A DNA stretch of 64,000 nt. Origin: Daejeonella oryzae DSM 19973 (lineage in GTDB: Bacteria; Bacteroidota; Bacteroidia; Sphingobacteriales; Sphingobacteriaceae). How positions within the stretch are numbered: the stretch's first letter is position 1; each line of letters begins with the position of its first letter. Under the pieces are notes generated by a model. That model worked only from the letters and a program-made list of their open reading frames with translations, ran no database searches and was not told the origin of the DNA. Shown here one piece after another: positions 1 to 64,000 of this stretch. A program made the position numbers and the translations under genes. The DNA is taken from positions 62,001-126,000 of the forward strand of contig NZ_AUHA01000003.1 in NCBI RefSeq assembly GCF_000422945.1, given 5' to 3'.

Positions 1-683
1 TTGGTCCAGGCGGCTTGCATGTTTAGCCATTGTTCATAATCTGGTTTCCATTTATTATCATAATAAAAAGTAAGCTGGTAATTTTTACTTTTTTCGTACG
101 TCTGGCCAAGCTCATTCTGATACCAATCGTCTACCGTCTGGTATGGAACATGTAATCTCCAGTCTTCAAGTCCGATGGGATTTTCGAGTATTAATTTATC
201 AACCAGTTGGGGATACATTAGCGTGAACCGGGTAGCCAACATACCGCCCATCGAATGACCTAGCAAACTAATATTATTTATCTTAAGAGTATCCAGAATA
301 GTTCGTGTGTTTTGAGCAAGCAATTGAAATGTATACTGAATACGATTGGGTTTGGATGATTTCCCAAAACCTATCTGATCCGGCATGATCACCCGATAGC
401 CATTTTCTGCAAGATCAGTTGCTGTTTGCTTCCAGTAGGCAGCATTGAAATTTTTTCCGTGAAGCAGAACCACAGTTTTTCCTTTTGGATTTTCAGGTTT
501 CAAATCCATGTAGGCCATCTTTAGGTCTTCACCCTGTATACGGAGATTTATGTAATGTACCTGAAATGGATACTCAACTGTTTCCAGATTAAGGCCTGCT
601 GGTTTATTTTTGCCCGGCTGTGCTATCAGTTTCCCCTGGATACAAAATATGGCAAGAGCCAGAAAAAACGATTTCATCAACAT
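1..683 (-). CDS. Secreted alpha/beta hydrolase, C-terminus cut by window edge
   Basis: The reverse strand is open from the window edge to an ATG at 683 (a second in-frame ATG lies at 677). The N-terminus is a signal peptide (MKSFFLALAIFCIQGKLIAQ). The oxyanion segment VVLLHGKNFNAAYW and the nucleophile elbow GHSMGG (bases about 245-265) mark an alpha/beta hydrolase fold; the elbow Ser is the expected nucleophile. The catalytic His would lie past the edge. The substrate cannot be told; relatives include epoxide hydrolases, haloalkane dehalogenases and esterases. It lies 20 bp downstream of another exported hydrolase in the same orientation, so co-transcription is possible. Confidence 0.85.
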   Translation of the reverse strand, partial: MLMKSFFLALAIFCIQGKLIAQPGKNKPAGLNLETVEYPFQVHYINLRIQGEDLKMAYMDLKPENPKGKTVVLLHGKNFNAAYWKQTATDLAENGYRVIMPDQIGFGKSSKPNRIQYTFQLLAQNTRTILDTLKINNISLLGHSMGGMLATRFTLMYPQLVDKLILENPIGLEDWRLHVPYQTVDDWYQNELGQTYEKSKNYQLTFYYDNKWKPDYEQWLNMQAAWT

Positions 684-703
684 ACTTTCGGTTAATTTGA
701 TTC

Positions 704-1561
704 TTATTTCCCTGTTAATTTATCCTTAAACAATCCCATAGTTCTTTCCCAGGCTAATTTAGCTGCAGTTTCATTGTACCGAGTCGGGGAACTGTCATTA
801 TTAAACGCGTGGTTTACCCCATCGTAAATAAATAATTTATAATCAATGTGATTGTTTTTTAAAGCCTCTTCGTATGCCGGAATTCCGGCATTGATGCGTT
901 CATCAAGGCCGGCATAATGAAGCATAATACTCGCTTTAATTTTTGGAACATCTTCTGTTTTTGCCTGTGAACCATAATAAGCAACGGCCGCCCGAAGTTT
1001 TGGATCATGAACCGCAAGTTTGTTGGCCATGCCGCCCCCCCAACAAAAACCAACACAGCCTGCTTTGCCGTTTCCGTCGGCATGCTTTCGCAGATAGTCA
1101 AGACCTTTAAGATAATTTTGAAGATTTTTCTCCGGGTCTAATTTGCCTATAAGCTCTCTGGCTTTGTCCTCATCCTCCGGAGTTCCTCCAAAAGGAGAAA
1201 GTGCATCAACCCCCATGGCTAAATATCCTTCGGAAGCAACTCTTTTTGTTACCTCTATTGTATGCGGGTTTAATCCGCGGTTTTCGTGGATTACCAATAC
1301 ACATCCTAAATGCTTTTTGCCTTTGGGCTTTACCAGAAAAGCTTTCATTTCACCATCAGCTCCGGGATAGGTAATGTTCTCCAGAATCAGGTTATCATCA
1401 TTAATCTCTGTTGCTGATGCATAATTGTTTTCCAGTAATGGCAAAACACTTAAAGCTAAAGCTGTGCTCCCGGTAAGGATTGCCAGTTTTTTCATGAAAT
1501 CTTTTCGCGAGATGCCGCTGTGCGTGTATTCATCGTAAAGAGTGATTATTTTCTGATCCAT
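704..1561 (-). CDS. Dienelactone hydrolase family protein, exported
   Basis: 285 aa. Residues 60-285 form a dienelactone-hydrolase-like alpha/beta hydrolase: nucleophile motif GFCWGGG with Cys173, Asp220 in YAGLDERI, and His251 in GVNHAF, giving the Cys-Asp-His triad of the family. The N-terminal 50 residues contain SRKDFMKKL followed by a hydrophobic stretch and ASA. This resembles a Tat signal (RK in place of RR), so export in folded form is likely but not proven. Family members open dienelactones or act as general carboxylesterases; the substrate here is unknown. The gene ends 20 bp before the start of the next hydrolase. Confidence 0.85.
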   Translation of the reverse strand: MDQKIITLYDEYTHSGISRKDFMKKLAILTGSTALALSVLPLLENNYASATEINDDNLILENITYPGADGEMKAFLVKPKGKKHLGCVLVIHENRGLNPHTIEVTKRVASEGYLAMGVDALSPFGGTPEDEDKARELIGKLDPEKNLQNYLKGLDYLRKHADGNGKAGCVGFCWGGGMANKLAVHDPKLRAAVAYYGSQAKTEDVPKIKASIMLHYAGLDERINAGIPAYEEALKNNHIDYKLFIYDGVNHAFNNDSSPTRYNETAAKLAWERTMGLFKDKLTGK

Positions 1562-1807
1562 ATAAAAAGAATTTTAGAGTAAATAAATCTAATTAAAATA
1601 TCCAGTAAATGCGTATGTGCGGGGTTTTCAGGTATGTGCATTTATCAGAAAATTTTTAATTCTTATTTTAATCTAATGCTGAGTAAGATAGAAAGGGATA
1701 TCCACGGAACCAGTCAGCAGCTGAATTAAAATGTCAGATGATCTTAAAATATTTGTTATACTTTATTTTTTAAGGAATCTGGATCTGAAAAAAAGAAAAA
1801 TATTAAT

Positions 1808-2992
1808 TTATTGAACCACCTGATCTTTTGATACCTGATTGATTTTTTTTGCCCGGTATATTTTTATCTGAAGAAATGAAATCATCAGCGCAAGGGAGAC
1901 GAGGATAATTAGCAACAACATATTAATTTCATGCAGAATGGAGGAGAAGTTACCTCCGTAAAATGCCACCTTTCTAAATCCGCTTAAAAAGTGCGTTAAA
2001 GGAATTACTTGTGCAATACCATTAATTACAGAAGGAATTGCAATAGAGGGCCAGGTAAACCCGCTAAGGACAAAGGCCGGAGTTGATATTACCATTAAGA
2101 GTTCTGTAGCTTTAAGCTGGCTTGGAATGAAAATAGAGAACAGCATCCCGATACACATGGAAGCCAGGGTTAATAACAGGGTTAATATGAAAACGCGGAA
2201 ATTGTAAATATCAATTTCAATATTAAACCATGGAAAAAACAAACTGACAACTATCCATAAACAAGGGATCATTAAGAGAAACGGAACCGATTTCAGCGCT
2301 ATCTGATAGACTGCCCAATTACCTGTTTTAATCAGTTTTATAAAATAACCATCCTCAAAATCTCTGGCAAAAACAAGTGCCATGGCTAAAAATATAACCT
2401 GCTGCATAATAGCTGCCAACAAACCAGGAAGCATAAAAGTCAGGTAGTTACCGGTAGAATTATAAAGCCTGTTGTAATTAATTTTGAAGCTTTCATAGGC
2501 AGACATTGCCTGGTCCGGATTTAAGCCTTGTTTTTTTAGGCCTTCAATTTCAATCCCTGCATTTAATGTCATTAAAACCGATTGGATGTGCTTGCTTGCG
2601 GTATTTGCATTTAAAATATTTGCCATATTTAAATCAACACGTACTTCCGGATGCTTTTTTTGCAAAATGGCTTCCTCAAAATTAGTAGGTAAGGTTATTA
2701 CTGCGGCATATTGTTTCACCGGCATTTCTTCTAAAATATTGCCTGGTTCGGCACGTACATCACTAACTGTTAAACCTTCATTATCATTAAAAGCATCAAT
2801 AATTTTATCAGTAAGCGGACTGTGATTCTGATCGATGATCACAATTGGTAAATCCACCACTTTTGCCTGCTGATAAACGTATCCGAATAAAATACCATAC
2901 AGAATGGGTGCGCCAAAGAATATGGCAAGCAATACATTGTTTGAAAATATACGCGAAAATTCTACCCGTACTAACTGAAAAAATTCTTTCAT
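1808..2992 (-). CDS. ABC-2 type permease (YhhJ/YbhR-like), inner membrane
   Basis: 394 aa. One membrane helix near residues 20-40, a periplasmic domain to about 180, then five more helices to about 380: the ABC2_membrane_3 layout of YbhR/YhhJ exporters. It starts 3 bp after the HlyD gene stop and is last in the order Crp, TolC, HlyD, permease, so it very probably forms a tripartite export pump across both membranes. No nucleotide-binding subunit is encoded in the cluster, so the ATPase must be elsewhere or absent. The substrate is unknown; homologous systems export drugs or envelope material. Confidence 0.85.
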   Translation of the reverse strand: MKEFFQLVRVEFSRIFSNNVLLAIFFGAPILYGILFGYVYQQAKVVDLPIVIIDQNHSPLTDKIIDAFNDNEGLTVSDVRAEPGNILEEMPVKQYAAVITLPTNFEEAILQKKHPEVRVDLNMANILNANTASKHIQSVLMTLNAGIEIEGLKKQGLNPDQAMSAYESFKINYNRLYNSTGNYLTFMLPGLLAAIMQQVIFLAMALVFARDFEDGYFIKLIKTGNWAVYQIALKSVPFLLMIPCLWIVVSLFFPWFNIEIDIYNFRVFILTLLLTLASMCIGMLFSIFIPSQLKATELLMVISTPAFVLSGFTWPSIAIPSVINGIAQVIPLTHFLSGFRKVAFYGGNFSSILHEINMLLLIILVSLALMISFLQIKIYRAKKINQVSKDQVVQ

Positions 2993-2995
2993 GGT

Positions 2996-3958
2996 TTATT
3001 TTTTAATTAATACCGTGGAGTTCGCATAGAATGTTTGCGCATCCGGGATTGAAACTGGAACTATTTTTAATTCATATATAGATTCAGAGAGATCATATAA
3101 TGGCGAGGTGCTTGTCACATCGGCATATTGAGCCAGTTGATTGATAGACAAAATCTTCGACTGAATCTCTTTTTTGGTGTATGGATTCACAATTATAATG
3201 GACGACCCGACTTTAAAATCGTAAATTTTAGATTCCGGCACTGTGAAACGAAAGTAAACCTCATTCTTTTCATACCCATTAAACAGCGTGTATCCGGGCG
3301 TTAGTAATTCCCCTTCTTTCAGGCTGATTGTTTCAACAGACATATCGGCGGGAGCGATTAAATACTTTTCGTCAGAAGCCGATTTAACCTCTTCTTTTGC
3401 CCCAATTGCCCTGTCCAACTGCCCCTTAGCCTGGGCTATCTGCTCTGTTCTGGCGCCTTTTATAACTTCATCTCGTTTAGCTTCCAGGGCAAATACCTGT
3501 GATTTGGCCATTTCGAGTTTCATTTTTACTTCGTCCAACTGCTGGCGACTCACCAGCGAATCTTTAAACATAGCATTCAGTCGGTCATAAGATTCTCTGG
3601 CAAATTTTAACTGCGCTTTTCCTGCGTCCAAATTCCCGTTTATCTGCCTTAACTGTTCTGATGTGGCTCCGTTATTTGCCAGGTCTAACTGACCTTTTGC
3701 AGATGTTATTGCGCCTTCGGCCTGCATCATTTTTGCATTTACTTCAGGAATATCGATATAGGCAAGTGTATCGCCTTTTTTCACATCCTGACCTTCCTGA
3801 ACATAAATTTTTGAAATTCTGCCAGCAATTTTGCTGCTTACAGCAATGGTTTCAAACTTGACCTTACCTCTATACGATGTAATTTCTTTGTCTTTACTGC
3901 AGGAATCCAGAATTAAGACAGACATGCAGCCCAGAGCGATATATTTAAATGATTTCAT
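2996..3958 (-). CDS. HlyD-family periplasmic adaptor, lipoprotein
   Basis: 320 aa. The lipobox ends at Cys20 (LILDSC), so the adaptor is probably lipid-anchored. Residues 30-70 and 205-245 form the two halves of a biotinyl-lipoyl domain (AGRISKIYVQEGQDVKKGDTLAYIDIPEV, here abridged in meaning to the usual HlyD lipoyl signature). A long Ala/Gln/Lys-rich helical hairpin spans about 75-195, with a beta-barrel domain after it. It links the inner-membrane permease with the TolC channel. Spacing is 16 bp from tolC and 3 bp to the permease gene, so one transcript is likely. Confidence 0.88.
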   Translation of the reverse strand: MKSFKYIALGCMSVLILDSCSKDKEITSYRGKVKFETIAVSSKIAGRISKIYVQEGQDVKKGDTLAYIDIPEVNAKMMQAEGAITSAKGQLDLANNGATSEQLRQINGNLDAGKAQLKFARESYDRLNAMFKDSLVSRQQLDEVKMKLEMAKSQVFALEAKRDEVIKGARTEQIAQAKGQLDRAIGAKEEVKSASDEKYLIAPADMSVETISLKEGELLTPGYTLFNGYEKNEVYFRFTVPESKIYDFKVGSSIIIVNPYTKKEIQSKILSINQLAQYADVTSTSPLYDLSESIYELKIVPVSIPDAQTFYANSTVLIKK

Positions 3959-3974
3959 TTTTTTGTATTTGAGA

Positions 3975-5348
3975 TTAGTATGTTAGGGTTCCTTTTGCGT
4001 AAAGAAGTTCAGTTACTGCTTTCCGCTCATCTGAATAAGATTCCTGCAATTTAAAATTGGCTTTTTCAAGATCGTTCAATGCATCGAGTACATCCTTTAT
4101 CGAGGCAAGGTCATTCTTATATTGCTTATTAACCATCTCGTAAGTATCAGTAGCAAGTTCTATTTCCTTCAGCACTATTTTAGTATTTTGTAAAGATGAT
4201 TCGTAGTTCAACTGAGCTTTTACAATGCTCAAAGCAATCATCTCTTCCGCTTCAGCTAATTGTTCGCCGTATTTCCGGCTTTCAAGAACCGACTTTTTGC
4301 TTTTTAACCGCGATTGATTGCCATCGAATAAATTCCATTTTATGCCAACTCCAACATACCAGCGGGGATCCAGAAGAGATAGATCATCTTCTATAAATTC
4401 ATAATGCCCTTTCAAAGCAATCTTTGGAATGAAATTACTCCTCTCCATTATCGCTTTAGCAAGACTGGCTTTTTCTGCTTCCTCCAATGCCCGAATTTCA
4501 TTTCTTTTGGCATTTGCAGAAGCAGGGTCAAACTGATAAGGCTTCAATTGCGGATTGATCAGCCTTAGTTTTTCTTTACTTTCGCCGGTTAACTGTTGCA
4601 ATACCTCGATCAGTAAAGTTTTATTGTTCTCAGTCTGCAGTTGTTTGGAAGCAAGCTGCTGCTGTGCAAGTTCAATTTTTTTGCGTCCGATAGGTGTGGT
4701 TAAGCCGTTTTCAATGGCCTTTCTCACGTATATTTCCTGCTCTTTCAAATACTTTTCTGAAGTCTCTAAAACAGTTTTTGACGCATTAACCAGAGCCAGT
4801 TTATCGTAAGTATCTATAATTTTTAAGGCAATTTTATCTTTCTCTGCCAGGCCGGCATAATTAACCGAAGCTTCTTTGTACTTGCTGGCTTTAAGTGCGT
4901 TACTGGCTTCAAACCCGCTAAATAATACCCAATCCACATCAACCGATGATTTCAGAATGTTCTTATCCTGTAAATAAGGTGTTTCTTTAATGGGGATATT
5001 CTGTGGAAATGGCGCATTGAATGGCAAGCCAACAGCTTCTTTAATAAGCAATTTCTGGGTTGATTCCAATAAATTTCGAGTATCACTATCAAAGCTGATA
5101 TTATCATCCAATCGGGTATACAATCCGTTTAAAGTAACTTTTGGAAGAAATACCGACCGGGCTAAATCCTGATCGGCTACAGCCTGCTGTGCGTCATACT
5201 TGTAATTATTAAGGGTATGGCTTTTAGTTAATCCCTTACTGATAAGTTCCCGTATAACCGGATCCAATTGTTGAGCAAATGAAACGGATGGTAAAATCCA
5301 AATGAAACAGCATATGAGTAAGCAGGTTTTTAAATTTTGTATTTTCAT
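3975..5348 (-). CDS. TolC family outer membrane efflux protein
   Basis: 457 aa with a cleavable signal peptide (cut near SFAQQ, residue 25). Two repeated helical halves with long coiled helices match outer-membrane efflux proteins, and the NLFDG motif around residue 340 (WNLFDGNQSR) is a frequent landmark in the second half of the barrel. It would be the outer-membrane exit duct for the adaptor and permease encoded immediately downstream. The start is 57 bp downstream of the Crp-type regulator stop. The substrate is unknown. Confidence 0.88.
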   Translation of the reverse strand: MKIQNLKTCLLICCFIWILPSVSFAQQLDPVIRELISKGLTKSHTLNNYKYDAQQAVADQDLARSVFLPKVTLNGLYTRLDDNISFDSDTRNLLESTQKLLIKEAVGLPFNAPFPQNIPIKETPYLQDKNILKSSVDVDWVLFSGFEASNALKASKYKEASVNYAGLAEKDKIALKIIDTYDKLALVNASKTVLETSEKYLKEQEIYVRKAIENGLTTPIGRKKIELAQQQLASKQLQTENNKTLLIEVLQQLTGESKEKLRLINPQLKPYQFDPASANAKRNEIRALEEAEKASLAKAIMERSNFIPKIALKGHYEFIEDDLSLLDPRWYVGVGIKWNLFDGNQSRLKSKKSVLESRKYGEQLAEAEEMIALSIVKAQLNYESSLQNTKIVLKEIELATDTYEMVNKQYKNDLASIKDVLDALNDLEKANFKLQESYSDERKAVTELLYAKGTLTY

Positions 5349-5404
5349 ATTAAACCTTATTATGTATTACAAAACTACGGGTATCATCAGACCTGCTATT
5401 TGAT

Positions 5405-5995
5405 CTATATCAAAAAATCAGGCTTTTTTTGATGATCACTCCTTCTGATGCGGCTTAAAGTTTCCTGTGTCATTCCCAGATAAGATGCAATGCTTCCCAG
5501 GGGTACACGGTAAGAAATATTCGGGAATTCGCTGAGCATATAATCATACCGCTCTTTTGCTGTTTGAAATTGTACCGCACTCAATTTGGAAATTGCTTTG
5601 GTAAGCATTTCTGTTGATAAAAGCCTTCCGAACTTTTCCATGTTGTGAAACTTGGTAAATAACATATCCAGTTTGGATCTTGAAATACTGTAAAGAATGG
5701 AGTCATCTAACATTTCCAGGTAATAAAGGCTGGGACTTTGCTGGAAAAAGCTTTCCAAGCTCGTCATGAATTTCCCTTCAGCAAAAAACCATTGGGTAAT
5801 TTCTTTACCATCTTTATTCAGATAAAAACTCCTTCCAATTCCATGCTCTATGAAATACAGTTTTTGGCATATCTGTCCTTCGCGAACAATCATTTCATTC
5901 TTAGATATGGACTGCTTTTCAAAACAAGAAGTTATCTCAGATAATTCATCCTCAGTGAAAGGGATAACTGTTTGTAGAAAAATGGAAAGTTTCAT
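5405..5995 (-). CDS. Crp/Fnr family transcriptional regulator
   Basis: 196 aa. Residues 15-125 are a cyclic-nucleotide-binding-type beta-roll (REGQICQKLYFIEHGIGRSF). Residues 150-190 form a winged helix with a recognition-helix-like segment SYLGMTQETLSRIRR. Family members bind DNA as dimers and respond to a ligand or redox cue; the nature of the cue cannot be read. It is the first gene of the export cluster, 57 bp before tolC and in the same direction, so local control of the pump is likely. The short C-terminal tail after RIRR is normal for Bacteroidota members. Confidence 0.85.
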   Translation of the reverse strand: MKLSIFLQTVIPFTEDELSEITSCFEKQSISKNEMIVREGQICQKLYFIEHGIGRSFYLNKDGKEITQWFFAEGKFMTSLESFFQQSPSLYYLEMLDDSILYSISRSKLDMLFTKFHNMEKFGRLLSTEMLTKAISKLSAVQFQTAKERYDYMLSEFPNISYRVPLGSIASYLGMTQETLSRIRRSDHQKKPDFLI

Positions 5996-6198
5996 GGATA
6001 TGGATATTTACAACTTATTGCCCGCAGATATTCAATTTCTGATTTAACCTAAAATGATTTATTGATCAGGGCAGATCCTGACAATTTCCATTTTAAATAT
6101 TAATTCAGCAACAATATTTCTTTATAAGTGGTTTTTAAACTGCGCATTAAATCGAATGTGGAATTTAAGATTTTCATTACACAGAAAAAATCATCTCT

Positions 6199-6384
6199 TC
6201 AGCGGCAATCCAGTTTCACGGCATATTTGCTGTAGGAATCAAAAACATCTATGCGTAATGCTGTATTGCCATTCAGGCTTATCCAGCTGAATTTGATATT
6301 TGCGAGATCTTTTTTAGGAATTTCACTTTCTGCATGAAAAATAGATCTTTCACAGAAAATACTTGCCTGCGCTGTACGTCTGAG
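6199..6384 (-). pseudogene. Orphan C-terminal gene remnant, 61 codons, no start
   Basis: This frame is open between an upstream TAG (6385-6387) and a TGA (6199-6201). It has protein-like composition (ends FDSYSKYAVKLDCR) but no ATG, GTG or TTG near its beginning. I do not recognise the family. It lies just downstream of two other broken genes on the same strand and is probably the tail of a lost small secreted protein. It could be a chance open frame; the low-complexity-free, hydrophobic/polar alternating sequence argues mildly against that. Confidence 0.3.
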
Positions 6385-6442
6385 CTAACAGAATAAAATC
6401 ACAATAATCTGTTTTCTTTTAATTGAGGAATTTCTTTTGCTA

Positions 6443-6712
6443 TCAGGCAGTTCTTACCTGATTGACAATTTCAAAAACGTGCTATTCATCGGTACCACAA
6501 CAACCCCCAAATACATTAAGAAGATTAAATAATTCTTTCATCTTTTTATTCACTGTACCTAATTCCTGTGGATTTCCCCTGTCTAATTCTGTAGCTTCAT
6601 CAAGCTCAGCATGATTTTTACAGGATGCATTTGCTCTGATTTCTTTTATACGTTTAGTCCACGGTTCATTTAAATGCATATACCTGAATGCTCCAATTGC
6701 TTGACATATCAT
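6443..6712 (-). pseudogene. Homocysteine S-methyltransferase, C-terminal fragment with in-frame stop
   Basis: The frame reads PWTKRIKEIRANASCKNHAEL, then LNVFGGCCGTDE, then TAG at 6482-6484, then continues in the same frame as HVFEIVNQVRTA to a TGA at 6443. GGCCGT is the zinc-binding cysteine pair of homocysteine/betaine S-methyltransferases, and the IRANAS...HAELDE segment is also family-typical. Only about the last 75-90 residues of a roughly 300-residue enzyme survive, and a nonsense codon interrupts even these. The upstream side is fused to a different gene fragment around 6670, so this is a clear pseudogene. Confidence 0.75.
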
Positions 6713-6845
6713 AATTTACAGCCATAGAAGGACCTCCTACTAATAGATTCAAGGCATTAGTATTTACAGAAAATTTGCGTTCCTGGGCAAAACTGTAATT
6801 TATGGCAAATAGAATTAGTAGTATATAAAGAGTTTTTTGTTTTAT
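6666..6845 (-). pseudogene. N-terminal fragment of a secreted protein (DUF3575-like), start codon lost
   Basis: The frame reads KQKTLYILLILFAINYSFAQ, a signal peptide, then about 35 residues of mature sequence (NALNLLVGGPSMAVNYDMSSNWSI), before a TGA at 6666. The signal peptide would begin with ATG at 6845, but the codon is ATA. The mature part resembles the first strands of DUF3575-type outer-membrane-associated proteins; that family call is tentative. Its 3' side overlaps the homocysteine methyltransferase fragment in another frame, as expected at a deletion junction joining two broken genes. Confidence 0.5.
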
Positions 6846-6879
6846 GAGAATGATTTTTAAAACTCTTTATCCATCATAT

Positions 6880-9012
6880 TTAATTCGTCACCAAAGAAAA
6901 ATCAATCTGCCTTTTACTCAAATCCACTTTTTTCACCATGATGGTTACCTCGTCACCGAGCTGGTATTTTTTCTTTTTTCGCTGGCCAATAATGCAGTAG
7001 TTCTTTTCGTCGAGCACATAAAAATCATCATTAATATCGCGTAAGCGAACCATGCCTTCGCATTTATTTTCAATGATTTCTACATACATTCCCCATTCGG
7101 TTAAACCGGAAATGATGCCCGTGAATTTTTCGCCAATATTATCTTCAAGGTATTCTGCCTGTTTGTATTTTACAGAGGCACGCTCGGCATCGGCTGCTTT
7201 TTTCTCCATTTGCGAGGAGTGGACAGACATTTTTTCGTACGATTCTTCACTCGCAGATTTACCTTCGGCAAGGTAATGTTCCAGTAAACGGTGTACCATC
7301 ACATCCGGATAACGGCGGATAGGTGACGTAAAATGCGTGTAAAAATCAAAGCCTAAACCGTAATGACTGGACTTTTTAGTGGTGTAAACCGCCTTGGCCA
7401 TTGAACGGATTGCCAGATGCGTTAACACATTTTGTTCCTTTTTCCCTTCTACATCATCCATTAAATGATTTAAGGATCGGGCAATTTCCCGTGAGGAAGT
7501 AGTATTTATTTTATAACCGAACTTTAAGGCAAATGTGGCAAAAGTTTGAAGCGTTTGTTCATTCGGCGCATCGTGCGCACGGTAAACAAATGTCAGTTTA
7601 TGTTTGCCTTTTCCTTTTTTAGAAATAAATTCAGCCACCTTACGGTTGGCCAGAAGCATATAATCTTCAATCAGTTTATGTGCGTCTTTACGCTCTTTCA
7701 CATATACTCCGACTGGTTTGCCGTTTTCATCCAGATTGAATTTAATTTCCTTGGTTTCAAAACTGATGGCTCCCTGTTTAAATTTACGGTCGCGTAAAAT
7801 ATAGGCCAGTTCGTTCAGCTTTAATAATTCTTCGCTGTATTCACCGGCTTTATTTTCAAGAATTTCCTGAGCATCTTCGTAACTGAAACGTTTATCCGAG
7901 TTAATAATAGTTTTGCCAAACCATTGCGCAGCCACGTTTGCCTCGGCATCTAATTCAAAAATAGCGGCAAAACATAATTTATCTTCCTGCGGACGTAAAG
8001 AACAAAGGCCATTGGATAATCGCTCGGGCAACATTGGTATCACCCTGTCAACCAAATAAACGGAAGTGCCTCTTTCAAAAGCTTCTTTGTCCAGGGCGGA
8101 ATCGGGTTTAATATAATGGGAAACATCTGCAATGTGGATTCCAACTTCAAAATTGCCGTTAGGAAGTTTCTGAAATGAAATTGCATCATCAAAATCCTTA
8201 GCATCCGCCGGATCAATAGTAAAAGTTAGAATTTCTCTGTAGTCACGGCGTTTGGAAATTTCTTCTGCCGTAAATACTTCAGGAATCTGATCTGCTTCTT
8301 TTTCTACAGCTTCCGGAAATGAAAGAGGGAAACCATAATCCGCCAGGATGGCGTTCATTTCGGTATTATTTTCTCCCTGTTTTCCTAATACATGAGTAAT
8401 TATACCGATTGGATTCTTAGCATCTTCGGGCCAGTCGACTATTTTAGCAATGGCTTTTTCAGCATTTTTTGCACCGTTGGTGTCGGATAACGGAATGAAA
8501 ATATCATGCAGCATTTTGCGGTCATCCGGAATGAAAAAGGCGAATTTATCAGAAAGCTTCACGATTCCGGTAAACTCCATTTTAGCACGCTGAATGATCT
8601 CTATAACTTCTCCTTCTTTTTTGCGGCCCTTGCTTTTTGCGTAGACATATACTTTTACAACATCATTATGCAATGCGTTTCTCAATTTCCTCGGACCGAT
8701 AAATATATCATCCTCAAATTCATCCTCGCTTACAATAAATGCAGATCCGTCGGCGGTCATATCAACTTTGCCCGTCACGTAAGTTTTAAGTTCTTTTAAT
8801 ATAAATTTTCCTTTTTCCGGCTCAGATAAAACTCCTCTGCGGGTTTCGGCTTTTAATATTGGAAGGATCAGGTCGCGTGTTTCGGGATCCTGTAGGTTTA
8901 ATTTAGCAGCAACCTGCTTGTAATTCAAAGGTTTATTTCCCGATTTTTCAAAAACATCAGAGATGAGTTTGGTTAAAACCTGGTCAAAGTTTGTACTTTT
9001 ATTTTTTGACAT
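6880..9012 (-). CDS. rnr: Ribonuclease R
   Basis: 710 aa, the usual length for Bacteroidota RNase R. Order: N-terminal winged-helix/cold-shock domains (1-230), RNB catalytic domain (about 255-580) with the acidic cluster in FTIDPADAKDFDDAISF that binds magnesium, then a C-terminal S1 domain (about 630-710, FTGIISGLTEWGMYVEI). This 3'-5' hydrolytic exonuclease degrades structured RNA and takes part in rRNA and tRNA quality control. It has a 440-bp upstream intergenic region and appears monocistronic. Confidence 0.95.
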   Translation of the reverse strand: MSKNKSTNFDQVLTKLISDVFEKSGNKPLNYKQVAAKLNLQDPETRDLILPILKAETRRGVLSEPEKGKFILKELKTYVTGKVDMTADGSAFIVSEDEFEDDIFIGPRKLRNALHNDVVKVYVYAKSKGRKKEGEVIEIIQRAKMEFTGIVKLSDKFAFFIPDDRKMLHDIFIPLSDTNGAKNAEKAIAKIVDWPEDAKNPIGIITHVLGKQGENNTEMNAILADYGFPLSFPEAVEKEADQIPEVFTAEEISKRRDYREILTFTIDPADAKDFDDAISFQKLPNGNFEVGIHIADVSHYIKPDSALDKEAFERGTSVYLVDRVIPMLPERLSNGLCSLRPQEDKLCFAAIFELDAEANVAAQWFGKTIINSDKRFSYEDAQEILENKAGEYSEELLKLNELAYILRDRKFKQGAISFETKEIKFNLDENGKPVGVYVKERKDAHKLIEDYMLLANRKVAEFISKKGKGKHKLTFVYRAHDAPNEQTLQTFATFALKFGYKINTTSSREIARSLNHLMDDVEGKKEQNVLTHLAIRSMAKAVYTTKKSSHYGLGFDFYTHFTSPIRRYPDVMVHRLLEHYLAEGKSASEESYEKMSVHSSQMEKKAADAERASVKYKQAEYLEDNIGEKFTGIISGLTEWGMYVEIIENKCEGMVRLRDINDDFYVLDEKNYCIIGQRKKKKYQLGDEVTIMVKKVDLSKRQIDFSLVTN

Positions 9013-9453
9013 TGTATTCTTATTTGTTTCTAATATAAGGCTTAACTTATTATAAACCTCAATTTTGTTAATCAGGATGTCATTCTGAGACTTAATATCT
9101 ACACATCTGAGCCTTGTAAATTACTACAGCAGTCTGAAATTCCAATTGTGTTTTTCCCAACATCAACCATAATATAAGCAATAATTAAGCTTTAATTACG
9201 AACGTTTTTCTAAGAGAATTGCTTTAGGTATTTCTAATTCCGCAATTAATTTATTTGTACACTCTTTCGGTAAACAAAATCAATTTTCGGAACTGAATCG
9301 TGTAAAAACGGATGATTAGAATAGGAGAGGAGATTTGTGGCTTTCTGGAAATGATTGAGATGTCAATTTTGGGAATTTGCAAACCAAAGATTTCTAATGA
9401 ATTAAACTTAAACATTCTTCTTAACATAAATCAGTTAAAAAGAATGTGTTGGT
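9013..9453. other. Intergenic region between the ABC ATPase gene and rnr
   Basis: 440 bp without a credible ORF, RNA gene or terminator-like hairpin. It should hold the rnr promoter on the reverse strand, but I could not find a convincing TAnnTTTG box. Two TCGG elements at 9267 and 9287 were compared with the boxes near 28.4 and 30.5 kb and rejected. Confidence 0.5.
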
Positions 9454-11190
9454 TTATGCCGATAGTAAAGCCCCTTTAGGGATAGCCTGAATTAATTTTC
9501 TGGTATATTCTGATTGCGGATTATTATATACTTCTTCAGCATCTCCAATTTCTTCAATTTTTCCATTATTCATTACCATCATTCGGTCTGAAATATGTTT
9601 CACTACAGAAAGATCGTGGGAAATGAATATATAGGTCAGGTTAAATTCTTCCTGAAGCTCGCGTAATAGATTTAAAACCTGAGCCTGCACAGATACATCA
9701 AGTGCAGAAACAGACTCATCGCAAATGATAAATTTTGGCTTCAGCGCTAGTGCTCTTGCAATCGAAATCCGCTGCCGCTGCCCACCGGAAAATTCATGCG
9801 GATATCGGTTAAAATGCTCGGGTTTTAAATTCACTCGTTTTAGTAATTCCATCACCCGGTCTTTGCGATCCCGGTTATTCGCAAAAACACCATGAACTTC
9901 CATAGGTTCCATGATGGTTTGTCCCACAGTCAGCCGCGGATTAAGCGAAGAATATGGGTCCTGAAAAATGATCTGAATATCACGCCTTAAGTTGCGAATA
10001 TCTTTGGTTCCAAGTTTTCTCAGATCGGAATTATTGTACCATATTTCCCCTGAAGTTGGTTCAATTAATCGTAAAAGGCTTCTTCCCAAAGTGCTTTTTC
10101 CGCAACCAGATTCCCCGACAAGCCCCAGGGTTTCTCCCGGAAAAACGTCAAAACTAACGCCGTCAACAGCTTTTACATATTCCTTAGATGCAGAGAATAA
10201 ACCTTCTTTTACCGGATACCATGTTTTTAATTGCTTTACCTGTAAAAGCGGCGCCTGACTGTAAATTTTAATTTTTCTGTCCCTTGCTTTTTGCTCATCA
10301 ATTGTTAATTTTTTGATGAGGTGTGAAATTGTTTCATCAGCAGCAAGCATTTTACCATCATCGCTGATCTTTAAGAAATCATTGACAACAGGGAGTTTGT
10401 ACAAACGCCTTTCCGGCGATGGACGACAGGCCAGCAAACCGCGGGTATAGGGATGCTTTGGGTTGGAAAATAGCTGCTGAACAGTAGCTGATTCTACAAT
10501 TTCTCCCTTATACATCACAATCACTTTATCGGCAATTTCACCGATTACGCCCAGATCATGCGAAATAAAGATCAAACTCATATTCCGCTCATTTTTTAAA
10601 CGCATCAGGAGTTGAAGTATGGTTTTTTGCACCGTAACATCTAAAGCGGTTGTTGGCTCATCAGCAATCAGAACTTCGGGATTGCAGGAAAGGGCCATTG
10701 CAATCATCACACGTTGTTTCTGTCCGCCCGACAGTTGGTGAGGGTAACTGTCAAATATATTTTCCGGCCGTGGCAGCTGAACTTCATTAAAAAGATCAAT
10801 TGTTTTTTGCTTCGCTGTTTCTTTGCTGATTTTTTGATGCTGCATAATCGCTTCAGAAACCTGGAAACCGCATGTAAAAACCGGATTTAAAGAAGTCATA
10901 GGTTCCTGAAAAATCATTGAAATCCGGTTTCCCCGATAATCCAGCATTTGCTTTTCTGTTAGCTTCAGCAAATCAGTATCTCCAAAAAGAATTTCTCCGG
11001 ATAGTTTAGTACTTCTTTGATCATGCAAACGCATGATGGAAAGCGAAGTAACCGATTTTCCGGATCCTGACTCGCCAACTATTCCCATAATTTCGCCCTG
11101 CTGTAATTCGAATGAAATTCCTTTTACGGCATCAAACAGTCCTTCTTCGGTATTAAATTTTACTTGTAGGTTGGAAATTTTAATCATCAC
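9454..11190 (-). CDS. Oligopeptide-type ABC transporter, fused double ATP-binding protein
   Basis: 578 aa with two complete ABC ATPase domains in one chain, like GsiA/YejF or fused DppD-DppF. Domain 1: Walker A GESGSGKS (39-46), LSGGQ (153-157), Walker B LIADE (174-178). Domain 2: Walker A GESGCGKS (359-366), FSGGQ (467-471), Walker B IICDE (488-492). Both have the oligopeptide C-terminal extension around HPYTRGLL and QSEYTRKL. It energises peptide (or glutathione/nickel-like) import with permeases not in this window. The ATG overlaps the exonuclease stop by 4 bp, so translation is coupled. Confidence 0.92.
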
Positions 11191-11897
11191 CCGACTATAG
11201 TAATTAAATTATCCGGAATGAGGGGCATACATTTGAATTTTAACAGAAGTCGTGCTGTGGTAATTACGTCTTTTTGACAATATGTTACAATTCTTTCCAG
11301 GTTGTTTTCCTGCCAGTAAACCTGATGCACGTCTTTTCCGCTGATATCATCTTTGGGTGTAGGGATATCAAAAACCGCGGCCAGCAGATTTAATGATGTA
11401 TAATTTTTATAATCACCGAATTTCCATAATTCAAGAGTATCGATATGCCCTGTCTCCCAGGGCTTCTTGCCGGCTAAATTTAATTGAGCGGGCATTTGCA
11501 GGCAATTGATCAGCATTCTGCGGCATAAATATGGAAAATCGAATTCCTTTCCATTATGAGCGCAAAGCAAGAGATTGGCCGGCTGTTTATTTAAAAGACT
11601 TATGAAATCTTTTAAAAGTTCAACTTCATTATGTCCGGCAAATGATTTTACCCTTAATCCTGGTTGCTCACCGGCTGTAAAAAGCCCGACAGAAATACAT
11701 ACTATCTTACCGAATTCAGCCCAGATTCCTGCTCTTGAATAATAATCAGAAGGACTTTCGCCATCTCGGCGCTGATATTGAGTTTTTTGAGCCCAAAGTT
11801 CTGTAAAGTGGGAGGGAACTTCGTCAAAAGAAGCATATTGAGGAACAGTTTCGATATCTAAAACTAATACGTGATGGAGATCTATGTTTTCGAGCAT
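11187..11897 (-). CDS. PolB-like 3'-5' exonuclease (DNA_pol_B_exo2 family)
   Basis: 236 aa. DEDD-type exonuclease: motif [10 protein letters not shown] (Asp14, Glu16), motif [17 protein letters not shown] around residue 125, and motif III in [13 protein letters not shown] near the C-terminus. Stand-alone proteins of this type are common in Bacteroidota and resemble the proofreading domain of DNA polymerase B. The role is not established; DNA repair or RNA/DNA end trimming is plausible. It is translationally coupled to the downstream peptide ABC ATPase, which suggests convenience rather than function. Confidence 0.85.
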
Positions 11898-11972
11898 AGA
11901 GTAAATTTAATAAAGTATCGCTTAATTAAAATTTGCCGTAGGTATTATTTAAAAATCTTTTGAATTGCCTGC

Positions 11973-12593
11973 TTATATGTATTGCTCCAGATTTCCTTTT
12001 CCTTCCCGGATAATATCAAACTCACCGGTGGTACAATCTATAACTGTAGAGGCTTCATTACTTCCGTATCCGCCATCAATAATCAGGTCTACCAGATCTT
12101 CATATTTTTCATGAATTAATTCGGGATCAGTGGAGTATTCCAGAATGTCGTCATCATCATGTATGGAGGTGGATAAAATTGGATTCCCCAGTTGTTTTAC
12201 AATTTCGCGGGCAATTGTATTATCCGGAACCCTGATTCCCACTGTTTTTTTGTTTGAGCTTAAGAGCTTCGGAACTTTTTTACTAGCATTGAAAATAAAC
12301 GTGAAAGCACCGGGTAACGCTTTTTTAAGCACACGATAAGTTTCGTTGTCTATTGGCTTAATGTAATCTGAGATATGGCTCAGGTCATAACATACAAATG
12401 AAAAATTAGCTTTATCGGGCTTGATGCCTTTAATCTGACAGATTTTCTCAATAGCTTTTTGGTTAGTAATATCACAGCCCAGTCCATAAACTGTATCTGT
12501 TGGATATATAATTAAACCGCCTTTTTTTAAAACATCCACAACCTGCTGGATGCTTTTTTCATTTGGATTTTCGGGGTAGATTTTAATCAGCAT
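11973..12593 (-). CDS. L-threonylcarbamoyladenylate synthase (Sua5/YrdC/YciO)
   Basis: 206 aa, single YrdC-like domain. Landmarks are KKGGLIIYPTDTVYGLGCD at residues 28-46, LPGAFTFIF near 105, and VGIRVPDN near 123, which together line the ATP/threonine site. It makes threonylcarbamoyl-AMP from threonine, bicarbonate and ATP, the first step of t6A formation at tRNA position 37. It lacks the C-terminal Sua5 extension. YciO paralogues look very similar, so the enzyme could instead be the less-characterised YciO type. It is separated from the exonuclease gene by 75 bp. Confidence 0.85.
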   Translation of the reverse strand: MLIKIYPENPNEKSIQQVVDVLKKGGLIIYPTDTVYGLGCDITNQKAIEKICQIKGIKPDKANFSFVCYDLSHISDYIKPIDNETYRVLKKALPGAFTFIFNASKKVPKLLSSNKKTVGIRVPDNTIAREIVKQLGNPILSTSIHDDDDILEYSTDPELIHEKYEDLVDLIIDGGYGSNEASTVIDCTTGEFDIIREGKGNLEQYI

Positions 12594-12668
12594 AAATGTA
12601 AATTTACAAAAAATAAGATGTTAGCTGCTGTTTATGGTACTCTTCTTAGTTTTAACTTTTTATAGAAC

Positions 12669-13154
12669 ATGAGCAATTACCAAATTCCTGCTGATACCCG
12701 GATCGGGCACATTCATTTAAAAGTTGCCGACCTGGACAGATCTCTTTCGTTTTACCAGGGTTTACTGGGTTTCGAAATTACGCAGCGATATGGTGCAGAT
12801 GCTGTATTCATTTCGGCCGGAGGTTATCATCATCATATTGGATTAAACACGTGGTATTCTAAAGATTCTGGTCCGGCTCCTCAGCGTGCTCCCGGTTTAT
12901 TTCATACAGCTATCGTTTATCCGGAAAGAAAAGATCTGGCTCAAATCTTAAAGCGACTTAATGATAATGGATATCCGCTTACAGGAGCTGCAGACCATGG
13001 CGTTTCTGAGGCTTTATATCTGAATGATCCGGATGGTAATGGCGTGGAACTTTACTGGGACAAGCCCCGCGAATACTGGCCATTGGATGAATCCGGAAAT
13101 CTTCACATGACCTCTGATCATCTGGATTTACAGGCATTGCTAAAAGATGCCTGA
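12669..13154 (+). CDS. VOC family (glyoxalase/extradiol dioxygenase-like) protein
   Basis: 161 aa with two beta-alpha-beta-beta-beta modules. Candidate metal ligands are His14 or His16 (IGHIHLKVADLDRS), His79 (LFHTAIVYP) and Glu127 (DGNGVELYWD). The layout is close to CatE-type catechol-2,3-dioxygenase-like proteins of Bacillus and Bacteroidota, but the reaction cannot be assigned from sequence. It is transcribed away from the Sua5 gene and converges tail to tail (3 bp apart) with the AsmA gene, with no terminator hairpin visible between them. Confidence 0.85.
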   Translation: MSNYQIPADTRIGHIHLKVADLDRSLSFYQGLLGFEITQRYGADAVFISAGGYHHHIGLNTWYSKDSGPAPQRAPGLFHTAIVYPERKDLAQILKRLNDNGYPLTGAADHGVSEALYLNDPDGNGVELYWDKPREYWPLDESGNLHMTSDHLDLQALLKDA

Positions 13155-13157
13155 TTT

Positions 13158-15566
13158 TTAGTCATCACCCCGTCCAAGTTTAAATTTCACTTTCCCATCT
13201 TCACCATCCTGAGCCCGCAAATTAATAACAATTCCTTTTTTTGCATTTCTTTCTCGTTCTTCGGGATCGGTAATATATTTATCTTTTTCAGGATTTCTTA
13301 AGGGAATCTGCAGCGCAATATTTGTTCCTGAACGGAAGCCATAAACTCCTTCAAGAAAAATATTCAAAACACTTGATTCTATCCGCATTGGCGGAATAAT
13401 TACTTTATTTCCCTGGATATTTAAACTATTATGAAGATTGCGAAAGGTAATGTTCGAAAAATCACGGTTCTTAAAAGCAAAGGCTCCTATTTTTATCATA
13501 GGCTCGAAATTCATGATGGCGCCGTTTTTTAAACTAAAATCAATAGTGCCATAAATAGAACGTGGAACAATATCGCCGTTATCTCTTAACGAACCTGATA
13601 CATTGGTGTTGGCGGTTAAAGTTCCCCGTAAATTTTCACTTCCAATACCCGTTTGTCCGAAATCATTGAAAGAGTAAAAAAGTTCTTTGATGTTGGCGTT
13701 GATAACCTGGGTGTTAAGGGTGAGCTTATTTATTTTTCCGGTTTGATTTATATTTCCGTTCATTCTTAAGCTTCCACCTGCATGTTTAAGACTAACATTA
13801 TTTATTTTTATTCCGGATTGTTGTAAGGTAAGTTCTGAATTAACGCTGCGGGCAATAAATTTTTTGTACTGCATTTTCTCTACTGCAAGTTTCATGTGAA
13901 CACTTGCCTGGTCAAGCATTTTATCCAACTGCCCTGAAACTTTATTTAAGCTGCCCGATGATGATTTTTTAACCTGCCGTTTCCCTAAAAATCCTAAGAA
14001 TTCTTTCAGATTAATTTCGGGACTGCTGATCTGCCAGTCTAAAAGAATTTTTTCGGGGGCACTGTAATATAAGTTCAAAAAATTGCGGATGGAGCCGTTC
14101 ATATTTAACTGGCTACCTCCACTGGTGACACGAATATTTCTGAGAAAAAGATCCTGACCCTTGAAATTTAAATTTGCGTTTGCATTTTTAAACAGGAGGT
14201 TTCTAGGCTGATAAACTGCATCGGCATTTTTTAAGCGAATGGTTCCGTTTATGAACCGCTCATTGGCATCATCACGCATAAATGGGGCCTGATATAATAA
14301 ATCAAGCTGAGCTGTTCCGCTTTTAAATAATACAGTTTGATCTCCAAAAATAGGGTTGAGTTTAGTGAGAGGGAAGTTGGCTACAAATTTTCCGGCCAGA
14401 ATAGGGTCAGTTAGGTTAGTAATTGTAATAGAATCTGCCTTAAATGGAATTCCCTGCCATGTTCCCTTCATAAAATAAAAGCTGATGGCCGAGTTTACAT
14501 CTACATGACCTTTGTTTTTATCTACTTCATTAGTAAATGAACCATTGAAAGAGGTGTTTGTAAATACCTCATTTCTCACGGTCATGATATTGTTTTCTGT
14601 TTTCCAAAAAACTTTGATTTGAGGATCCCCTCCGCCTTTTAATAATCCCCTGATATTTGCTTCGGTAGAAAGTGGTTTTTCTAATTTATATGGTCGAAGG
14701 TTGGTGGATATATTTTTACTTACCAAAGCCATGGTCTCTTTAAGGGTGATGGATTTGGTTTTAATGTCCAGAGCGAATATCGGCGACTTATCATCGAATG
14801 AAAATTTGCCTCCAATTTCAAAGGTACTGGGACCTATATCTGCCGTTTGCATCGGGACAACCAGTAATTGTTTTTCGTCATTGAAAGTAAGATCAAGCTC
14901 TGATACAAATTTTTTATTTTTTAAAAAACTTCCTCTTTTAGTATTAAACGATAGGCTATTAACCAGAATATCAATATCAGCATTTGCTTTCCAGCCTTTG
15001 GAATTATAACTGATTTTACCCGTAAAATCGTTTATATAAAAATCAAAAAGCCTTTTTCGCTTTTCACTTTGCTGTATCAGGTTTACATTCTGAAATGAAA
15101 TTTTGTTGATTTTCTTACGGCTGCCTTCACCTTTACTTCCCGGTTTTGATTTTTTAAAAATATCTGTATTGCGGTAACCATTGCTGTCTGTAAAAGCATA
15201 AATGCTTCCATTGCTGATGCGGATAGTACGAATTGTTGGATTGCCACTCAAAAGAGTAAATGCATCAATGGCAATAAAAACATCTTTGGCTTTTAGAAGA
15301 TCATGCTTATGTTTTTCCCATAAGCTATCCCGTAATAAAACATTCTTTAGTGAAACTGAAATTGCCGGAAAGCCTTTAATCAGGGCCGGTTCCATATTTT
15401 CAATAGTAAGCTTGCCATTTAAATTTTCGTTTAACTGGGCTGTGATATTTTCTAAAAGTTGTTTTTTATTGTAGTAAACGTAAGATGCAATTCCAATCCA
15501 GATTATTAATACTATCGCCATAATGGCTCCGGCTACTTTTAAAGCTATTTTAATCCAGGGATGCAT
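13158..15566 (-). CDS. AsmA family protein, membrane-anchored
   Basis: 802 aa. One N-terminal membrane helix (about 10-32), then a very long periplasmic beta-rich chain typical of AsmA/TamB-like bridge proteins. It has an AsmA N-terminal module (about 35-200, ending in predicted beta repeats) and an AsmA_2-like C-terminal part around 600-760 (GTIDFSLKNGAIMNFEPM). Family members are thought to form hydrophobic grooves that carry phospholipid between the membranes. It is monocistronic, with a divergent 347-bp region upstream. Confidence 0.85.
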   Translation of the reverse strand: MHPWIKIALKVAGAIMAIVLIIWIGIASYVYYNKKQLLENITAQLNENLNGKLTIENMEPALIKGFPAISVSLKNVLLRDSLWEKHKHDLLKAKDVFIAIDAFTLLSGNPTIRTIRISNGSIYAFTDSNGYRNTDIFKKSKPGSKGEGSRKKINKISFQNVNLIQQSEKRKRLFDFYINDFTGKISYNSKGWKANADIDILVNSLSFNTKRGSFLKNKKFVSELDLTFNDEKQLLVVPMQTADIGPSTFEIGGKFSFDDKSPIFALDIKTKSITLKETMALVSKNISTNLRPYKLEKPLSTEANIRGLLKGGGDPQIKVFWKTENNIMTVRNEVFTNTSFNGSFTNEVDKNKGHVDVNSAISFYFMKGTWQGIPFKADSITITNLTDPILAGKFVANFPLTKLNPIFGDQTVLFKSGTAQLDLLYQAPFMRDDANERFINGTIRLKNADAVYQPRNLLFKNANANLNFKGQDLFLRNIRVTSGGSQLNMNGSIRNFLNLYYSAPEKILLDWQISSPEINLKEFLGFLGKRQVKKSSSGSLNKVSGQLDKMLDQASVHMKLAVEKMQYKKFIARSVNSELTLQQSGIKINNVSLKHAGGSLRMNGNINQTGKINKLTLNTQVINANIKELFYSFNDFGQTGIGSENLRGTLTANTNVSGSLRDNGDIVPRSIYGTIDFSLKNGAIMNFEPMIKIGAFAFKNRDFSNITFRNLHNSLNIQGNKVIIPPMRIESSVLNIFLEGVYGFRSGTNIALQIPLRNPEKDKYITDPEERERNAKKGIVINLRAQDGEDGKVKFKLGRGDD

Positions 15567-15913
15567 AGAAAGATTTAGGGTTTAGCAGCGTAACAGTTTA
15601 CAGATTAGTATTTTGAAATTGATTACAGTTTTAAAATTCATTAGCACTCAATTCGACCCAACATAGAAAAAATCATACCATGATGGGTTTTATAATCATT
15701 TCAGTAGTAAATACATATATATGTTACTTTCCGTATGATTAGTAAATATACTTTTGTTAAGATAAAAAAGAATGCTAATAGATACTATTAACCATTATGG
15801 ATCCTGCCGATTTCAGTAAAATCCCTGCTTAATTTTAAATTTAAAATTAGAGGAATAAGTTCTAATTTTCGTTTTATAATTGCATTATAAATTTCGCAGA
15901 CAGAATAGATTGT
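15567..15913. other. Divergent intergenic region, asmA / acetyltransferase
   Basis: 347 bp that must hold promoters for both flanking genes. I see an AT-rich self-complementary 12-mer (ACATATATATGT, about 15713-15724) but no perfect TAnnTTTG box, ORF or RNA gene. Confidence 0.4.
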
Positions 15914-16453
15914 ATGATCAGACTAGAATATTTTACACCGGAGGATTTTCCTTTGTTGATTGAGTGGATTGATTCAGAAGAGCTCCTCACCAATTGGGCT
16001 GGTTCACAATTTAAATTTCCCCTCAGTACTGAAAAACTACAGCATTATTTAAAAAAATCTAATGATTTTGAACATTCGGGTACACTTATTTACAAGGCCG
16101 TTGATGTAGCCAGCGGAAAAAATGTTGGTCATATTTCCCTAAGCGTAATCGACCGGGAGAATCGTTCGGCCAGAATTACCCGTGTATTAGTCGGGAATAC
16201 AGGTGAAAGAGGCCGGGGTCTGGGTACTGAAATTATAAAATCTATGCTAAAAATGGGTTTTGAAGATCTTAACCTTCATCGCATGAGTCTTGGAGTTTAT
16301 GATTTTAATGAGGCCGGAATTAAATGCTACAAAAATTGCGGGTTTTCTATTGATGGAGTTTTAAGAGACATTAAAAGACGTCCGGATTCTTTTTGGAGTA
16401 TTGTTGAAATGAGTATTCTTGAAGATGAATATAATAGAATTTATAAATCGTAA
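15914..16453 (+). CDS. GNAT family N-acetyltransferase
   Basis: 179 aa. The acetyl-CoA pyrophosphate loop is visible as RGRGLGTEIIKSML (about 98-111), and the C-terminal LGVYDFNEAGIKCYKNCGF segment is typical of RimJ/RimL-like GNATs. The N-terminal LEYFTPEDFPLLIEWI also fits that subgroup. The substrate may be a protein N-terminus, an amino sugar or a small amine; it cannot be specified. It stands alone. Confidence 0.85.
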   Translation: MIRLEYFTPEDFPLLIEWIDSEELLTNWAGSQFKFPLSTEKLQHYLKKSNDFEHSGTLIYKAVDVASGKNVGHISLSVIDRENRSARITRVLVGNTGERGRGLGTEIIKSMLKMGFEDLNLHRMSLGVYDFNEAGIKCYKNCGFSIDGVLRDIKRRPDSFWSIVEMSILEDEYNRIYKS

Positions 16454-16528
16454 ACATTGCAGGTCATCTCAATAAATAAAAATATCTTTTATAAATTATT
16501 AAGGAAATTTTGTAGTGATTGATTTTAT

Positions 16529-16897
16529 CTAAGCTGCCAATTGTTCTTTTACAACATGTATCAGGAAAGAAATATCAAATGGTTTTTTCACAATTTCATC
16601 AGCACATATATCTTTTACCTGATCAACATGAGGGTGAGTTGACAACACAATAACAGGTATATCTTTGGTAGATTCCATTGCTTTAATGGCACGGCATAAC
16701 TCAGTACCCTGTTCGGATGGTTTAACTATATCCAGTAAAATTACGTCAGGTTTATTAAACTTGATAATATCAAAGATCCCCTCTTCTGATCTGCATAAAA
16801 TTGGCTGGTAGCCTTCGTCTATGAGTATATGGGAAATGATCTGTAGAATATCATCATCTTTCTCAACCACAAGAACCTTCTTTTTCATCGTCGTCAA
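16529..16897 (-). CDS. Single-domain response regulator (CheY-like)
   Basis: 122 aa receiver domain only, without an output domain. Acidic residues Asp14/Asp15, phosphoacceptor Asp56 (VILLDIVKP), Ser86 (VIVLSTHP) and Lys105 (KKPF) form the usual active site. Such stand-alone receivers act by phosphorelay or protein contact. No histidine kinase is adjacent; the closest one in the window is at 47 kb. An alternative start at the second Met (MKKKVLVV) is possible. Confidence 0.9.
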   Translation of the reverse strand: MTTMKKKVLVVEKDDDILQIISHILIDEGYQPILCRSEEGIFDIIKFNKPDVILLDIVKPSEQGTELCRAIKAMESTKDIPVIVLSTHPHVDQVKDICADEIVKKPFDISFLIHVVKEQLAA

Positions 16898-17142
16898 ATA
16901 TATATAGAAAATTTAAACGAATCCATGATCACCAAATAATTATGCTGGCCATAATCGTAAAAGAATAATTTGATTGTAAGGATTTTAACAAAGTGACCCA
17001 TTTAGATTGTTATGGTTCATTCAAATAGAATTCAATAGTTATTTAAAATGGTCATCTAAGGCCTTTTAACTCTTTGGCACTATTTTTTCATAAGTACTGG
17101 CAGATACAGTTAATTATTTTAAAGTATTTAAACTTAGAGATC

Positions 17143-17607
17143 ATGAAAAAGTTATTAATCATAATAGGACTAGCAGTAGGTATTGCAGCCTGTAACAGTG
17201 ACGCAAAAACTAATTCACAAGCATATCAGAATACGAAAGACTATAAGGATAGTTTAAAATTGGACAGTTTTCAAAGAGCCCAGGCTATAGAAAAAGAAAT
17301 AGACAAGCGGGAAGTTGAGAAAGCTGCTTTGGTTAGCGCTTCTGCCAATAACAAGGTAGTATCCCAATCTTCAACACCTAAAACACGAGTTGTTCGTCAA
17401 ACAACTTACGTTCAGTCTGAGCCCCAGAAAAAAGGATGGAGTTCCGCAGCAAAAGGTGCGGTAATTGGAGCCGGAGCCGGAGCAGTTACAGGAATTCTAG
17501 TCGATAAGAAAAATGGAAGAGGTGCGGTAATTGGTGGAGTTGTTGGTGCCGGTACCGGTTACGTGATTGGCCGTTCAAAAGACAGAAAAAGCGGAAGAGT
17601 TCAATAA
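17143..17607 (+). CDS. Glycine-zipper lipoprotein (YMGG/17-kDa antigen-like)
   Basis: 154 aa from the ATG at 17143; a longer frame reaches to 17074, but the signal peptide starts here. The lipobox ends VGIAAC (Cys16). The middle is charged and helical, and the C-terminus carries two glycine-zipper segments (AAKGAVIGAGAGAVTGILV and GAVIGGVVGAGTGYVIG), which can pack into or span a membrane. Proteins of this kind are common outer-membrane lipoproteins of unknown function. The gene is followed by a strong bidirectional terminator. Confidence 0.85.
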   Translation: MKKLLIIIGLAVGIAACNSDAKTNSQAYQNTKDYKDSLKLDSFQRAQAIEKEIDKREVEKAALVSASANNKVVSQSSTPKTRVVRQTTYVQSEPQKKGWSSAAKGAVIGAGAGAVTGILVDKKNGRGAVIGGVVGAGTGYVIGRSKDRKSGRVQ

Positions 17608-17640
17608 AAATTCCCCTGACATACTATCTTAAATAAAAAA

Positions 17641-17668
17641 GGAATCGCGATTTGCGATTCCTTTTTTT
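17641..17668. terminator. Bidirectional intrinsic terminator
   Basis: The perfect 8-bp stem GGAATCGC/GCGATTCC has a 5-nt loop, flanked by an A run on the left and seven T on the right. It sits between the convergent glycine-zipper gene and asnS and can end transcription from both sides. Confidence 0.9.
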
Positions 17669-17683
17669 GTGCTCAAAATTTTA

Positions 17684-19132
17684 TTAAAATTCTGCGTGTT
17701 TTGGTGTTCTTGGAAAAGGAATAACGTCTCTGATATTCGTCATGCCGGTTACAAAAAGAACCAACCGCTCGAAGCCTAAGCCAAAACCTGAGTGAAATGC
17801 GGAGCCAAAGCGGCGGGTGTCCAGATACCAGGACATTTCCTCTGTGGGGATATTCATATCATGCATCCGCTGCTCTAATTTCTCCAGACGTTCTTCCCGC
17901 TGGGAGCCTCCGATGATTTCACCAATACCCGGAAAAAGAATATCCATGGCCCTGACGGTATTTTTACCATTCTCATCAGTATCATTCTGGCGCATGTAGA
18001 ATGATTTAATTTCAGCAGGATAATTTGTAAGGATTACCGGCTTTTTAAAATGCTTTTCAACCAGAAAACGCTCGTGCTCTGATTGCAGATCAGCACCCCA
18101 TTCATTAATTAAATATTTGAATTGTTTCTTTTGGTTTGGTTTTGAACTTTTCAGAATCTGGATAGCCTGAGTATATGTTAATCTTTCAAATTCATTATCC
18201 AGACAGAATTTTAATTTCGAAATTAAATCAAGCTCCGAGCGCTCGGCAGCAGGCTTTGATTTTTCTTCTTCAAGTAAACGCTCCTTTAAAAATTCCAGTT
18301 CATCCGCACAGTTCTCCAGTGCATACTTAATTACATACTTCAATAACTCTTCTGCCAGATCCATGTTGTCATCCAGATCATAAAAAGCCATTTCCGGTTC
18401 GATCATCCAGAACTCTGCTAAATGCCGGGTTGTGTTTGAATTTTCTGCACGAAATGTAGGTCCGAATGTATACACATTTCCAAAAGCCATTGCTGCAAGT
18501 TCCCCTTCTAATTGCCCGGATACGGTTAGATTGGTAGCTTTCCCGAAAAAATCTTCTTTATAATTAATGCTGCCGTCTACATTCCTTGGCATATTGTCGG
18601 GATCTAATGTTGATACTCTGAACATTTCTCCCGCACCTTCCGCATCAGATGCTGTAATAATAGGAGTATGCATATATACAAATCCCTTTTCGTTAAAAAA
18701 CTGATGAACAGCAAAAGAAAGAGAATGTCTTATTTTAAAAACTGCATTAAACGTATTGGTCCGAAAACGCAGGTGTGCAATTTCTCTTAAAAATTCAAGA
18801 CTGTGTTTTTTGGGCTGTAAGGGAAACTTTTCCGGATCGCTGTCGCCAAGAATTTCCAGATCAGTTACTTTAATCTCTACTTTTTGACCTTTGCCAAGAG
18901 ATTCAACAATATTTCCGGTTACGGCTACAGCTGCCCCGGTGGTAATCCTTTTAAGCAATGTTTCATCGGTATTATTAAAATCGACAACAGCTTGTATATT
19001 GTGTATGCATGAACCATCATTTATGGCTATAAACTGATTGTTTCTAAACGTTTTAACCCAGCCCATAATGGTAACCTGACGGTTAAATTCGCTGGTATTT
19101 AGTATATCTTTTATTTGGATGCGCTTGGCCAT
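17684..19132 (-). CDS. asnS: Asparaginyl-tRNA synthetase
   Basis: 482 aa. N-terminal OB-fold anticodon-binding domain (about 15-105), then a class II catalytic core with motif 2 [21 protein letters not shown] and motif 3 [15 protein letters not shown] at the C-terminus. The Bacteroidota-type insertion around residues 275-330 is present. It charges tRNA-Asn. The likely -7 box TATTTTTG lies at 19157-19150, 18 bp before the ATG, giving a very short leader. Confidence 0.95.
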
Positions 19133-19149
19133 ATTTCAAAATTGTGCTG

Positions 19150-19157
19150 CAAAAATA
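19150..19157 (-). promoter_or_regulatory. Probable asnS -7 promoter box
   Basis: On the reverse strand this reads TATTTTTG, a perfect match to the Bacteroidota -7 consensus TAnnTTTG, 18 bp upstream of the asnS ATG. No clear -33 TTTG was found at the right distance. Confidence 0.45.
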
Positions 19158-19333
19158 CAAATCGATCTGTTATTTGTAATTTTTTTATCAATTCAGAATT
19201 GGGTGACAAATAGATACACTGAGTATTAATATTTTTGGGGGGCAATCTATTCCGGTTAATTTATCGTAATATCATTATTCACTGTTCTTTTTATTAAGAA
19301 ATAATTTTAGCTTGCATATCCAATTTCGCTCTG

Positions 19334-20854
19334 ATGATAAAGATTTTCAAAAAATACGGATACAGAAATACTTTAATGATTTCTGCTTTTTTAATGCTTT
19401 TTACGGCATGTAAAAAGGATCCGGCACCCGCTCCAACTCCGGCTCCGCCGGTAGCAAAGGCTACCCGGACAGAATTAACAAAGGATTCTATTTTTCTATA
19501 CGCTAAAGAAACCTATTTCTGGAATACATCATTGCCAAGTGCCGATGTGTTTAATGCCCGTAGCTATGCTGATTTTGATGCAGAACTAAGCAAGATCAGA
19601 TCATATAAAATTGATCCTGCTACCGGAAAAGCCATTGATAAATACTCTTTTTTAGATGATGGATCACTTTCTTCGCAATTGGGCGGTGTAAGCGGCGATT
19701 ACGGGTTTTCAGCTAATTTCAATAATGGCGACCGCAGTGATCTTCGTATCAGGTATTCCTATCCGGGTTCACCCGCAGCTCTCGCCAATGTTAAAAGAGG
19801 TCAGCGCATTATAAAATTAAACGGGAGCTCTGATGTGAACGGTAATTCGGAAGCCAGTGTAAATTTTTTAAACAACGCTATTTTTGGGAATAATGCCAGC
19901 GTATCCATGACTTTGAGAAATCCCGATGGCACTACATTCGATGTAAATATTACCCGCGGAAGTTATAGTTTAAATCCTATCCTGTACAAGAACGTATTTA
20001 CAGCCGGAACTAAAAAAGTGGGATATCTTGTGTTTAACAGTTTTACCACCAATGCATCTGCTAAATTGGATGAAGTGTTTACTGAATTTACTACAGCGGG
20101 AATCAGCGAAGTTATTGTTGATTTGCGTTATAATGGAGGTGGCTCTGTAGGTACTGCAGATGTTTTAACTAATTTGATTGCCCCAACTTCGGCAAGTGGT
20201 AGCTTAATGTACACTACTTATTGGACTCAGCATATGCAGGATGGCCTGGCCACTATACTTAAAAATCAAAAATTTTATGCTAACGGAAATGATGGTGTAA
20301 GGCGTTTGTATTCTTACTTTGATTACGATTATAAGCCAACTGAAAGTGCTGGAAATGTGGAGAGATTTCAAAAACGCGGAGCAGCCAATATTTCAAGGGC
20401 TTACTTTATTGTAACTGGTTCTACCGCTTCTGCCAGTGAACTGGTAATTAATAATTTAAGACCGGTTATGGATGTGAAGCTCATCGGTAGAAAAACGTAC
20501 GGTAAACCGGTAGGCTTTTTTGCTATCCATATTGACCAGTTAGATCTTTATATACCTCAGTTTCAAACTAAAAATTCTCAAAATTTTGGCGACTATTTTG
20601 ATGGATTGCCGGTAGACCGTGAAGACTTTGATGATATTGGTAAAGATTTTGGAGACCCTTCTGAAAGACTTTTGGCTCATGCCTTATCGTACGCACAAAC
20701 AGGGAATTTCCTTTCTGTAAAATCGGGAAATGATCGTATAAGCAGTATAGGTTCTGTTTCAAGATCAGAAGTCGACCGTATCAATGAGCGCTTAAACGAG
20801 CATGAATTTAAAGGAATGGTTGAAACTAAGATGAAGTTAAAACTGAAAAATTAA
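19334..20854 (+). CDS. S41 family peptidase (tail-specific/CtpA type), lipoprotein
   Basis: 506 aa. The lipobox ends at Cys26 (LMLFTAC), followed by a Pro/Ala-rich linker (31-40). A divergent PDZ-like domain lies around 120-205. The protease core contains the catalytic Ser366 in GSTASASE and Lys391 in GRKTYGKPVG, the Ser-Lys dyad of C-terminal processing proteases. It is probably anchored to a membrane facing the periplasm or cell surface. Substrates are unknown. A terminator follows. Confidence 0.9.
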   Translation: MIKIFKKYGYRNTLMISAFLMLFTACKKDPAPAPTPAPPVAKATRTELTKDSIFLYAKETYFWNTSLPSADVFNARSYADFDAELSKIRSYKIDPATGKAIDKYSFLDDGSLSSQLGGVSGDYGFSANFNNGDRSDLRIRYSYPGSPAALANVKRGQRIIKLNGSSDVNGNSEASVNFLNNAIFGNNASVSMTLRNPDGTTFDVNITRGSYSLNPILYKNVFTAGTKKVGYLVFNSFTTNASAKLDEVFTEFTTAGISEVIVDLRYNGGGSVGTADVLTNLIAPTSASGSLMYTTYWTQHMQDGLATILKNQKFYANGNDGVRRLYSYFDYDYKPTESAGNVERFQKRGAANISRAYFIVTGSTASASELVINNLRPVMDVKLIGRKTYGKPVGFFAIHIDQLDLYIPQFQTKNSQNFGDYFDGLPVDREDFDDIGKDFGDPSERLLAHALSYAQTGNFLSVKSGNDRISSIGSVSRSEVDRINERLNEHEFKGMVETKMKLKLKN

Positions 20855-20881
20855 GGAACATTATTTCTATCTGTATAAAAA

Positions 20882-20907
20882 AATGTCCCGGATAATTCCG
20901 GGACATT
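20882..20907. terminator. Bidirectional intrinsic terminator
   Basis: The 10-bp perfect stem AATGTCCCGG/CCGGGACATT has a 6-nt loop, with A and T runs on both sides, between the convergent S41 and M28 peptidase genes. Confidence 0.9.
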
Positions 20908-20911
20908 TTTT

Positions 20912-21871
20912 TTATTGATCTTTTTCCATTATCATTTTATCTTTTAGCGTTTTCTGAAAAGCGCTGTCGGTATTGAATTTAATTCTTTTCAATCTTTTAT
21001 CCACTTTAATAGTGCTGTTTAAAATTGCGTTTGATGCTCCATAGAAAAAATCAGCATTAATATTTTGGTACTCATCGCTTGGTTTATGATAATCCTTGTG
21101 ATCCTCTACTCCAAAATAGATGAAAGGAATATTGTCCTGTGCAAACGGACCCTGATCACTTTGCATAGTCCAGTCATTACGTCCAAGTTTGGGATCATCA
21201 TGTCCGAATAGTATTTTAACTCCTGTATCCTTATCAGCTCCCTTAATAACACTTTTTATTTCAGGATTTTTATAAGATCCGGCTGCATATAATTCTCCCT
21301 TATCATTATGTGAAATCATATCCAAATTAATGATCATTTTAATTCTTTTACCATCTAAAACCGGGTTTTTTATATAGGCATACGCTCCCTGCAAGCCCAT
21401 TTCTTCGGCATCAAAAGCAATAAATAACAAGGTGTTTTTGGGTTTATGTTTTTTGAAATATTCAGCCATGGCCAATAATCCGGCTACACCTGATGCATTA
21501 TCATCGGCCCCGTTATTAATCAAAGAATCTGTAATCCCGATATGATCATAGTGAGCAGAAATAATAATTACATGATCTGTTCTTCCCTTTATATAACCAA
21601 TTAAATTTGTGCCTTTTATAACTGGTCCTTTTTGGGTTTTAACTGTAAAAGGATGTTTAAAACTATCCTGGTAAAAGCTTAAGCCAATATTTTTGAAACG
21701 GCTAACAATATAATTTGCTGCCTGGATATTTCCAGAACTGCCGGTTTTCCGCCCTTCGTAAATATCAGATGAAAGGGTTTCAACGTCTTTCAATAACTGA
21801 TTTCGGTTTATCTTCTGAGCGCATGCATAAAAAGAAGAGCTTAGAAGAAGAAGTACTAATAATTTTTTCAT
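20912..21871 (-). CDS. M28 family zinc aminopeptidase, exported
   Basis: 319 aa. The signal peptide ends in SSSFYACAQ; a lipobox-like Cys17 makes a lipoprotein possible. The zinc site is complete: His in ISAHYDHIG, Asp in NGADDNASG, the Glu pair in FDAEEMG, Asp in NLDMISHND and His in EDHKDYHKPSDEY. It is expected to release N-terminal amino acids from peptides outside the cytoplasm. It shares a terminator with the convergent S41 peptidase and lies 61 bp downstream of smc. Confidence 0.92.
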   Translation of the reverse strand: MKKLLVLLLLSSSFYACAQKINRNQLLKDVETLSSDIYEGRKTGSSGNIQAANYIVSRFKNIGLSFYQDSFKHPFTVKTQKGPVIKGTNLIGYIKGRTDHVIIISAHYDHIGITDSLINNGADDNASGVAGLLAMAEYFKKHKPKNTLLFIAFDAEEMGLQGAYAYIKNPVLDGKRIKMIINLDMISHNDKGELYAAGSYKNPEIKSVIKGADKDTGVKILFGHDDPKLGRNDWTMQSDQGPFAQDNIPFIYFGVEDHKDYHKPSDEYQNINADFFYGASNAILNSTIKVDKRLKRIKFNTDSAFQKTLKDKMIMEKDQ

Positions 21872-21932
21872 GAAATAATAAAATTAGCTGATTGTGAGTA
21901 TTATTAACTTGTACAAAGGTTGTTCCAATTGC

Positions 21933-24900
21933 TCAGGCAACTTCCCGGAGATCTACAGCAACTACCCTTGAAACACCTTGTTCTACCATTGTTACTCCGT
22001 AAATGATATCGGTGCTGGCTATGGTTCGTTTATTATGGGAGACCACAATGAACTGGGATCTGTCTGAGAATTTACGGATTATATTATTGAATTTATCAAT
22101 ATTGGTGTCGTCTAAAGGCGCATCTACTTCATCGAAAATGCAAAAAGGAGCAGGTTTAAGCAGGTAAAGCGAAAACAAAAGGGCAGTAGCTGTTAATGTT
22201 TTCTCACCTCCGGATAACTGATTGATCGATAATGGCCGCTTCCCTTTAGGCCTGGCCAAAATTTCAATGTCTGACTCCAACGGGTTTTGCGGATTACTTA
22301 GAACCAGGTCACAGCTGTCTTCTTCATTAAATAAAGAGCGAAAAACTTCTATGAAGCTTTCCCTGACCTTTATAAACGCATCCATGAATTTTTCTTTCGC
22401 CGTTGTATCTATTTCCAAAATAGTTTGCAAGAGAGAGGCTTTGGCGTCATTTAAGTCTTTTTTCTCGGCCTGGATAAAATCGTAACGCCCGCTCATTTCG
22501 CGGAAAGCTTCCATTGCCATGGGATTAATGGCCCCGAAATCATCCATTTGTTTTTTAATACGCTTGGTTTTAATCCACAGCTCTTCCTCAGTTTCCTCTA
22601 AATTCAGATTGGTACTTTCCTCATTAAGCAGGCTGGTAATATCAACAGAAAATTCAACGCTCAATCTTTCTTTTAAAGCGTTCAACTCCAGTTTCAGATT
22701 AGTTTTTCGGTCATGCAATTCAGAAGCAACTAATTCACTGTTTTCCTTTTTACGGCGAAGCTGAGTGATCTCATTTTCTAAATCAGAAATTAATCCGCGA
22801 TGTGCATAATATTCCTTTTCTAATTCCTGCAATCCTTTTTCCAGATCATCTTTCTGACTATACATCCTGAGCAGGTCTTCATCAGAATGATCTGTATGTT
22901 TAAGTATTTCTTCAAATTCTGAAAGTATTTTGAGAAGATCCTGCTGGTTAACATTTATTCTTTTATCCAAATGCAGCTGCTGATTTTCCCGGTAATCCAG
23001 GTCTTTTTCTATACCTGCTACCTTATTCTGCTGCTGATGGAAAAGAATATTATTCTGATTGTACAGGTTTGACTGCTCATTTACCAAGTCTGAAAGTTCC
23101 TGATAAGTGATTTGAAAATTAATAACTTGTTCGTTCTTTATTTGCTTTTGTGTTTTTAATTCAGATAACTGAGGTTCTGCCAGCAAAATTTCATTTTCAA
23201 CATGAGTAATTTTCAATTCAATATCTTGCTTCCGGTTATGACTATTTTCTATAAACGCTTCATATTGCTCATGACGGGTTTTTACTGAGGTGAATTCATT
23301 ATTCAGGCGGTTAACATCCGCCTGAACAATACTGATTTCCTGCTTTTTAGAAGAAGCATTTAGAGAAATTAATTTTTCGTTTTCATCTTCGATGGATGTT
23401 TTCAGTCCGGCAATTGTGTTTGTTAATGCTTTAATTTCTTTAGAAAGATTATCTAAGTTTTTAGCCCGGCCAATTCTTTTTCCTTCGAATAATCCAACTG
23501 AACCGCCTGACATACCAATTCGGGTTTTAGAAAACTGACCATTGCTGCTTAAAATAACAATTCGTTCTTCGGGCAGGGGACTATTCATTTCTTCATCTTC
23601 AGCTGATTGCAACAGAAATACATTATTCAGAAGCATTTGGCATAATTGCCTGTATTTTAACTCAACAGTAACAATACTTAATGCAGGAATAAGCTCAGAG
23701 TTAATAGTTTGTGATGTGGTTTTAATAGATAAGTTGTTTAAAGTTTCAAGAATGAAAAAATTTGCCCGCCCTTTTGCAGATTCACTTAATAATTTGATGG
23801 CCTGTACAGCATCTGCCTGAGTTTCTACAACGTAATGATTCATAACCGGCTCCAGATAATTTTCTATCGCAACACGGTATTCTTCCCTGCAAAATAAAAT
23901 ATCCGAGAGGAGAGGAGCCTGTTTAGCCCATAGTATATTCTTTTTTAGAAAGCGAATAGATTCCGGAAATCCTTCCAGGTTATCAACCAGCGATTTGGTG
24001 AGATTAAACTCATTTTGTTTTGCATCGAGTTTACGGGTCTGTGTGCTTAAATTATCTTTTTGTAAAGAAATATTTTGCTGGCTATTGCTGATTTTTTGCT
24101 GGAGTTCTTCTTCAAATTTTGTTAAAATTCTAAAATCATCCTGCCTGGTCTGCAGCATCAGTTCTAACGAGGCCAGGGCCTTATTAAATTCTCCAAGTTC
24201 GTCTTCTTTAATCTGAGAATCGGCAACGTTTCGATTTATTTCCTGCAATAACGCATCTTTTTGAATTTGCAAAATAGCTACATCTTTCTCCAGTTTGTAC
24301 AGCTGATTTTGAAGTTCATTACCCTCCCTAATATAAGTATCAAGCAGGTTTTTAGAGCTTTGCTGCTGCAACCTCAGTTCATCTAATTCTTCTTTCTGGG
24401 CCTTTAAAGATGAAATTGCCTTATTGAGGATTTCATTTTCCTGAAATAGTTCCTCATTAAGTCTTTTCTGGTTATAAAAAATATGGTTAAGCTGATTTTT
24501 ATCTTTCTCCAGTTCGTCGGTAATGCGCAATTTTTTATCTTCCAGGAAACGTAACTGTTCATTCTTCAGTTTTTTGTCACTCTCATAAGCTCTTATCTTA
24601 CTGATAAATTCATTTGTTGACTTTAATTGTACTGAAAGATTTTTCTCTTTCGTGAGATTATCAATTTTATGCTGCTGCAGATTCGTTTCATGTTGATCTA
24701 TATTATCAGAAATAAATTTTTTCTCTTCAATTTGCGCTTGCTCTTCTATTTCTATCTTACTTAATGAATCGCGAAAACTGACAATTTTATATGAAGCAAG
24801 CGATAAGCTCAAGGATTTATACTGATCTTTTAAACGATAGTAACGCTCTGCTTTTTTACTTTGATTCTCTAATGTTTTCAGGTTTTTTTCGATCTCAAAC

Positions 24901-25484
24901 AATAAATCTTCCACACGGCTCAAATCGGTTTCTGTTTCTTTTAATTTACTAAACGTTTGCTTTTTGCGAAGTTTATATTTCGAGATGCCCGATGCCTCTT
25001 CAAATAAATTCCTGCGTGAACCTTCTTTGTTGGCAATGATTTCGTCAATCATTTTTAATTCAATAATGGAGTATGAATCAGAGCCAATCCCCGTATCTAA
25101 AAACAGGTCGGTAATATCTTTCAACCTGCACTGAACATCATTTAGTCTGTATTCGCTTTCGCCGCTGCGGTATAATTTTCGGGTAAGGGTAACCTGCGAA
25201 AATTCTGTTGGAAGAATATTCAGCGTATTATCAAAGGTTAAAGAAACTTCTGCCAGATTAGAGGGCTTACGTGTTTTTGTGCCGTTAAAAATAATATTCT
25301 CCATTTTTTCTGACCGCAGCATTCGGGTGCTTTGTTCCCCTAATACCCAGCGTATGGCATCTACAACGTTCGATTTACCGCAACCATTGGGGCCAACAAT
25401 AGCGGTAACCCCATCATTAAAATTGATTGTTATTTTATCACCAAAGCTTTTGAAGCCTTTAATTTCTAATTGGGTTAGTTGCAT
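21933..25484 (-). CDS. smc: Chromosome segregation protein SMC
   Basis: 1183 aa, full length. Walker A GPNGCGKSN (31-39) is at the N-terminus; then a coiled coil to about 500, a hinge (about 500-680), a second coiled coil, and a C-terminal signature LSGGEKTLTATALLFSLY with Walker B CIFDEVDAPLDD. Two arms fold back to join the ATPase head. It acts with ScpA/ScpB (not in this window) to compact and separate sister chromosomes. Confidence 0.97.
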   Translation of the reverse strand: MQLTQLEIKGFKSFGDKITINFNDGVTAIVGPNGCGKSNVVDAIRWVLGEQSTRMLRSEKMENIIFNGTKTRKPSNLAEVSLTFDNTLNILPTEFSQVTLTRKLYRSGESEYRLNDVQCRLKDITDLFLDTGIGSDSYSIIELKMIDEIIANKEGSRRNLFEEASGISKYKLRKKQTFSKLKETETDLSRVEDLLFEIEKNLKTLENQSKKAERYYRLKDQYKSLSLSLASYKIVSFRDSLSKIEIEEQAQIEEKKFISDNIDQHETNLQQHKIDNLTKEKNLSVQLKSTNEFISKIRAYESDKKLKNEQLRFLEDKKLRITDELEKDKNQLNHIFYNQKRLNEELFQENEILNKAISSLKAQKEELDELRLQQQSSKNLLDTYIREGNELQNQLYKLEKDVAILQIQKDALLQEINRNVADSQIKEDELGEFNKALASLELMLQTRQDDFRILTKFEEELQQKISNSQQNISLQKDNLSTQTRKLDAKQNEFNLTKSLVDNLEGFPESIRFLKKNILWAKQAPLLSDILFCREEYRVAIENYLEPVMNHYVVETQADAVQAIKLLSESAKGRANFFILETLNNLSIKTTSQTINSELIPALSIVTVELKYRQLCQMLLNNVFLLQSAEDEEMNSPLPEERIVILSSNGQFSKTRIGMSGGSVGLFEGKRIGRAKNLDNLSKEIKALTNTIAGLKTSIEDENEKLISLNASSKKQEISIVQADVNRLNNEFTSVKTRHEQYEAFIENSHNRKQDIELKITHVENEILLAEPQLSELKTQKQIKNEQVINFQITYQELSDLVNEQSNLYNQNNILFHQQQNKVAGIEKDLDYRENQQLHLDKRINVNQQDLLKILSEFEEILKHTDHSDEDLLRMYSQKDDLEKGLQELEKEYYAHRGLISDLENEITQLRRKKENSELVASELHDRKTNLKLELNALKERLSVEFSVDITSLLNEESTNLNLEETEEELWIKTKRIKKQMDDFGAINPMAMEAFREMSGRYDFIQAEKKDLNDAKASLLQTILEIDTTAKEKFMDAFIKVRESFIEVFRSLFNEEDSCDLVLSNPQNPLESDIEILARPKGKRPLSINQLSGGEKTLTATALLFSLYLLKPAPFCIFDEVDAPLDDTNIDKFNNIIRKFSDRSQFIVVSHNKRTIASTDIIYGVTMVEQGVSRVVAVDLREVA

Positions 25485-25607
25485 TTTCGCTGTTCGCGGA
25501 TAGTATTAATCCGTCGAATTTAGCGAATTATACAGATTTATAATAAGGTACTTAATAATGATTTTTGAATTGATGCTTGAAATAATTAAACTTTATAAAT
25601 TTATTAT

Positions 25608-26021
25608 TTACCCCTTTTTTATAATCATTCTTCCGGCAATGTAAGCCATGGGTAAATAGGCAAACACCAGATCTACAATAGCAAACCAGGTTGGTGAAGG
25701 AAGCATAAATACACTTGCAATTCCTCCGGCTAAGAAAAAGAAACCAACTCCTAATGCAATTTTTATTTTATGATTTGCCGCAATTAGAGCGGCCAGCAAT
25801 GCCCCTGAGAATGTTCCAAGAGCATGCGCTAAAAATGGCATTAAAAAATGTTTTGGCCGGAACAAATGCATTGATGCTTTTAATCCTTCCATAGTGGTTA
25901 TGTCAGCACCTTCAGGTGGCGGAATGATTGAACCGCTTGCCTGAATAATTCCCATATTGACTACGCTTCCAATAATGCAACCTGCAATAACCGCTAAAAT
26001 ATTTTTAAAGGTGGATTTCAT
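25608..26021 (-). CDS. Conserved four-helix membrane protein of unknown function
   Basis: 137 aa with about four hydrophobic helices (9-31, 62-82, 87-108, 111-131). There is a Pro-rich periplasmic loop (SGSIIPPPEGADITTMEGLKA) between helices 1 and 2. I do not recognise a named domain; similar proteins are widespread in Bacteroidota. It lies 124 bp from smc and is not obviously operonic with it. Confidence 0.75.
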   Translation of the reverse strand: MKSTFKNILAVIAGCIIGSVVNMGIIQASGSIIPPPEGADITTMEGLKASMHLFRPKHFLMPFLAHALGTFSGALLAALIAANHKIKIALGVGFFFLAGGIASVFMLPSPTWFAIVDLVFAYLPMAYIAGRMIIKKG

Positions 26022-26241
26022 ATTGGTCTTATGATGAAGTTAGTTTAACAATATGTTCTACAGGGTTTAGTGAAGCTAATCTATGTAAAATTGTTCATGT
26101 TGAAATTTTACCCGATTTGGACTTTTTAGAATAACATTAGATGATTTTTAACGCAAGAAACTTATGCTTTAAAAGAAATATTATACCAGCATTAATCATT
26201 CAGCCAGTAATCTGATTGAATCTAACTCATTTAAGATTTAA

Positions 26242-26499
26242 TTAACCCCAGGTTCCAAGCTGATCTTTATTCATATCTTCATAAGCCCATTCTTCATCTT
26301 TCTCCAGCTCTCTGCCGTTGTACTTCCCATATCGAATAACCGAATAAATCAGATACAGCAACATTATCGGTGAGAGTAAAAACAGGATTGATAGTAATGG
26401 AAGGTTTTCCAAATAAAGAGACAGCAGGAACAACATCAGATAAATACCGGAGAAAAACACGGCAAATGTAACTCTGGTCATTGTATTAGTTTTAATCAA
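26242..26499 (-). CDS. Small two-helix membrane protein, unknown
   Basis: 85 aa. Two hydrophobic helices (about 9-28 and 33-52) are followed by a charged, acidic cytoplasmic-like tail (GRELEKDEEWAYEDMNKDQLG). No known domain was recognised. Membrane topology and length suggest a real gene rather than a chance ORF. It stands alone between longer intergenic stretches. Confidence 0.65.
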   Translation of the reverse strand: MIKTNTMTRVTFAVFFSGIYLMLFLLSLYLENLPLLSILFLLSPIMLLYLIYSVIRYGKYNGRELEKDEEWAYEDMNKDQLGTWG

Positions 26500-26686
26500 T
26501 AAACATCGTAATTTTTTACTTGTTTTATAATCCTTGCCGGATATGGTTTATAGCCTTTTGAGGAAGTTTACAGAAAGATCATTCATATTATTTAATCGGA
26601 TTTTTAATAAAACAGTAATCACAAATACAAAGACAAATCTTAATTTTAAGCTCTGGCTATGAACATTCACTTAGAAAATTAAAATT

Positions 26687-27670
26687 ATGGAATATAGACG
26701 CTTAGGTAAATCCGGCTTGCAGGTTAGTGCCCTTTCACTGGGCAGCTGGTTAACATTTGGAAATCAGATTGAAGATAAAGTAGCCGAAGAATTGATGGAT
26801 ATCGCTTATGAAAGCGGGGTTAATTTTTTTGATAATGCCGAAGGTTATGCCGGCGGTAAATCGGAAATTGTAATGGGCAAAATTCTCAAAAAGAAAAACT
26901 GGGATCGCAGCTCCTACATCGTTTCGAGCAAGATTTATTTTGGCGCTGAGGAGAAAAAACCCAATATGATTGGCTTATCACGCAAGCATTTGTTTGAAGG
27001 AACTAATAATGCCCTTAAAAGGCTTCAGTTAGATCATCTGGACTTATTGTATTGCCACCGTCCCGATCAGAATACTCCAATTGAAGAAACTGTTTGGGCC
27101 ATGCACCAGCTGGTGATGCAGGGAAAGATTTTGTATTGGGGAACTTCTGAATGGAGTGCTTCTGAAATTATGCAGGCTTTTTATTTTGCCGAAAAAAATC
27201 ATTTGGTTCCTCCAAGCATGGAACAGCCTCAGTATAATATGTTCTGGCGTGAGAAAATGGAAAAGGAGTTTTTGTTGCTTTTCCGCGATTTTGGTTTGGG
27301 TACTACCATCTGGAGTCCGCTGGCTTCGGGGCTTCTTTCCGGAAAATATAATAATGCCAATCCAAAGGATACACGTTTTAATATGGAAAGTATCGCCTGG
27401 TTAAAAGACAGGTTACTGGTGGAAGCCAATTTGAAAAAAGTTGATCGGCTAAAGGAGATTTCTGATAAATTAAATATTTCCCTGGTAAAACTTGCTCTGG
27501 GCTGGTGCCTTAAAAATCCCAATGTAAGTACTGTTATTTTAGGAGCTTCAAAAACTGCGCAGTTAAAAGAAAATTTAACAGCTCTGGAAGTAGTGCCTTT
27601 GCTGGATGAAAAAATTATGGCAAAACTTGATTCTATACTGGCCAATAAACCTGAATTTATTGAAGTTTAA
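26687..27670 (+). CDS. Aldo/keto reductase, potassium-channel beta-subunit type
   Basis: 327 aa TIM-barrel oxidoreductase. The AKR tetrad is complete: Asp49 and Tyr54 (FFDNAEGYAGGKSE), Lys82 (SSKIYFG) and His124 (LLYCHRPDQ). The NADPH-binding region near the C-terminus (STVILGASKTAQLKENL) is typical of the AKR6/YghZ group. It reduces aldehydes or ketones using NADPH; the physiological substrate is unknown. No channel gene is nearby. Confidence 0.92.
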   Translation: MEYRRLGKSGLQVSALSLGSWLTFGNQIEDKVAEELMDIAYESGVNFFDNAEGYAGGKSEIVMGKILKKKNWDRSSYIVSSKIYFGAEEKKPNMIGLSRKHLFEGTNNALKRLQLDHLDLLYCHRPDQNTPIEETVWAMHQLVMQGKILYWGTSEWSASEIMQAFYFAEKNHLVPPSMEQPQYNMFWREKMEKEFLLLFRDFGLGTTIWSPLASGLLSGKYNNANPKDTRFNMESIAWLKDRLLVEANLKKVDRLKEISDKLNISLVKLALGWCLKNPNVSTVILGASKTAQLKENLTALEVVPLLDEKIMAKLDSILANKPEFIEV

Positions 27671-27756
27671 ATCTGCTTTCGGTGTTTGGGATGACTTGAA
27701 TAATTTTTTTTGTCATTCTGAACACCTTTTGGTATCTGCAGAAATACCTGATTTTT

Positions 27757-28347
27757 TTAGTTTAAATCTTTAAATAACCTTTCAGCTATAGCTTCTGCAT
27801 CCTGCGGATCTCCCCAAATCATTTCAGGTAATGAAAAGTTGAGGTATTTTAAAGATTTTACCGTATCCGAATGAACATCATCAGGGCTACCCCAATTCAT
27901 ATCCGCTGTTGGGAAATTAAGATATTTTAATGATTCAACAGATTCTGATTTCAGCTCTTCAGCATTTCCCCAAATCATTTCAGGAGCAGGGAACTTTAAG
28001 AATTTCAATGATCTGATAGATTCGATATTTACATCCTCAGGATTTCCCCATATCATTTCTGGAGCTGCAATTGTCAGTTTTAAATTGGAAGATGATTTTA
28101 CGGGAGTTCCATCGGGTCTTGAAACCGCTGTGTCATTTTCGTAGCCATTTGCTTTGATGTTTTTTAGAGCTTCAACAGCTTCAGAATTTATATCATCGGG
28201 ACTTCCAATTGTTACAGGCATAGCCGGCAAAATTAATTTTGCAAATCTTGCTTTTTTACCCGGTTCTCCGGCTGGTTTTCCATCTGCGAATGAAGTATAA
28301 GAGACAAATATTAGTAATGCGGCGATTAGTGATTTAAGAGTTTTCAT
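27757..28347 (-). CDS. Secreted WGNPEDVN-repeat protein A (five divergent 26-aa repeats)
   Basis: 196 aa. The signal peptide (1-22) ends TSFADG. The mature chain is built of about five repeats: a divergent first one (VTIGSPDDINSEAVEALKNIK), then units with cores PEMIWGNPEDVNIESIRSLK, PEMIWGNAEELKSESVESLK, ADMNWGSPDDVHSDTVKSLK and PEMIWGDPQDAEAIAERLFK. The full unit is 26 residues: an alternating beta-like strand, WG, an acidic turn (N/S/D-P-E/D-D) and a short helix ending SLK. No known domain was recognised. A paralogue lies at 29.9-30.4 kb, and both share their upstream DNA. Periplasmic or surface location is likely; function is unknown. Confidence 0.85.
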   Translation of the reverse strand: MKTLKSLIAALLIFVSYTSFADGKPAGEPGKKARFAKLILPAMPVTIGSPDDINSEAVEALKNIKANGYENDTAVSRPDGTPVKSSSNLKLTIAAPEMIWGNPEDVNIESIRSLKFLKFPAPEMIWGNAEELKSESVESLKYLNFPTADMNWGSPDDVHSDTVKSLKYLNFSLPEMIWGDPQDAEAIAERLFKDLN

Positions 28348-28381
28348 GGCTTTGTTTTTTTGTTTAAGTAATTTGTATGAT

Positions 28382-28470
28382 CAAATGTACTCCTCAAACA
28401 AAACGCAGGCAATGGCATTTAGGCCGGAAGCCTGAACAACTCGGTAAGCGGCGGAAATGAATCGGTTAAA
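28382..28470 (-). promoter_or_regulatory. Promoter and direct-repeat operator of repeat protein A
   Basis: Reverse-strand -7 box TACATTTG (28389-28382) lies 35 bp before the ATG. Upstream are two TCGGT-type boxes (plus-strand TCGGTAAGC at 28441 and TCGGTTAAA at 28462), exactly 21 bp apart, with 51 bp between box and -7 element. The same elements at the same spacing precede repeat protein B. A 21-bp direct repeat resembles LytTR-regulator sites; the regulator is not identified. Confidence 0.65.
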
Positions 28471-28545
28471 CAATTAAACCATCCGCGAATGCGATTCAAT
28501 GCTTGTAAATCAATCTATTAAAGGCTATTAACCCGGCAATAAGTT

Positions 28546-29697
28546 TTAGAATTTAGTGCGGTTAGAAACCAGGATTACACAAAAGCCCATAAATGCCATT
28601 AATGCAAATGAAATTCTTAAGCTACTTGCTCCGGCTATTAATCCAATTAATGGCGGACCTAACAAAAAACCCAGAAATCCGATGGTAGAAACTGCTGCAA
28701 GGGCCATACCCGGAGACATTACTTTGGATTTTCCAGCTGCGCTGTAAACCAATGGAATTACAGAAGAAACTCCGATTCCAACCAGTAAGAAACCTACAAT
28801 TGCTGAAAGTAGTTGTGGATAGATTACAGCAATTAATAAACCGATGGCTGTTAAAGCCCCGCTGATCTGGAGCGTTGTCTTTGTCCCAAAACGACCTGAA
28901 AACCAATCGGCCATAAAACGCCCCATAGCCATAGTGCCCATAAAAGCGGTATATCCGGCTCCCATCCAGGCACCTTCTGCCTCAACTACTTTTTTAAAGT
29001 ACACTACGCTCCAGTCAAACATTGCTCCTTCGCATATTAAAGAGCAAAATGCAATCAAACCCAAACTCATTAATGATTTATCAGGCTTAACAAATATTGG
29101 CTGTCCGGCAGGAACTCCGCTGTCTTTCTTAAGAAATCTGAAACCGATTGCTACCATGACAATAATTAATGCCATGATGATAAAAAAATGCTGGGATGGT
29201 GTTACACCTTTCCCGATCATAAAGGAACCTATTACGGCGCCACTGAACCCGGCCAGACTCCAAAGTCCGTGAAATGATGCCATAATAGGCTTCTGATAAA
29301 CTTTTTCGACCATTACGGCTTGCGTATTAATAGAAATATTTACGCCGTTGCTGAAAAATCCGAAGAGAAAAAGAAAAAAGATGAGCATGAAAACATTCTG
29401 GGCGAGGCCAAGGCTCAATAAAGTGATGCTATATAAAATTAGAGATACAACCAAAAGCCTGCGGCTTCCGATTACGGATATCAGCCACCCGGAAATGGGT
29501 AATGAAAGCATTAAACCTACCGGAAGAGAAAATAGAATCCCGCCTAATGCGGCTTCAGAAAGTCCAAGTTCCTGTTGTATGGTTGCTATACGTGAGGCCC
29601 AGCTTGCAAAACAAAGACCTGTTAGAAAAAACATTAAACCTACAGTTATCCGTAAAGTTTTTTTTGAATATGCAAGAGAGGGTACAGGTGAATCCAT
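28546..29697 (-). CDS. MFS transporter (YbjJ/fucose-permease-like)
   Basis: 383 aa with twelve predicted membrane helices. The first half has FASWASRIATIQQELGLSEAALG and the SRR loop after helix 3 (GSRRLLVV), typical of YbjJ-type facilitators. Related proteins export or import sugars or small metabolites; the substrate is not known. It sits between the two WGNPEDVN-repeat genes in the same orientation but has its own probable -7 box at 29739-29732, so co-transcription with repeat gene B is not required. Confidence 0.9.
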   Translation of the reverse strand: MDSPVPSLAYSKKTLRITVGLMFFLTGLCFASWASRIATIQQELGLSEAALGGILFSLPVGLMLSLPISGWLISVIGSRRLLVVSLILYSITLLSLGLAQNVFMLIFFLFLFGFFSNGVNISINTQAVMVEKVYQKPIMASFHGLWSLAGFSGAVIGSFMIGKGVTPSQHFFIIMALIIVMVAIGFRFLKKDSGVPAGQPIFVKPDKSLMSLGLIAFCSLICEGAMFDWSVVYFKKVVEAEGAWMGAGYTAFMGTMAMGRFMADWFSGRFGTKTTLQISGALTAIGLLIAVIYPQLLSAIVGFLLVGIGVSSVIPLVYSAAGKSKVMSPGMALAAVSTIGFLGFLLGPPLIGLIAGASSLRISFALMAFMGFCVILVSNRTKF

Positions 29698-29731
29698 TCA
29701 GTAAAATATACTATTGTCAACTAATTAATTG

Positions 29732-29739
29732 CAAAAGTA
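29732..29739 (-). promoter_or_regulatory. Probable -7 box of the MFS transporter gene
   Basis: On the reverse strand this reads TACTTTTG, a perfect TAnnTTTG match 35 bp before the ATG at 29697. An upstream -33 element is not clear. Confidence 0.4.
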
Positions 29740-29903
29740 TATTATTTTTTCCTGTTATCCTGCTTGTTTACAAATGAATACGAGCATAATCAGATAAGTG
29801 TATTTTAAACACTAAGTAATCGATTTTTTTTATTGTTTTTGAGACATAGCCTGCATTCTTAGCAGGATTTAATTTTTTGTTTCAATAGCAGAAACCGCAA
29901 TTA

Positions 29904-30419
29904 TTAGTTGATATTTTTCAAAGATTTAACCGATACAGAGTTCACATCTTCGGGATTACCCCAGGCCATTTCCGGAGCTGGAATTGTCAGATTGATATTT
30001 TTCAGAGATTTAACCGATACAGAGTTCACATCTTCGGGATTACCCCAGGCCATTTCCGGAGCTGGAATTGTCAGATTAATATTTTTCAGAGATTCAACCG
30101 ATCCGGAGTTCACATCTTCGGGATTACCCCAGGTCATTTCCGGAGCTGGAATTACCAGATTGATATTTTTCAGAGATTCAACCGATCCGGAGTTCACATC
30201 TTCCGGATTACCCCAGGTCATTTCCGGAGCTGGAATTGTCAGATTGATATGTTTCAGAGATTCAACCGATCCGGAGTTCACATCTTCGGGATTACCCCAT
30301 TCTATGGAAGGCGCTTTGAAATTGTTAATTCGTTTAAGTTCTTTCCCGAAATTATTATCTGCTATCGCATTTGAAGAGAATAATAATAATGTTGCTGTGA
30401 GGATATTTAATGCTTTCAT
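29904..30419 (-). CDS. Secreted WGNPEDVN-repeat protein B (five near-identical 28-aa repeats)
   Basis: 171 aa. The signal peptide ends NAIAD (about residue 21). After a 15-residue spacer the whole mature protein is five tandem 28-residue units with core PEMTWGNPEDVNSGSVESLK and linker NINLTIPA. The unit is two residues longer than in protein A, which preserves the parity of the putative beta strand. Units 4 and 5 are identical in protein sequence. No catalytic residues, Cys or metal motif are visible; a structural or binding role is inferred. The opposite strand is also open across the repeats but is a shadow. Confidence 0.85.
   Translation of the reverse strand: MKALNILTATLLLFSSNAIADNNFGKELKRINNFKAPSIEWGNPEDVNSGSVESLKHINLTIPAPEMTWGNPEDVNSGSVESLKNINLVIPAPEMTWGNPEDVNSGSVESLKNINLTIPAPEMAWGNPEDVNSVSVKSLKNINLTIPAPEMAWGNPEDVNSVSVKSLKNIN
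29908..30327. repeat. Five tandem 84-bp repeats inside repeat gene B
   Basis: Unit starts (TTGATATTT or variant) are at 29908, 29992, 30076, 30160 and 30244, exactly 84 bp apart. The first two units differ at only about two positions; the last is the most divergent. The units abut without spacers, so this is coding tandem duplication and not a CRISPR array. Copy number could vary between strains by slippage or recombination. Confidence 0.95.
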
Positions 30420-30442
30420 AATTTGTTGTTTTTAATTATGAT

Positions 30443-30530
30443 CAAATGTAACATGTAGTAACTGCCTGTTAAATATCAAACTGGCAGGCAACATGATCAT
30501 TTCGGTAAGCAGCAGAATTGTGTCGGTGAA
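30443..30530 (-). promoter_or_regulatory. Promoter and direct-repeat operator of repeat protein B
   Basis: Reverse-strand -7 box TACATTTG (30450-30443) lies 24 bp before the ATG. TCGGT boxes are at 30502 (TCGGTAAGC) and 30523 (TCGGTGAAA), 21 bp apart, with 51 bp between the proximal box and the -7 element. Sequence just downstream of the -7 box (ATCATA) is also shared with gene A. Confidence 0.65.
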
Positions 30531-30555
30531 AACGCCGGGCAATTTTTAACCGTGA

Positions 30556-31305
30556 TTATTGGGATTTTACGCGGACAATGGAGTAGGCGAAAATTTCTTT
30601 GATATAGGTAGGCCAGGTGCCCAATGCTTCCAGTGAGGGTATAAAATCTTCTACTGAAATTTTTCCTTTAGTAGAAAAATTACAGGGATGGGGTATTACC
30701 TCTATGCCTGCATTTTTAAAAATGAGCAGTGCTCTGCGCATATGGAAGGCAGAGGTGACTAATACATAGGGAGGTTTTAAGTTTTTACCCTCTAATGTCT
30801 GCCTGGTTAATGCAGCGTTCTCTAATGTATTGCGTGACCGGGTTTCGCTCAATAAAATACTGTCCGGGAAATTTAAACTTTTTAACTCGTTAATAACCCA
30901 GGTGCTCTCTATCCATGAACTGGGATTTAAGCTGTTATTTCCTCCGGAAACAAAGATATTTGAAACTCTGTTAGTAGTTTTTAACTTAACTACTTGTATA
31001 AACCTGTCTGATGCTCCATTAAAAAAGCCATTGGCGTTTTTGTCTTCAGAAGCCATTCCTCCCAAAACAATTGCGCAACTGTATAATTTATTATGATCAA
31101 CTGCTGAAGCCTCAATATCCCAGCGGGACGCAAACTGCTTTAACAGGAATTTATTACTAAAAAGGATAAAGATGACGGTAGACAGAATCAGGAATCTTTT
31201 TTTTAATACTTTATTAGATAAGGCAAATGAAAGGATCAGGAAAATAAGAATCCAGATAAATGGATTTAAAAAGTGAATCAGGATTTTGGAGACGTAATAG
31301 TACAT
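30556..31305 (-). CDS. YdcF/ElyC family (DUF218) membrane protein
   Basis: 249 aa. Two N-terminal membrane helices (about 8-30 and 34-52), then a DUF218 domain: AIVLGGMAS near residue 78, NIFVSGGNNSL near 116, SETRSRNTLENA near 155 and VTSAFHMRRA near 183. Members such as ElyC and SanA affect peptidoglycan or undecaprenyl-phosphate metabolism and vancomycin tolerance; the enzymatic activity is unknown. It is in line with the repeat protein B gene downstream (136 bp). Confidence 0.88.
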   Translation of the reverse strand: MYYYVSKILIHFLNPFIWILIFLILSFALSNKVLKKRFLILSTVIFILFSNKFLLKQFASRWDIEASAVDHNKLYSCAIVLGGMASEDKNANGFFNGASDRFIQVVKLKTTNRVSNIFVSGGNNSLNPSSWIESTWVINELKSLNFPDSILLSETRSRNTLENAALTRQTLEGKNLKPPYVLVTSAFHMRRALLIFKNAGIEVIPHPCNFSTKGKISVEDFIPSLEALGTWPTYIKEIFAYSIVRVKSQ

Positions 31306-31351
31306 TTTTTATCCGCACAGAAATTTTAAAGGGATGGCTTAAAAAACCAAA

Positions 31352-32089
31352 TTAATTTTTACCTCCCAGGTTCACAATTACCCCGAAGCTGAAAACAGAA
31401 CTTCCTGCAGTGAGGTATTTGCGATTTTTTAAACCAATATTACTTCCGCTGGTATATTGCAGCTGAATATTTGGGTTGATAACCATTCTGGTAAAGAATA
31501 CCGGCTCAAGGAAAATATTATCTTCAGTAGGCTGCAAAACACCACTTCTAATAAATTCAGTCATGTTTATATAACTTGCCCTCAAAACAGTTCCATAATT
31601 AAGCGGGTAAGCCTTCCCAAACAATTTTAGATTTTTTTTATCCTTAGAACTGTAATTTACCTGGACAAAATATTTTTTGAATTTTGTTTCCTGGCGATCA
31701 TAGAAAAGTACGCCCTCATCGGTTCTGTCTTTAATCATCCGGTCGCTGTTTCCTTTTCCGTAGCCTGAATATACTTCAAATATTCTGTCTTTTTGAGATC
31801 CGAAAGTAGTGAAGTATCCAATACCTGCTTCCAGCATCTGGTGATTGAATTCTTTATTAACCCGATTATTATCCATTGTGGAAGCGCTCATTATAACACC
31901 GATATTATCGCTAAGCGCATAGGCAGAATTTACACTGATGTTTCCTTTTAAAGAAATATGACCAGCGGCATGAAATTCACCCTGCTCTGTAAGCATTGGT
32001 GAATCCGGAACATTGGGAAGATAAACGGAAGAACAGGAGGATAAGAAAGCAATTGATAGTAGTAAAATGCTTGGAATATTTAATTTCAT
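31352..32089 (-). CDS. Lipoprotein with predicted outer-membrane beta-barrel-like chain, unknown
   Basis: 245 aa. The lipobox ends LSSC (about Cys19). The mature part is rich in alternating strands (HISLKGNISVNSAYALSDNI, GIGYFTTFGS, SFGVIVNLGG) and begins with VYLPNVPDSPMLTEQGEFHA, a segment often seen in Bacteroidota lipid-anchored beta-barrel proteins. No specific family or function could be assigned. It is divergent from the PepSY-like gene. Confidence 0.75.
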   Translation of the reverse strand: MKLNIPSILLLSIAFLSSCSSVYLPNVPDSPMLTEQGEFHAAGHISLKGNISVNSAYALSDNIGVIMSASTMDNNRVNKEFNHQMLEAGIGYFTTFGSQKDRIFEVYSGYGKGNSDRMIKDRTDEGVLFYDRQETKFKKYFVQVNYSSKDKKNLKLFGKAYPLNYGTVLRASYINMTEFIRSGVLQPTEDNIFLEPVFFTRMVINPNIQLQYTSGSNIGLKNRKYLTAGSSVFSFGVIVNLGGKN

Positions 32090-32457
32090 ATACGTTTTGG
32101 CAAATAATAATTCTTAGTCTTGCAATTTCCTTCAACGGTTTAATAAGCTTAGAAGTGTGCCGCAAGTTGATTGTTTTTGAGTAATTAAAGAAGAATTTTT
32201 TAGAGATATTTTAAATTCATTAAATTCTTAGAATAATTCCATTATAAAGAGAGTGTGATAATAACTGTTCATACTTTGTTTATTTTAAAAACCGGCTTTT
32301 AATAATGATAATAATACGTTAAATTCATACATAGATTTTCAACCTTCCGGTCTACTTATATTTACTGATGCACTAAATTTTTTTTCGCTCAAAATTTTGC
32401 TGTTTGTGTAAATTCTGTACTTCATTATAACTTACTTTTTAATTTAATTTTACCGTT
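32090..32457. other. Divergent intergenic region
   Basis: 368 bp, very AT-rich, between the lipoprotein gene (reverse) and the PepSY-like gene (forward). It should hold both promoters. I see no perfect TAnnTTTG box next to either start, and no RNA gene or ORF of note. Confidence 0.4.
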
Positions 32458-32943
32458 ATGAAAAAAATAATTGTTGCTGCATGCGGAGTAATCATTTTAT
32501 CTTTCATGCTAATAAATGTTTCACAGGCACAGATACTCTTGCCCGAAGTAACTGTTACTTCCGGAAATGTGCCGGAGAAAGTTGATGAGGCATTTAAAAC
32601 TACCTTTAAGGAAGCCGAAGATCCTAAGTGGTACGCGGCCAACAAAAACTATCTGGTCAGATTTCTTATGAATGACATGAAAAATCAGGCTGTTTTTAAG
32701 AAAAACGGAAATATTATTTACCAGATAGCGTATGGATACGAAAAAGATTTGCCCGAAGATGTTTCCAGTTTGGTGAAAAGAAAATATCCTGATTATGAAA
32801 TAGTTGTTGCTTTTAACGTAAAGCAGGATGAGCGGAATATTTGGGTAGTGAATATGGAAAACGAAAAAAATATGATCAAAGTACGGGTAGAAGACGGGGA
32901 GATCAACATGGCCGAACGGACACGTAAATCCAGCAAAAAGTAG
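32458..32943 (+). CDS. Secreted PepSY-like (BLIP-fold) protein
   Basis: 161 aa. Signal peptide (1-23) ends VSQAQ. The mature chain fits the PepSY-like, beta-lactamase-inhibitor-like domain common in Bacteroidota: VDEAFKTTFKEAEDPKWYAANKNYLVRF, then KNGNIIYQI and YEIVVAFNVKQDE. Function is unknown; such proteins are thought to bind other periplasmic proteins. The tail is basic (ERTRKSSKK). It is followed by a hairpin terminator shared with mnmA. Confidence 0.8.
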   Translation: MKKIIVAACGVIILSFMLINVSQAQILLPEVTVTSGNVPEKVDEAFKTTFKEAEDPKWYAANKNYLVRFLMNDMKNQAVFKKNGNIIYQIAYGYEKDLPEDVSSLVKRKYPDYEIVVAFNVKQDERNIWVVNMENEKNMIKVRVEDGEINMAERTRKSSKK

Positions 32944-32966
32944 TTTAATTCACTTCAATTAATTAT

Positions 32967-33028
32967 AAAAATACCTTCCGGATTTTATTTTAAAAATAGA
33001 ATCCTGAGGGTATTTGAGTGTTTTTTTA
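32967..33028. terminator. Long hairpin terminator between convergent genes
   Basis: The arms AAATACC...CGGATT and AATCC...GGGTATTT pair around an AT-rich loop with two internal bulges, followed by seven T (about 33021-33027). Its location between the PepSY-like gene and mnmA supports termination. Confidence 0.65.
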
Positions 33029-33049
33029 TGCACTAAAAGGATCTATAAA

Positions 33050-34138
33050 TCAGACAAGAAATCCGCCTCCTAAAAGGTCGTTTCCTTCATAAAATACAGC
33101 CGATTGCCCGGGGGCAATTCCCGACACCGCATGATGAAAATTAACCTTCATCCGATCTCCTTCCTGAATAAGAGTACTCATTGCACCGGCATCTTTATAA
33201 CGAATCTTGGTTATTGCCTCTAGCGGCTCATTAATATTTTCGTACTTAAGCAAATTAATATTTCTCACTATAGCATCTGTACGCTCTAATTCATTTTCTG
33301 TACCCAACATTACAGTGTTGCTTTCCGGCAAAATGCGGGTAACGTACATAGGGTGTCCAAAAGCCACTCCTAATCCTTTACGCTGTCCTATAGTATAATA
33401 AGGATAACCCTTATGTTTACCTACAACAGTTCCGTTATTGAGCATGAAATTTCCGGGACCGATCCGCTCATCCAGATCCTCTACTTTATTGCGTAAAAAT
33501 GCTCTATAGTCATTATCCGGAACAAAGCAGATTTCGTAGCTTTCAGATTTGTTAGCCAGATCAAACTGCCCCATATCTTTTGCCATTTGTCGGATTTCTG
33601 ATTTTGCAAAACTTCCCAATGGAAATTGTGTTCGCGAAAGATTTTCCTGGGACACACCCCAAAGAACATAGGATTGATCTTTATGTTCGTCTTTTCCTTT
33701 TGAAATTACATAACGTCCCGTATCCTGAAGACGGATATTGGCATAATGGCCTGTAGCAATAAATTCGCAATCCAGCTTATTGGCACGCTTCAGTAAAGCT
33801 TCCCATTTAATATGGGTATTACATAAAACACATGGATTAGGGGTTCTTCCGGCTAAATATTCATCCACAAAATTGTCGATCACAAAATCTCCAAATTCAT
33901 CCCGGATGTCTAATATGTAATGCGGAAAGCCATAGCCTACCGATAAAGCTCTGGCATCATTAATACTATCCAGGCTGCAGCAGCCGGTTTCTTTAGAAGA
34001 GCCACCTGCAGATGCATAATCCCAGGTTTTCATGGTAAGGCCGATTACTTCATATCCCTGCTCATGAAGCATTACTGCTGCAACAGAACTATCAACACCA
34101 CCACTCATGGCCACCAGAATTCTCCCTTTTTTACTCAT
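33050..34138 (-). CDS. mnmA: tRNA-specific 2-thiouridylase
   Basis: 362 aa. The PP-loop AMSGGVDSSVAA lies at residues 10-21. Catalytic Cys103 (NPCVLCN) and Cys204 (EICFVPD) form the persulfide/disulfide pair. The central and C-terminal beta-barrel domains are complete. It installs the 2-thio group on U34 of tRNA-Lys, -Glu and -Gln. A probable -7 box (TATCTTTG) lies at 34208-34201 and a GAGGAG-like ribosome site is visible just before the ATG. Confidence 0.95.
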   Translation of the reverse strand: MSKKGRILVAMSGGVDSSVAAVMLHEQGYEVIGLTMKTWDYASAGGSSKETGCCSLDSINDARALSVGYGFPHYILDIRDEFGDFVIDNFVDEYLAGRTPNPCVLCNTHIKWEALLKRANKLDCEFIATGHYANIRLQDTGRYVISKGKDEHKDQSYVLWGVSQENLSRTQFPLGSFAKSEIRQMAKDMGQFDLANKSESYEICFVPDNDYRAFLRNKVEDLDERIGPGNFMLNNGTVVGKHKGYPYYTIGQRKGLGVAFGHPMYVTRILPESNTVMLGTENELERTDAIVRNINLLKYENINEPLEAITKIRYKDAGAMSTLIQEGDRMKVNFHHAVSGIAPGQSAVFYEGNDLLGGGFLV

Positions 34139-34200
34139 TTCAGTTTTAAAATCTCCTCAATACTTAACGTATTACCGGCTTAGTCAAAATTTTTGAAGCA

Positions 34201-34208
34201 CAAAGATA
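34201..34208 (-). promoter_or_regulatory. Probable mnmA -7 box
   Basis: The reverse strand reads TATCTTTG, matching TAnnTTTG, about 63 bp before the mnmA ATG and just past the arsM stop (34268). This suggests mnmA is transcribed separately from the arsenosugar genes. Confidence 0.45.
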
Positions 34209-34267
34209 CAGCTTTAAGTCTTTTTTATATCCGGATTAAGTCAATTGATGGTCAACATAGAGCTTAG

Positions 34268-35236
34268 TTAGCAACAGCCGCCACCATCATAAAAATAGGT
34301 AGAACTAGAAATGAAAATATCCTGGCGATTTAAAGCGCTTAAAGCTGCCGCGGTTTTATCACAAATTGCTAAGGGCTGATTGGAAAATAATGTGTGACCA
34401 TTTCCGTCATCAAAAAAATTATCGCCATAATAAATGGCTGTTTTTCCTGTAAAAACACAGGGTCCGTCTGCGGGAACCGGATCTTTGATGGCGCAGATCT
34501 CACAGCTTTCAATGTAGATCAGTTCATCCGTTTCATAATGAATCGGATCCAGAATCCGGTAAGGCCTTTTGGCCCGTACTTCGATGGTTCCAAAACCTAT
34601 ATCTGTTAATCGTTTAATGTATTCGTTTAAAGGCAAGGCTCCCGATAGGCATAATGCCCGAAGTCTTTCATCATTTTTCAGGTTTGCTGGTATGTTCTGC
34701 TCGCAAGTCGGGTCTGATAATATTAATCTGCCGTTGGGTTTTAAAACACGATACATTTCTTTTAGTGCCTGCTGCAATTCATCATCACGAAAAATATTGA
34801 ACAAACAATTTTGTGCAGCTACATCTATTGAACTGTCCTCTAATGGCAGATTTAGCGCATCCGCTTTGCGGATATCAATAAATTCTGATTTAAACCAGGA
34901 ATTTGATTTTTCTGCTTCTACCAGATTGGCTTTGCAGGCATCAATCATTTCTTCTACCACATCAATTCCAATTACTGCGCCTTTTTTACGACTGAAGTAA
35001 GAGAATTGAAGTAACTCCATTCCGCCCCCGATTCCTACATATAAAATGCCTGGGTTTCCCGAAAGATCTCTGGGGTTTACCGTGCTACCGCAACCGTAGT
35101 TCATTTCCAGCATTCTGGAGGGAACTGTAAGATCTGGTAATTTCCATACAGGTGTTGTTGTACAGCATAATCCTTTTTCAGGATTTTCTGCTGCAGCTTT
35201 ATATACATCGTAGGTAGTGATCTGCTGAATATCCAT
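34268..35236 (-). CDS. arsM: Arsenosugar-pathway arsenite S-adenosylmethionine methyltransferase
   Basis: 322 aa. A class I methyltransferase core with SAM motif ILYVGIGGGMELL near 64-76, and Cys residues suited to bind As(III): CC at 24-25, Cys49 in NYGCGSTVNPR, Cys in DPTCEQN, and a GGGCC C-terminal tail. The long C-terminal domain after the SAM core (SCEICAIK, GPCVFTGKTAIYYG) marks the arsenosugar subtype. It is last in the cluster, 3 bp after the glycosyltransferase gene, and would methylate arsenic as a step toward arsenosugars. Confidence 0.88.
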   Translation of the reverse strand: MDIQQITTYDVYKAAAENPEKGLCCTTTPVWKLPDLTVPSRMLEMNYGCGSTVNPRDLSGNPGILYVGIGGGMELLQFSYFSRKKGAVIGIDVVEEMIDACKANLVEAEKSNSWFKSEFIDIRKADALNLPLEDSSIDVAAQNCLFNIFRDDELQQALKEMYRVLKPNGRLILSDPTCEQNIPANLKNDERLRALCLSGALPLNEYIKRLTDIGFGTIEVRAKRPYRILDPIHYETDELIYIESCEICAIKDPVPADGPCVFTGKTAIYYGDNFFDDGNGHTLFSNQPLAICDKTAAALSALNRQDIFISSSTYFYDGGGCC

Positions 35237-35239
35237 AAC

Positions 35240-35836
35240 TTATCTGATTAGGTTTTTTAATTCCTCATTTAAATCATCAATTGTATCAATATCTGATAAT
35301 GAAGGTAAAATATAACAGGTTTTTTGCAGGCGATTAATATCTTCCAGTGTTTGAGCGGCCACAGTAGAGCTGCTCCATATTTTGTTTTCAAACAGGATGT
35401 GTTCAGGCGATTTCATTCCCAATAAATAATATCCTCCGTCAAGCGCCGGACCAATTACAAAATCGCGTGTGTGTAATTTTTTAAACGCTTCTGTGATTGT
35501 TGCAGCATCCAGATCTATGCAATCGCTGCCAATAATCACTACCTGTTTATGACCATTCTGAAATGCGAGATTAAATGCATTTTGCATGCGAAGGCCCAAA
35601 TCACTGCCGCTTTGAACGTGTTTTTCATATATAGTTTCCGGCCAGTTATCTTTAAAATCGATTATTTCATCATAGAATAAATATTTTTTGGCCGAAATGT
35701 CCGAACTTATTTTTTGGGTATGATCAAGTAAATACTTATAGATGACAAGAGCATTTTTATCTCCAATTCCGACGGCCAGCCGCGTTTTTACTTTTCCTTC
35801 CAGAGGATTTTTTATAAAAATAATCAGAGCCTCCAT
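35240..35836 (-). CDS. Arsenosugar biosynthesis glycosyltransferase (TIGR04282 type)
   Basis: 198 aa GT-A-like fold. It begins LIIFIKNPLEGKVKTRLAVGIG (nucleotide-sugar loop) and has VVIIGSDCIDLDAATI (acidic metal site near 96-111) and DFVIGPALDGGYYLLGMK. This small family is repeatedly found beside arsM and arsS. It overlaps the arsS stop by one base and precedes arsM by 3 bp. The exact sugar transfer is unproven. Confidence 0.85.
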   Translation of the reverse strand: MEALIIFIKNPLEGKVKTRLAVGIGDKNALVIYKYLLDHTQKISSDISAKKYLFYDEIIDFKDNWPETIYEKHVQSGSDLGLRMQNAFNLAFQNGHKQVVIIGSDCIDLDAATITEAFKKLHTRDFVIGPALDGGYYLLGMKSPEHILFENKIWSSSTVAAQTLEDINRLQKTCYILPSLSDIDTIDDLNEELKNLIR

Positions 35837-36885
35837 TAAACTATTTCACCTCCGCAGCTTGAACCGGCACCGGCTGTACAACCATAGCAATGCTGGTTGA
35901 TGACAATTTCCCGCTGGTTTAATTGTTCTGTGTTAAAGTTTTTAATGTGATCGGGCAAGCCATGATTAATCTTCAGATCAAGCATCTGGTTGAAATCGCA
36001 ATCATATAAATAACCATCCCAGCCAATAGATATCATGCTGCGGCACATTACGTTTTGAGCCGCCTCCGGATTAAAGGAGTTGACCAGCTTTTCCATATAT
36101 CCATCGTAATTTCCACTTACCATTAAATAATCTAAAAATCGGCTTACAGGTAAATTGGTAATTGCGAAAAGCTCATTGAAAAAGATATTAAACCGCAGCT
36201 TTAATTCACGTTTAAAGTCGGATTCTAAAGATCCCTGCGGAGGTGGTAAAAACGCACCGGAAGGATTATATACCAGGTTAAGAATTAAACCCGAGCCCTC
36301 CACACCATAACCGGCTGCATTTAATAATTGCAATGCCTTAAGAGAATCATTAAAAACTCCTTCTCCGCGTTGCGCATCTGTTTTGTGCGATGAATAATAG
36401 GGGAGAGAGGAAATGACTTCTACACGGTGAGTTTTAAAAAACTCGGGCAGATCATTATATTTTTTATTCGCTACAATTATAGTGAGGTTGCATCTTACAA
36501 TGATTTTACGCCCCAATTTGCTGATTTCCTCTACAAACCATCTGAAGTCCGGGTTCATCTCCGGAGCGCCGCCTGTAAGGTCAACCGTTTGAATGGATGT
36601 GGAAGCTAAAATATCGAGGCATTGCTGCATTGTTTCCCTGGTCATGATCTCTTTTCGGTCCGGACCGGCGTCTACGTGGCAATGCTTGCAGGTTTGGTTG
36701 CACATTTTACCCACATTAATCTGCAGGGTGTTAATATTCAATGGCTTTAAAGGAAACAAGCCAAGCGCTCTTAATTTTTCACTGAATTTGGGAAGTGAAG
36801 AAATCGTTTCATCGCCGGTATTCAAAACTTCCAGCTGAATAAATGAATTAGATAAAGGATTATGTGATGCCTGAAGGCTTTTCAT
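35836..36885 (-). CDS. arsS: Arsenosugar biosynthesis radical SAM protein
   Basis: 349 aa. The 4Fe-4S/SAM motif CNQTCKHCH has Cys62, Cys66 and Cys69, and the GGAPEMNP segment near 110 supports SAM binding. A second Cys-rich cluster ends the protein (CYGCTAGAGSSCGG), typical of the SPASM-like C-terminus of this family. Family knowledge: ArsS joins the 5'-deoxyadenosyl group to dimethylarsenite-derived species. Neighbouring arsM and the glycosyltransferase support this. Confidence 0.88.
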   Translation of the reverse strand: MKSLQASHNPLSNSFIQLEVLNTGDETISSLPKFSEKLRALGLFPLKPLNINTLQINVGKMCNQTCKHCHVDAGPDRKEIMTRETMQQCLDILASTSIQTVDLTGGAPEMNPDFRWFVEEISKLGRKIIVRCNLTIIVANKKYNDLPEFFKTHRVEVISSLPYYSSHKTDAQRGEGVFNDSLKALQLLNAAGYGVEGSGLILNLVYNPSGAFLPPPQGSLESDFKRELKLRFNIFFNELFAITNLPVSRFLDYLMVSGNYDGYMEKLVNSFNPEAAQNVMCRSMISIGWDGYLYDCDFNQMLDLKINHGLPDHIKNFNTEQLNQREIVINQHCYGCTAGAGSSCGGEIV

Positions 36886-36958
36886 TTGGGATTTAAAAAA
36901 TTAAAAGTAGGAATTTTGATATGAGTTAGCTTCCAACTACTTTGGAACAATATGCAAA

Positions 36959-37291
36959 CTACATGGATAGTTCTTTCACTTTGTTCATCATCTGTACGCC
37001 ATGAACGAGTGAAGCTCCGCCGCGTATGGCGGCGGCAACGTGAATAGCCTCCATCATCTGTTCTTCATTTGAACCTTTTTCCAGACAATCGCTGGCATAT
37101 GCATCAATGCAATATGGGCATTGAACCGTATGAGCTACCGCCAGGGCTATTAATGACTTTTCTCTTGCCGTTAAAGCACCATCTTTAAAAACTTCGCCAT
37201 AATAATCAAAAAATTTTTTTGCCAGTTCAGGTTGAAAATCGCTGATATTTCCAAATTTTTTAAGGTCGGCGGGATCATAGTAAGTTTTCAT
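36959..37291 (-). CDS. Arsenosugar-associated AhpD/carboxymuconolactone-decarboxylase-like protein
   Basis: 110 aa from the Met of MKTYYDPADLKKFG, the usual start of this family; an upstream ATG at 37336 would add 15 residues. The redox motif CPYC (QCPYCIDAYASDC) with a following Cys resembles AhpD thiol peroxidases. It lies between the ArsN1-like gene and arsS in the same direction. It may supply reducing power or protect against arsenic-driven peroxide; this is inferred from context. Confidence 0.8.
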   Translation of the reverse strand: MKTYYDPADLKKFGNISDFQPELAKKFFDYYGEVFKDGALTAREKSLIALAVAHTVQCPYCIDAYASDCLEKGSNEEQMMEAIHVAAAIRGGASLVHGVQMMNKVKELSM

Positions 37292-37434
37292 CGGATTTAA
37301 TTTAAGTGCTGAAGCTGTATCTCTATCGATCTGCATTCATATTAAGAATTTAAATAGTTACGCCTAATATAACCCATTCGGTTTTATGCCGAAGTTGCTA
37401 ATATTCAAAATTACTAAAGCGTGATACTCTGTTC

Positions 37435-37926
37435 TTATTTAGTCCCTGCAATTTTACTTCTTCTTTCTAACAGGAAAACATCTTTCCATTCATTATTTAA
37501 TTTCCCGATTTTTTCCCGGTAGCCAATAGTGCGAAAACCGCATGTTTCATGTAAGCGAATGCTCGCTGTATTTTCTGCAAATATACCGGCTTGCAAGGTC
37601 CATATTTCATGCTTTTCGCTTTCAGTGATCAGGTGATTAAGCAATAGTTTTCCAAATCCCTCACCTCTGACTTTTTCCGATATATATATACTTACTTCGG
37701 CAACACCGGCATAAACACATCTTCCTGAAACCGCAGTAAGAGCAGTCCAACCTAATATTTCGTCGTTTTTGATACACACAAAACGTCCCTGTGGTAAATG
37801 TGTCTGATTCCAACTATCCCAGTCGGGCGCATTGATCTCGAATGTTGCTTTGCCGGTGGCTATTCCTTCCTCGTATATTTTTTTAACATCATTCCAATGC
37901 TCAGGCAATAGGTTCGCAATTTCCAT
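37435..37926 (-). CDS. GNAT acetyltransferase, phosphinothricin/arsinothricin (ArsN1-like) type
   Basis: 163 aa from the ATG at 37926 (MEIANLLPEHWNDVKKIYEEG). A longer frame reaches 38019, but it would start upstream of the predicted -7 box at 38005-37998. The features KKIYEEGIATGKATFE, YISEKVRGEGFGKLLLNHL (acetyl-CoA loop) and FRTIGYREKIGK fit the Pat/ArsN1 family, which N-acetylates phosphinothricin-like compounds. Location at the head of an arsenosugar cluster favours the arsinothricin-resistance ArsN1 subtype. Specificity is inferred, not shown. Confidence 0.75.
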   Translation of the reverse strand: MEIANLLPEHWNDVKKIYEEGIATGKATFEINAPDWDSWNQTHLPQGRFVCIKNDEILGWTALTAVSGRCVYAGVAEVSIYISEKVRGEGFGKLLLNHLITESEKHEIWTLQAGIFAENTASIRLHETCGFRTIGYREKIGKLNNEWKDVFLLERRSKIAGTK

Positions 37927-37997
37927 AATCTCTACTATTAAAATATTTATCTTATTGTTTGAATCGATTGATGTTAAAAAATCCCACCAGTATAATT

Positions 37998-38005
37998 CAA
38001 ATCTA
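37998..38005 (-). promoter_or_regulatory. Probable -7 box of the arsenosugar cluster
   Basis: The reverse strand reads TAGATTTG, matching TAnnTTTG, 72 bp before the chosen ATG at 37926. It lies between the cluster and the SatD palindromes, so both divergent units could share regulation. Confidence 0.4.
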
Positions 38006-38051
38006 CGATTCGTAAACAATGGAATTTGATTTTTTGATTATCATGTTATTG

Positions 38052-38100
38052 ATAGATAATGTAATATTATCTATTTTTTAATAGATAATTATAGCTTATC
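38052..38100. promoter_or_regulatory. Palindromic operator candidate between ArsN1-like and SatD genes
   Basis: The perfect 9-bp inverted arms ATAGATAAT (38052-38060) and ATTATCTAT (38066-38074) are separated by 5 bp. A third ATAGATAAT follows at 38081-38089, and GATAA...TTATC (38084-38100) forms a second, overlapping dyad. It lies just upstream of the satD -7 box, in the divergent region. Confidence 0.5.
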
Positions 38101-38114
38101 AGTTTTAAAATAGA

Positions 38115-38122
38115 TATATTTG
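38115..38122 (+). promoter_or_regulatory. Probable satD -7 box
   Basis: TATATTTG matches TAnnTTTG perfectly and ends only 6 bp before the ATG at 38129. Transcription would begin at or next to the start codon, giving a leaderless or nearly leaderless mRNA. Confidence 0.45.
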
Positions 38123-38128
38123 CGTGTT

Positions 38129-38767
38129 ATGAAAAATTATATTGTCATTACAGGAGATATAGAGGGTTTTACTTTTCTTAATGAAAAAAGGAGGGAAGTA
38201 TTAATGATTCAAACCCAAGAGCTGATTAATTCATGGGTTTCAAAAGAAGATTATGCCCGAATCTTTAGGGGAGACAGTTTTCAGCTTTTGATGGAAGATA
38301 TTCAGCAGGCAATATTGCGTGCTATACAATTACGCTGTTGGTTTAAGAAACAGTCAGTCAAAGGCAAAAAAATGTTGGATGCCCGGATGGCTATTGGGAT
38401 AGGTGCCGTTTCATACTTTGGAAAAAGCGTGCTGGAATCTGACGGCGAAGCTTTTCATCTATCGGGGAGAAATTTTGATGCGCTGGATGCGGATGAATAT
38501 TTAAGAATAGTTACTGCCGATGAACAAATAAACGGGCAGCTTAAGATCATATTAAAACTGGTCGACATACTCATTTCAGGCTGGACCATACAGCAGGCCG
38601 AAGTTATATATATGATAATAGAGGGGAAAACTCAGCAGCAAATGGCAGATGAATTAAAAATTGTTCAGTCGGCGGTTAATAATCGCATCCGCCTGGCAAA
38701 ATGGAAGGAAATTGAAAAAACGATTCGGTATATTTCAAACTTAATTGAAAATAATGATGCTTCCTGA
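38129..38767 (+). CDS. SatD family protein with C-terminal HTH
   Basis: 212 aa from the ATG at 38129; a TTG at 38120 is a less likely start. N-terminal SatD-like domain: YIVITGDIEGFTFLNEKRRE, RIFRGDSFQL and ARMAIGIGAVSYFGK, which resembles the cyclase/GGDEF-like fold seen in this family. C-terminal residues 155-205 form a helix-turn-helix (TQQQMADELKIVQSAVNNRI). It overlaps the DUF3307 gene by 14 bp. The palindromes upstream suggest autoregulation. The precise function is unknown. Confidence 0.8.
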   Translation: MKNYIVITGDIEGFTFLNEKRREVLMIQTQELINSWVSKEDYARIFRGDSFQLLMEDIQQAILRAIQLRCWFKKQSVKGKKMLDARMAIGIGAVSYFGKSVLESDGEAFHLSGRNFDALDADEYLRIVTADEQINGQLKIILKLVDILISGWTIQQAEVIYMIIEGKTQQQMADELKIVQSAVNNRIRLAKWKEIEKTIRYISNLIENNDAS

Positions 38768-39482
38768 AGAAATAAGCATACTTCTGCGATTAATAATTGC
38801 GCATTTAATAACTGATTTTGTTTTGCAGCCCTCCACCTGGATAGCAGATCGTAAAATAAAGAAGTACCGATCTTCCAAATTATATATTCATGCTCTGATC
38901 ACAGCAATAGTGGCGTATATATTTGCCGGATTATGGAATAACTGGACTTTGCCCGTTTTCATATTTAGCTCACATCTGATCATTGATCTATGGAAGTCCT
39001 ATCGACCGGGAAAGCTGAAATATTTTCTAATAGATCAGTTATTGCACTTTGCGGTCATCGCTGTTCTATGGATCAGCCTTTTTGACAAATGGAAGGAAAC
39101 TGCAAATCTGTTTCGTGAAATTTATAATGGAACTGATTTATTATTAATTCTTGCGGGATATCTCATCGTAACCTGGCCACTGGGTATGGTAATTGGTATC
39201 GCAACCGAAAAATGGCGTGTAGAATCGGCGGTGAATGCAGATGGTCTTCAAAAAGCGGGATTATGGATCGGACTTTTTGAGCGTTTTTTAATACTTACAT
39301 TCATCTTAATAGATCAGTATACAGCCGTAGGCTTGTTGATTGCAGCCAAATCAATACTCCGCTTTAGCGATAAAGAAAATACACAGAAAAAAACAGAGTA
39401 TGTGTTAATTGGCACTCTGATGAGCTTCTCAGCTTCGGTATTGCTTGCCTGGATTATTCGGTCATTAATCACTATTATTTGA
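38754..39482 (+). CDS. DUF3307 integral membrane protein
   Basis: About 242 aa from ATG 38754 (or 38757). It has roughly six membrane helices, with HLITDFVLQPSTWIADRK and the KLYIHALITAIVAYI and HLIIDLWK motifs of DUF3307. It is coupled to SatD by overlap, an association seen in other Bacteroidota. Substrate and activity are unknown; the conserved acidic and His residues facing the membrane suggest an enzyme or transporter. It converges with the aldehyde dehydrogenase gene, overlapping by 8 bp at the 3' ends. Confidence 0.8.
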   Translation: MMLPEEISILLRLIIAHLITDFVLQPSTWIADRKIKKYRSSKLYIHALITAIVAYIFAGLWNNWTLPVFIFSSHLIIDLWKSYRPGKLKYFLIDQLLHFAVIAVLWISLFDKWKETANLFREIYNGTDLLLILAGYLIVTWPLGMVIGIATEKWRVESAVNADGLQKAGLWIGLFERFLILTFILIDQYTAVGLLIAAKSILRFSDKENTQKKTEYVLIGTLMSFSASVLLAWIIRSLITII

Positions 39483-40842
39483 TGTAAACGGTTTTAATAT
39501 TAACAAATTCCTTAATTCCGTATAGGCCAAGTTCACGGCCGTAACCGCTTTGTTTAATACCGCCAAAAGGTAAACGCGGATCAGATTTAACCAACGCATT
39601 TACAAAGCAAGATCCTGATTGCAGAGATTTGGAAGCCAGTTTTTCGGCATTTTTAACATCCTTGCTAAAAATGGCCGAACCCAATCCAAAATTACTGTCA
39701 TTGGCAATTTCAATTGCGTGTTTTTCATCACGGGCGGAGATTATGGAAGCAACCGGACCAAATAATTCTTCTTCATAAGCCAGCATTCCTTTTTTTACAT
39801 TGGTTAAAATGGTAGGGGGATAAAAAGCATGATCGCCTTCCGTAATTTCACCTCCCAGAATGCAGCGAGCTCCCTGGGAAATACTTTTTTGAACTTGTTT
39901 ATGCAGCTCATCACGTAAATCCTTGCGGGCTTGCGGGCCAATATCCGTTTGATCTTCTAAAGGATCTCCCATTTTTTTAGAAGCCATTTTTTGAAGGAAA
40001 AGGTTTTTAAAATCGTTTTCTACTTTTTTTACTACGATGAATCTTTTCGCTGCAATGCAACTTTGGCCGCTATTGATTAGCCTGCTGTTTACACAACTTT
40101 CAGCAGCTAATTCAAGGTCGGCATCTTCCAGAATTATATACGGGTCGCTGCCTCCCAGTTCAAGCACCGTTTTCTTTAACAAAGAACCGGCTTTTTCGGC
40201 TACTTTTCGTCCGGCAGCAGTACTTCCGGTGAGGGTAACCGCCATAATTTTATCATTCTCAATAATTTCATTTATCATGTCGCTTCCCACCAGTAAAGTT
40301 TGGAATACATGTGGCGGAAACCCGGCTTGGATAAGAATGCTTTCAATGGCCAGGGCACATGCCGGCACATTAGATGCATGTTTTAAAATTCCGCAATTAC
40401 CAGCCATAAGTCCCGGAGCAAGAAATCTGAAAACCTGCCAGAAAGGGAAATTCCAGGGCATTATGGCCAGTACAATGCCCAAAGGGTTAAACGTTACATA
40501 ACTTTTGGAACCTTCAGTTTTTATGAGTTCATCTTTAAGAAAATTTTCAGCATTTTTTGCGTAGTATTCACAAACGCCTGCACATTTCTCTACCTCAGCA
40601 ATTCCGTCTTTCAAAGGTTTCCCCATTTCAAGAGCCATGATCCGGGCCAGTTCATTTTTACGCTTGCGCAGAACATCAGCAGCTTTATTCATAAAAACGC
40701 CACGCTCTAAAAAAGGAATATCTTTCCAGATTTGCCATGCTTTATAAGTCTGGTTAATCTTATTATTGATCTGGGTTTTACTATGCTCTTTATACCTGCG
40801 AATCAATTTTCCCGTCGCCGGATTTATGCTTTGGATTGCCAT
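39475..40842 (-). CDS. Succinate-semialdehyde-type aldehyde dehydrogenase
   Basis: 455 aa, ALDH superfamily. PWNFPFWQVFR and the VTLTGSTAAGRKVAEKAG NAD(P)-binding segment are present, as are catalytic Glu in ELGGSDPYIIL and catalytic Cys in NSGQSCIAAKRF. Order and C-terminus (PFGGIKQSGYGRELG) fit the SSADH group of short ALDHs. It oxidises an aldehyde, probably succinate semialdehyde, to the acid; the cofactor choice is not certain. Confidence 0.88.
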   Translation of the reverse strand: MAIQSINPATGKLIRRYKEHSKTQINNKINQTYKAWQIWKDIPFLERGVFMNKAADVLRKRKNELARIMALEMGKPLKDGIAEVEKCAGVCEYYAKNAENFLKDELIKTEGSKSYVTFNPLGIVLAIMPWNFPFWQVFRFLAPGLMAGNCGILKHASNVPACALAIESILIQAGFPPHVFQTLLVGSDMINEIIENDKIMAVTLTGSTAAGRKVAEKAGSLLKKTVLELGGSDPYIILEDADLELAAESCVNSRLINSGQSCIAAKRFIVVKKVENDFKNLFLQKMASKKMGDPLEDQTDIGPQARKDLRDELHKQVQKSISQGARCILGGEITEGDHAFYPPTILTNVKKGMLAYEEELFGPVASIISARDEKHAIEIANDSNFGLGSAIFSKDVKNAEKLASKSLQSGSCFVNALVKSDPRLPFGGIKQSGYGRELGLYGIKEFVNIKTVYIK

Positions 40843-40855
40843 ATGCGGATGAATT

Positions 40856-41230
40856 TTAATTAATTAGAGAGTCTCTGGAAATTCTTTTTTTCAGATTATT
40901 TCCCAAGCTGTCGATTTTGCCAGCAGCTTTCTCAGCTCCAGTTTTAATATCCTCACCAACGTCCTGTAATGACATTTCTATAGAATCTATTCGGGCTTCT
41001 GACGAGGTTAAAACATTAAGTACAGTATCATTTCTGAAAACAATTGTTCGGTCAGCATCTTTATAGGTCCATAATTCTGTTTGTCCTAATTCTTTTTTAG
41101 CTGAAGGCTCACCAGCATTTAAAATTACTTCCTGTTGAGTCATCCCAGCAGATATGTCAGAAAATTCTTTTTGTTGTTCAGAACAGGCGCTTAGGAATAT
41201 AGCAGCGGTAATTGCATATAAAAATTTCAT
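40856..41230 (-). CDS. BamE/SmpA-like small lipoprotein
   Basis: 124 aa. Signal peptide with lipobox ending FLSAC (Cys16). The middle resembles the SmpA/OmlA fold: ISAGMTQQEVILNAGEPSAKKELG then ELWTYKDADRTIVFRNDTV. The C-terminal 40 residues form a charged helix. It is probably outer-membrane anchored. A role in barrel assembly is typical for BamE but not certain for this divergent form. Spacing is 13 bp upstream of the aldehyde dehydrogenase. Confidence 0.75.
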   Translation of the reverse strand: MKFLYAITAAIFLSACSEQQKEFSDISAGMTQQEVILNAGEPSAKKELGQTELWTYKDADRTIVFRNDTVLNVLTSSEARIDSIEMSLQDVGEDIKTGAEKAAGKIDSLGNNLKKRISRDSLIN

Positions 41231-41339
41231 TTTGTAAATATTTAGGTAAGTATATACGTTAGTTTAAATTGACGATTAGTTCATATTGCCAAACAAGGAA
41301 TACTTTCCCTGGTTGTTAATGTTTCAAATAGAAAATTTT

Positions 41340-41561
41340 ATGGAAAGTTTTAAAATTGATATAATACTTGCGGGCGAAAATCAAAATTTATTGGTAATTC
41401 CTGTTCAAACTGATAATGAAACCAGTTACCGGCTCATGAAAAATGGTCTGGAAATTAGTGTTCTCAAAGAAAGCGGGCAAGCAGGCTGGGAAGTTTCTGG
41501 GCAGCCTCTTAATGCCGAAGAACTTGATGCAATCGGAAATCAAATTAAAAAACATTCATAG
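41340..41561 (+). CDS. Small conserved-looking hypothetical protein
   Basis: 73 aa from the ATG at 41340 (MESFKIDIILAGENQNLLVIP); a longer frame to 41286 lacks support. The sequence alternates strands and ends in an acidic/helical stretch (AEELDAIGNQIKKHS), like many small Bacteroidota proteins. No named family was recognised. It lies 19 bp before the TlpA-like gene in the same direction. Confidence 0.6.
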   Translation: MESFKIDIILAGENQNLLVIPVQTDNETSYRLMKNGLEISVLKESGQAGWEVSGQPLNAEELDAIGNQIKKHS

Positions 41562-41580
41562 ATTGAACGGATAAATCTAT

Positions 41581-42165
41581 ATGCGTGAATGTAAAAAATA
41601 CAATACAGCTTTTTTCACTGGACTTCTGATTCTGATAAGTTTTGCAATTAATGCGGAGGCCAAAACTTTCGGTTTTACTGGAATAAAGGAGAGCGAAGTT
41701 TACAATTTTCCTATTACCCGAAATTCCGCAACGCATGAAAAAACAGGTGATATTTATCCTGAAATAAGCTTTGCCAATGCTCTTGGCAATAAGATCAACC
41801 TTTCGGAATTAAAAGGGAAGGTGGTGTTTATAAATTTCTGGGCAACCTGGTGCCTGCCTTGTCGTGTAGAAATGCCTTCCATCAACACGCTATATAAAAA
41901 ATATAAAGACGATAAATCAATTGTATTTATAATGGTTGATGCTGATAATAAATTGAAATCATCGCAAAAATATATGGATAAGCGTAGATTTGAGTTACCC
42001 GTATTTGAGGCGGTAAGCTCAATTCCTGAAGAAATTTTTAATGGCACTTTGCCTGCTACGCTGATAATAGATAAATACGGAAGAATCGTATTTAAGCATG
42101 AAGGAATGGCCAGATATGATAAACCTGAAATGATGAAATTTATTGAAGATCTTAAAAATCAATAA
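41581..42165 (+). CDS. TlpA-like thiol:disulfide oxidoreductase, exported
   Basis: 194 aa. The N-terminal helix (about 12-27) acts as signal or anchor. The thioredoxin fold has the active site WCLPC in NFWATWCLPCRVEMPS and the cis-Pro region GTLPATLIID. Such proteins reduce or rearrange disulfides in the periplasm, for example during cytochrome maturation. Neighbouring rhodanese and thioredoxin genes fit a thiol/sulfur theme. Confidence 0.88.
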   Translation: MRECKKYNTAFFTGLLILISFAINAEAKTFGFTGIKESEVYNFPITRNSATHEKTGDIYPEISFANALGNKINLSELKGKVVFINFWATWCLPCRVEMPSINTLYKKYKDDKSIVFIMVDADNKLKSSQKYMDKRRFELPVFEAVSSIPEEIFNGTLPATLIIDKYGRIVFKHEGMARYDKPEMMKFIEDLKNQ

Positions 42166-42340
42166 TTCTCCTCCTTAAATATAAATCCGGATAAAAAATT
42201 TTAGGCATTATTTGAGGTAATTGAATATCTTAGATATAATGTGATCTCCGGGATTTAAGAACATTAAATACAGAGGATTACAAGCATTATTAGCGTTAAT
42301 AATAATTTAAATTTTTTAATAAGTTCTAAAAATACAGGTT

Positions 42341-42658
42341 ATGAATACTGTTCAACACTCTAATTCTTTTGACAAAGACGGTAAAAGTTTTAAAGAAGCT
42401 TTTAAAAATACGCCTAATGCAGTTTTGCTGGATGTTAGAACACCGGAAGAATTTTCATCGGGAACAATTGACGGAGCCCAAAATATAGATTACTATCTTT
42501 CAGATTTTGAATCTAAAGTGCTCACTTTGGATAAGGATAAAGAATATTTTATTTTCTGCCGTAGCGGAAACCGAAGCGGCAAAACATGCAGTATTTTAGA
42601 GAGCAATGGATTTAAAGCCTATAATTTGCAGGGCGGCATAGATGAATGGCCTAAGTAA
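42341..42658 (+). CDS. Cytosolic rhodanese-domain protein
   Basis: 105 aa, single rhodanese domain without signal peptide. VLLDVRTPEEFSSGTIDGAQNI is the family signature, and the active-site loop is FCRSGNRSGKT with catalytic Cys. It moves sulfane sulfur or binds protein partners. The second, exported rhodanese on the other strand (42704-43123) converges with it 45 bp away. Confidence 0.88.
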   Translation: MNTVQHSNSFDKDGKSFKEAFKNTPNAVLLDVRTPEEFSSGTIDGAQNIDYYLSDFESKVLTLDKDKEYFIFCRSGNRSGKTCSILESNGFKAYNLQGGIDEWPK

Positions 42659-42703
42659 ATCCTCGCAAATTATAGCTGAATATAAATTTATTTCGAAGAG
42701 GTT

Positions 42704-43123
42704 TTATTTAACAAGCGGTTTGCCTGATTCAGTCCATTGCGCTATTCCGGTTGGCATTTCATAAATTTCTGTAAAACCCATTTCTTTCATTTTATCGGCT
42801 GAAGCCTTGCTTCTTCCACCACTGTGGCAATATACAAATACAGGTTTCGTTATATCGAGTTTGCCTGCTTCTTGCTCAAATGAAGCCCCATTCCAATCCA
42901 TATTAACCGCATTTTTAATATGGCCCGATTCAAATTCTGCAGGCGTTCTTACATCAATTAACTGAGCATTGCTGGTTTGATTTAATTTTTGCTCAAAGGA
43001 TTCCTGATCAAGCTTCTCTGATTTTGAAATATTTGCAGGAGTAGTAGATTTTGTCTCTGCGGGCTGACTACAGCCGGCAGAAATAATAAAAACTAGCAGG
43101 ATAATGAATTGGATCGGCTTCAT
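42704..43123 (-). CDS. Rhodanese-domain lipoprotein
   Basis: 139 aa. Lipobox ends ISAGC (about Cys18); a Ser/Thr-rich linker leads into a complete rhodanese domain (LIDVRTPAEFESGHIKNAVN; active-site loop YCHSGGRSKAS). The active Cys is present, so sulfur transfer in the periplasm is possible. It is co-oriented with trxA (3-bp gap), so thioredoxin-like reduction is a plausible partner activity, although that protein is cytosolic. Confidence 0.88.
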   Translation of the reverse strand: MKPIQFIILLVFIISAGCSQPAETKSTTPANISKSEKLDQESFEQKLNQTSNAQLIDVRTPAEFESGHIKNAVNMDWNGASFEQEAGKLDITKPVFVYCHSGGRSKASADKMKEMGFTEIYEMPTGIAQWTESGKPLVK

Positions 43124-43126
43124 GTT

Positions 43127-43444
43127 TTAGATATATTGATTAATTATTTGTTCAAGTTGACTGGCGGGAATTACCCCGGATTGACGCCATTTTATTTCGC
43201 CGTTTTTAAACAGGATTAAAGTTGGTACACCCGAAATATTATAAGCTGCAGAAGCTTTTGGGTTTTTATCTACATCAATTTTTATGATGCTGGCTTTATC
43301 TCCAATGGTATTTTTTAACTGACTTAAAATAGGAGCCATCGCTTTGCAGGGGCCGCACCATTCCGCAGAAAAGTCTACCAGTACTGGTTTATTACTTTTA
43401 ATTAATTCCTGAAAGCTATTTGGTTTTGCTGTTTGAGAGTCCAT
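43127..43444 (-). CDS. trxA: Thioredoxin
   Basis: 105 aa, standard thioredoxin. Active site WCGPCK in [17 protein letters not shown], cis-Pro in [12 protein letters not shown]. No signal peptide, so it is cytosolic. It precedes the rhodanese lipoprotein gene by 3 bp. It may be one of several thioredoxins in the genome, so the symbol is provisional. Confidence 0.88.
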
Positions 43445-43523
43445 ATTTTTTAGTTTAATTGATAAACATCCTTTATTATTCCTTTGTTTCCTCTTCTTTG
43501 GCTGGCGGCTTTGAAATCAATCT

Positions 43524-44117
43524 TTAATCGCTTCCGGTATTTGTATCTGACTTTAAAAATTCAAAAAATAATTCTCTTCCTGAACGCGGTTTGATTGAAT
43601 TTTCTGATCTGTGAATACTCAAAAAACTAAAATATGGCTTAAATAGCTTTTCATATTCTAATTGATTTCCGCCAAAAGGAGGGCCCGGCCGACTAAAATC
43701 GGTATCGAAAAATAATCCTGCAATAAGGCCATTATGATTTAGTAGTTTGTGGGCATGTTTAACATAGCTGGATCTTAAATCTGGATGTATAGCACAGAAG
43801 AACGTTTGTTCCAAAATCAAATCATAGGTTTGAGTGTGGGAGAAAAAATCTTCATTTAAAATCCGGATGGGCTTTCCCTCAAATTTTAATTTTAACTGGT
43901 CTGTTAATACTTTAGAAATATCTAAAACAGTAACCTGTTCAAAATTTTTTTCCAGCAGGTATTCAGCTTCATATGCATTGCCGCAACCGGGAATCAGGAT
44001 TTTTAAATTTTTATCAGTTAAACTGTCAATATAAATTTTAATCGGCGGAGATATCTGTTGCAGGTCCCAGCCGGTATCACCGCTTTGGTATTTCTCGTTC
44101 CAAAAAGACTCAGTCAT
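43524..44117 (-). CDS. TPMT-family SAM-dependent methyltransferase
   Basis: 197 aa. Begins MTESFWNEKYQSGDTGWDL, the usual TPMT opening. SAM motif I is ILIPGCGNAYEAEYLL, and the LEQTFFCAIHP segment is also diagnostic. Members methylate thiols, thiocyanate, selenium or tellurium compounds. The neighbouring sulfur-transfer proteins fit a role in thiol or metalloid methylation, but this is inferred. Confidence 0.88.
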   Translation of the reverse strand: MTESFWNEKYQSGDTGWDLQQISPPIKIYIDSLTDKNLKILIPGCGNAYEAEYLLEKNFEQVTVLDISKVLTDQLKLKFEGKPIRILNEDFFSHTQTYDLILEQTFFCAIHPDLRSSYVKHAHKLLNHNGLIAGLFFDTDFSRPGPPFGGNQLEYEKLFKPYFSFLSIHRSENSIKPRSGRELFFEFLKSDTNTGSD

Positions 44118-44296
44118 ATTCCAAAAAAGATTTCGATAAAAATAAGGCTTTTAATTCAGTTGCTTCTGTGACATTTGTTACCAAAACTCCTTTAAATTCA
44201 TCAGATATTGCGGATATAATTTTAAACTTTGCATCAGCTAAACAGATCGGGGATAATCTATATCCAGATCAGATTTTAACATTTTAACTTTGTAAT

Positions 44297-45163
44297 TTGA
44301 ACATTACGTGGAAATTAATAGCTGATTCATACAGCGGATACTGGAATTATCTTACAAATGAAATTCTATATCCTTCCTGGCATAATTATTTTTACTGGCT
44401 TATTGGCATTTCGCTTTTCATCTGGCTGCTCGAAATTATTGTTCCATGGCGTACGAATCAATCACCCATCAGGCAGGATTTCTGGATGGACGGTTTTTAT
44501 ATGTTCTTCAATTTTTTTCTGTTTTCGCTTATTGGATATAATGCCTTATCAAATATTGGCGTTCAGGCTTTTACTGATCTTCTGGCACAGTTTGGAATCA
44601 AAAATATTTCGGCAATAGAAGTCAGCAGCTGGCCCAAGTGGTTGCAACTATCAACCATGTTTATTGTAGCAGATTTTATTCAATGGAATATTCACCGGAT
44701 GCTCCACCGCATTCCTGCGTTATGGGAATTTCACAAAGTACATCACTCAGTAAAAGAAATGGGATTTGCAGCTCACCTGCGTTTTCACTGGGCAGAAACA
44801 ATTATTTATAAAACCATTCAATACATTCCCTTGTCGATGATTGGTTTCGGACTCACCGATTTCTTCCTGATCCATATTTTGGCAATATCAATTGGACATT
44901 TAAATCATTCTAATTTAAATGTGAATTACGGCCCCTTGAAATTCCTTTTAAATAATCCTAAAATGCATATCTGGCACCATTCAAAAGAATTACCGGCTGG
45001 ATCTTTTGGGGTTAATTATGGCATATCTTTAAGTATTTGGGATTATATTTTCGGTACAGCTCATATTCCCGGCGATGGCCGTGATATTGATCTCGGATTC
45101 CATGGAGATGAAAAGTTTCCAAAACAATTAACAAATCAAATGCTCTACCCTTTTAGAAAGTAA
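44297..45163 (+). CDS. Sterol desaturase/fatty acid hydroxylase family membrane protein
   Basis: 288 aa using TTG at 44297; no in-frame ATG exists before WMDGFYM, and the N-terminus YWNYLTNEI fits the family. Di-iron His motifs: HRMLH, HKVHHS, then HLNHSNL and HIWHHS. About four to six membrane helices. It probably hydroxylates or desaturates a lipid. A TAACTTTG -7-like box at 44285-44292 lies so close that the mRNA would be almost leaderless, or the true start differs. Confidence 0.85.
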   Translation: MNITWKLIADSYSGYWNYLTNEILYPSWHNYFYWLIGISLFIWLLEIIVPWRTNQSPIRQDFWMDGFYMFFNFFLFSLIGYNALSNIGVQAFTDLLAQFGIKNISAIEVSSWPKWLQLSTMFIVADFIQWNIHRMLHRIPALWEFHKVHHSVKEMGFAAHLRFHWAETIIYKTIQYIPLSMIGFGLTDFFLIHILAISIGHLNHSNLNVNYGPLKFLLNNPKMHIWHHSKELPAGSFGVNYGISLSIWDYIFGTAHIPGDGRDIDLGFHGDEKFPKQLTNQMLYPFRK

Positions 45164-45449
45164 AAGTTTTATGAATATTCTTCAGGAAAACTCACTTGCC
45201 AGGGGAGAATGAATCAGGCGATTTATACGTATTTTAAATAAAATTTTAATTTTTTTTTAATCATATAGGTTATACTATTAAGCTAATACGCTAATTATAC
45301 GTCTGATTGTAAGATAAAATTAATCCAAAGATTAATTAATTAGAATATACAATTTAAACTTTCGAATTACTTCATCAGGTATTTTTCCCTGCCCTTATAT
45401 GCTGTAACTTATCTCATTTTCAATCGTATGCCCCCATTCAAATTTTCAA

Positions 45450-45635
45450 ATGAAAACGTTAACAGCATATCTATTTGAGCGGGTTGAAAAGAATGAGATA
45501 TTCATTCAGAAACAAAACGATTTGATCTCCTTGCTTGAAGCAAAGATCACACTTCTAGAAACAAAAATTCAGGAGCAATCTGTTCAACAGGAAAAGAGAG
45601 AACGGATGCGGGTAGCTTCTTCTTTGCAGGATTGA
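45450..45635 (+). CDS. Small coiled-coil protein, unknown
   Basis: 61 aa. Nearly the whole chain is a heptad-like helix (NDLISLLEAKITLLETKIQE) with alternating Leu/Ile and charged residues, so it may form a short coiled coil. No family recognised. The amino-acid composition is protein-like, but the gene is isolated, AT-rich upstream and lacks a clear promoter or ribosome site, so it could be a chance ORF. Confidence 0.35.
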   Translation: MKTLTAYLFERVEKNEIFIQKQNDLISLLEAKITLLETKIQEQSVQQEKRERMRVASSLQD

Positions 45636-45739
45636 TTGTTCGTGTAACTGTTAGGTCAGTAGGAGTGAGTCTGCGAGCAAATTAATCCGGCAATACAATC
45701 CCTGTAGTTTGTATCAGATTTTTTGTCGTTTAATTATTT

Positions 45740-46234
45740 TTATTCATTTTTCTGCCGGTGATCATAACTCAATCCCCTAACAAGTTTCCAGTTTCCGTTT
45801 TCTAATTTCCACACATGTGTAAATTTTGCAATGCTGGTAAAGTATTCCTCCTGATCTTTCTTTTTTTCATAAAAGCAGTGTTTACCTGTTTGGATAGCTC
45901 CATATAAAACACCCTTATTTTCCAGAGGATAAACTTCCAGACTTCCTGAAACCAATTCCCGCCTGGCCTTATAATCCATATTACAAAGTCCGTTTTTAAT
46001 ACTTTCTATAAAAGCTGATTTGGATTTTGTAATACCCGATTTATCATGATAGAATTCAAAATCATCACCAACCAGCATTTCAAACTGGCTGATATCACAT
46101 TTATTAAAACCAATATTAAATAAAATACTGTCTTTAGCCTGTAAGGTGGTGAATAATTCTGACTGCAGATTTTCCTGTGCCATAATCAATGCAGGGAAAA
46201 GTAATTGAATAACAAACAGGCTTATAGCTCTCAT
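45740..46234 (-). CDS. Exported NTF2/SnoaL-fold (DUF4440-like) protein
   Basis: 164 aa from the ATG at 46234, where a signal peptide begins (MRAISLFVIQLLFPALIMAQ); the longer frame to 46294 has no signal. The mature part shows the cone-shaped NTF2 pattern: QAKDSILFNIGFNKCDISQFEM, DDFEFYHDKSG and FTHVWKLENGNWKLVRGLSY. Such proteins bind small molecules or are simple enzymes. Substrate unknown. It stands alone. Confidence 0.8.
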   Translation of the reverse strand: MRAISLFVIQLLFPALIMAQENLQSELFTTLQAKDSILFNIGFNKCDISQFEMLVGDDFEFYHDKSGITKSKSAFIESIKNGLCNMDYKARRELVSGSLEVYPLENKGVLYGAIQTGKHCFYEKKKDQEEYFTSIAKFTHVWKLENGNWKLVRGLSYDHRQKNE

Positions 46235-46501
46235 TTTGATAGTACAGTTAAAATTTAAAAAATTGCTTTTAAGTATTAACTCAAAGATAAGCAAGTCAAT
46301 TGAGAGTCAGATAATTGTAACCCTTGTTAGAATTTTATTGAAATCTAATCAAGTTATTGCAGCAAAGCAAACGTTGATTATGTTAAGTATCATTTCTGTT
46401 ATACCAAATTTTTTATTCATCTAAATTAAACCCAAGGCCTATTTTCGCCGTAATAATGGCCTGATAAATTCAGTTCACAAATTATTATTTTACAAAATTT
46501 T

Positions 46502-47065
46502 ATGGGTCAAAGGTTTAACATTATTGAATACAATGATGCAAGTTTAGAGGTTAAAAGTATTTACGACGAAACCATGAAGGAAATGGGAATTCCATTCGTT
46601 TTAAATTGGTTTAAATGCCAGGGAAGCAATCCCATTATATTAAGGGGAAACTGGGAAAAGTTAAGATCAACCATGCTGCTTGGTAAAATCCCTTTTGTTT
46701 TAAAGCAATTAATTATTTACAACATATCCAAAATTCGGGGATGCCAGTATTGTAAGCATGCTCACGGGGTGATAGCGGATAGTTTGAGTAAAACTCTGAC
46801 AGGAGACGATGATATTAAGCTTACCAGTAATATGGAAAGTGAGTTTATTCCTTCATCTTATAAAGTAGCGATTAAAGTGATTACAAAATGCGCAGTGTCT
46901 CCAAAAGATACAACGGATGAGGATTTTGAAGAGTTAATGGAAGAGGGTTATTCTATATATGAAATACAGGAATTGATGGCACTTGCCGATCTGACCGGTA
47001 TGATCAACACCATTGCCGACATTTCCGGAATACAAATTGATAACGAATTAATGGAAGCCCGATAA
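46502..47065 (+). CDS. AhpD/carboxymuconolactone-decarboxylase-like protein
   Basis: 187 aa, all-helical. Redox motif CQYC with a nearby His (IRGCQYCKHAHGVIAD) is the AhpD signature, and the VLKQLIIYNISKIR helix precedes it. The C-terminal half (about 100-187) is less conserved. Only 2 bp separate it from the histidine kinase gene, so they are co-expressed. It could reduce peroxides or sense redox state and pass it to the kinase; this link is inferred. Confidence 0.82.
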   Translation: MGQRFNIIEYNDASLEVKSIYDETMKEMGIPFVLNWFKCQGSNPIILRGNWEKLRSTMLLGKIPFVLKQLIIYNISKIRGCQYCKHAHGVIADSLSKTLTGDDDIKLTSNMESEFIPSSYKVAIKVITKCAVSPKDTTDEDFEELMEEGYSIYEIQELMALADLTGMINTIADISGIQIDNELMEAR

Positions 47066-47067
47066 GA

Positions 47068-48354
47068 ATGTCTTTGATCGAGGATTCAAATAAAAACAAC
47101 CAAAGGCTTCGTTATGAGGCCTTTTCTAATTTTGCAACAGACCTAAATAAATCTACCAATTTCAAAGAAATAGGCGATTCGCTGTCCACGCACCTAAAGT
47201 TTCTCCTTAATTTTTTAATATTCAGGGCTTATTTTCAATATGAACACATCACACTGGTTTTTCATATTTATAGGGGAACAGTTACCATCTACGAAAACGA
47301 TTCTGAAGATAATGTAATGCCTTTTGAGAAAACCACGGTTTTGCGCAATCTCCCGGTAGAATACACCATTGAAGAAATCGGGTTGAATGAGTTATTGCAA
47401 AACGGGATATTTGACAATCCAAAGGTGAAGGTATTGTATGCCATGCCGATCACCTATTCTCCCCAAAAAAGCATGCTTATCACAATGGCTTCAAAAGATG
47501 TAAATCACCTCCTCGATCTGGATTTCCGTTTTATACGGCTGGTAAGTGAATCTCTTTACAATAAGGTCTCTCAGCTATTGCTATTAAAGGAAATTGAAAT
47601 CAAAAACAATGAGCTTAGAAGTAGAAATAAGGAGGTAACCCAGTTAAATTATAATCTGGAAAGTCTTGTAAAGAAGCGTACACTGGCTCTTACCGAGGCA
47701 AATATTGAGTTAAGTACTTTATTTTATCGCACTTCCCATGATTTTAGGGCACCGCTTGCAAACGTTCTGGGTATTGTAGATCTACTGAAACTATTTGTAG
47801 AGGAAAGAGATGCATTTGCCCTGATTGAGAATTGTGAACACGTGGTTCATAAACTGGATAAAATGCTTACCAAATTAAATGCTCTAGGTAATATTGAAGC
47901 AGGAAATGAGCTTGTCTTTATTGACTTTAAAGTTCTGATCTCAGAGATACATGCCAAATTCTCGAAAGAAATTTCTGATCTGAACATTCAGATGGTAATT
48001 GACTATCCTGAAAACCTTGCTTTCCGTTCCAGCTTTTTTTTCCTGTCAACTATCCTTGAAAATTTAGTGGAGAATGCTGTTTGCTTCCGGAGAGATGAAC
48101 CGGTTATTAAAATAAATGTGGAGTATCATGCAGACCGTTTGAATCTGGTAGTTTATGATAACGGTCAGGGAATTCTTCCCCTGATTAATGAACGGATTTT
48201 TGAAATGTATTTTCGGGGAAACTCAGCCTCTGATGGAAACGGGCTTGGACTTTACGTTGTAAAAAAAATGATTACTGCCTTGAAGGGGGATATTTCTATA
48301 AGCAGTATAAGCGGGGAGTATACACAAGTGAACATTTCATTGCCTGTACTTTAA
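47068..48354 (+). CDS. Cytosolic sensor histidine kinase
   Basis: 428 aa, no membrane helix. Residues 1-170 form an unrecognised sensor domain (possibly GAF-like); 172-215 is a coiled coil. The dimerisation helix has phosphorylatable His224 in RTSHDFRAPLANVLG. The ATPase domain shows N box ENLVENAV, DNGQGI and GNGLGLYVVKK. No response regulator is adjacent. Coupling to the AhpD-like gene upstream suggests a soluble redox or metabolite signal. Confidence 0.9.
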   Translation: MSLIEDSNKNNQRLRYEAFSNFATDLNKSTNFKEIGDSLSTHLKFLLNFLIFRAYFQYEHITLVFHIYRGTVTIYENDSEDNVMPFEKTTVLRNLPVEYTIEEIGLNELLQNGIFDNPKVKVLYAMPITYSPQKSMLITMASKDVNHLLDLDFRFIRLVSESLYNKVSQLLLLKEIEIKNNELRSRNKEVTQLNYNLESLVKKRTLALTEANIELSTLFYRTSHDFRAPLANVLGIVDLLKLFVEERDAFALIENCEHVVHKLDKMLTKLNALGNIEAGNELVFIDFKVLISEIHAKFSKEISDLNIQMVIDYPENLAFRSSFFFLSTILENLVENAVCFRRDEPVIKINVEYHADRLNLVVYDNGQGILPLINERIFEMYFRGNSASDGNGLGLYVVKKMITALKGDISISSISGEYTQVNISLPVL

Positions 48355-48599
48355 AAATATATCCCCTTTTGACCAAATGGTAAACATTCTCTTTAAAATC
48401 ACAAATATTGTAATTAGACGTCTTTAACTTTAAAAGAGCGTTACTATTTGAACTCGCGTCATGCTTGAGAGTTTTCAGGGAAATCAGGATAAAAAAAATA
48501 TATGCCTCCTAAGTTTTCAAACCTCAATTCCGGCCATCAGCCTGAATTGTTCTGCACTTCAACCGTTTTAATGAAAATGCCATGTTAGCGGTTCTTTGT

Positions 48600-48812
48600 T
48601 CATTTTTTATCATCTACATATTCCAGAATGTCGCCGGGTTGGCAGTCTAAGGCTTTACAGACAGCTTCTAAGGTGCTAAACCGGATTGCCTTTGCTTTCC
48701 CGGTTTTTAGGATTGAAAGATTAGATAATGTCAGGTCCACTCTTTCCGAAAGTTCATTCAGAGAAACTTTCCGTTTTGCCATCATCACATCTAAATTTAC
48801 AATGATTGGCAT
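48600..48812 (-). CDS. Small Cro/CI-type HTH regulator (YozG-like)
   Basis: 70 aa. The HTH covers residues 8-62 (MMAKRKVSLNELSERVDLTL, AIRFSTLEAVCKALDCQPG). Proteins of this size and type are typically encoded directly after a DUF2975 membrane protein, as here, with 2 bp between stop and start. It may repress its own operon, possibly with the membrane protein acting as a sensor; that is inferred from known pairs. Confidence 0.85.
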   Translation of the reverse strand: MPIIVNLDVMMAKRKVSLNELSERVDLTLSNLSILKTGKAKAIRFSTLEAVCKALDCQPGDILEYVDDKK

Positions 48813-48814
48813 AG

Positions 48815-49351
48815 CTAAACAGTTAAATCGTTTTCGTTTTGAATCTCAACTCCCTTTTTAAAAATGGTAGCAATAACATAGATTACAGCGGCCATCAATA
48901 TAAACGCCTGACTGTCCGCCCAAAACTCATTTAGATTGTCAATTACATACCCATCATGTTGCAGGTTTTTGGCTGTTTGACGGGCTATATAACTTAATAT
49001 TCCAATGGAAAAAGTGTAATAACTAATTTGTGTTATTTGGTCCGAAACAAAACTGTTGAATGGTTTTGATAAATTTAATTTGCTTAACAGAGTGACGACC
49101 ACATAAAATAGGTATGCTTTTAGAAGCGAGATGAACAGGATAAAACTATACATACTGAAAAAAGTCCATTTGCTTCGATTATACATTTCACTTAAGTCCA
49201 GCTTTTGATATAGGTTTTGGACAAATTCAGGTTTGTAGATACTGAAAACAAAATTGACTATCAAGCCACCGGCTTCTATACACAAGCCGACGAAGATGAT
49301 CCACGCAACAATGTGCAAGCCTTTCAATACGAAGTTGGTTCTTTCTGACAT
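48815..49351 (-). CDS. DUF2975 membrane protein
   Basis: 178 aa with about four membrane helices (14-36, 62-88, 104-125, 145-168), matching DUF2975. It is co-transcribed with the HTH regulator downstream. The pair is frequent in Firmicutes and Bacteroidota, but its function is not known. The upstream intergenic region carries a dyad (49574-49690) at the edge of the cassette-like array, so this pair may mark the array boundary. Confidence 0.82.
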   Translation of the reverse strand: MSERTNFVLKGLHIVAWIIFVGLCIEAGGLIVNFVFSIYKPEFVQNLYQKLDLSEMYNRSKWTFFSMYSFILFISLLKAYLFYVVVTLLSKLNLSKPFNSFVSDQITQISYYTFSIGILSYIARQTAKNLQHDGYVIDNLNEFWADSQAFILMAAVIYVIATIFKKGVEIQNENDLTV

Positions 49352-49573
49352 GATCGTAAAATTTAAATAATGATTCTAAGATACTATATATTTATTGATA
49401 ATCAATAAATATATACCTTTATTCAAAATATTATTTATCGGAATTAGGAAGTGAAATCCTAGACCACAAATAATTTGGCCAAAAAAAAATTGTGAATTAA
49501 TAGTCAGCAGATGAGTCGCGGGAGTGATTGTTTTAATTGTATCGTTCATGATATCTACCGCTAAATTTTTGCA

Positions 49574-49690
49574 GTTTGGCGAATTGGCGGGGATTTTCAG
49601 CACTAAACTTCATTAGGCGCACAAAGCACGAATTTAGCATTTCACTGTCATAGAAGCACGAAATCCAGCATTTGCAAAACGACTATTTTA
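49574..49690. repeat. Imperfect dyad A (attC-like), left end of cassette-like array
   Basis: Read on the reverse strand, it opens with GTCGTTTTGCAAATGCTGG and closes with CCCGCCAATTCGCCAAACTG, and the two ends pair imperfectly (TTTTGCA arms). The closing block matches dyads B and D (C-GCCA-xTCGCCAA-C-G). It lies right after the DUF5694 stop codon. The expected complement of CACTAAC (dyad B end) was not found here. Confidence 0.45.
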
Positions 49691-49697
49691 TGCAGTT

Positions 49698-50558
49698 TTA
49701 TTTTAAGTAATCAAACGTGTTCACCATTCTATATTTTGGACTGCGACTAATAAAGTCTCTCAGGTATGCTGTATGACTTGCTCCCATAAGTATAAATACT
49801 CGGTCATCTTCTTTAAGGTTTATTCTGTTTAAGTTAGAATACATTCTAATATTGCGTTGGTAATATTTTGTGGCTTCGTCTGCACCTTCAAAACCATTTT
49901 CACTCCCTACGTGAGAAAGCATTTCAGCATTAGCTTCAATAAGAAAGTCTAAATAAGTGTCCTGGTTTGTTAATATTAATTTATCGAGCAGGCTTAGTTT
50001 ATTTGCGTCAACATTTATTTGCGGATAATATTTAAAAGGGTTTTTGTAAAATTTGTTGTGCCAAGTTGAGTCAATTAAATTTACCAAATTACTACCAACA
50101 TTATAATTATAACCCATTTTATGGTCAATGCCATAAATTTTCTTAGTTCCGCTTAAACGTCCTAATTCATAAGCCAATAATTCAATTTCAGAAGGGTTTT
50201 TAAATTTCATCATTGGATTAGAAAGGTACTCCATATACTCTGCTTGAAGTTTTTGATTGTTACTAGGTGGGGTTTCAACAATTATTACAGTTGGGTGGAA
50301 AAGAGCTAATTTTGCAACAACTTCATGAATGGCTAATTGATTTTTCTTGTCATTTTCATTGAATTCAGTTTTGTTTGCGTCAGAAGTTTCTCCCATGTGA
50401 AAAGTTCCGAAGTTTAAAATGGATATTTTTTTTAGCTCTTCGTTGAGAGTGTTTGCAGAGGTACTATTTTGTTGCTTGTTACTATTTGGTTTGTTGTTTT
50501 GGACTACTTTACACGAGCATATGGTAAAAACGCTGATTAGCAAAATTATTTTTTTCAT
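49698..50558 (-). CDS. DUF5694/TraB-like lipoprotein
   Basis: 286 aa from the ATG at 50558, where a lipoprotein signal starts (MKKIILLISVFTICSC). The core resembles DUF5694: ILNFGTFHMGETSD with a conserved His, TVIIVETPPSNNQ, ELGRLSGTKKIYGIDHKMGY and VFILMGASHTAYLRDFI. The GxH-type and Glu residues suggest a TraB/ChaN-like putative hydrolase fold. It is the third gene of the cassette-like block. Its own start is 52 bp from dyad B. Confidence 0.78.
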   Translation of the reverse strand: MKKIILLISVFTICSCKVVQNNKPNSNKQQNSTSANTLNEELKKISILNFGTFHMGETSDANKTEFNENDKKNQLAIHEVVAKLALFHPTVIIVETPPSNNQKLQAEYMEYLSNPMMKFKNPSEIELLAYELGRLSGTKKIYGIDHKMGYNYNVGSNLVNLIDSTWHNKFYKNPFKYYPQINVDANKLSLLDKLILTNQDTYLDFLIEANAEMLSHVGSENGFEGADEATKYYQRNIRMYSNLNRINLKEDDRVFILMGASHTAYLRDFISRSPKYRMVNTFDYLK

Positions 50559-50609
50559 ATTATATGTATTAAAATTTAGTATTAAAAGAAGTATTGAACT
50601 AAAATAGCC

Positions 50610-50742
50610 CACTAACGTTTTGCGGCTTGGCGATGTGGCAGAAATCGAAGTACAAATGTTCGGTTTTGCACAAAAGTTCAATCGAAGAACTGAACTTTAA
50701 TTTAGCATTGAACCCGTCATTTTGCCAAATTGCTGTTGTGCG
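50610..50742. repeat. Imperfect dyad B (attC-like)
   Basis: On the plus strand it runs from CACTAACG (50610) through CTTGGCGATGTGGC to CCAAATTGC and GTTGTGCG (50735-50742). The outer arms pair imperfectly (GC-TTGGC-A-TG). GTTGTGCGT here is exactly complementary to ACGCACAAC at 51833-51841, on the other side of the propeller gene. The block GCCACATCGCCAAGCCG (reverse strand) is shared with dyad D. Confidence 0.6.
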
Positions 50743-50752
50743 TTCGTATTTC

Positions 50753-51813
50753 TTAAAATTGCTTTTCAAAAGCCTTTCCGTTAAACTTAAATATATTACC
50801 GTCTGCCATTCCAAAAAGCAAACTGTTATTATTGTCTTTAAAATTGTCCAAATCATTGGTTTAGATAGTTTGTCACTAATTGAATAGTTTGTCAAAGTTT
50901 TACCGTCATATTTCCAAGCTCCTGTATCTCTATCTCCAAACCAAATATTGCCGTCTGAATCTTCTTCAATAGCAAAAACATGTTCAAGTGTACCTGGTTT
51001 TGATTTATCTCCTCTTCTTGTGCTTGTTGGGTGGATTAAATTATTCTTTTCAGAAAAATTAATTATTGAATTACCTTCCATTAGCAAAACGCCAATTCCA
51101 TTATTTCCTATCCAAATTCGCCCTTTAGAATCTGCTAATACACTTCTTATATGCAAAAGCTCATTGTTTTTTAGGTTTAATTTTTCATTATCAAAGATAT
51201 TCACCATTTCACCATCATAGTTAAATAGTGCTGCATAAGTCGCAATCCAAACTCTACCGTTTTTCTCTTTTGAAACATCCGTTACGCCATAAGAATTATC
51301 AGGATTTTCATTTTTGGGTTTTGGGAAAATTAAATAATTCATATTTATTCCGTCAAAACGATTTATTCCGTCTTCTTCACCCGCATAAAACCATAAATCT
51401 CCATTGGTTTCATTCCAATCATATTTTGGTTCCTTGGTTTTTGTCAAATAATTAGTTAACGCCCCTTTGTCATACATACTTGCTCCTTTTCCAGTTCCAA
51501 ACCAAATTTTTCCATTCTTGTCTTCTTGGATCGAACGGATTTGATTGTCTGATAAACCTTCATTAGTTGTAAAGTATTCAAATGATTTTCCATTGTAAAA
51601 ACTTACGCCCTCATTATGACTTCCAAACCAATAATTACCTTTACTGTCCTGAAAGATAGTACGTATTCCAGAAGTAAATTTTAAAGTGTCTGTTTTTGAA
51701 GTTAATACCAATTCAGGCTTGTTAATTTCTTTTTCTGTTGATTTCTTTTCAACGCAAGAAATGTTTAGTGTCAATATGAGTATTAGATAAATCAGTTTTA
51801 TTTTTTTGTTCAT
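50753..51813 (-). pseudogene. Two-component-regulator-type propeller lipoprotein, frameshifted near the C-terminus
   Basis: Lipoprotein signal from ATG 51813 (MNKKIKLIYLILILTLNISC). Several propeller repeats follow: IRTIFQDSKGNYWFGSHNEG, IRSIQEDKNGKIWFGTGKGA, VLADSKGRIWIGNNGIG and EDSDGNIWFGDRDTG, as in sensor beta-propellers. Near 50836-50839 the reading frame shifts; restoring one A in the AAA run gives DNNNSLLFGMADGNIFKFNG and a stop at 50753, 10 bp from the 50742 inverted repeat. Uncorrected, the frame runs to 50599 through dyad B. It may be decayed or a sequencing error. Confidence 0.7.
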
Positions 51814-51833
51814 TTCGGGTTCTAATAATATGA

Positions 51834-51967
51834 CGCACAACGGTTAGTGTTTATATTGTGACCGAATAGAAAGCACTTCTTTGTCGTACGAGTACTAAAG
51901 TAAATAAAAACCACAGCAGAACAAGAGCCACGTCACCCGGGCATAATTTAAACCTGGTGTTAACTGC
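51834..51967. repeat. Imperfect dyad C (attC-like)
   Basis: Plus-strand ends are CGCACAACGGTTAGTG (from 51834) and GGTGTTAACTGC (to 51967). The inner arms GTTTATATTGTG and CATAATTTAAAC pair imperfectly. It separates the propeller gene from the DUF4348-like gene. Both outer 9-mers are exact complements of 9-mers in the neighbouring dyads (B and D). The central block differs from dyads A, B and D. Confidence 0.55.
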
Positions 51968-51976
51968 TTTTTCTTT

Positions 51977-52473
51977 TTAGTCCGATGAGTCGACCCATGT
52001 CAGTAATTTCCATTTGCCATTTTTCTTCTCGAAATAGATATCGATATAAATTCCATTATCTATTCCTCTTATTTCAATAACAGCTTTATTTCCGTTTACC
52101 TTATTCTCCTGTTTATATTTGTCAAACTCCCTAGTTTCTGCTGTCTTATCGTCAAAATCAAGTTTATGAAATTCTGATTTGGTGATAATTATTTCTTGTT
52201 CCTTTCTTCATCTAAATTTTTAACTTTCAATGGAAAGTCAATTCGGCTAATTTGAAACAGAGAGTCTTTACTAAAGTATTTTATAAACGTCTCAAATTTT
52301 GAGTCAAGGTCTGCAGGGATTGCAAGCTGAGATTTACTCTCTTTACTATTAGAATCGGCAGTCCCCATTGAATTCTCTTGTCCTGAAACTGAAGTCAAAG
52401 TCTTAGTGTTAGAATTTGAACAGCTAAATACATTCAAGGTCAGAAAGAAAAGTGTTATAATTCGTAATTTCAT
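51977..52473 (-). pseudogene. DUF4348-like lipoprotein, frameshifted in the middle
   Basis: Lipoprotein signal from ATG 52473 (MKLRIITLFFLTLNVFSC). The first frame reads to DEERNKK and stops at 52189. One extra A in the run at 52203-52205 restores EEKEQEIIITKSEFHKLDFD and continues to WKLLTWVDSSD with a stop at 51977, 10 bp before the GTTAACTGC inverted repeat. The corrected protein of about 165 aa resembles DUF4348. The same one-A loss is seen in the next gene, so a systematic base-call error or shared decay is possible. Confidence 0.65.
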
Positions 52474-52479
52474 AAAATT

Positions 52480-52600
52480 GCAGTTAACGTCTTCCGGCTT
52501 GGCGATGTGGCGGATTAAGGAAGCCTAAACTTTCCGTTAAACACTGACTTTCATTTACCGAAGTCTAAGCCACATAGTGGCGACCTGTTTATTTAATATT
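52480..52600. repeat. Imperfect dyad D (attC-like), right end of array
   Basis: It opens with GCAGTTAAC (52480-52488), followed by CGGCTTGGCGATGTGGCGG (52495-52513), and closes near GCCACATAGTGGCG (about 52570-52583). ATGTGGC/GCCACAT arms pair. GCAGTTAAC is the exact complement of GTTAACTGC at 51959-51967, on the other side of the DUF4348-like gene, and starts only 6 bp before that gene's ATG. Confidence 0.6.
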
Positions 52601-52660
52601 TTATTACTACTACGAACTAATAATATGAGCATTGTTAATCATAGCAGATACTCATAAAAA

Positions 52661-53980
52661 TTATAATGGAATTGGCTGCAATACTGTTTTTTCCCAATTA
52701 CCATATTTCATTTTTAATTGGTTGAAAATTGTTTGTTGTGTTGCTTTAAGATCATTTTTTTCACCCGGATCTGTATCCAGGTTAAATAAGTATTCACCTT
52801 TTTCATCCTGTAAATATTTCCATTCTCCCATCCGAATGGCTTTTTGTTTGGTACGTTGAAACGTACGCCAGTAAATTGTCCGTTCTAAGGTTTTCTCCTT
52901 TTCGGTTAAAATTGGCATTAGGTCTATTCCATCAAGCGGAAATTCCTGTTGAGATTTAATTCCTCCTGCTGCCAAAATAGTTGCCGTCCAGTCCATTGTG
53001 ATAACAACCTGTTTTGCTATGGTGCCGGGATTAATTATGCCTGTCCACCTGACAAATGCAGGAACTCTGATTCCTCCTTCCCATAATGTGCCCTTGGCAT
53101 TGGCCAGACCCCCATTATCGGAAAACTTTTCACCTCCGTTGTCATTGGTGAAAATTACAATTGTCTGGTTGGATAAATGCCCATCCAAAGCATTTATAAT
53201 GTTTCCAACTCCATCATCCAGACTTTTCATCATGGCGGCGTAAATCGCCGGAGAACCTCCGTCTCTGAAATTAACCGAATCAGCATAAGGTTGATCATCC
53301 GGACCCTGCCATGGCCAATGTGGTGCAGTATATGTAATGGAAAGAAAAAAAGGTTTGTTGTGTTTCTGTTTAATATAGGTAACTGCCTTTTGAGTTAACA
53401 AATCGGTCAGATAGCCTTCTGAATTAACCAATACATCATTTTCATATAGGTCCGGTTTCCTGCTGTCGCCTTTGTGAGAAATATAATCCGCAGCACCACT
53501 GTGAATCCCAAAAAAATAATCATAACCATTTTTAATGGGACTATGCCGGGGAAGAACGCCTAAATGCCATTTTCCAATTAATGCCGTTTCATAACCTCCG
53601 GCTTTCATGAGGGTTGCTATTGAAGGATAATCAGCAGTTAATCCATAGGCACTGTCTCTTTTTGATGTTGTAAGTGGTTCCATTAACCCTACCGGTGTTC
53701 TGGCCGGGTAACGCCCTGTCATAAAGGCTGTACGGGTTGGAGTACAAAGAGGTCCCGCCGAATAAGCATTAACAAACTTCATTCCCTGTGATGCCAGTTT
53801 ATCCAAATTGGGTGTTCTATAGTCTTTACGTCCATAACCGCTCAGATCTCCATAACCCATGTCATCAGTCATTATGTATATAATATTGGGACGTTGGGAC
53901 TGAGATTTGGAATAAACAGCAAGCAGCATAAATGGGAAGAGTAGTATGCTTCTTTTTAAGTAATATGTCAAGCTAAACAT
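52661..53980 (-). CDS. Arylsulfatase-type sulfatase, exported
   Basis: 439 aa with an N-terminal signal (about 1-28, ending SKSQSQ). Metal-binding MTDDMGYGD (37-45) and the sulfatase signature CTPTRTAFMTGRYP, with Cys79 expected to be converted to formylglycine by a maturase (not in the window). It removes sulfate from an aryl or polysaccharide ester; the substrate is unknown. It lies between the cassette-like array and the decayed tRNA-Leu copy and has no partner SusC/D genes. Confidence 0.9.
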   Translation of the reverse strand: MFSLTYYLKRSILLFPFMLLAVYSKSQSQRPNIIYIMTDDMGYGDLSGYGRKDYRTPNLDKLASQGMKFVNAYSAGPLCTPTRTAFMTGRYPARTPVGLMEPLTTSKRDSAYGLTADYPSIATLMKAGGYETALIGKWHLGVLPRHSPIKNGYDYFFGIHSGAADYISHKGDSRKPDLYENDVLVNSEGYLTDLLTQKAVTYIKQKHNKPFFLSITYTAPHWPWQGPDDQPYADSVNFRDGGSPAIYAAMMKSLDDGVGNIINALDGHLSNQTIVIFTNDNGGEKFSDNGGLANAKGTLWEGGIRVPAFVRWTGIINPGTIAKQVVITMDWTATILAAGGIKSQQEFPLDGIDLMPILTEKEKTLERTIYWRTFQRTKQKAIRMGEWKYLQDEKGEYLFNLDTDPGEKNDLKATQQTIFNQLKMKYGNWEKTVLQPIPL

Positions 53981-54180
53981 AACCTTATAAATTATGGTGA
54001 GTTCAATCTTTCATATAACCCCAATTTTGCTTATAAGTTCACTTTCAGTTAACTAAAAGTATCACAGATTGCAGATCGGTGTTGTTTTCCAATCTGTGGT
54101 CGGCGAAAGAGTAATCCCACCTTCTCAATGGATATTGTAACATAAGGATTCAAGTTTTTGTCTCTCAGGCTAACACCTAA

Positions 54181-54220
54181 ATAGTATATATATGCTGTCT
54201 ACTGCATATATATATACTAT
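54181..54220. repeat. Long AT-rich inverted repeat
   Basis: Arms ATAGTATATATATGC (54181-54195) and GCATATATATATACTAT (54204-54220) flank an 8-nt spacer. It could form a cruciform, act as a terminator-like structure, or be a relic of a mobile element end. No T run follows. Confidence 0.6.
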
Positions 54221-54410
54221 AAGTGAGCCAACATATAGATTATTTTAAATTTTAAAACTATCTGGAGAGCTTTATTTTGCTTATAGGTTTAGTGCTTACA
54301 TAGGTGCAAATTTCAATGATTGGTCATCCATAATTTCTTCCGCTGATTTAACTTACCCCCATTTTGAGCAAGTATGCAGCATAGAGAAAGAACAGAGGAT
54401 ACTTGGGCCT

Positions 54411-54566
54411 AAATACGATTTGATGAGAAGGAATATCGAACCCCGGGAAAGAACCCGATAATTTGCTTCTTTACTGTCTGGTACTAAAGGCGGGAATTGA
54501 ACCTGCACTGGCTTTAAGTTGAACAGGATTTAAATCCTTCGTGTCAACAGATTCCAAACTGAATTA
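54411..54566 (-). pseudogene. Decayed tRNA-Leu with its terminator
   Basis: The reverse strand aligns along its whole length with the intact tRNA-Leu at 57675-57760: identical CAGTTCAATTCCCGCCTT-like T-arm region apart from substitutions, a variable arm with CTTAAAGCC, and a partially degraded anticodon arm (ATTTAAATCC in place of CTTAAAATCC). The terminator stem GGGAAAGA...TCTTT is recognisable at 54437-54475. GATTTGA...AATATCGAAC (54411-54435) also recurs at about 57546-57570. Stem mismatches make it non-functional. Confidence 0.75.
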
Positions 54567-54660
54567 GTGATAAAAAACGTGAATGTTACCATCTTTTGAC
54601 TATAACAGATGGACCATCTTTGAAGGGTTACTTAAATTGGTGGCCTATTAATTCTAATAA

Positions 54661-54687
54661 ATTGAAGCCTCCTTTGGAGGCTTCAAT
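54661..54687. terminator. Intrinsic terminator of the TonB receptor gene
   Basis: Perfect 12-bp stem ATTGAAGCCTCC/GGAGGCTTCAAT with a 3-nt loop, followed on the reverse strand by an AT-rich T-containing tract. It lies 14 bp past the receptor stop. Confidence 0.85.
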
Positions 54688-54700
54688 TTATTTACAGGTG

Positions 54701-57094
54701 TTAGAATTTTGATGATAATGACAAGAAGAAGGTTCTGCCTTCCCCCGGTACCACACCAGGAGCGTTGCCAGCTGTGCGGCGGGTAAAATAAGCGGCATCA
54801 GTAAGGTTGTTTGCTACCAATTTAATATTTAAATGTTTTTTGATTTTATAACCAAGACTTAAGTCCATAACGGAGTAGGCGGGAAGCTGTCCTGCGCTTC
54901 CGGACCTATTGGCGATTGCTGTATTTGCCGGATCTGAAAATGCTTTTGCTGTGTAAGAATGATTAAAAGAGGCGTTAAACCGGCTTAAGTAGTAGTTCAG
55001 GCCTGAACGAACAATCCATTCCGGTGAATTTTCTACCTTTTTCCCTTCAAAGGCTCCTGCAGTATAGCTGGCATTCACATAAGCAAGGGAATTATAAAGA
55101 GTGAAATACCCGGCTTTTGAATCAATCTTCAGGGCACGCAACGGATTTATTTCCAAAAAGCTTTCCAGGCCATAACTGCGGCTATCCCCGGCATTTGTTT
55201 TAAACTTGTAAGAAGTAGCAATACCGTTAATATCTTTTGTACGGTCGGTATCTCCAACGCGGTTATTGTACTTTAAGAGGAAACCACTTACATCAAAATT
55301 TAAAAAATCGTTTAACACTCCACGATATCCCAGATCCAGATTAAATCCTTTGGCATCTTTCAGGTTAGGATCTGTTTCGTCAATCAAATTACCCGGATAA
55401 AGATCTCCAAATAAAAATGGACGGAAGCTTTGTGAAGCGTTAGCATACAGATCAGTATTTAAGGTAAGCTGATATCCAAGTCCTAATCCACCCAGAACCA
55501 CCGTTCTGTCTAAGAGGTTGTCAACGTTCAAAGCAGGGGTGACCATTCCATTAGCTTTTGATTTTATATACTCTACACGAAATCCGGGTGTAACGGATAA
55601 ACGCTTAAGCGGACGGAAAATATTTTCTGCGAAAAACGCATAATTTTTAGTGTCTAAATCAAGGTTTCTTGTGATGGCATTATCCCCGAAGTAATCATAA
55701 TCAGCGTTATTTCCGGGACTGCCAATTCCTTGCTGGCGGATGGTTTCGCCGGTGAAATATCTAAGGCCTGTAGCCAGAGTGTGGCTGGTATTAAAGAGGG
55801 TATAATTATTACGGTAACGAAGCTCCGTGCCAAAATTGCTGTACGAGTCTTTGGATATTGCCCGGGATGAACCAGCATCTTTGAAATCCTGTTCAGGAGT
55901 GCCTGTATTGCCAATGCTATTGCGATTACCGAATAAAGCAAAGGTTTTAAGGGTCAGTTCAGAATTGGAATTGATTTTATAGTCCATTGTAATTGAAGGG
56001 ATATTCCACGCTAAACTGAACCAGTTTCTTGCTCTGAAAGATACCTCTGGATTTACCGAGAATTGAAGATCGCTTATTCCTCCGGCCTGTTGTATTTGGT
56101 TATTATACTGGGTTATATTCAGGTTAAGACTCAGTTTTTCGTTAACCTGGTACCCTGCTGAAACATATCCTGTAAGTGTATTATAGGAGTTGTTTTGTCT
56201 CCAGCTATCTCCGCGTCTGCCATTGATAAAACCAAAGTACTTCCATTTACCCGAAGTGCCTCCAATAGAGTTGTAGGTATTTAATACTCCGTAAGATCCC
56301 GCGGTTTGTTTAGATTCTATACTTAGTGGCTTATCCGAAGCATCTTTCATCACAAAATTAACGGCGCCGCCAAACTGCGGTCCGTACTGTAAAGAAGCAG
56401 CGCCTCGGATAACCTCAATTTTCTGGACTCCTTCTAAAGCGGGAGTATAATAACTTTCAGGGTAACCGAAAGGATCTGCAGAAATATCAACACCGTTTTG
56501 ACGGGTATTGAATTCCCATGAGCGGTTAGGGCTAAGACCCCTTGCACCAATGTTCATTTGTGTACCGGTACCATCACCTTCCCATATATGCAGACCGGGT
56601 ACTTTGGCAAATGCCTGGCGGGTATTATTCAGCGCCAGGTTGGCATCCGTAAGTGTCAGATTAATCACCTCATTTTTCTTTCCGGCATAGATGGATGTTC
56701 CCTGAACTTCATCAAGGCGGCTTAAGCCATAAAAGCTTCTTTCACTACCAAAAATTTCTACACCTTTTAAATGGATAGTTGAGTCAGCGATTAGTGTACC
56801 GAGATCAAGGCTGGCTAAAGATGTGATTGTAAATGTTGAAAGTTTGATCTCTGAATTATCCTTTAAAACAGCGCTTAGAGAATAAGTACCTGCATTTGGT
56901 GCAGCTAATTCAAAATGACCGATACTATCTGTTTTTGTTTGAGATTTATGATTTATTTTAACAGTTACGTAACTGAGGGGCTTATCGTTTATGTTTTTAA
57001 GAATTCCTTGTATGGTTTGAGCCTCAGTCTTTGCCATGAACCCAATAAACGCCAATGAATAGGTTAGTATTTTGAAGGTAATATTTAATTTCAT
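54701..57094 (-). CDS. TonB-dependent receptor (FecA-like) with N-terminal carboxypeptidase-regulatory-like domain
   Basis: 797 aa. Signal peptide, then a CarboxypepD_reg-like beta domain (about 28-110), a TonB plug (about 140-245, GARGLSPNRSWEFNTRQNG and VQKIEVIRGAASLQYGPQFGG), and a 22-strand barrel ending GEGRTFFLSLSSKF with the terminal aromatic. A probable -7 box (TATATTTG, 57119-57112) lies 18 bp before the ATG. Related to iron-chelate receptors; the substrate is not certain. It lies between the decayed and intact tRNA-Leu copies. Confidence 0.9.
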   Translation of the reverse strand: MKLNITFKILTYSLAFIGFMAKTEAQTIQGILKNINDKPLSYVTVKINHKSQTKTDSIGHFELAAPNAGTYSLSAVLKDNSEIKLSTFTITSLASLDLGTLIADSTIHLKGVEIFGSERSFYGLSRLDEVQGTSIYAGKKNEVINLTLTDANLALNNTRQAFAKVPGLHIWEGDGTGTQMNIGARGLSPNRSWEFNTRQNGVDISADPFGYPESYYTPALEGVQKIEVIRGAASLQYGPQFGGAVNFVMKDASDKPLSIESKQTAGSYGVLNTYNSIGGTSGKWKYFGFINGRRGDSWRQNNSYNTLTGYVSAGYQVNEKLSLNLNITQYNNQIQQAGGISDLQFSVNPEVSFRARNWFSLAWNIPSITMDYKINSNSELTLKTFALFGNRNSIGNTGTPEQDFKDAGSSRAISKDSYSNFGTELRYRNNYTLFNTSHTLATGLRYFTGETIRQQGIGSPGNNADYDYFGDNAITRNLDLDTKNYAFFAENIFRPLKRLSVTPGFRVEYIKSKANGMVTPALNVDNLLDRTVVLGGLGLGYQLTLNTDLYANASQSFRPFLFGDLYPGNLIDETDPNLKDAKGFNLDLGYRGVLNDFLNFDVSGFLLKYNNRVGDTDRTKDINGIATSYKFKTNAGDSRSYGLESFLEINPLRALKIDSKAGYFTLYNSLAYVNASYTAGAFEGKKVENSPEWIVRSGLNYYLSRFNASFNHSYTAKAFSDPANTAIANRSGSAGQLPAYSVMDLSLGYKIKKHLNIKLVANNLTDAAYFTRRTAGNAPGVVPGEGRTFFLSLSSKF

Positions 57095-57111
57095 TTGTCT
57101 TAATTTGTCGG

Positions 57112-57119
57112 CAAATATA
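57112..57119 (-). promoter_or_regulatory. Probable -7 box of the TonB receptor gene
   Basis: The reverse strand reads TATATTTG (TAnnTTTG match). Upstream, CTTATT-aaa-AATAAG (about 57124-57140) forms a short dyad that could be an operator; it does not look like a typical Fur box. Confidence 0.45.
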
Positions 57120-57303
57120 GCCTTATTTAGACTTATTAAAAATAAGATTTAAAAAATATTTAAAATTGCTTCTTCAATCTCCTGATTGAGTTTCACATAG
57201 ACATGAAATGTATTGTTAAAGTTGATCAGGCTCTTTTTGAAAAGGTCTTTAAATGCACTTGGGTCGGTTCACAATTGCTAAATATCCAGGGGGCTAATGT
57301 TCA

Positions 57304-57402
57304 ATGAAAAGCATGACCAGAATGATGAAGAAAGATTTTGAAGAAAAAATAAAACGATTGGAAGTATCACTTACAGAGGTGAAGGTGCAAATACAGAGGT
57401 GA
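57304..57402 (+). pseudogene. Short relic ORF interrupted by a tandem duplication
   Basis: 32 codons starting MKSMTRMMKKDFEEKIKRLE, lysine/glutamate-rich and helical. A 20-bp tandem duplication (57372-57411) shifts the frame and creates the TGA. It resembles the start of helical proteins such as transposase OrfA, but no family can be named. With 57470-57726 it forms an untranslated relic block next to the tRNA-Leu gene. Confidence 0.25.
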
Positions 57403-57411
57403 AGGTGCAAA
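57372..57411. repeat. 20-bp perfect tandem duplication
   Basis: The unit TACAGAGGTGAAGGTGCAAA occurs twice, back to back (57372-57391 and 57392-57411), inside the relic ORF. It is probably a replication-slippage event. Confidence 0.9.
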
Positions 57412-57469
57412 AATCGAACTGAATGAGTTTATAAGATATACCTTATAAAAGCGATATAGTACTTACTGA

Positions 57470-57726
57470 CCAAAGGTTCTTGTATGGAAATGGGGATGCA
57501 TTAACAGAAAAGAGGTACTGGTTTCTATATTTCGTGAAAAGCTGAGATTTGACGGGAATAAATATCGAACGAAAATATTCAACGAAGCTTCCCATTTTTA
57601 TTATCAGATTAACAAGAAGTTACATGCAAATAAAAACGGGAAAGAACGCGATAATTTGCGTCTTTCCCGTCTAGTACTGAAGGCGGGAATCGAACCCGCA
57701 CTCGCTTTAAGGCGAACAGGATTTTA
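57470..57726 (+). pseudogene. Start-less open frame running into tRNA-Leu
   Basis: An 85-codon plus-strand frame with protein-like content (LRFDGNKYRTKIFNEASHFY, QINKKLHANKNG) but no ATG, overlapping the tRNA-Leu terminator and gene on the other strand. It may be the 3' part of a gene from an element that once inserted beside the tRNA. No family recognised. Confidence 0.25.
57636..57670 (-). terminator. Intrinsic terminator of the tRNA transcript
   Basis: On the reverse strand, ACGGGAAAGACGC pairs with GCGTTCTTTCCCGT around an AT-rich loop, followed by TTTTATTT. It lies 4 bp past the 3' end of tRNA-Leu. A degraded copy accompanies the decayed tRNA at 54.4 kb. Confidence 0.85.
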
Positions 57727-57760
57727 AGTCCTGCGTGTCTACCAGTTCCACCACTTCAGC
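57675..57760 (-). tRNA. tRNA-Leu (anticodon TAA)
   Basis: 86 nt. The acceptor GCTGAAG pairs with CTTCAGT-A, and the anticodon arm is CAGGA-CTTAAAA-TCCTG with anticodon TAA (UAA, reads UUA). It has the long class II variable arm (TTCGCCTTAAAGCGA) and T arm GCGGGTTCGATTCCCGC. No CCA is encoded. Together with tRNA-Gly it is transcribed toward the terminator at 57636-57670. Confidence 0.97.
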
Positions 57761-57782
57761 ATGGTTTGTTTTTTTAAACTTA

Positions 57783-57808
57783 AATCCCTTCCTGGTAGGG
57801 AAGGGATT
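57783..57808. other. Hairpin between the two tRNA genes
   Basis: Perfect 10-bp stem AATCCCTTCC/GGAAGGGATT with a 6-nt loop. No T run follows in the tRNA direction, so it looks more like a processing signal or attenuator than a terminator. Confidence 0.6.
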
Positions 57809-57810
57809 AG

Positions 57811-57883
<73 letters not shown>

Positions 57884-58003
57884 ATTATAACTAAGATCTG
57901 CTTTAAATGATAAACATTGCAAGCGTTCTTTAGTCGTTTTGGTGAGTGCAAATATAGACAGAAAAGCATTTCTGTCAAGGAATATTTTACTTTTTTTAAT
58001 ATT

Positions 58004-58501
58004 TTAAGATAACTTATTGTTTTTCAGTGTATCCATAATTAAATCTTTTTCATATCCCCGGGAAAGTGCGTACTGAATTAGCTTATATTGTTTTTTATAA
58101 GAATTCTTTTCAGATATTAAGTCTGATTTTTTCTCCAGCATTAATTGAAGTTTATTGATATAATCTGTTTCATCAATTTTCTGAAGTGATTTTTGTATCA
58201 GCTTTTCGCTTATTTTTTTTAATCTGAGGTTTTGTTTGATTTTTATTTTGCCCCAGCCTTTCATTCTGAACTTTCCTATTGTGTAGGCAAAAGCAAAACG
58301 TTCTTCATTTAAAAAGTTTTGAGTGATGAGTTCTGATATAATTTCCTCTACATCGGCCGAATGCAAGCCCCATTCATATAATTTATTCCTAACCTCCTGC
58401 TGGGCTCTTTCCTGGTAGGCACAAAAGCTCTCAGCCTTTAACTGAGCCTGCTGTTTGGTCCATACTTTTGGCTTTGGCTGTTGAATATCCATATACGGCA
58501 T
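58004..58501 (-). CDS. recX: RecX family regulatory protein
   Basis: 165 aa, all-helical with repeated three-helix modules: AESFCAYQERAQQEVRNKLYEWG, IISELITQNFLNEERFAFAYTIGKFRMKGWG and the KIKQNLRLKKISEKLIQK segment. RecX binds RecA filaments and limits their extension; recA is not in the window. It is divergent from murF-alr. Some members are shorter, but the length and repeats fit. Confidence 0.88.
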   Translation of the reverse strand: MPYMDIQQPKPKVWTKQQAQLKAESFCAYQERAQQEVRNKLYEWGLHSADVEEIISELITQNFLNEERFAFAYTIGKFRMKGWGKIKIKQNLRLKKISEKLIQKSLQKIDETDYINKLQLMLEKKSDLISEKNSYKKQYKLIQYALSRGYEKDLIMDTLKNNKLS

Positions 58502-58555
58502 GAAATTCGTAAATACTTCGCAACATTCTTAAAATTTTCTTGAAATTCGCACAAT

Positions 58556-61021
58556 ATGAATCATATCCTTTATTCTGTAGAAGAGATAAGCAGCACTATC
58601 GGAGGAAAGTCTTTCGTAGAAAATCCTGATTCTCAAATCAGGACTTTACTAACCGACAGCCGAAAACTCACCGATACGGAAAAAGGAATTTTCTTTGCCC
58701 TTAAAGGACGAAGGCATGGGCATACATTTATTAAAGATGCGTATGATGCCGGAGTTAGAAACTTTGTCATTTCTGATGAAACTATCGACCGCAGTTCATA
58801 CAGTGGATCTAATTTTTATATCGTAGAAGATACTCTTAAGTCACTTCAGGATCTGGCTGCACACCACCGTCTGAAATTTTCGTATCCGGTAATTGGCATT
58901 ACCGGAAGCAACGGGAAAACAGTAGTTAAGGAGTGGCTATACCAGTTGCTGGCACCGGAGAATAATATTGTACGAAGTCCCCGGAGTTTTAATTCTCAGA
59001 TTGGAGTACCGTTATCTGTATGGGAAATGAATGAGGAAAATAACCTCGGTATTTTTGAAGCTGGTATTTCCCGAAAAGGGGAGATGGAAAACCTGGCGAA
59101 AGTGATCAGGCCTTCTATTGGAATTTTTACCAACATTGGCGAAGCGCATTATGAAGGATTTGAAAATACAGAGGAGAAAATAAAGGAGAAGCTGAAACTT
59201 TTTGAAGATGTAGATACCTTTATATATTCATGTAAATATCTGGGAGAATATGCAGGAGAACTACCCGGAAAAAATAGGTTCACATGGTGCTACCGCGATA
59301 AAGCTGATCTGGATGTTTTTGATGATGAGGTGCTGGAAGGGAAATTTCAGTTTCTAAGGGCCAGGTATAATGGCGAAGATATCGAAGCGCTTATCCCTTT
59401 TACAGATCAGGCTTCTATTGAAAACGGAATAATTTGCTGGGCAACTTTGCTGGCAATGGGTTATGAACCGGAAGAAGCCGATAGAAGACTGGCGAAACTT
59501 TTGCCGGTTAATATGCGCCTGGAATTAAAAAATGGAATTAATAACTGTTCCTTAATAGACGATTCGTATAGTCTGGATCTTTCATCTCTGGCTATCGCTT
59601 TAGATTTTCTTCAGCAGCAAAATCAGCATTTACGAAGAACGCTTATTTTGTCGGATATTCCTGGTGATACCCTTGATCCCTTGCTTATCTACGAAAAAGT
59701 GGCCAGGCTTTTAGAAAATAAATCTGTAGACCGCTTAATAGCGATAGGGCCACACATTAAAAAATATGCTGCCGAGTTTAATGTGGAGACCATATTTTTT
59801 GAAGATACAGATGAACTGATCAGTAAACTTCCATCGCTTAAGTTAGCCAACGAAACCATTTTACTAAAAGGTGCACGTGCATATGAATTTGAGCGAATAA
59901 GTGCATTGCTAACACATAAAGTCCACGAAACTATCCTGGAAATAAATCTGACAGCAGTTGAGCATAATCTTAATTATTATAAAACGTTGCTGAATCCGGG
60001 TGTGAAGATAATGGCAATTGTAAAAGCGTTCTCGTACGGAAGCGGGAGTTTTGAAATTGCTAATCTCCTCGAATTTAACAAAGTTGATTATCTGGCCGTA
60101 GCTTATGCGGATGAAGGAGTTTCTTTAAGAAAAGATGGAATCACTCTTCCCATTATGGTTATGAATCCGGATGTAATGGCATTTGAAACCATCATTGAAA
60201 ATAGCCTGGAACCCGAAATTTATAGTTTCCGGATTTTTGAGGAATTCTTAGAAGTGCTAAACCGCAAAAATATCAGTCATTATCCGGTTCATATAAAACT
60301 GGATACGGGTATGCACAGGTTAGGCTTTGAGGAGAAAGATATCGTAAAATTAATCGGGTTGTTATCAGAAACGGATGCCATGCGTGTAGAAAGTATTTTC
60401 TCACATTTAGTAGCCAGCGAGGACGAATCTGAAGATGATTTAACTAAAGAGCAGGTTAAAAAATTTGAGCAGATGTCGGGTATGATAAAAGAGAAATTGG
60501 CTTATCCACTGCTAAGGCACGTGCTCAATACATCCGGCATCAGCAGATTTCCAGATTCGCAATTTGATTTGGTACGATTAGGCATTGGTTTGTACGGAAT
60601 TGATAGTTCTAATAAAGAAGGATCTCCATTACAAACCGTAACTTCGCTGAAAACTAGTATATCTCAAATCAAAGAAATACGGGCGGGTGAAACCGTTGGA
60701 TACGGCAGTAGCGGAAAAATGCCACAGGGAGGTAAGATTGCTACGGTAAAAATTGGGTATGCCGATGGATACAGCCGGGCTTTAAGCAATGGAGTTGGCA
60801 AAATGCTGATTAACGGAAAGCAGGTGCCAACAGTAGGGAAAATTTGCATGGATATGTGTATGCTGGATGTTACGGGATTAAATGTGAGCGAGGGAGATGA
60901 AGTTATTGTGTTTAATAATGAAATCAGGGTAGAGGATATTGCCAAAAAAATTAATACAATTCCTTATGAAATTCTTACCGGAATTTCACAGCGGGTAAAA
61001 AGGGTATATTATTATGAATAG
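58556..61021 (+). CDS. Bifunctional MurF (UDP-MurNAc-tripeptide:D-Ala-D-Ala ligase)-alanine racemase
   Basis: 821 aa fusion characteristic of Bacteroidota. N-terminal Mur ligase half (1-455): ATP loop GITGSNGKTVVKEWL near 119-133 and the FEAGISRKGEMENL segment near 165. C-terminal racemase half (about 465-821): PLP lysine in IMAIVKAFSYGSG, the LDTGMHRLGFE region, and active-site Tyr in TVGYGSSGK. It would make the D-Ala-D-Ala-bearing peptidoglycan precursor and supply D-Ala in one protein. It overlaps the DUF502 gene by 8 bp. Confidence 0.93.
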   Translation: MNHILYSVEEISSTIGGKSFVENPDSQIRTLLTDSRKLTDTEKGIFFALKGRRHGHTFIKDAYDAGVRNFVISDETIDRSSYSGSNFYIVEDTLKSLQDLAAHHRLKFSYPVIGITGSNGKTVVKEWLYQLLAPENNIVRSPRSFNSQIGVPLSVWEMNEENNLGIFEAGISRKGEMENLAKVIRPSIGIFTNIGEAHYEGFENTEEKIKEKLKLFEDVDTFIYSCKYLGEYAGELPGKNRFTWCYRDKADLDVFDDEVLEGKFQFLRARYNGEDIEALIPFTDQASIENGIICWATLLAMGYEPEEADRRLAKLLPVNMRLELKNGINNCSLIDDSYSLDLSSLAIALDFLQQQNQHLRRTLILSDIPGDTLDPLLIYEKVARLLENKSVDRLIAIGPHIKKYAAEFNVETIFFEDTDELISKLPSLKLANETILLKGARAYEFERISALLTHKVHETILEINLTAVEHNLNYYKTLLNPGVKIMAIVKAFSYGSGSFEIANLLEFNKVDYLAVAYADEGVSLRKDGITLPIMVMNPDVMAFETIIENSLEPEIYSFRIFEEFLEVLNRKNISHYPVHIKLDTGMHRLGFEEKDIVKLIGLLSETDAMRVESIFSHLVASEDESEDDLTKEQVKKFEQMSGMIKEKLAYPLLRHVLNTSGISRFPDSQFDLVRLGIGLYGIDSSNKEGSPLQTVTSLKTSISQIKEIRAGETVGYGSSGKMPQGGKIATVKIGYADGYSRALSNGVGKMLINGKQVPTVGKICMDMCMLDVTGLNVSEGDEVIVFNNEIRVEDIAKKINTIPYEILTGISQRVKRVYYYE

Positions 61022-61610
61022 AATAGCTGGAGCTATATTAAATTATCTTGTAAAGGGCGCCCTGATAATTTTGCCATTGGGGGCAGCGCTTTTTTTTATT
61101 TACTGGATAGTTGCTAAAGTTGATTCTTCTCTCAATTTAAGTGATGTTTTTTGGGTAGATAAAGCGGGCAATCCTATTTATATTCCCGGACTCGGTATTT
61201 TATCTGTTTTAGTGATTTTACTGATCACCGGAATAATTGTAACCAATTTTATAACCGAGCCAATTTACAACTGGTTTCATCGCTGGCTTAACCGCCTGCC
61301 GATATTTAATTTTATTTATAATTCGGTTAAGGATCTTGCCGAAGCATTTGTTGGCGATGAGAAAAAATTTAATGAGCCTGTATTAGTCGAAATTAATGAC
61401 TTTGGATTAAAAAAGATTGGTTTTCTCACCCAGAAAGATCTTTCTAAAATAGGGCTTCCCGGCGAAGTGGCGGTTTATTTTCCATTTTCATACTCATTTG
61501 CAGGTCAGCTGTGTATTATTCACTCAGACCGGGTAAAACCTTTGCAGATGTCAGCCAGCGAAGCAATGAAGCTGGTAGTTTCTGGTGGAATAGGACATCT
61601 GGAACATTAA
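61014..61610 (+). CDS. DUF502 membrane protein
   Basis: 198 aa. Two hydrophobic helices (about 9-31 and 55-78) and a soluble part with FIYNSVKDLAEAFVGDEKKFN, FLTQKDLSKIG and VYFPFSYSFAGQLCII, typical of DUF502. Function unknown. It begins within the last codons of murF-alr, so translation is coupled, and a link to cell-wall synthesis is possible. Confidence 0.85.
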   Translation: MNRIAGAILNYLVKGALIILPLGAALFFIYWIVAKVDSSLNLSDVFWVDKAGNPIYIPGLGILSVLVILLITGIIVTNFITEPIYNWFHRWLNRLPIFNFIYNSVKDLAEAFVGDEKKFNEPVLVEINDFGLKKIGFLTQKDLSKIGLPGEVAVYFPFSYSFAGQLCIIHSDRVKPLQMSASEAMKLVVSGGIGHLEH

Positions 61611-61655
61611 TTTTTCTTAATGATTTTGTTTGGGTATTGATATTGAAATTATAAA

Positions 61656-62141
61656 ATGAATAAAGCAGTTTTTTTAGATCGTGACGGAGTTTTGAATAAG
61701 GAGCTTGGTGATTATGTTTGCCGGCTTGAAGATTTTAAAGTTTTGGAGCATAATATTGAACCTCTTAAAGAACTGCTTGACAGAGGATATTTACTGATTG
61801 TGATAACAAATCAGGGAGGACTTGCAAAAAAATGGTATACCGAAGATGAACTGGCCAAAATGAATGATCATCTTAAAGCTACTTACAGTAAAAACGGTAT
61901 CACTCTTTCAGAAATATATTATTGCAGGCATCATCCCGAATATAATGGAAGATGTCTGTGCCGCAAACCAGGTTCGATCATGCTGGAAAAAGCAAGTGCC
62001 AGATTCAATATTGATGTTGCCCGGTCATATTTTATTGGCGACCGCGAGCGTGATGTTATTGCAGGCGAAGCTGCAGGAATTAAAGGTATATTAATTGACA
62101 GTGATCAGCCTATCAGCGAAGTTTTGCATTTGATTGACTGA
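61656..62141 (+). CDS. gmhB: D-glycero-D-manno-heptose-1,7-bisphosphate phosphatase
   Basis: 161 aa, HAD family. Nucleophile Asp in FLDRDGVLNKE, motif II in LIVITNQGGLA, and motif III/IV in YFIGDRERDVIAGEAAG. The zinc site is CRHHPEYNGRCLC, as in GmhB. It removes the 7-phosphate during ADP-heptose synthesis for lipopolysaccharide core. It is 45 bp after the DUF502 gene, same direction. Confidence 0.9.
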   Translation: MNKAVFLDRDGVLNKELGDYVCRLEDFKVLEHNIEPLKELLDRGYLLIVITNQGGLAKKWYTEDELAKMNDHLKATYSKNGITLSEIYYCRHHPEYNGRCLCRKPGSIMLEKASARFNIDVARSYFIGDRERDVIAGEAAGIKGILIDSDQPISEVLHLID

Positions 62142-62151
62142 TTGTTAAATC

Positions 62152-64000
62152 CTATCCTAAATTATATCCTGCTTTTATTGCACTCTTTTCGCTGTAAAAA
62201 ACAACCCGGTCTTCCAGATTTAAATTTTGTGCTTGCTCAGATCCGGCCGGATAAGCAATTTTAGAATTTCTGTCTCCAATTATCGCCGGCAAATTCACCC
62301 GCATGGTGGTTGATCCGATGGTTATTTCCACCCTGAATCTTTTGCCCGCTTTAATTTCAATCCGCTTCTGATCTGAAAGTATGCTCGTATTCTCAGAGAA
62401 ATATTGTCCATGCTCATCAATAGGTGTTTTTTCGCAATCTGTAGTGAATGATACTCTCAGTTCTCCATTATACATATTTTCAAAACTTCCGGTTACTGCT
62501 TGCCCGTTTATTTTAACCAGTGGCGCAGGTGTTCTTACAGGTGAAATAACATTTCCATACTTATCGGTTGGAGTTAGGCTGAGAACAAAGGCATTTGGAT
62601 ATTTCCAGAATAATATTGGTTTGCTTCGATTTGCATCCGGCCGAATCCCAATCACCACCTGAGTATGAAATACCCGGGAAAAAACCTGAGGATGATCCTG
62701 ACAGCAATCAGGATACGGAAAGTCAATTAATCCTTCGAGATAAACACTTAGATGATATATTCCGGGATAAATGTTATTGCTGATTCTGGCCTGCAATGAA
62801 CTGCCTGTTCCTCTCTGAAAAATTATTTCTTCGTCGCGGAGTTTAAATACACCGGGTTTTAGATTTTCGTAATCCGCTAAATAGCTTAATTCATTAAATG
62901 GAGGCTGCAGCTCTTTATCATAATATTTTTCCCGTCTGTCCATTGGAATAGTTTCCCTGTCGGCGAAAAAATTCCCCGCAGAAAATAACGGAGCAATAAG
63001 TCTTGCAACTGATATTACTTCCTTGGTATTCAGTACTTCGGGGGTATTTAAATCTAAATGAATTACAATGTCATCTCCTGTAAATAATGTAGAATTGCGG
63101 ATGGTGAGTTTAGGTTTAAAAGTAGTTTTATGATAAATCTGAATAGAAACTGCACATGGATCATTTATGTTCTGAGTGCTTGGTGCCGCCAGACCTCCTG
63201 CTAATCGGTGATTTAGCTTACCAGGAATAATCCTGCTGACAGGCCTGTTATTTACCGGCTGATTATACCGACTGTATAAAGGTCCTTTTAGTGGAGGTGC
63301 GCTGATTGGCAGCAACAAATCCTGAATGTGGGGCATAATCATTACCTCATCATTTTGTCCGTGACGGTAATGAGCCATCAGCGTCCATTTCCCAGCCCAT
63401 TTTTCTGTAGGCGTACCATTGCGGTTAACAAATGCTGTAAAGCGGCCGTCTTTAAAAGTTTTTGTTAAAAAATACGGACAGTCAATGGCATGCTCATGTT
63501 CTGTTTTTTCTTTTTCATGATCATGTCCCTCGTGCTTAAGAGGTTGTTTGATCACATCATGATTTGTATGTTCATGTTCCTCATCCTTTTCTTCATGTAC
63601 ATGTTCATCCATTCCGGTATCGCAGCAACAACTGATTCCATCAGGACCCATCAGACAAAAATTCCAATTTTTGCTGCTAAAATCATAACCCTGCGCTACA
63701 ATCATAAAGGAATTGTCGGCGCTGGTTATATCAAAAGTAAAATGAAGGTGTTCTCCGGGGAACAAATCGAATATTGGATCGAGGGCAGGAGTATAGCCCA
63801 TAGAATTGGCCAAGGAATCTGTATAAAATTTGTCTATCACAGCCGCATTCTCTCCATGGAATACCTGGGTTGGAACTCCAGGGTCTGTTTTTCCTTTCAA
63901 AACGATGGATGCAAGCGTTGCGTAATCAACGCCGTTCCATCCTCCTCCAATTCCAAATCCCATCCCAAAAATAATGGTTTTATTGAGAGAACCATTTGGT
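62152..64000 (-). CDS. Large His-rich protein, 5' end beyond the window
   Basis: The frame is open from the window edge (first visible residues before GMGFGIGGGWNGVD: PNGSLNKTIIF) to a stop at 62152. It has at least 615 aa. About 130-165 residues from the visible start there is a His/Glu-rich stretch (DEHVHEEKDEEHEH, KHEGHDHEKEKTEHEH), consistent with metal binding. The rest is beta-rich with ordered blocks (VSIQIYHKTTFKPKLTIRN, FSRVFHTQVVIGIRP). No family was recognised with confidence. Convergent with gmhB, 10 bp apart. Confidence 0.75.
   Translation of the reverse strand, partial: PNGSLNKTIIFGMGFGIGGGWNGVDYATLASIVLKGKTDPGVPTQVFHGENAAVIDKFYTDSLANSMGYTPALDPIFDLFPGEHLHFTFDITSADNSFMIVAQGYDFSSKNWNFCLMGPDGISCCCDTGMDEHVHEEKDEEHEHTNHDVIKQPLKHEGHDHEKEKTEHEHAIDCPYFLTKTFKDGRFTAFVNRNGTPTEKWAGKWTLMAHYRHGQNDEVMIMPHIQDLLLPISAPPLKGPLYSRYNQPVNNRPVSRIIPGKLNHRLAGGLAAPSTQNINDPCAVSIQIYHKTTFKPKLTIRNSTLFTGDDIVIHLDLNTPEVLNTKEVISVARLIAPLFSAGNFFADRETIPMDRREKYYDKELQPPFNELSYLADYENLKPGVFKLRDEEIIFQRGTGSSLQARISNNIYPGIYHLSVYLEGLIDFPYPDCCQDHPQVFSRVFHTQVVIGIRPDANRSKPILFWKYPNAFVLSLTPTDKYGNVISPVRTPAPLVKINGQAVTGSFENMYNGELRVSFTTDCEKTPIDEHGQYFSENTSILSDQKRIEIKAGKRFRVEITIGSTTMRVNLPAIIGDRNSKIAYPAGSEQAQNLNLEDRVVFYSEKSAIKAGYNLG

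Follow-up and report, generated by a model that had tools for sequence, protein, structure and literature searches.

In the sections of PMC6193735 that deal with operators, published LytTR sites are described as two direct repeats that lie upstream of the promoter with a spacing of about 21 bp (see also PMC11347149 for this operator pattern), and the part of the same source devoted to Bacteroides describes a DUF2154/LytTR operon in which ACCGGAAATCA repeats lie ahead of TATCTTTG. PspC, LiaF-TM and Toastrack are presented, in the relevant parts of two surveys (PMC11237479, PMC9239133), as components of Psp/Lia envelope-stress systems, and a term search of the text of these surveys retrieved no secreted WG-repeat partner. 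Envelope stress responses of the Bacteroidota are poorly mapped. The two genes considered here, which encode the small secreted repeat proteins P0001 and P0002, lie in a window of 64,000 nucleotides from Daejeonella oryzae DSM 19973 (the window being the whole stretch of DNA that was analysed). Taken together, the observations are best explained, with a probability of about 0.6, if both proteins are the secreted outputs of an envelope-stress regulon that is Psp/Lia-like and controlled by LytTR, in which they would act as flexible binders.

Table 1. Features of the two repeat-protein genes (window positions) and sites of the regulon promoter elsewhere in the same genome (contig:position).
Feature	Position	Strand	Basis or detail
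P0001, secreted WG-repeat protein, 196 aa	27757..28347	-	ORF and translation, unit spacing
P0002, secreted WG-repeat protein, 171 aa, five 28-residue units	29904..30419	-	ORF and translation, Tandem Repeats Finder, spacing
Signal peptide of P0001, MKTLKSLIAALLIFVSYTSFA	28285..28347	-	Likely cleavage before D22; direct reading of the sequence
Signal peptide of P0002, MKALNILTATLLLFSSNAIA	30360..30419	-	Likely cleavage before D21; direct reading of the sequence
Regular repeat region of P0001, 26-residue units	27760..28062	-	Tandem Repeats Finder, unit spacing, codon constraint
Repeat region of P0002, 28-residue units	29908..30299	-	Tandem Repeats Finder, unit spacing, codon constraint
Promoter of P0001	28382..28466	-	ACCGA at 28462-28466 and 28441-28445, 21 bp apart; -7 box TACATTTG at 28382-28389; model E = 3.4e-11
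Promoter of P0002	30443..30527	-	ACCGA at 30523-30527 and 30502-30506, 21 bp apart; -7 box TACATTTG at 30443-30450; model E = 1.1e-12
Model site, LiaF-LytS-LytTR operon	C1:59195		E = 3.6e-11
Model site, PspC gene	C6:32030		
Model site, PspC gene	C1:937503		
Model site, DUF5916 protein gene	C1:908365		

Inspection of the translations revealed no cysteine in the mature parts of P0001 and P0002 and no catalytic motif in either protein, so that the description given by the sequence-only reading (signal peptides, cysteine-free mature parts and W-G-[NSD]-P-[ED]-[ED] repeats) is borne out at the level of the ORFs. Its statement that the proteins consist almost wholly of tandem repeats goes too far for P0001, in which the regular repeat covers only about half of the 196 residues (approximately residues 92-196). 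This protein holds four units of 26 residues and a degenerate one near residue 46, which is separated from the regular units by a non-repetitive stretch. Tandem Repeats Finder reported 1.9 copies of a 78-bp (26-aa) unit in P0001 (27917-28065) and 4.7 copies of an 84-bp (28-aa) unit with 95% matches in P0002 (29908-30299), whose units 4 and 5 show synonymous differences only. The two unit lengths are confirmed, also by the spacing of the cores. The accompanying idea that the difference in unit length keeps strand parity does not extend to the family at large: the core-to-core distances found in 26 family proteins (20, 23, 24, 26, 27, 28 or 29 residues) are both odd and even. An antisense ORF of 175 aa on the plus strand (29908-30435), which mirrors the repeat of P0002, was rejected as a gene because promoter, signal peptide and codon constraint all lie on the minus strand, and it has been interpreted as a side effect of the repeats on that strand.

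Comparison of 84 units from 26 proteins defines the core of the family as [AV][AP][PE][FM]x[WYF]G[NSD]P[ED][DE]. The G of this core was fixed by the search pattern used to collect the units, and the residue preceding it is W, Y or F in 91% of them. Hydrophobic residues are mostly found at positions +11 and +14 after the core W, and the mature proteins, mostly acidic, contain almost no cysteine. Ortholog pairs within the genus Daejeonella gave dN/dS values of 0.12-0.26, and it is clear that the repeats are protein-coding and under constraint at the protein level. A whole unit can be lost, as in the close orthologs L011 and L008 (genomes G019 and G010), the former lacking exactly one unit.

The family corresponds to no named repeat family, and the sequence-only reading had recognised none: searches of Pfam and NCBIfam gave nothing above the curated cut-off (the best Pfam score for a window protein, 20.1 bits in one of 18 members, stayed below the cut-off of 27), the PDB contained no match for the family, and a literature search on the repeat motif found no paper. 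Sub-threshold hits to PSA_CBD, RNF34L-like and YnaL (Pfam) and to MarB (NCBIfam), each in one or two members, were taken as effects of composition or of the signal peptide. AlphaFold models of P0001 and P0002 reached a pLDDT of 34.8, with shallow alignments of 6 and 1 sequences; such low confidence is compatible with disorder, and neither proves it nor rules out a fold.

Homologues were detected by single-sequence search in nine of the 19 other genomes of the genus, to which a profile adds one, and searches of related genomes found them also in several other genera of the Sphingobacteriaceae. A named-contig search with P0002 as the query gave no match, and the same search with a Daejeonella relative as the query retrieved three named loci; relatives with family members include Daejeonella and Hufsiella ginkgonis, both Sphingobacteriaceae. 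In the latter species, two repeat-family genes stand in tandem (L192:3875-5806), and the gene after them encodes a secreted lumazine-binding-like protein, again of a type that belongs to the regulon. Among the genomes searched, the family was seen only in Sphingobacteriaceae. A profile of the repeat part alone, run against 395 genomes of the class, matched in two, both of the window's genus, in a sample that includes few Sphingobacteriaceae and with a profile short enough to miss distant members. Any family match was obtained in eight of 25 genera, some of these being matches to the signal peptide only. The possibility considered in the sequence-only reading, that homologues would occur only as unconserved low-complexity ORFs, does not apply to this real and conserved family.

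The upstream DNA of P0001 and P0002 is alike, and this was the starting point for recognising a shared promoter, which the sequence-only reading had missed and which places both genes in a regulon. The upstream regions of the 18 first-found family genes were lined up, with the -7 box TAnnTTTG as anchor. All 18 contain two ACCGA-like repeats with a spacing of exactly 21 bp, at 77/56 bp before the box in 17 of them and at 76/55 bp in the remaining one. The corresponding search pattern (ACCGA-N16-ACCGA-N51-TAnnTTTG, at most one mismatch), which both window promoters match with 0 mismatches, occurs in most Sphingobacteriaceae genomes, typically at 1-6 sites each, and hardly elsewhere, and a reversed control pattern was much rarer. 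The genes behind these sites encode PspC-domain proteins, LiaF-like membrane proteins, lumazine-binding-like (NTF2-like) small secreted proteins, outer-membrane barrels, the WG-repeat family and a few DUF4097-like proteins; a few one-mismatch sites before unrelated genes look like chance.

The promoter pattern was first spotted upstream of the repeat genes, and its discovery was therefore not blind. For an independent model, 49 promoters served as the training set; they belong to PspC, LiaF-like, lumazine-binding-like and outer-membrane-barrel genes, and repeat-protein genes as well as all sequences of the window's genome were kept out. Since the repeat genes had been left out, this test is fair to them. 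In the 3.4-Mb genome of D. oryzae the model recognised six sites (Table 1), all with E <= 3.6e-11, and no other up to 0.1, among them the promoters of P0001 and P0002. Within the window, a weight matrix gave two matches, of 54.7 and 54.0 bits, at these same promoters, and nothing else above 8.

The shared promoter also led to divergent members of the family (L098, L102, L119, L130, L134, L140 and L141) that a plain single-sequence search had missed; four of these (L119, L130, L134 and L098) have degenerate cores (PVSPRDW..., PVPAKVWEE...) and, first revealed by the promoter, were scored later by a profile search too. The same promoter, along with a very similar signal peptide, is found in a second set of small secreted proteins (Lumazine_bd_2 / NTF2-like; loci L090, L099, L105, L116, L121, L127, L132, L135, L156, L157 and L181). 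At L108:5512-8445 (minus strand), the regulon promoter stands before a PspC gene, behind which a gene for an OMP_b-brl_3 outer-membrane protein lies in the same orientation, both genes probably forming one transcription unit. In other families of the class, the promoter model matched upstream of LiaF-like genes (L215, L216 and L219, in G047, G038 and G042), which indicates a wider distribution for the LiaF-LytSR promoter than for the repeat family. The family is in turn absent from many Sphingobacteriaceae genomes that carry the regulon, and is thus an accessory output of it.

The regulator of these promoters is probably encoded behind one of them. Behind the promoter at C1:59195 of the window's genome lie genes with LiaF-TM and LiaF-like_C domains, for a His_kinase of the LytS type and for a Response_reg + LytTR protein (Pfam), and PF04024 PspC, PF22570 LiaF-TM and PF09922 LiaF-like_C (the last just below the cut-off) were identified behind the same promoter. 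A LytS-type kinase is present among the genes following the LiaF-like gene in 13 of 13 other loci inspected, and the next gene after the kinase encodes a receiver-domain regulator wherever the stretch is long enough. The arrangement combines a promoter preceded by direct repeats that start about 21 bp from each other, the same operator ahead of the regulator's own operon, and co-regulation of PspC with LiaF/Toastrack-type proteins. Based on the shared promoter, the types of genes behind it, their conservation and the published LytTR and Psp/Lia parallels, P0001 and P0002 have been assigned to a LytTR-controlled envelope-stress regulon. Judged from sequence, membership of both genes in the shared-promoter regulon is very probable, and direct control of its promoters by binding of the LytTR protein is likely; its induction by stress is suggested by the protein families that it comprises.

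According to the mechanism that we propose, the regulon would be run by the LiaF-like membrane protein, the LytS-type histidine kinase and the LytTR-type response regulator. A disturbance of the envelope, the presumed trigger, would lead to activation of the LytTR regulator, which is predicted to bind the 21-bp-spaced ACCGA direct repeats before each gene and to switch on together its own operon, the PspC-domain membrane proteins, the outer-membrane barrels and the repeat proteins. The repeat proteins would then be exported by Sec, by virtue of their signal peptides, and would be free in the periplasm or outside the cell. With one conserved core motif per unit and variable linkers joining the units, they could establish several weak contacts, and in this way might coat or hold misassembled outer-membrane protein, peptidoglycan or membrane surface until repair. 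That P0001 and P0002 are flexible multivalent binders which protect the envelope, in the periplasm or outside, is the favoured reading of their role and is put forward tentatively. A string of independent binding motifs is suggested by their secretion, the short core, the elastic linkers, the gain and loss of units and the missing catalytic motif, and it fits a core that is strongly conserved, with spacings from 20 to 29 residues and loss of exactly one unit between L008 and L011. Outer-membrane protein chaperones recognise aromatic-x-aromatic strands, to which the core segment [FM]x[WYF]G bears a loose resemblance. It is conceivable, and we regard it as rather unlikely, that a disordered secreted string of near-identical aromatic-proline motifs, whose copy number evolves by gain and loss of units, works in the periplasm as a multivalent holdase for unassembled outer-membrane proteins or as their decoy. 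If true, envelope-stress effectors of a new kind would have come to light in a phylum in which this response has been little charted.

The main rival to flexible binders is a role as feedback ligands, in which repeat proteins made under stress would bind the outer-facing LiaF or LytS, or would be titrated by damage, and would thereby damp or tune the signal; CpxP, a periplasmic protein, damps or tunes the Cpx signal in E. coli. A promoter common to the repeat genes and the sensor operon would suit such ligands, as would small, secreted proteins devoid of a catalytic motif. However, the sensor operon is retained in many genomes in which no repeat protein was detected, which means that the sensor works without it, and the number of repeat proteins varies between species, and this role is judged unlikely. 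Next comes the idea of the sequence-only reading, a rigid solenoid or small repeat domain in which a beta strand (PEMxWG) and a helix (DVxSxxVxSLK) from each unit would be stacked. In several units the AlphaFold models do show a short strand together with a short helix, and the mostly hydrophobic positions +11 and +14 speak in its favour, but the confidence of these weak models is too low for use (pLDDT 34.8), and the variable length of the linkers within and between proteins, odd differences included, together with the loss of a whole unit, argues against rigidity. A fold of this kind is somewhat less probable still.

Less credence is given to a precursor from which the units would be cut after export to act as signal or antimicrobial peptides. 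A signal peptide followed by repeated conserved cores with variable linkers is what such a precursor could look like, and LytTR regulators often stand over bacteriocin genes in Gram-positive bacteria, as the section of PMC6193735 on Streptococcus mutans bacteriocins under LytTR control illustrates. Against this, no cleavage signature, dibasic, Gly-Gly or other, is conserved in the linkers of the unit table, and the relatives inspected each have different genes beside the repeat genes, with neither a peptidase nor an exporter conserved among them. The remaining genes of the regulon serve envelope maintenance. Finally, the sequence-only reading had tentatively linked the two proteins with the MFS transporter encoded between them and had proposed conserved MFS synteny as a check. 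This partnership, in which P0001 and P0002 would be binding proteins working with the transporter, draws on gene position in this window only and is now highly improbable: a close MFS homologue exists in only three of the 19 other genomes of the genus, in two of which (G018 and G013) it lies on a different contig from the repeat genes, none was found near the repeat genes in the relatives' loci inspected, and the weight matrix detected no regulon promoter at the MFS gene in the window, so that the missing synteny largely refutes the idea. Elsewhere in the window (34268-36885, minus strand), methyltransferase, glycosyltransferase-like and radical SAM genes stand in a row, which we take to resemble an arsenosugar (ArsM/ArsS-type) cluster.

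The regulon promoter gives an unnamed family of secreted repeat proteins a testable role. It is precise and searchable, and throughout the Sphingobacteriaceae it links the LiaF-LytS-LytTR operon with PspC, with outer-membrane barrels and with small secreted proteins of two kinds.

Spy and CpxP are small effectors that act in the periplasm when Gram-negative bacteria respond to envelope stress, and the WG-repeat proteins are like them in being small, secreted, presumably stress-induced and without a catalytic motif. In contrast to Spy and CpxP, which are compact helical proteins, they consist of tandem motifs. The operons termed LRS-like in the Bacteroides part of PMC6193735 share with the system reported here a LiaF/DUF2154-type membrane protein beside a LytTR regulator, a TAnnTTTG promoter preceded by ACCG-core direct repeats with a spacing of about 21-22 bp, and the presence of this promoter on the operon itself, which implies autoregulation. 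However, the regulator described there is a transmembrane protein and the operator is discussed for its own operon, whereas in the present case a soluble receiver-LytTR protein is paired with a LytS-type kinase and the operator would also control scattered genes, including those for the secreted repeat proteins. The likeness to Psp/Lia systems, as outlined in the corresponding parts of PMC11237479 and PMC9239133, lies in the combination of PspC, LiaF-TM and LiaF-like C-terminal domains with a two-component system, all of them placed here under one promoter.
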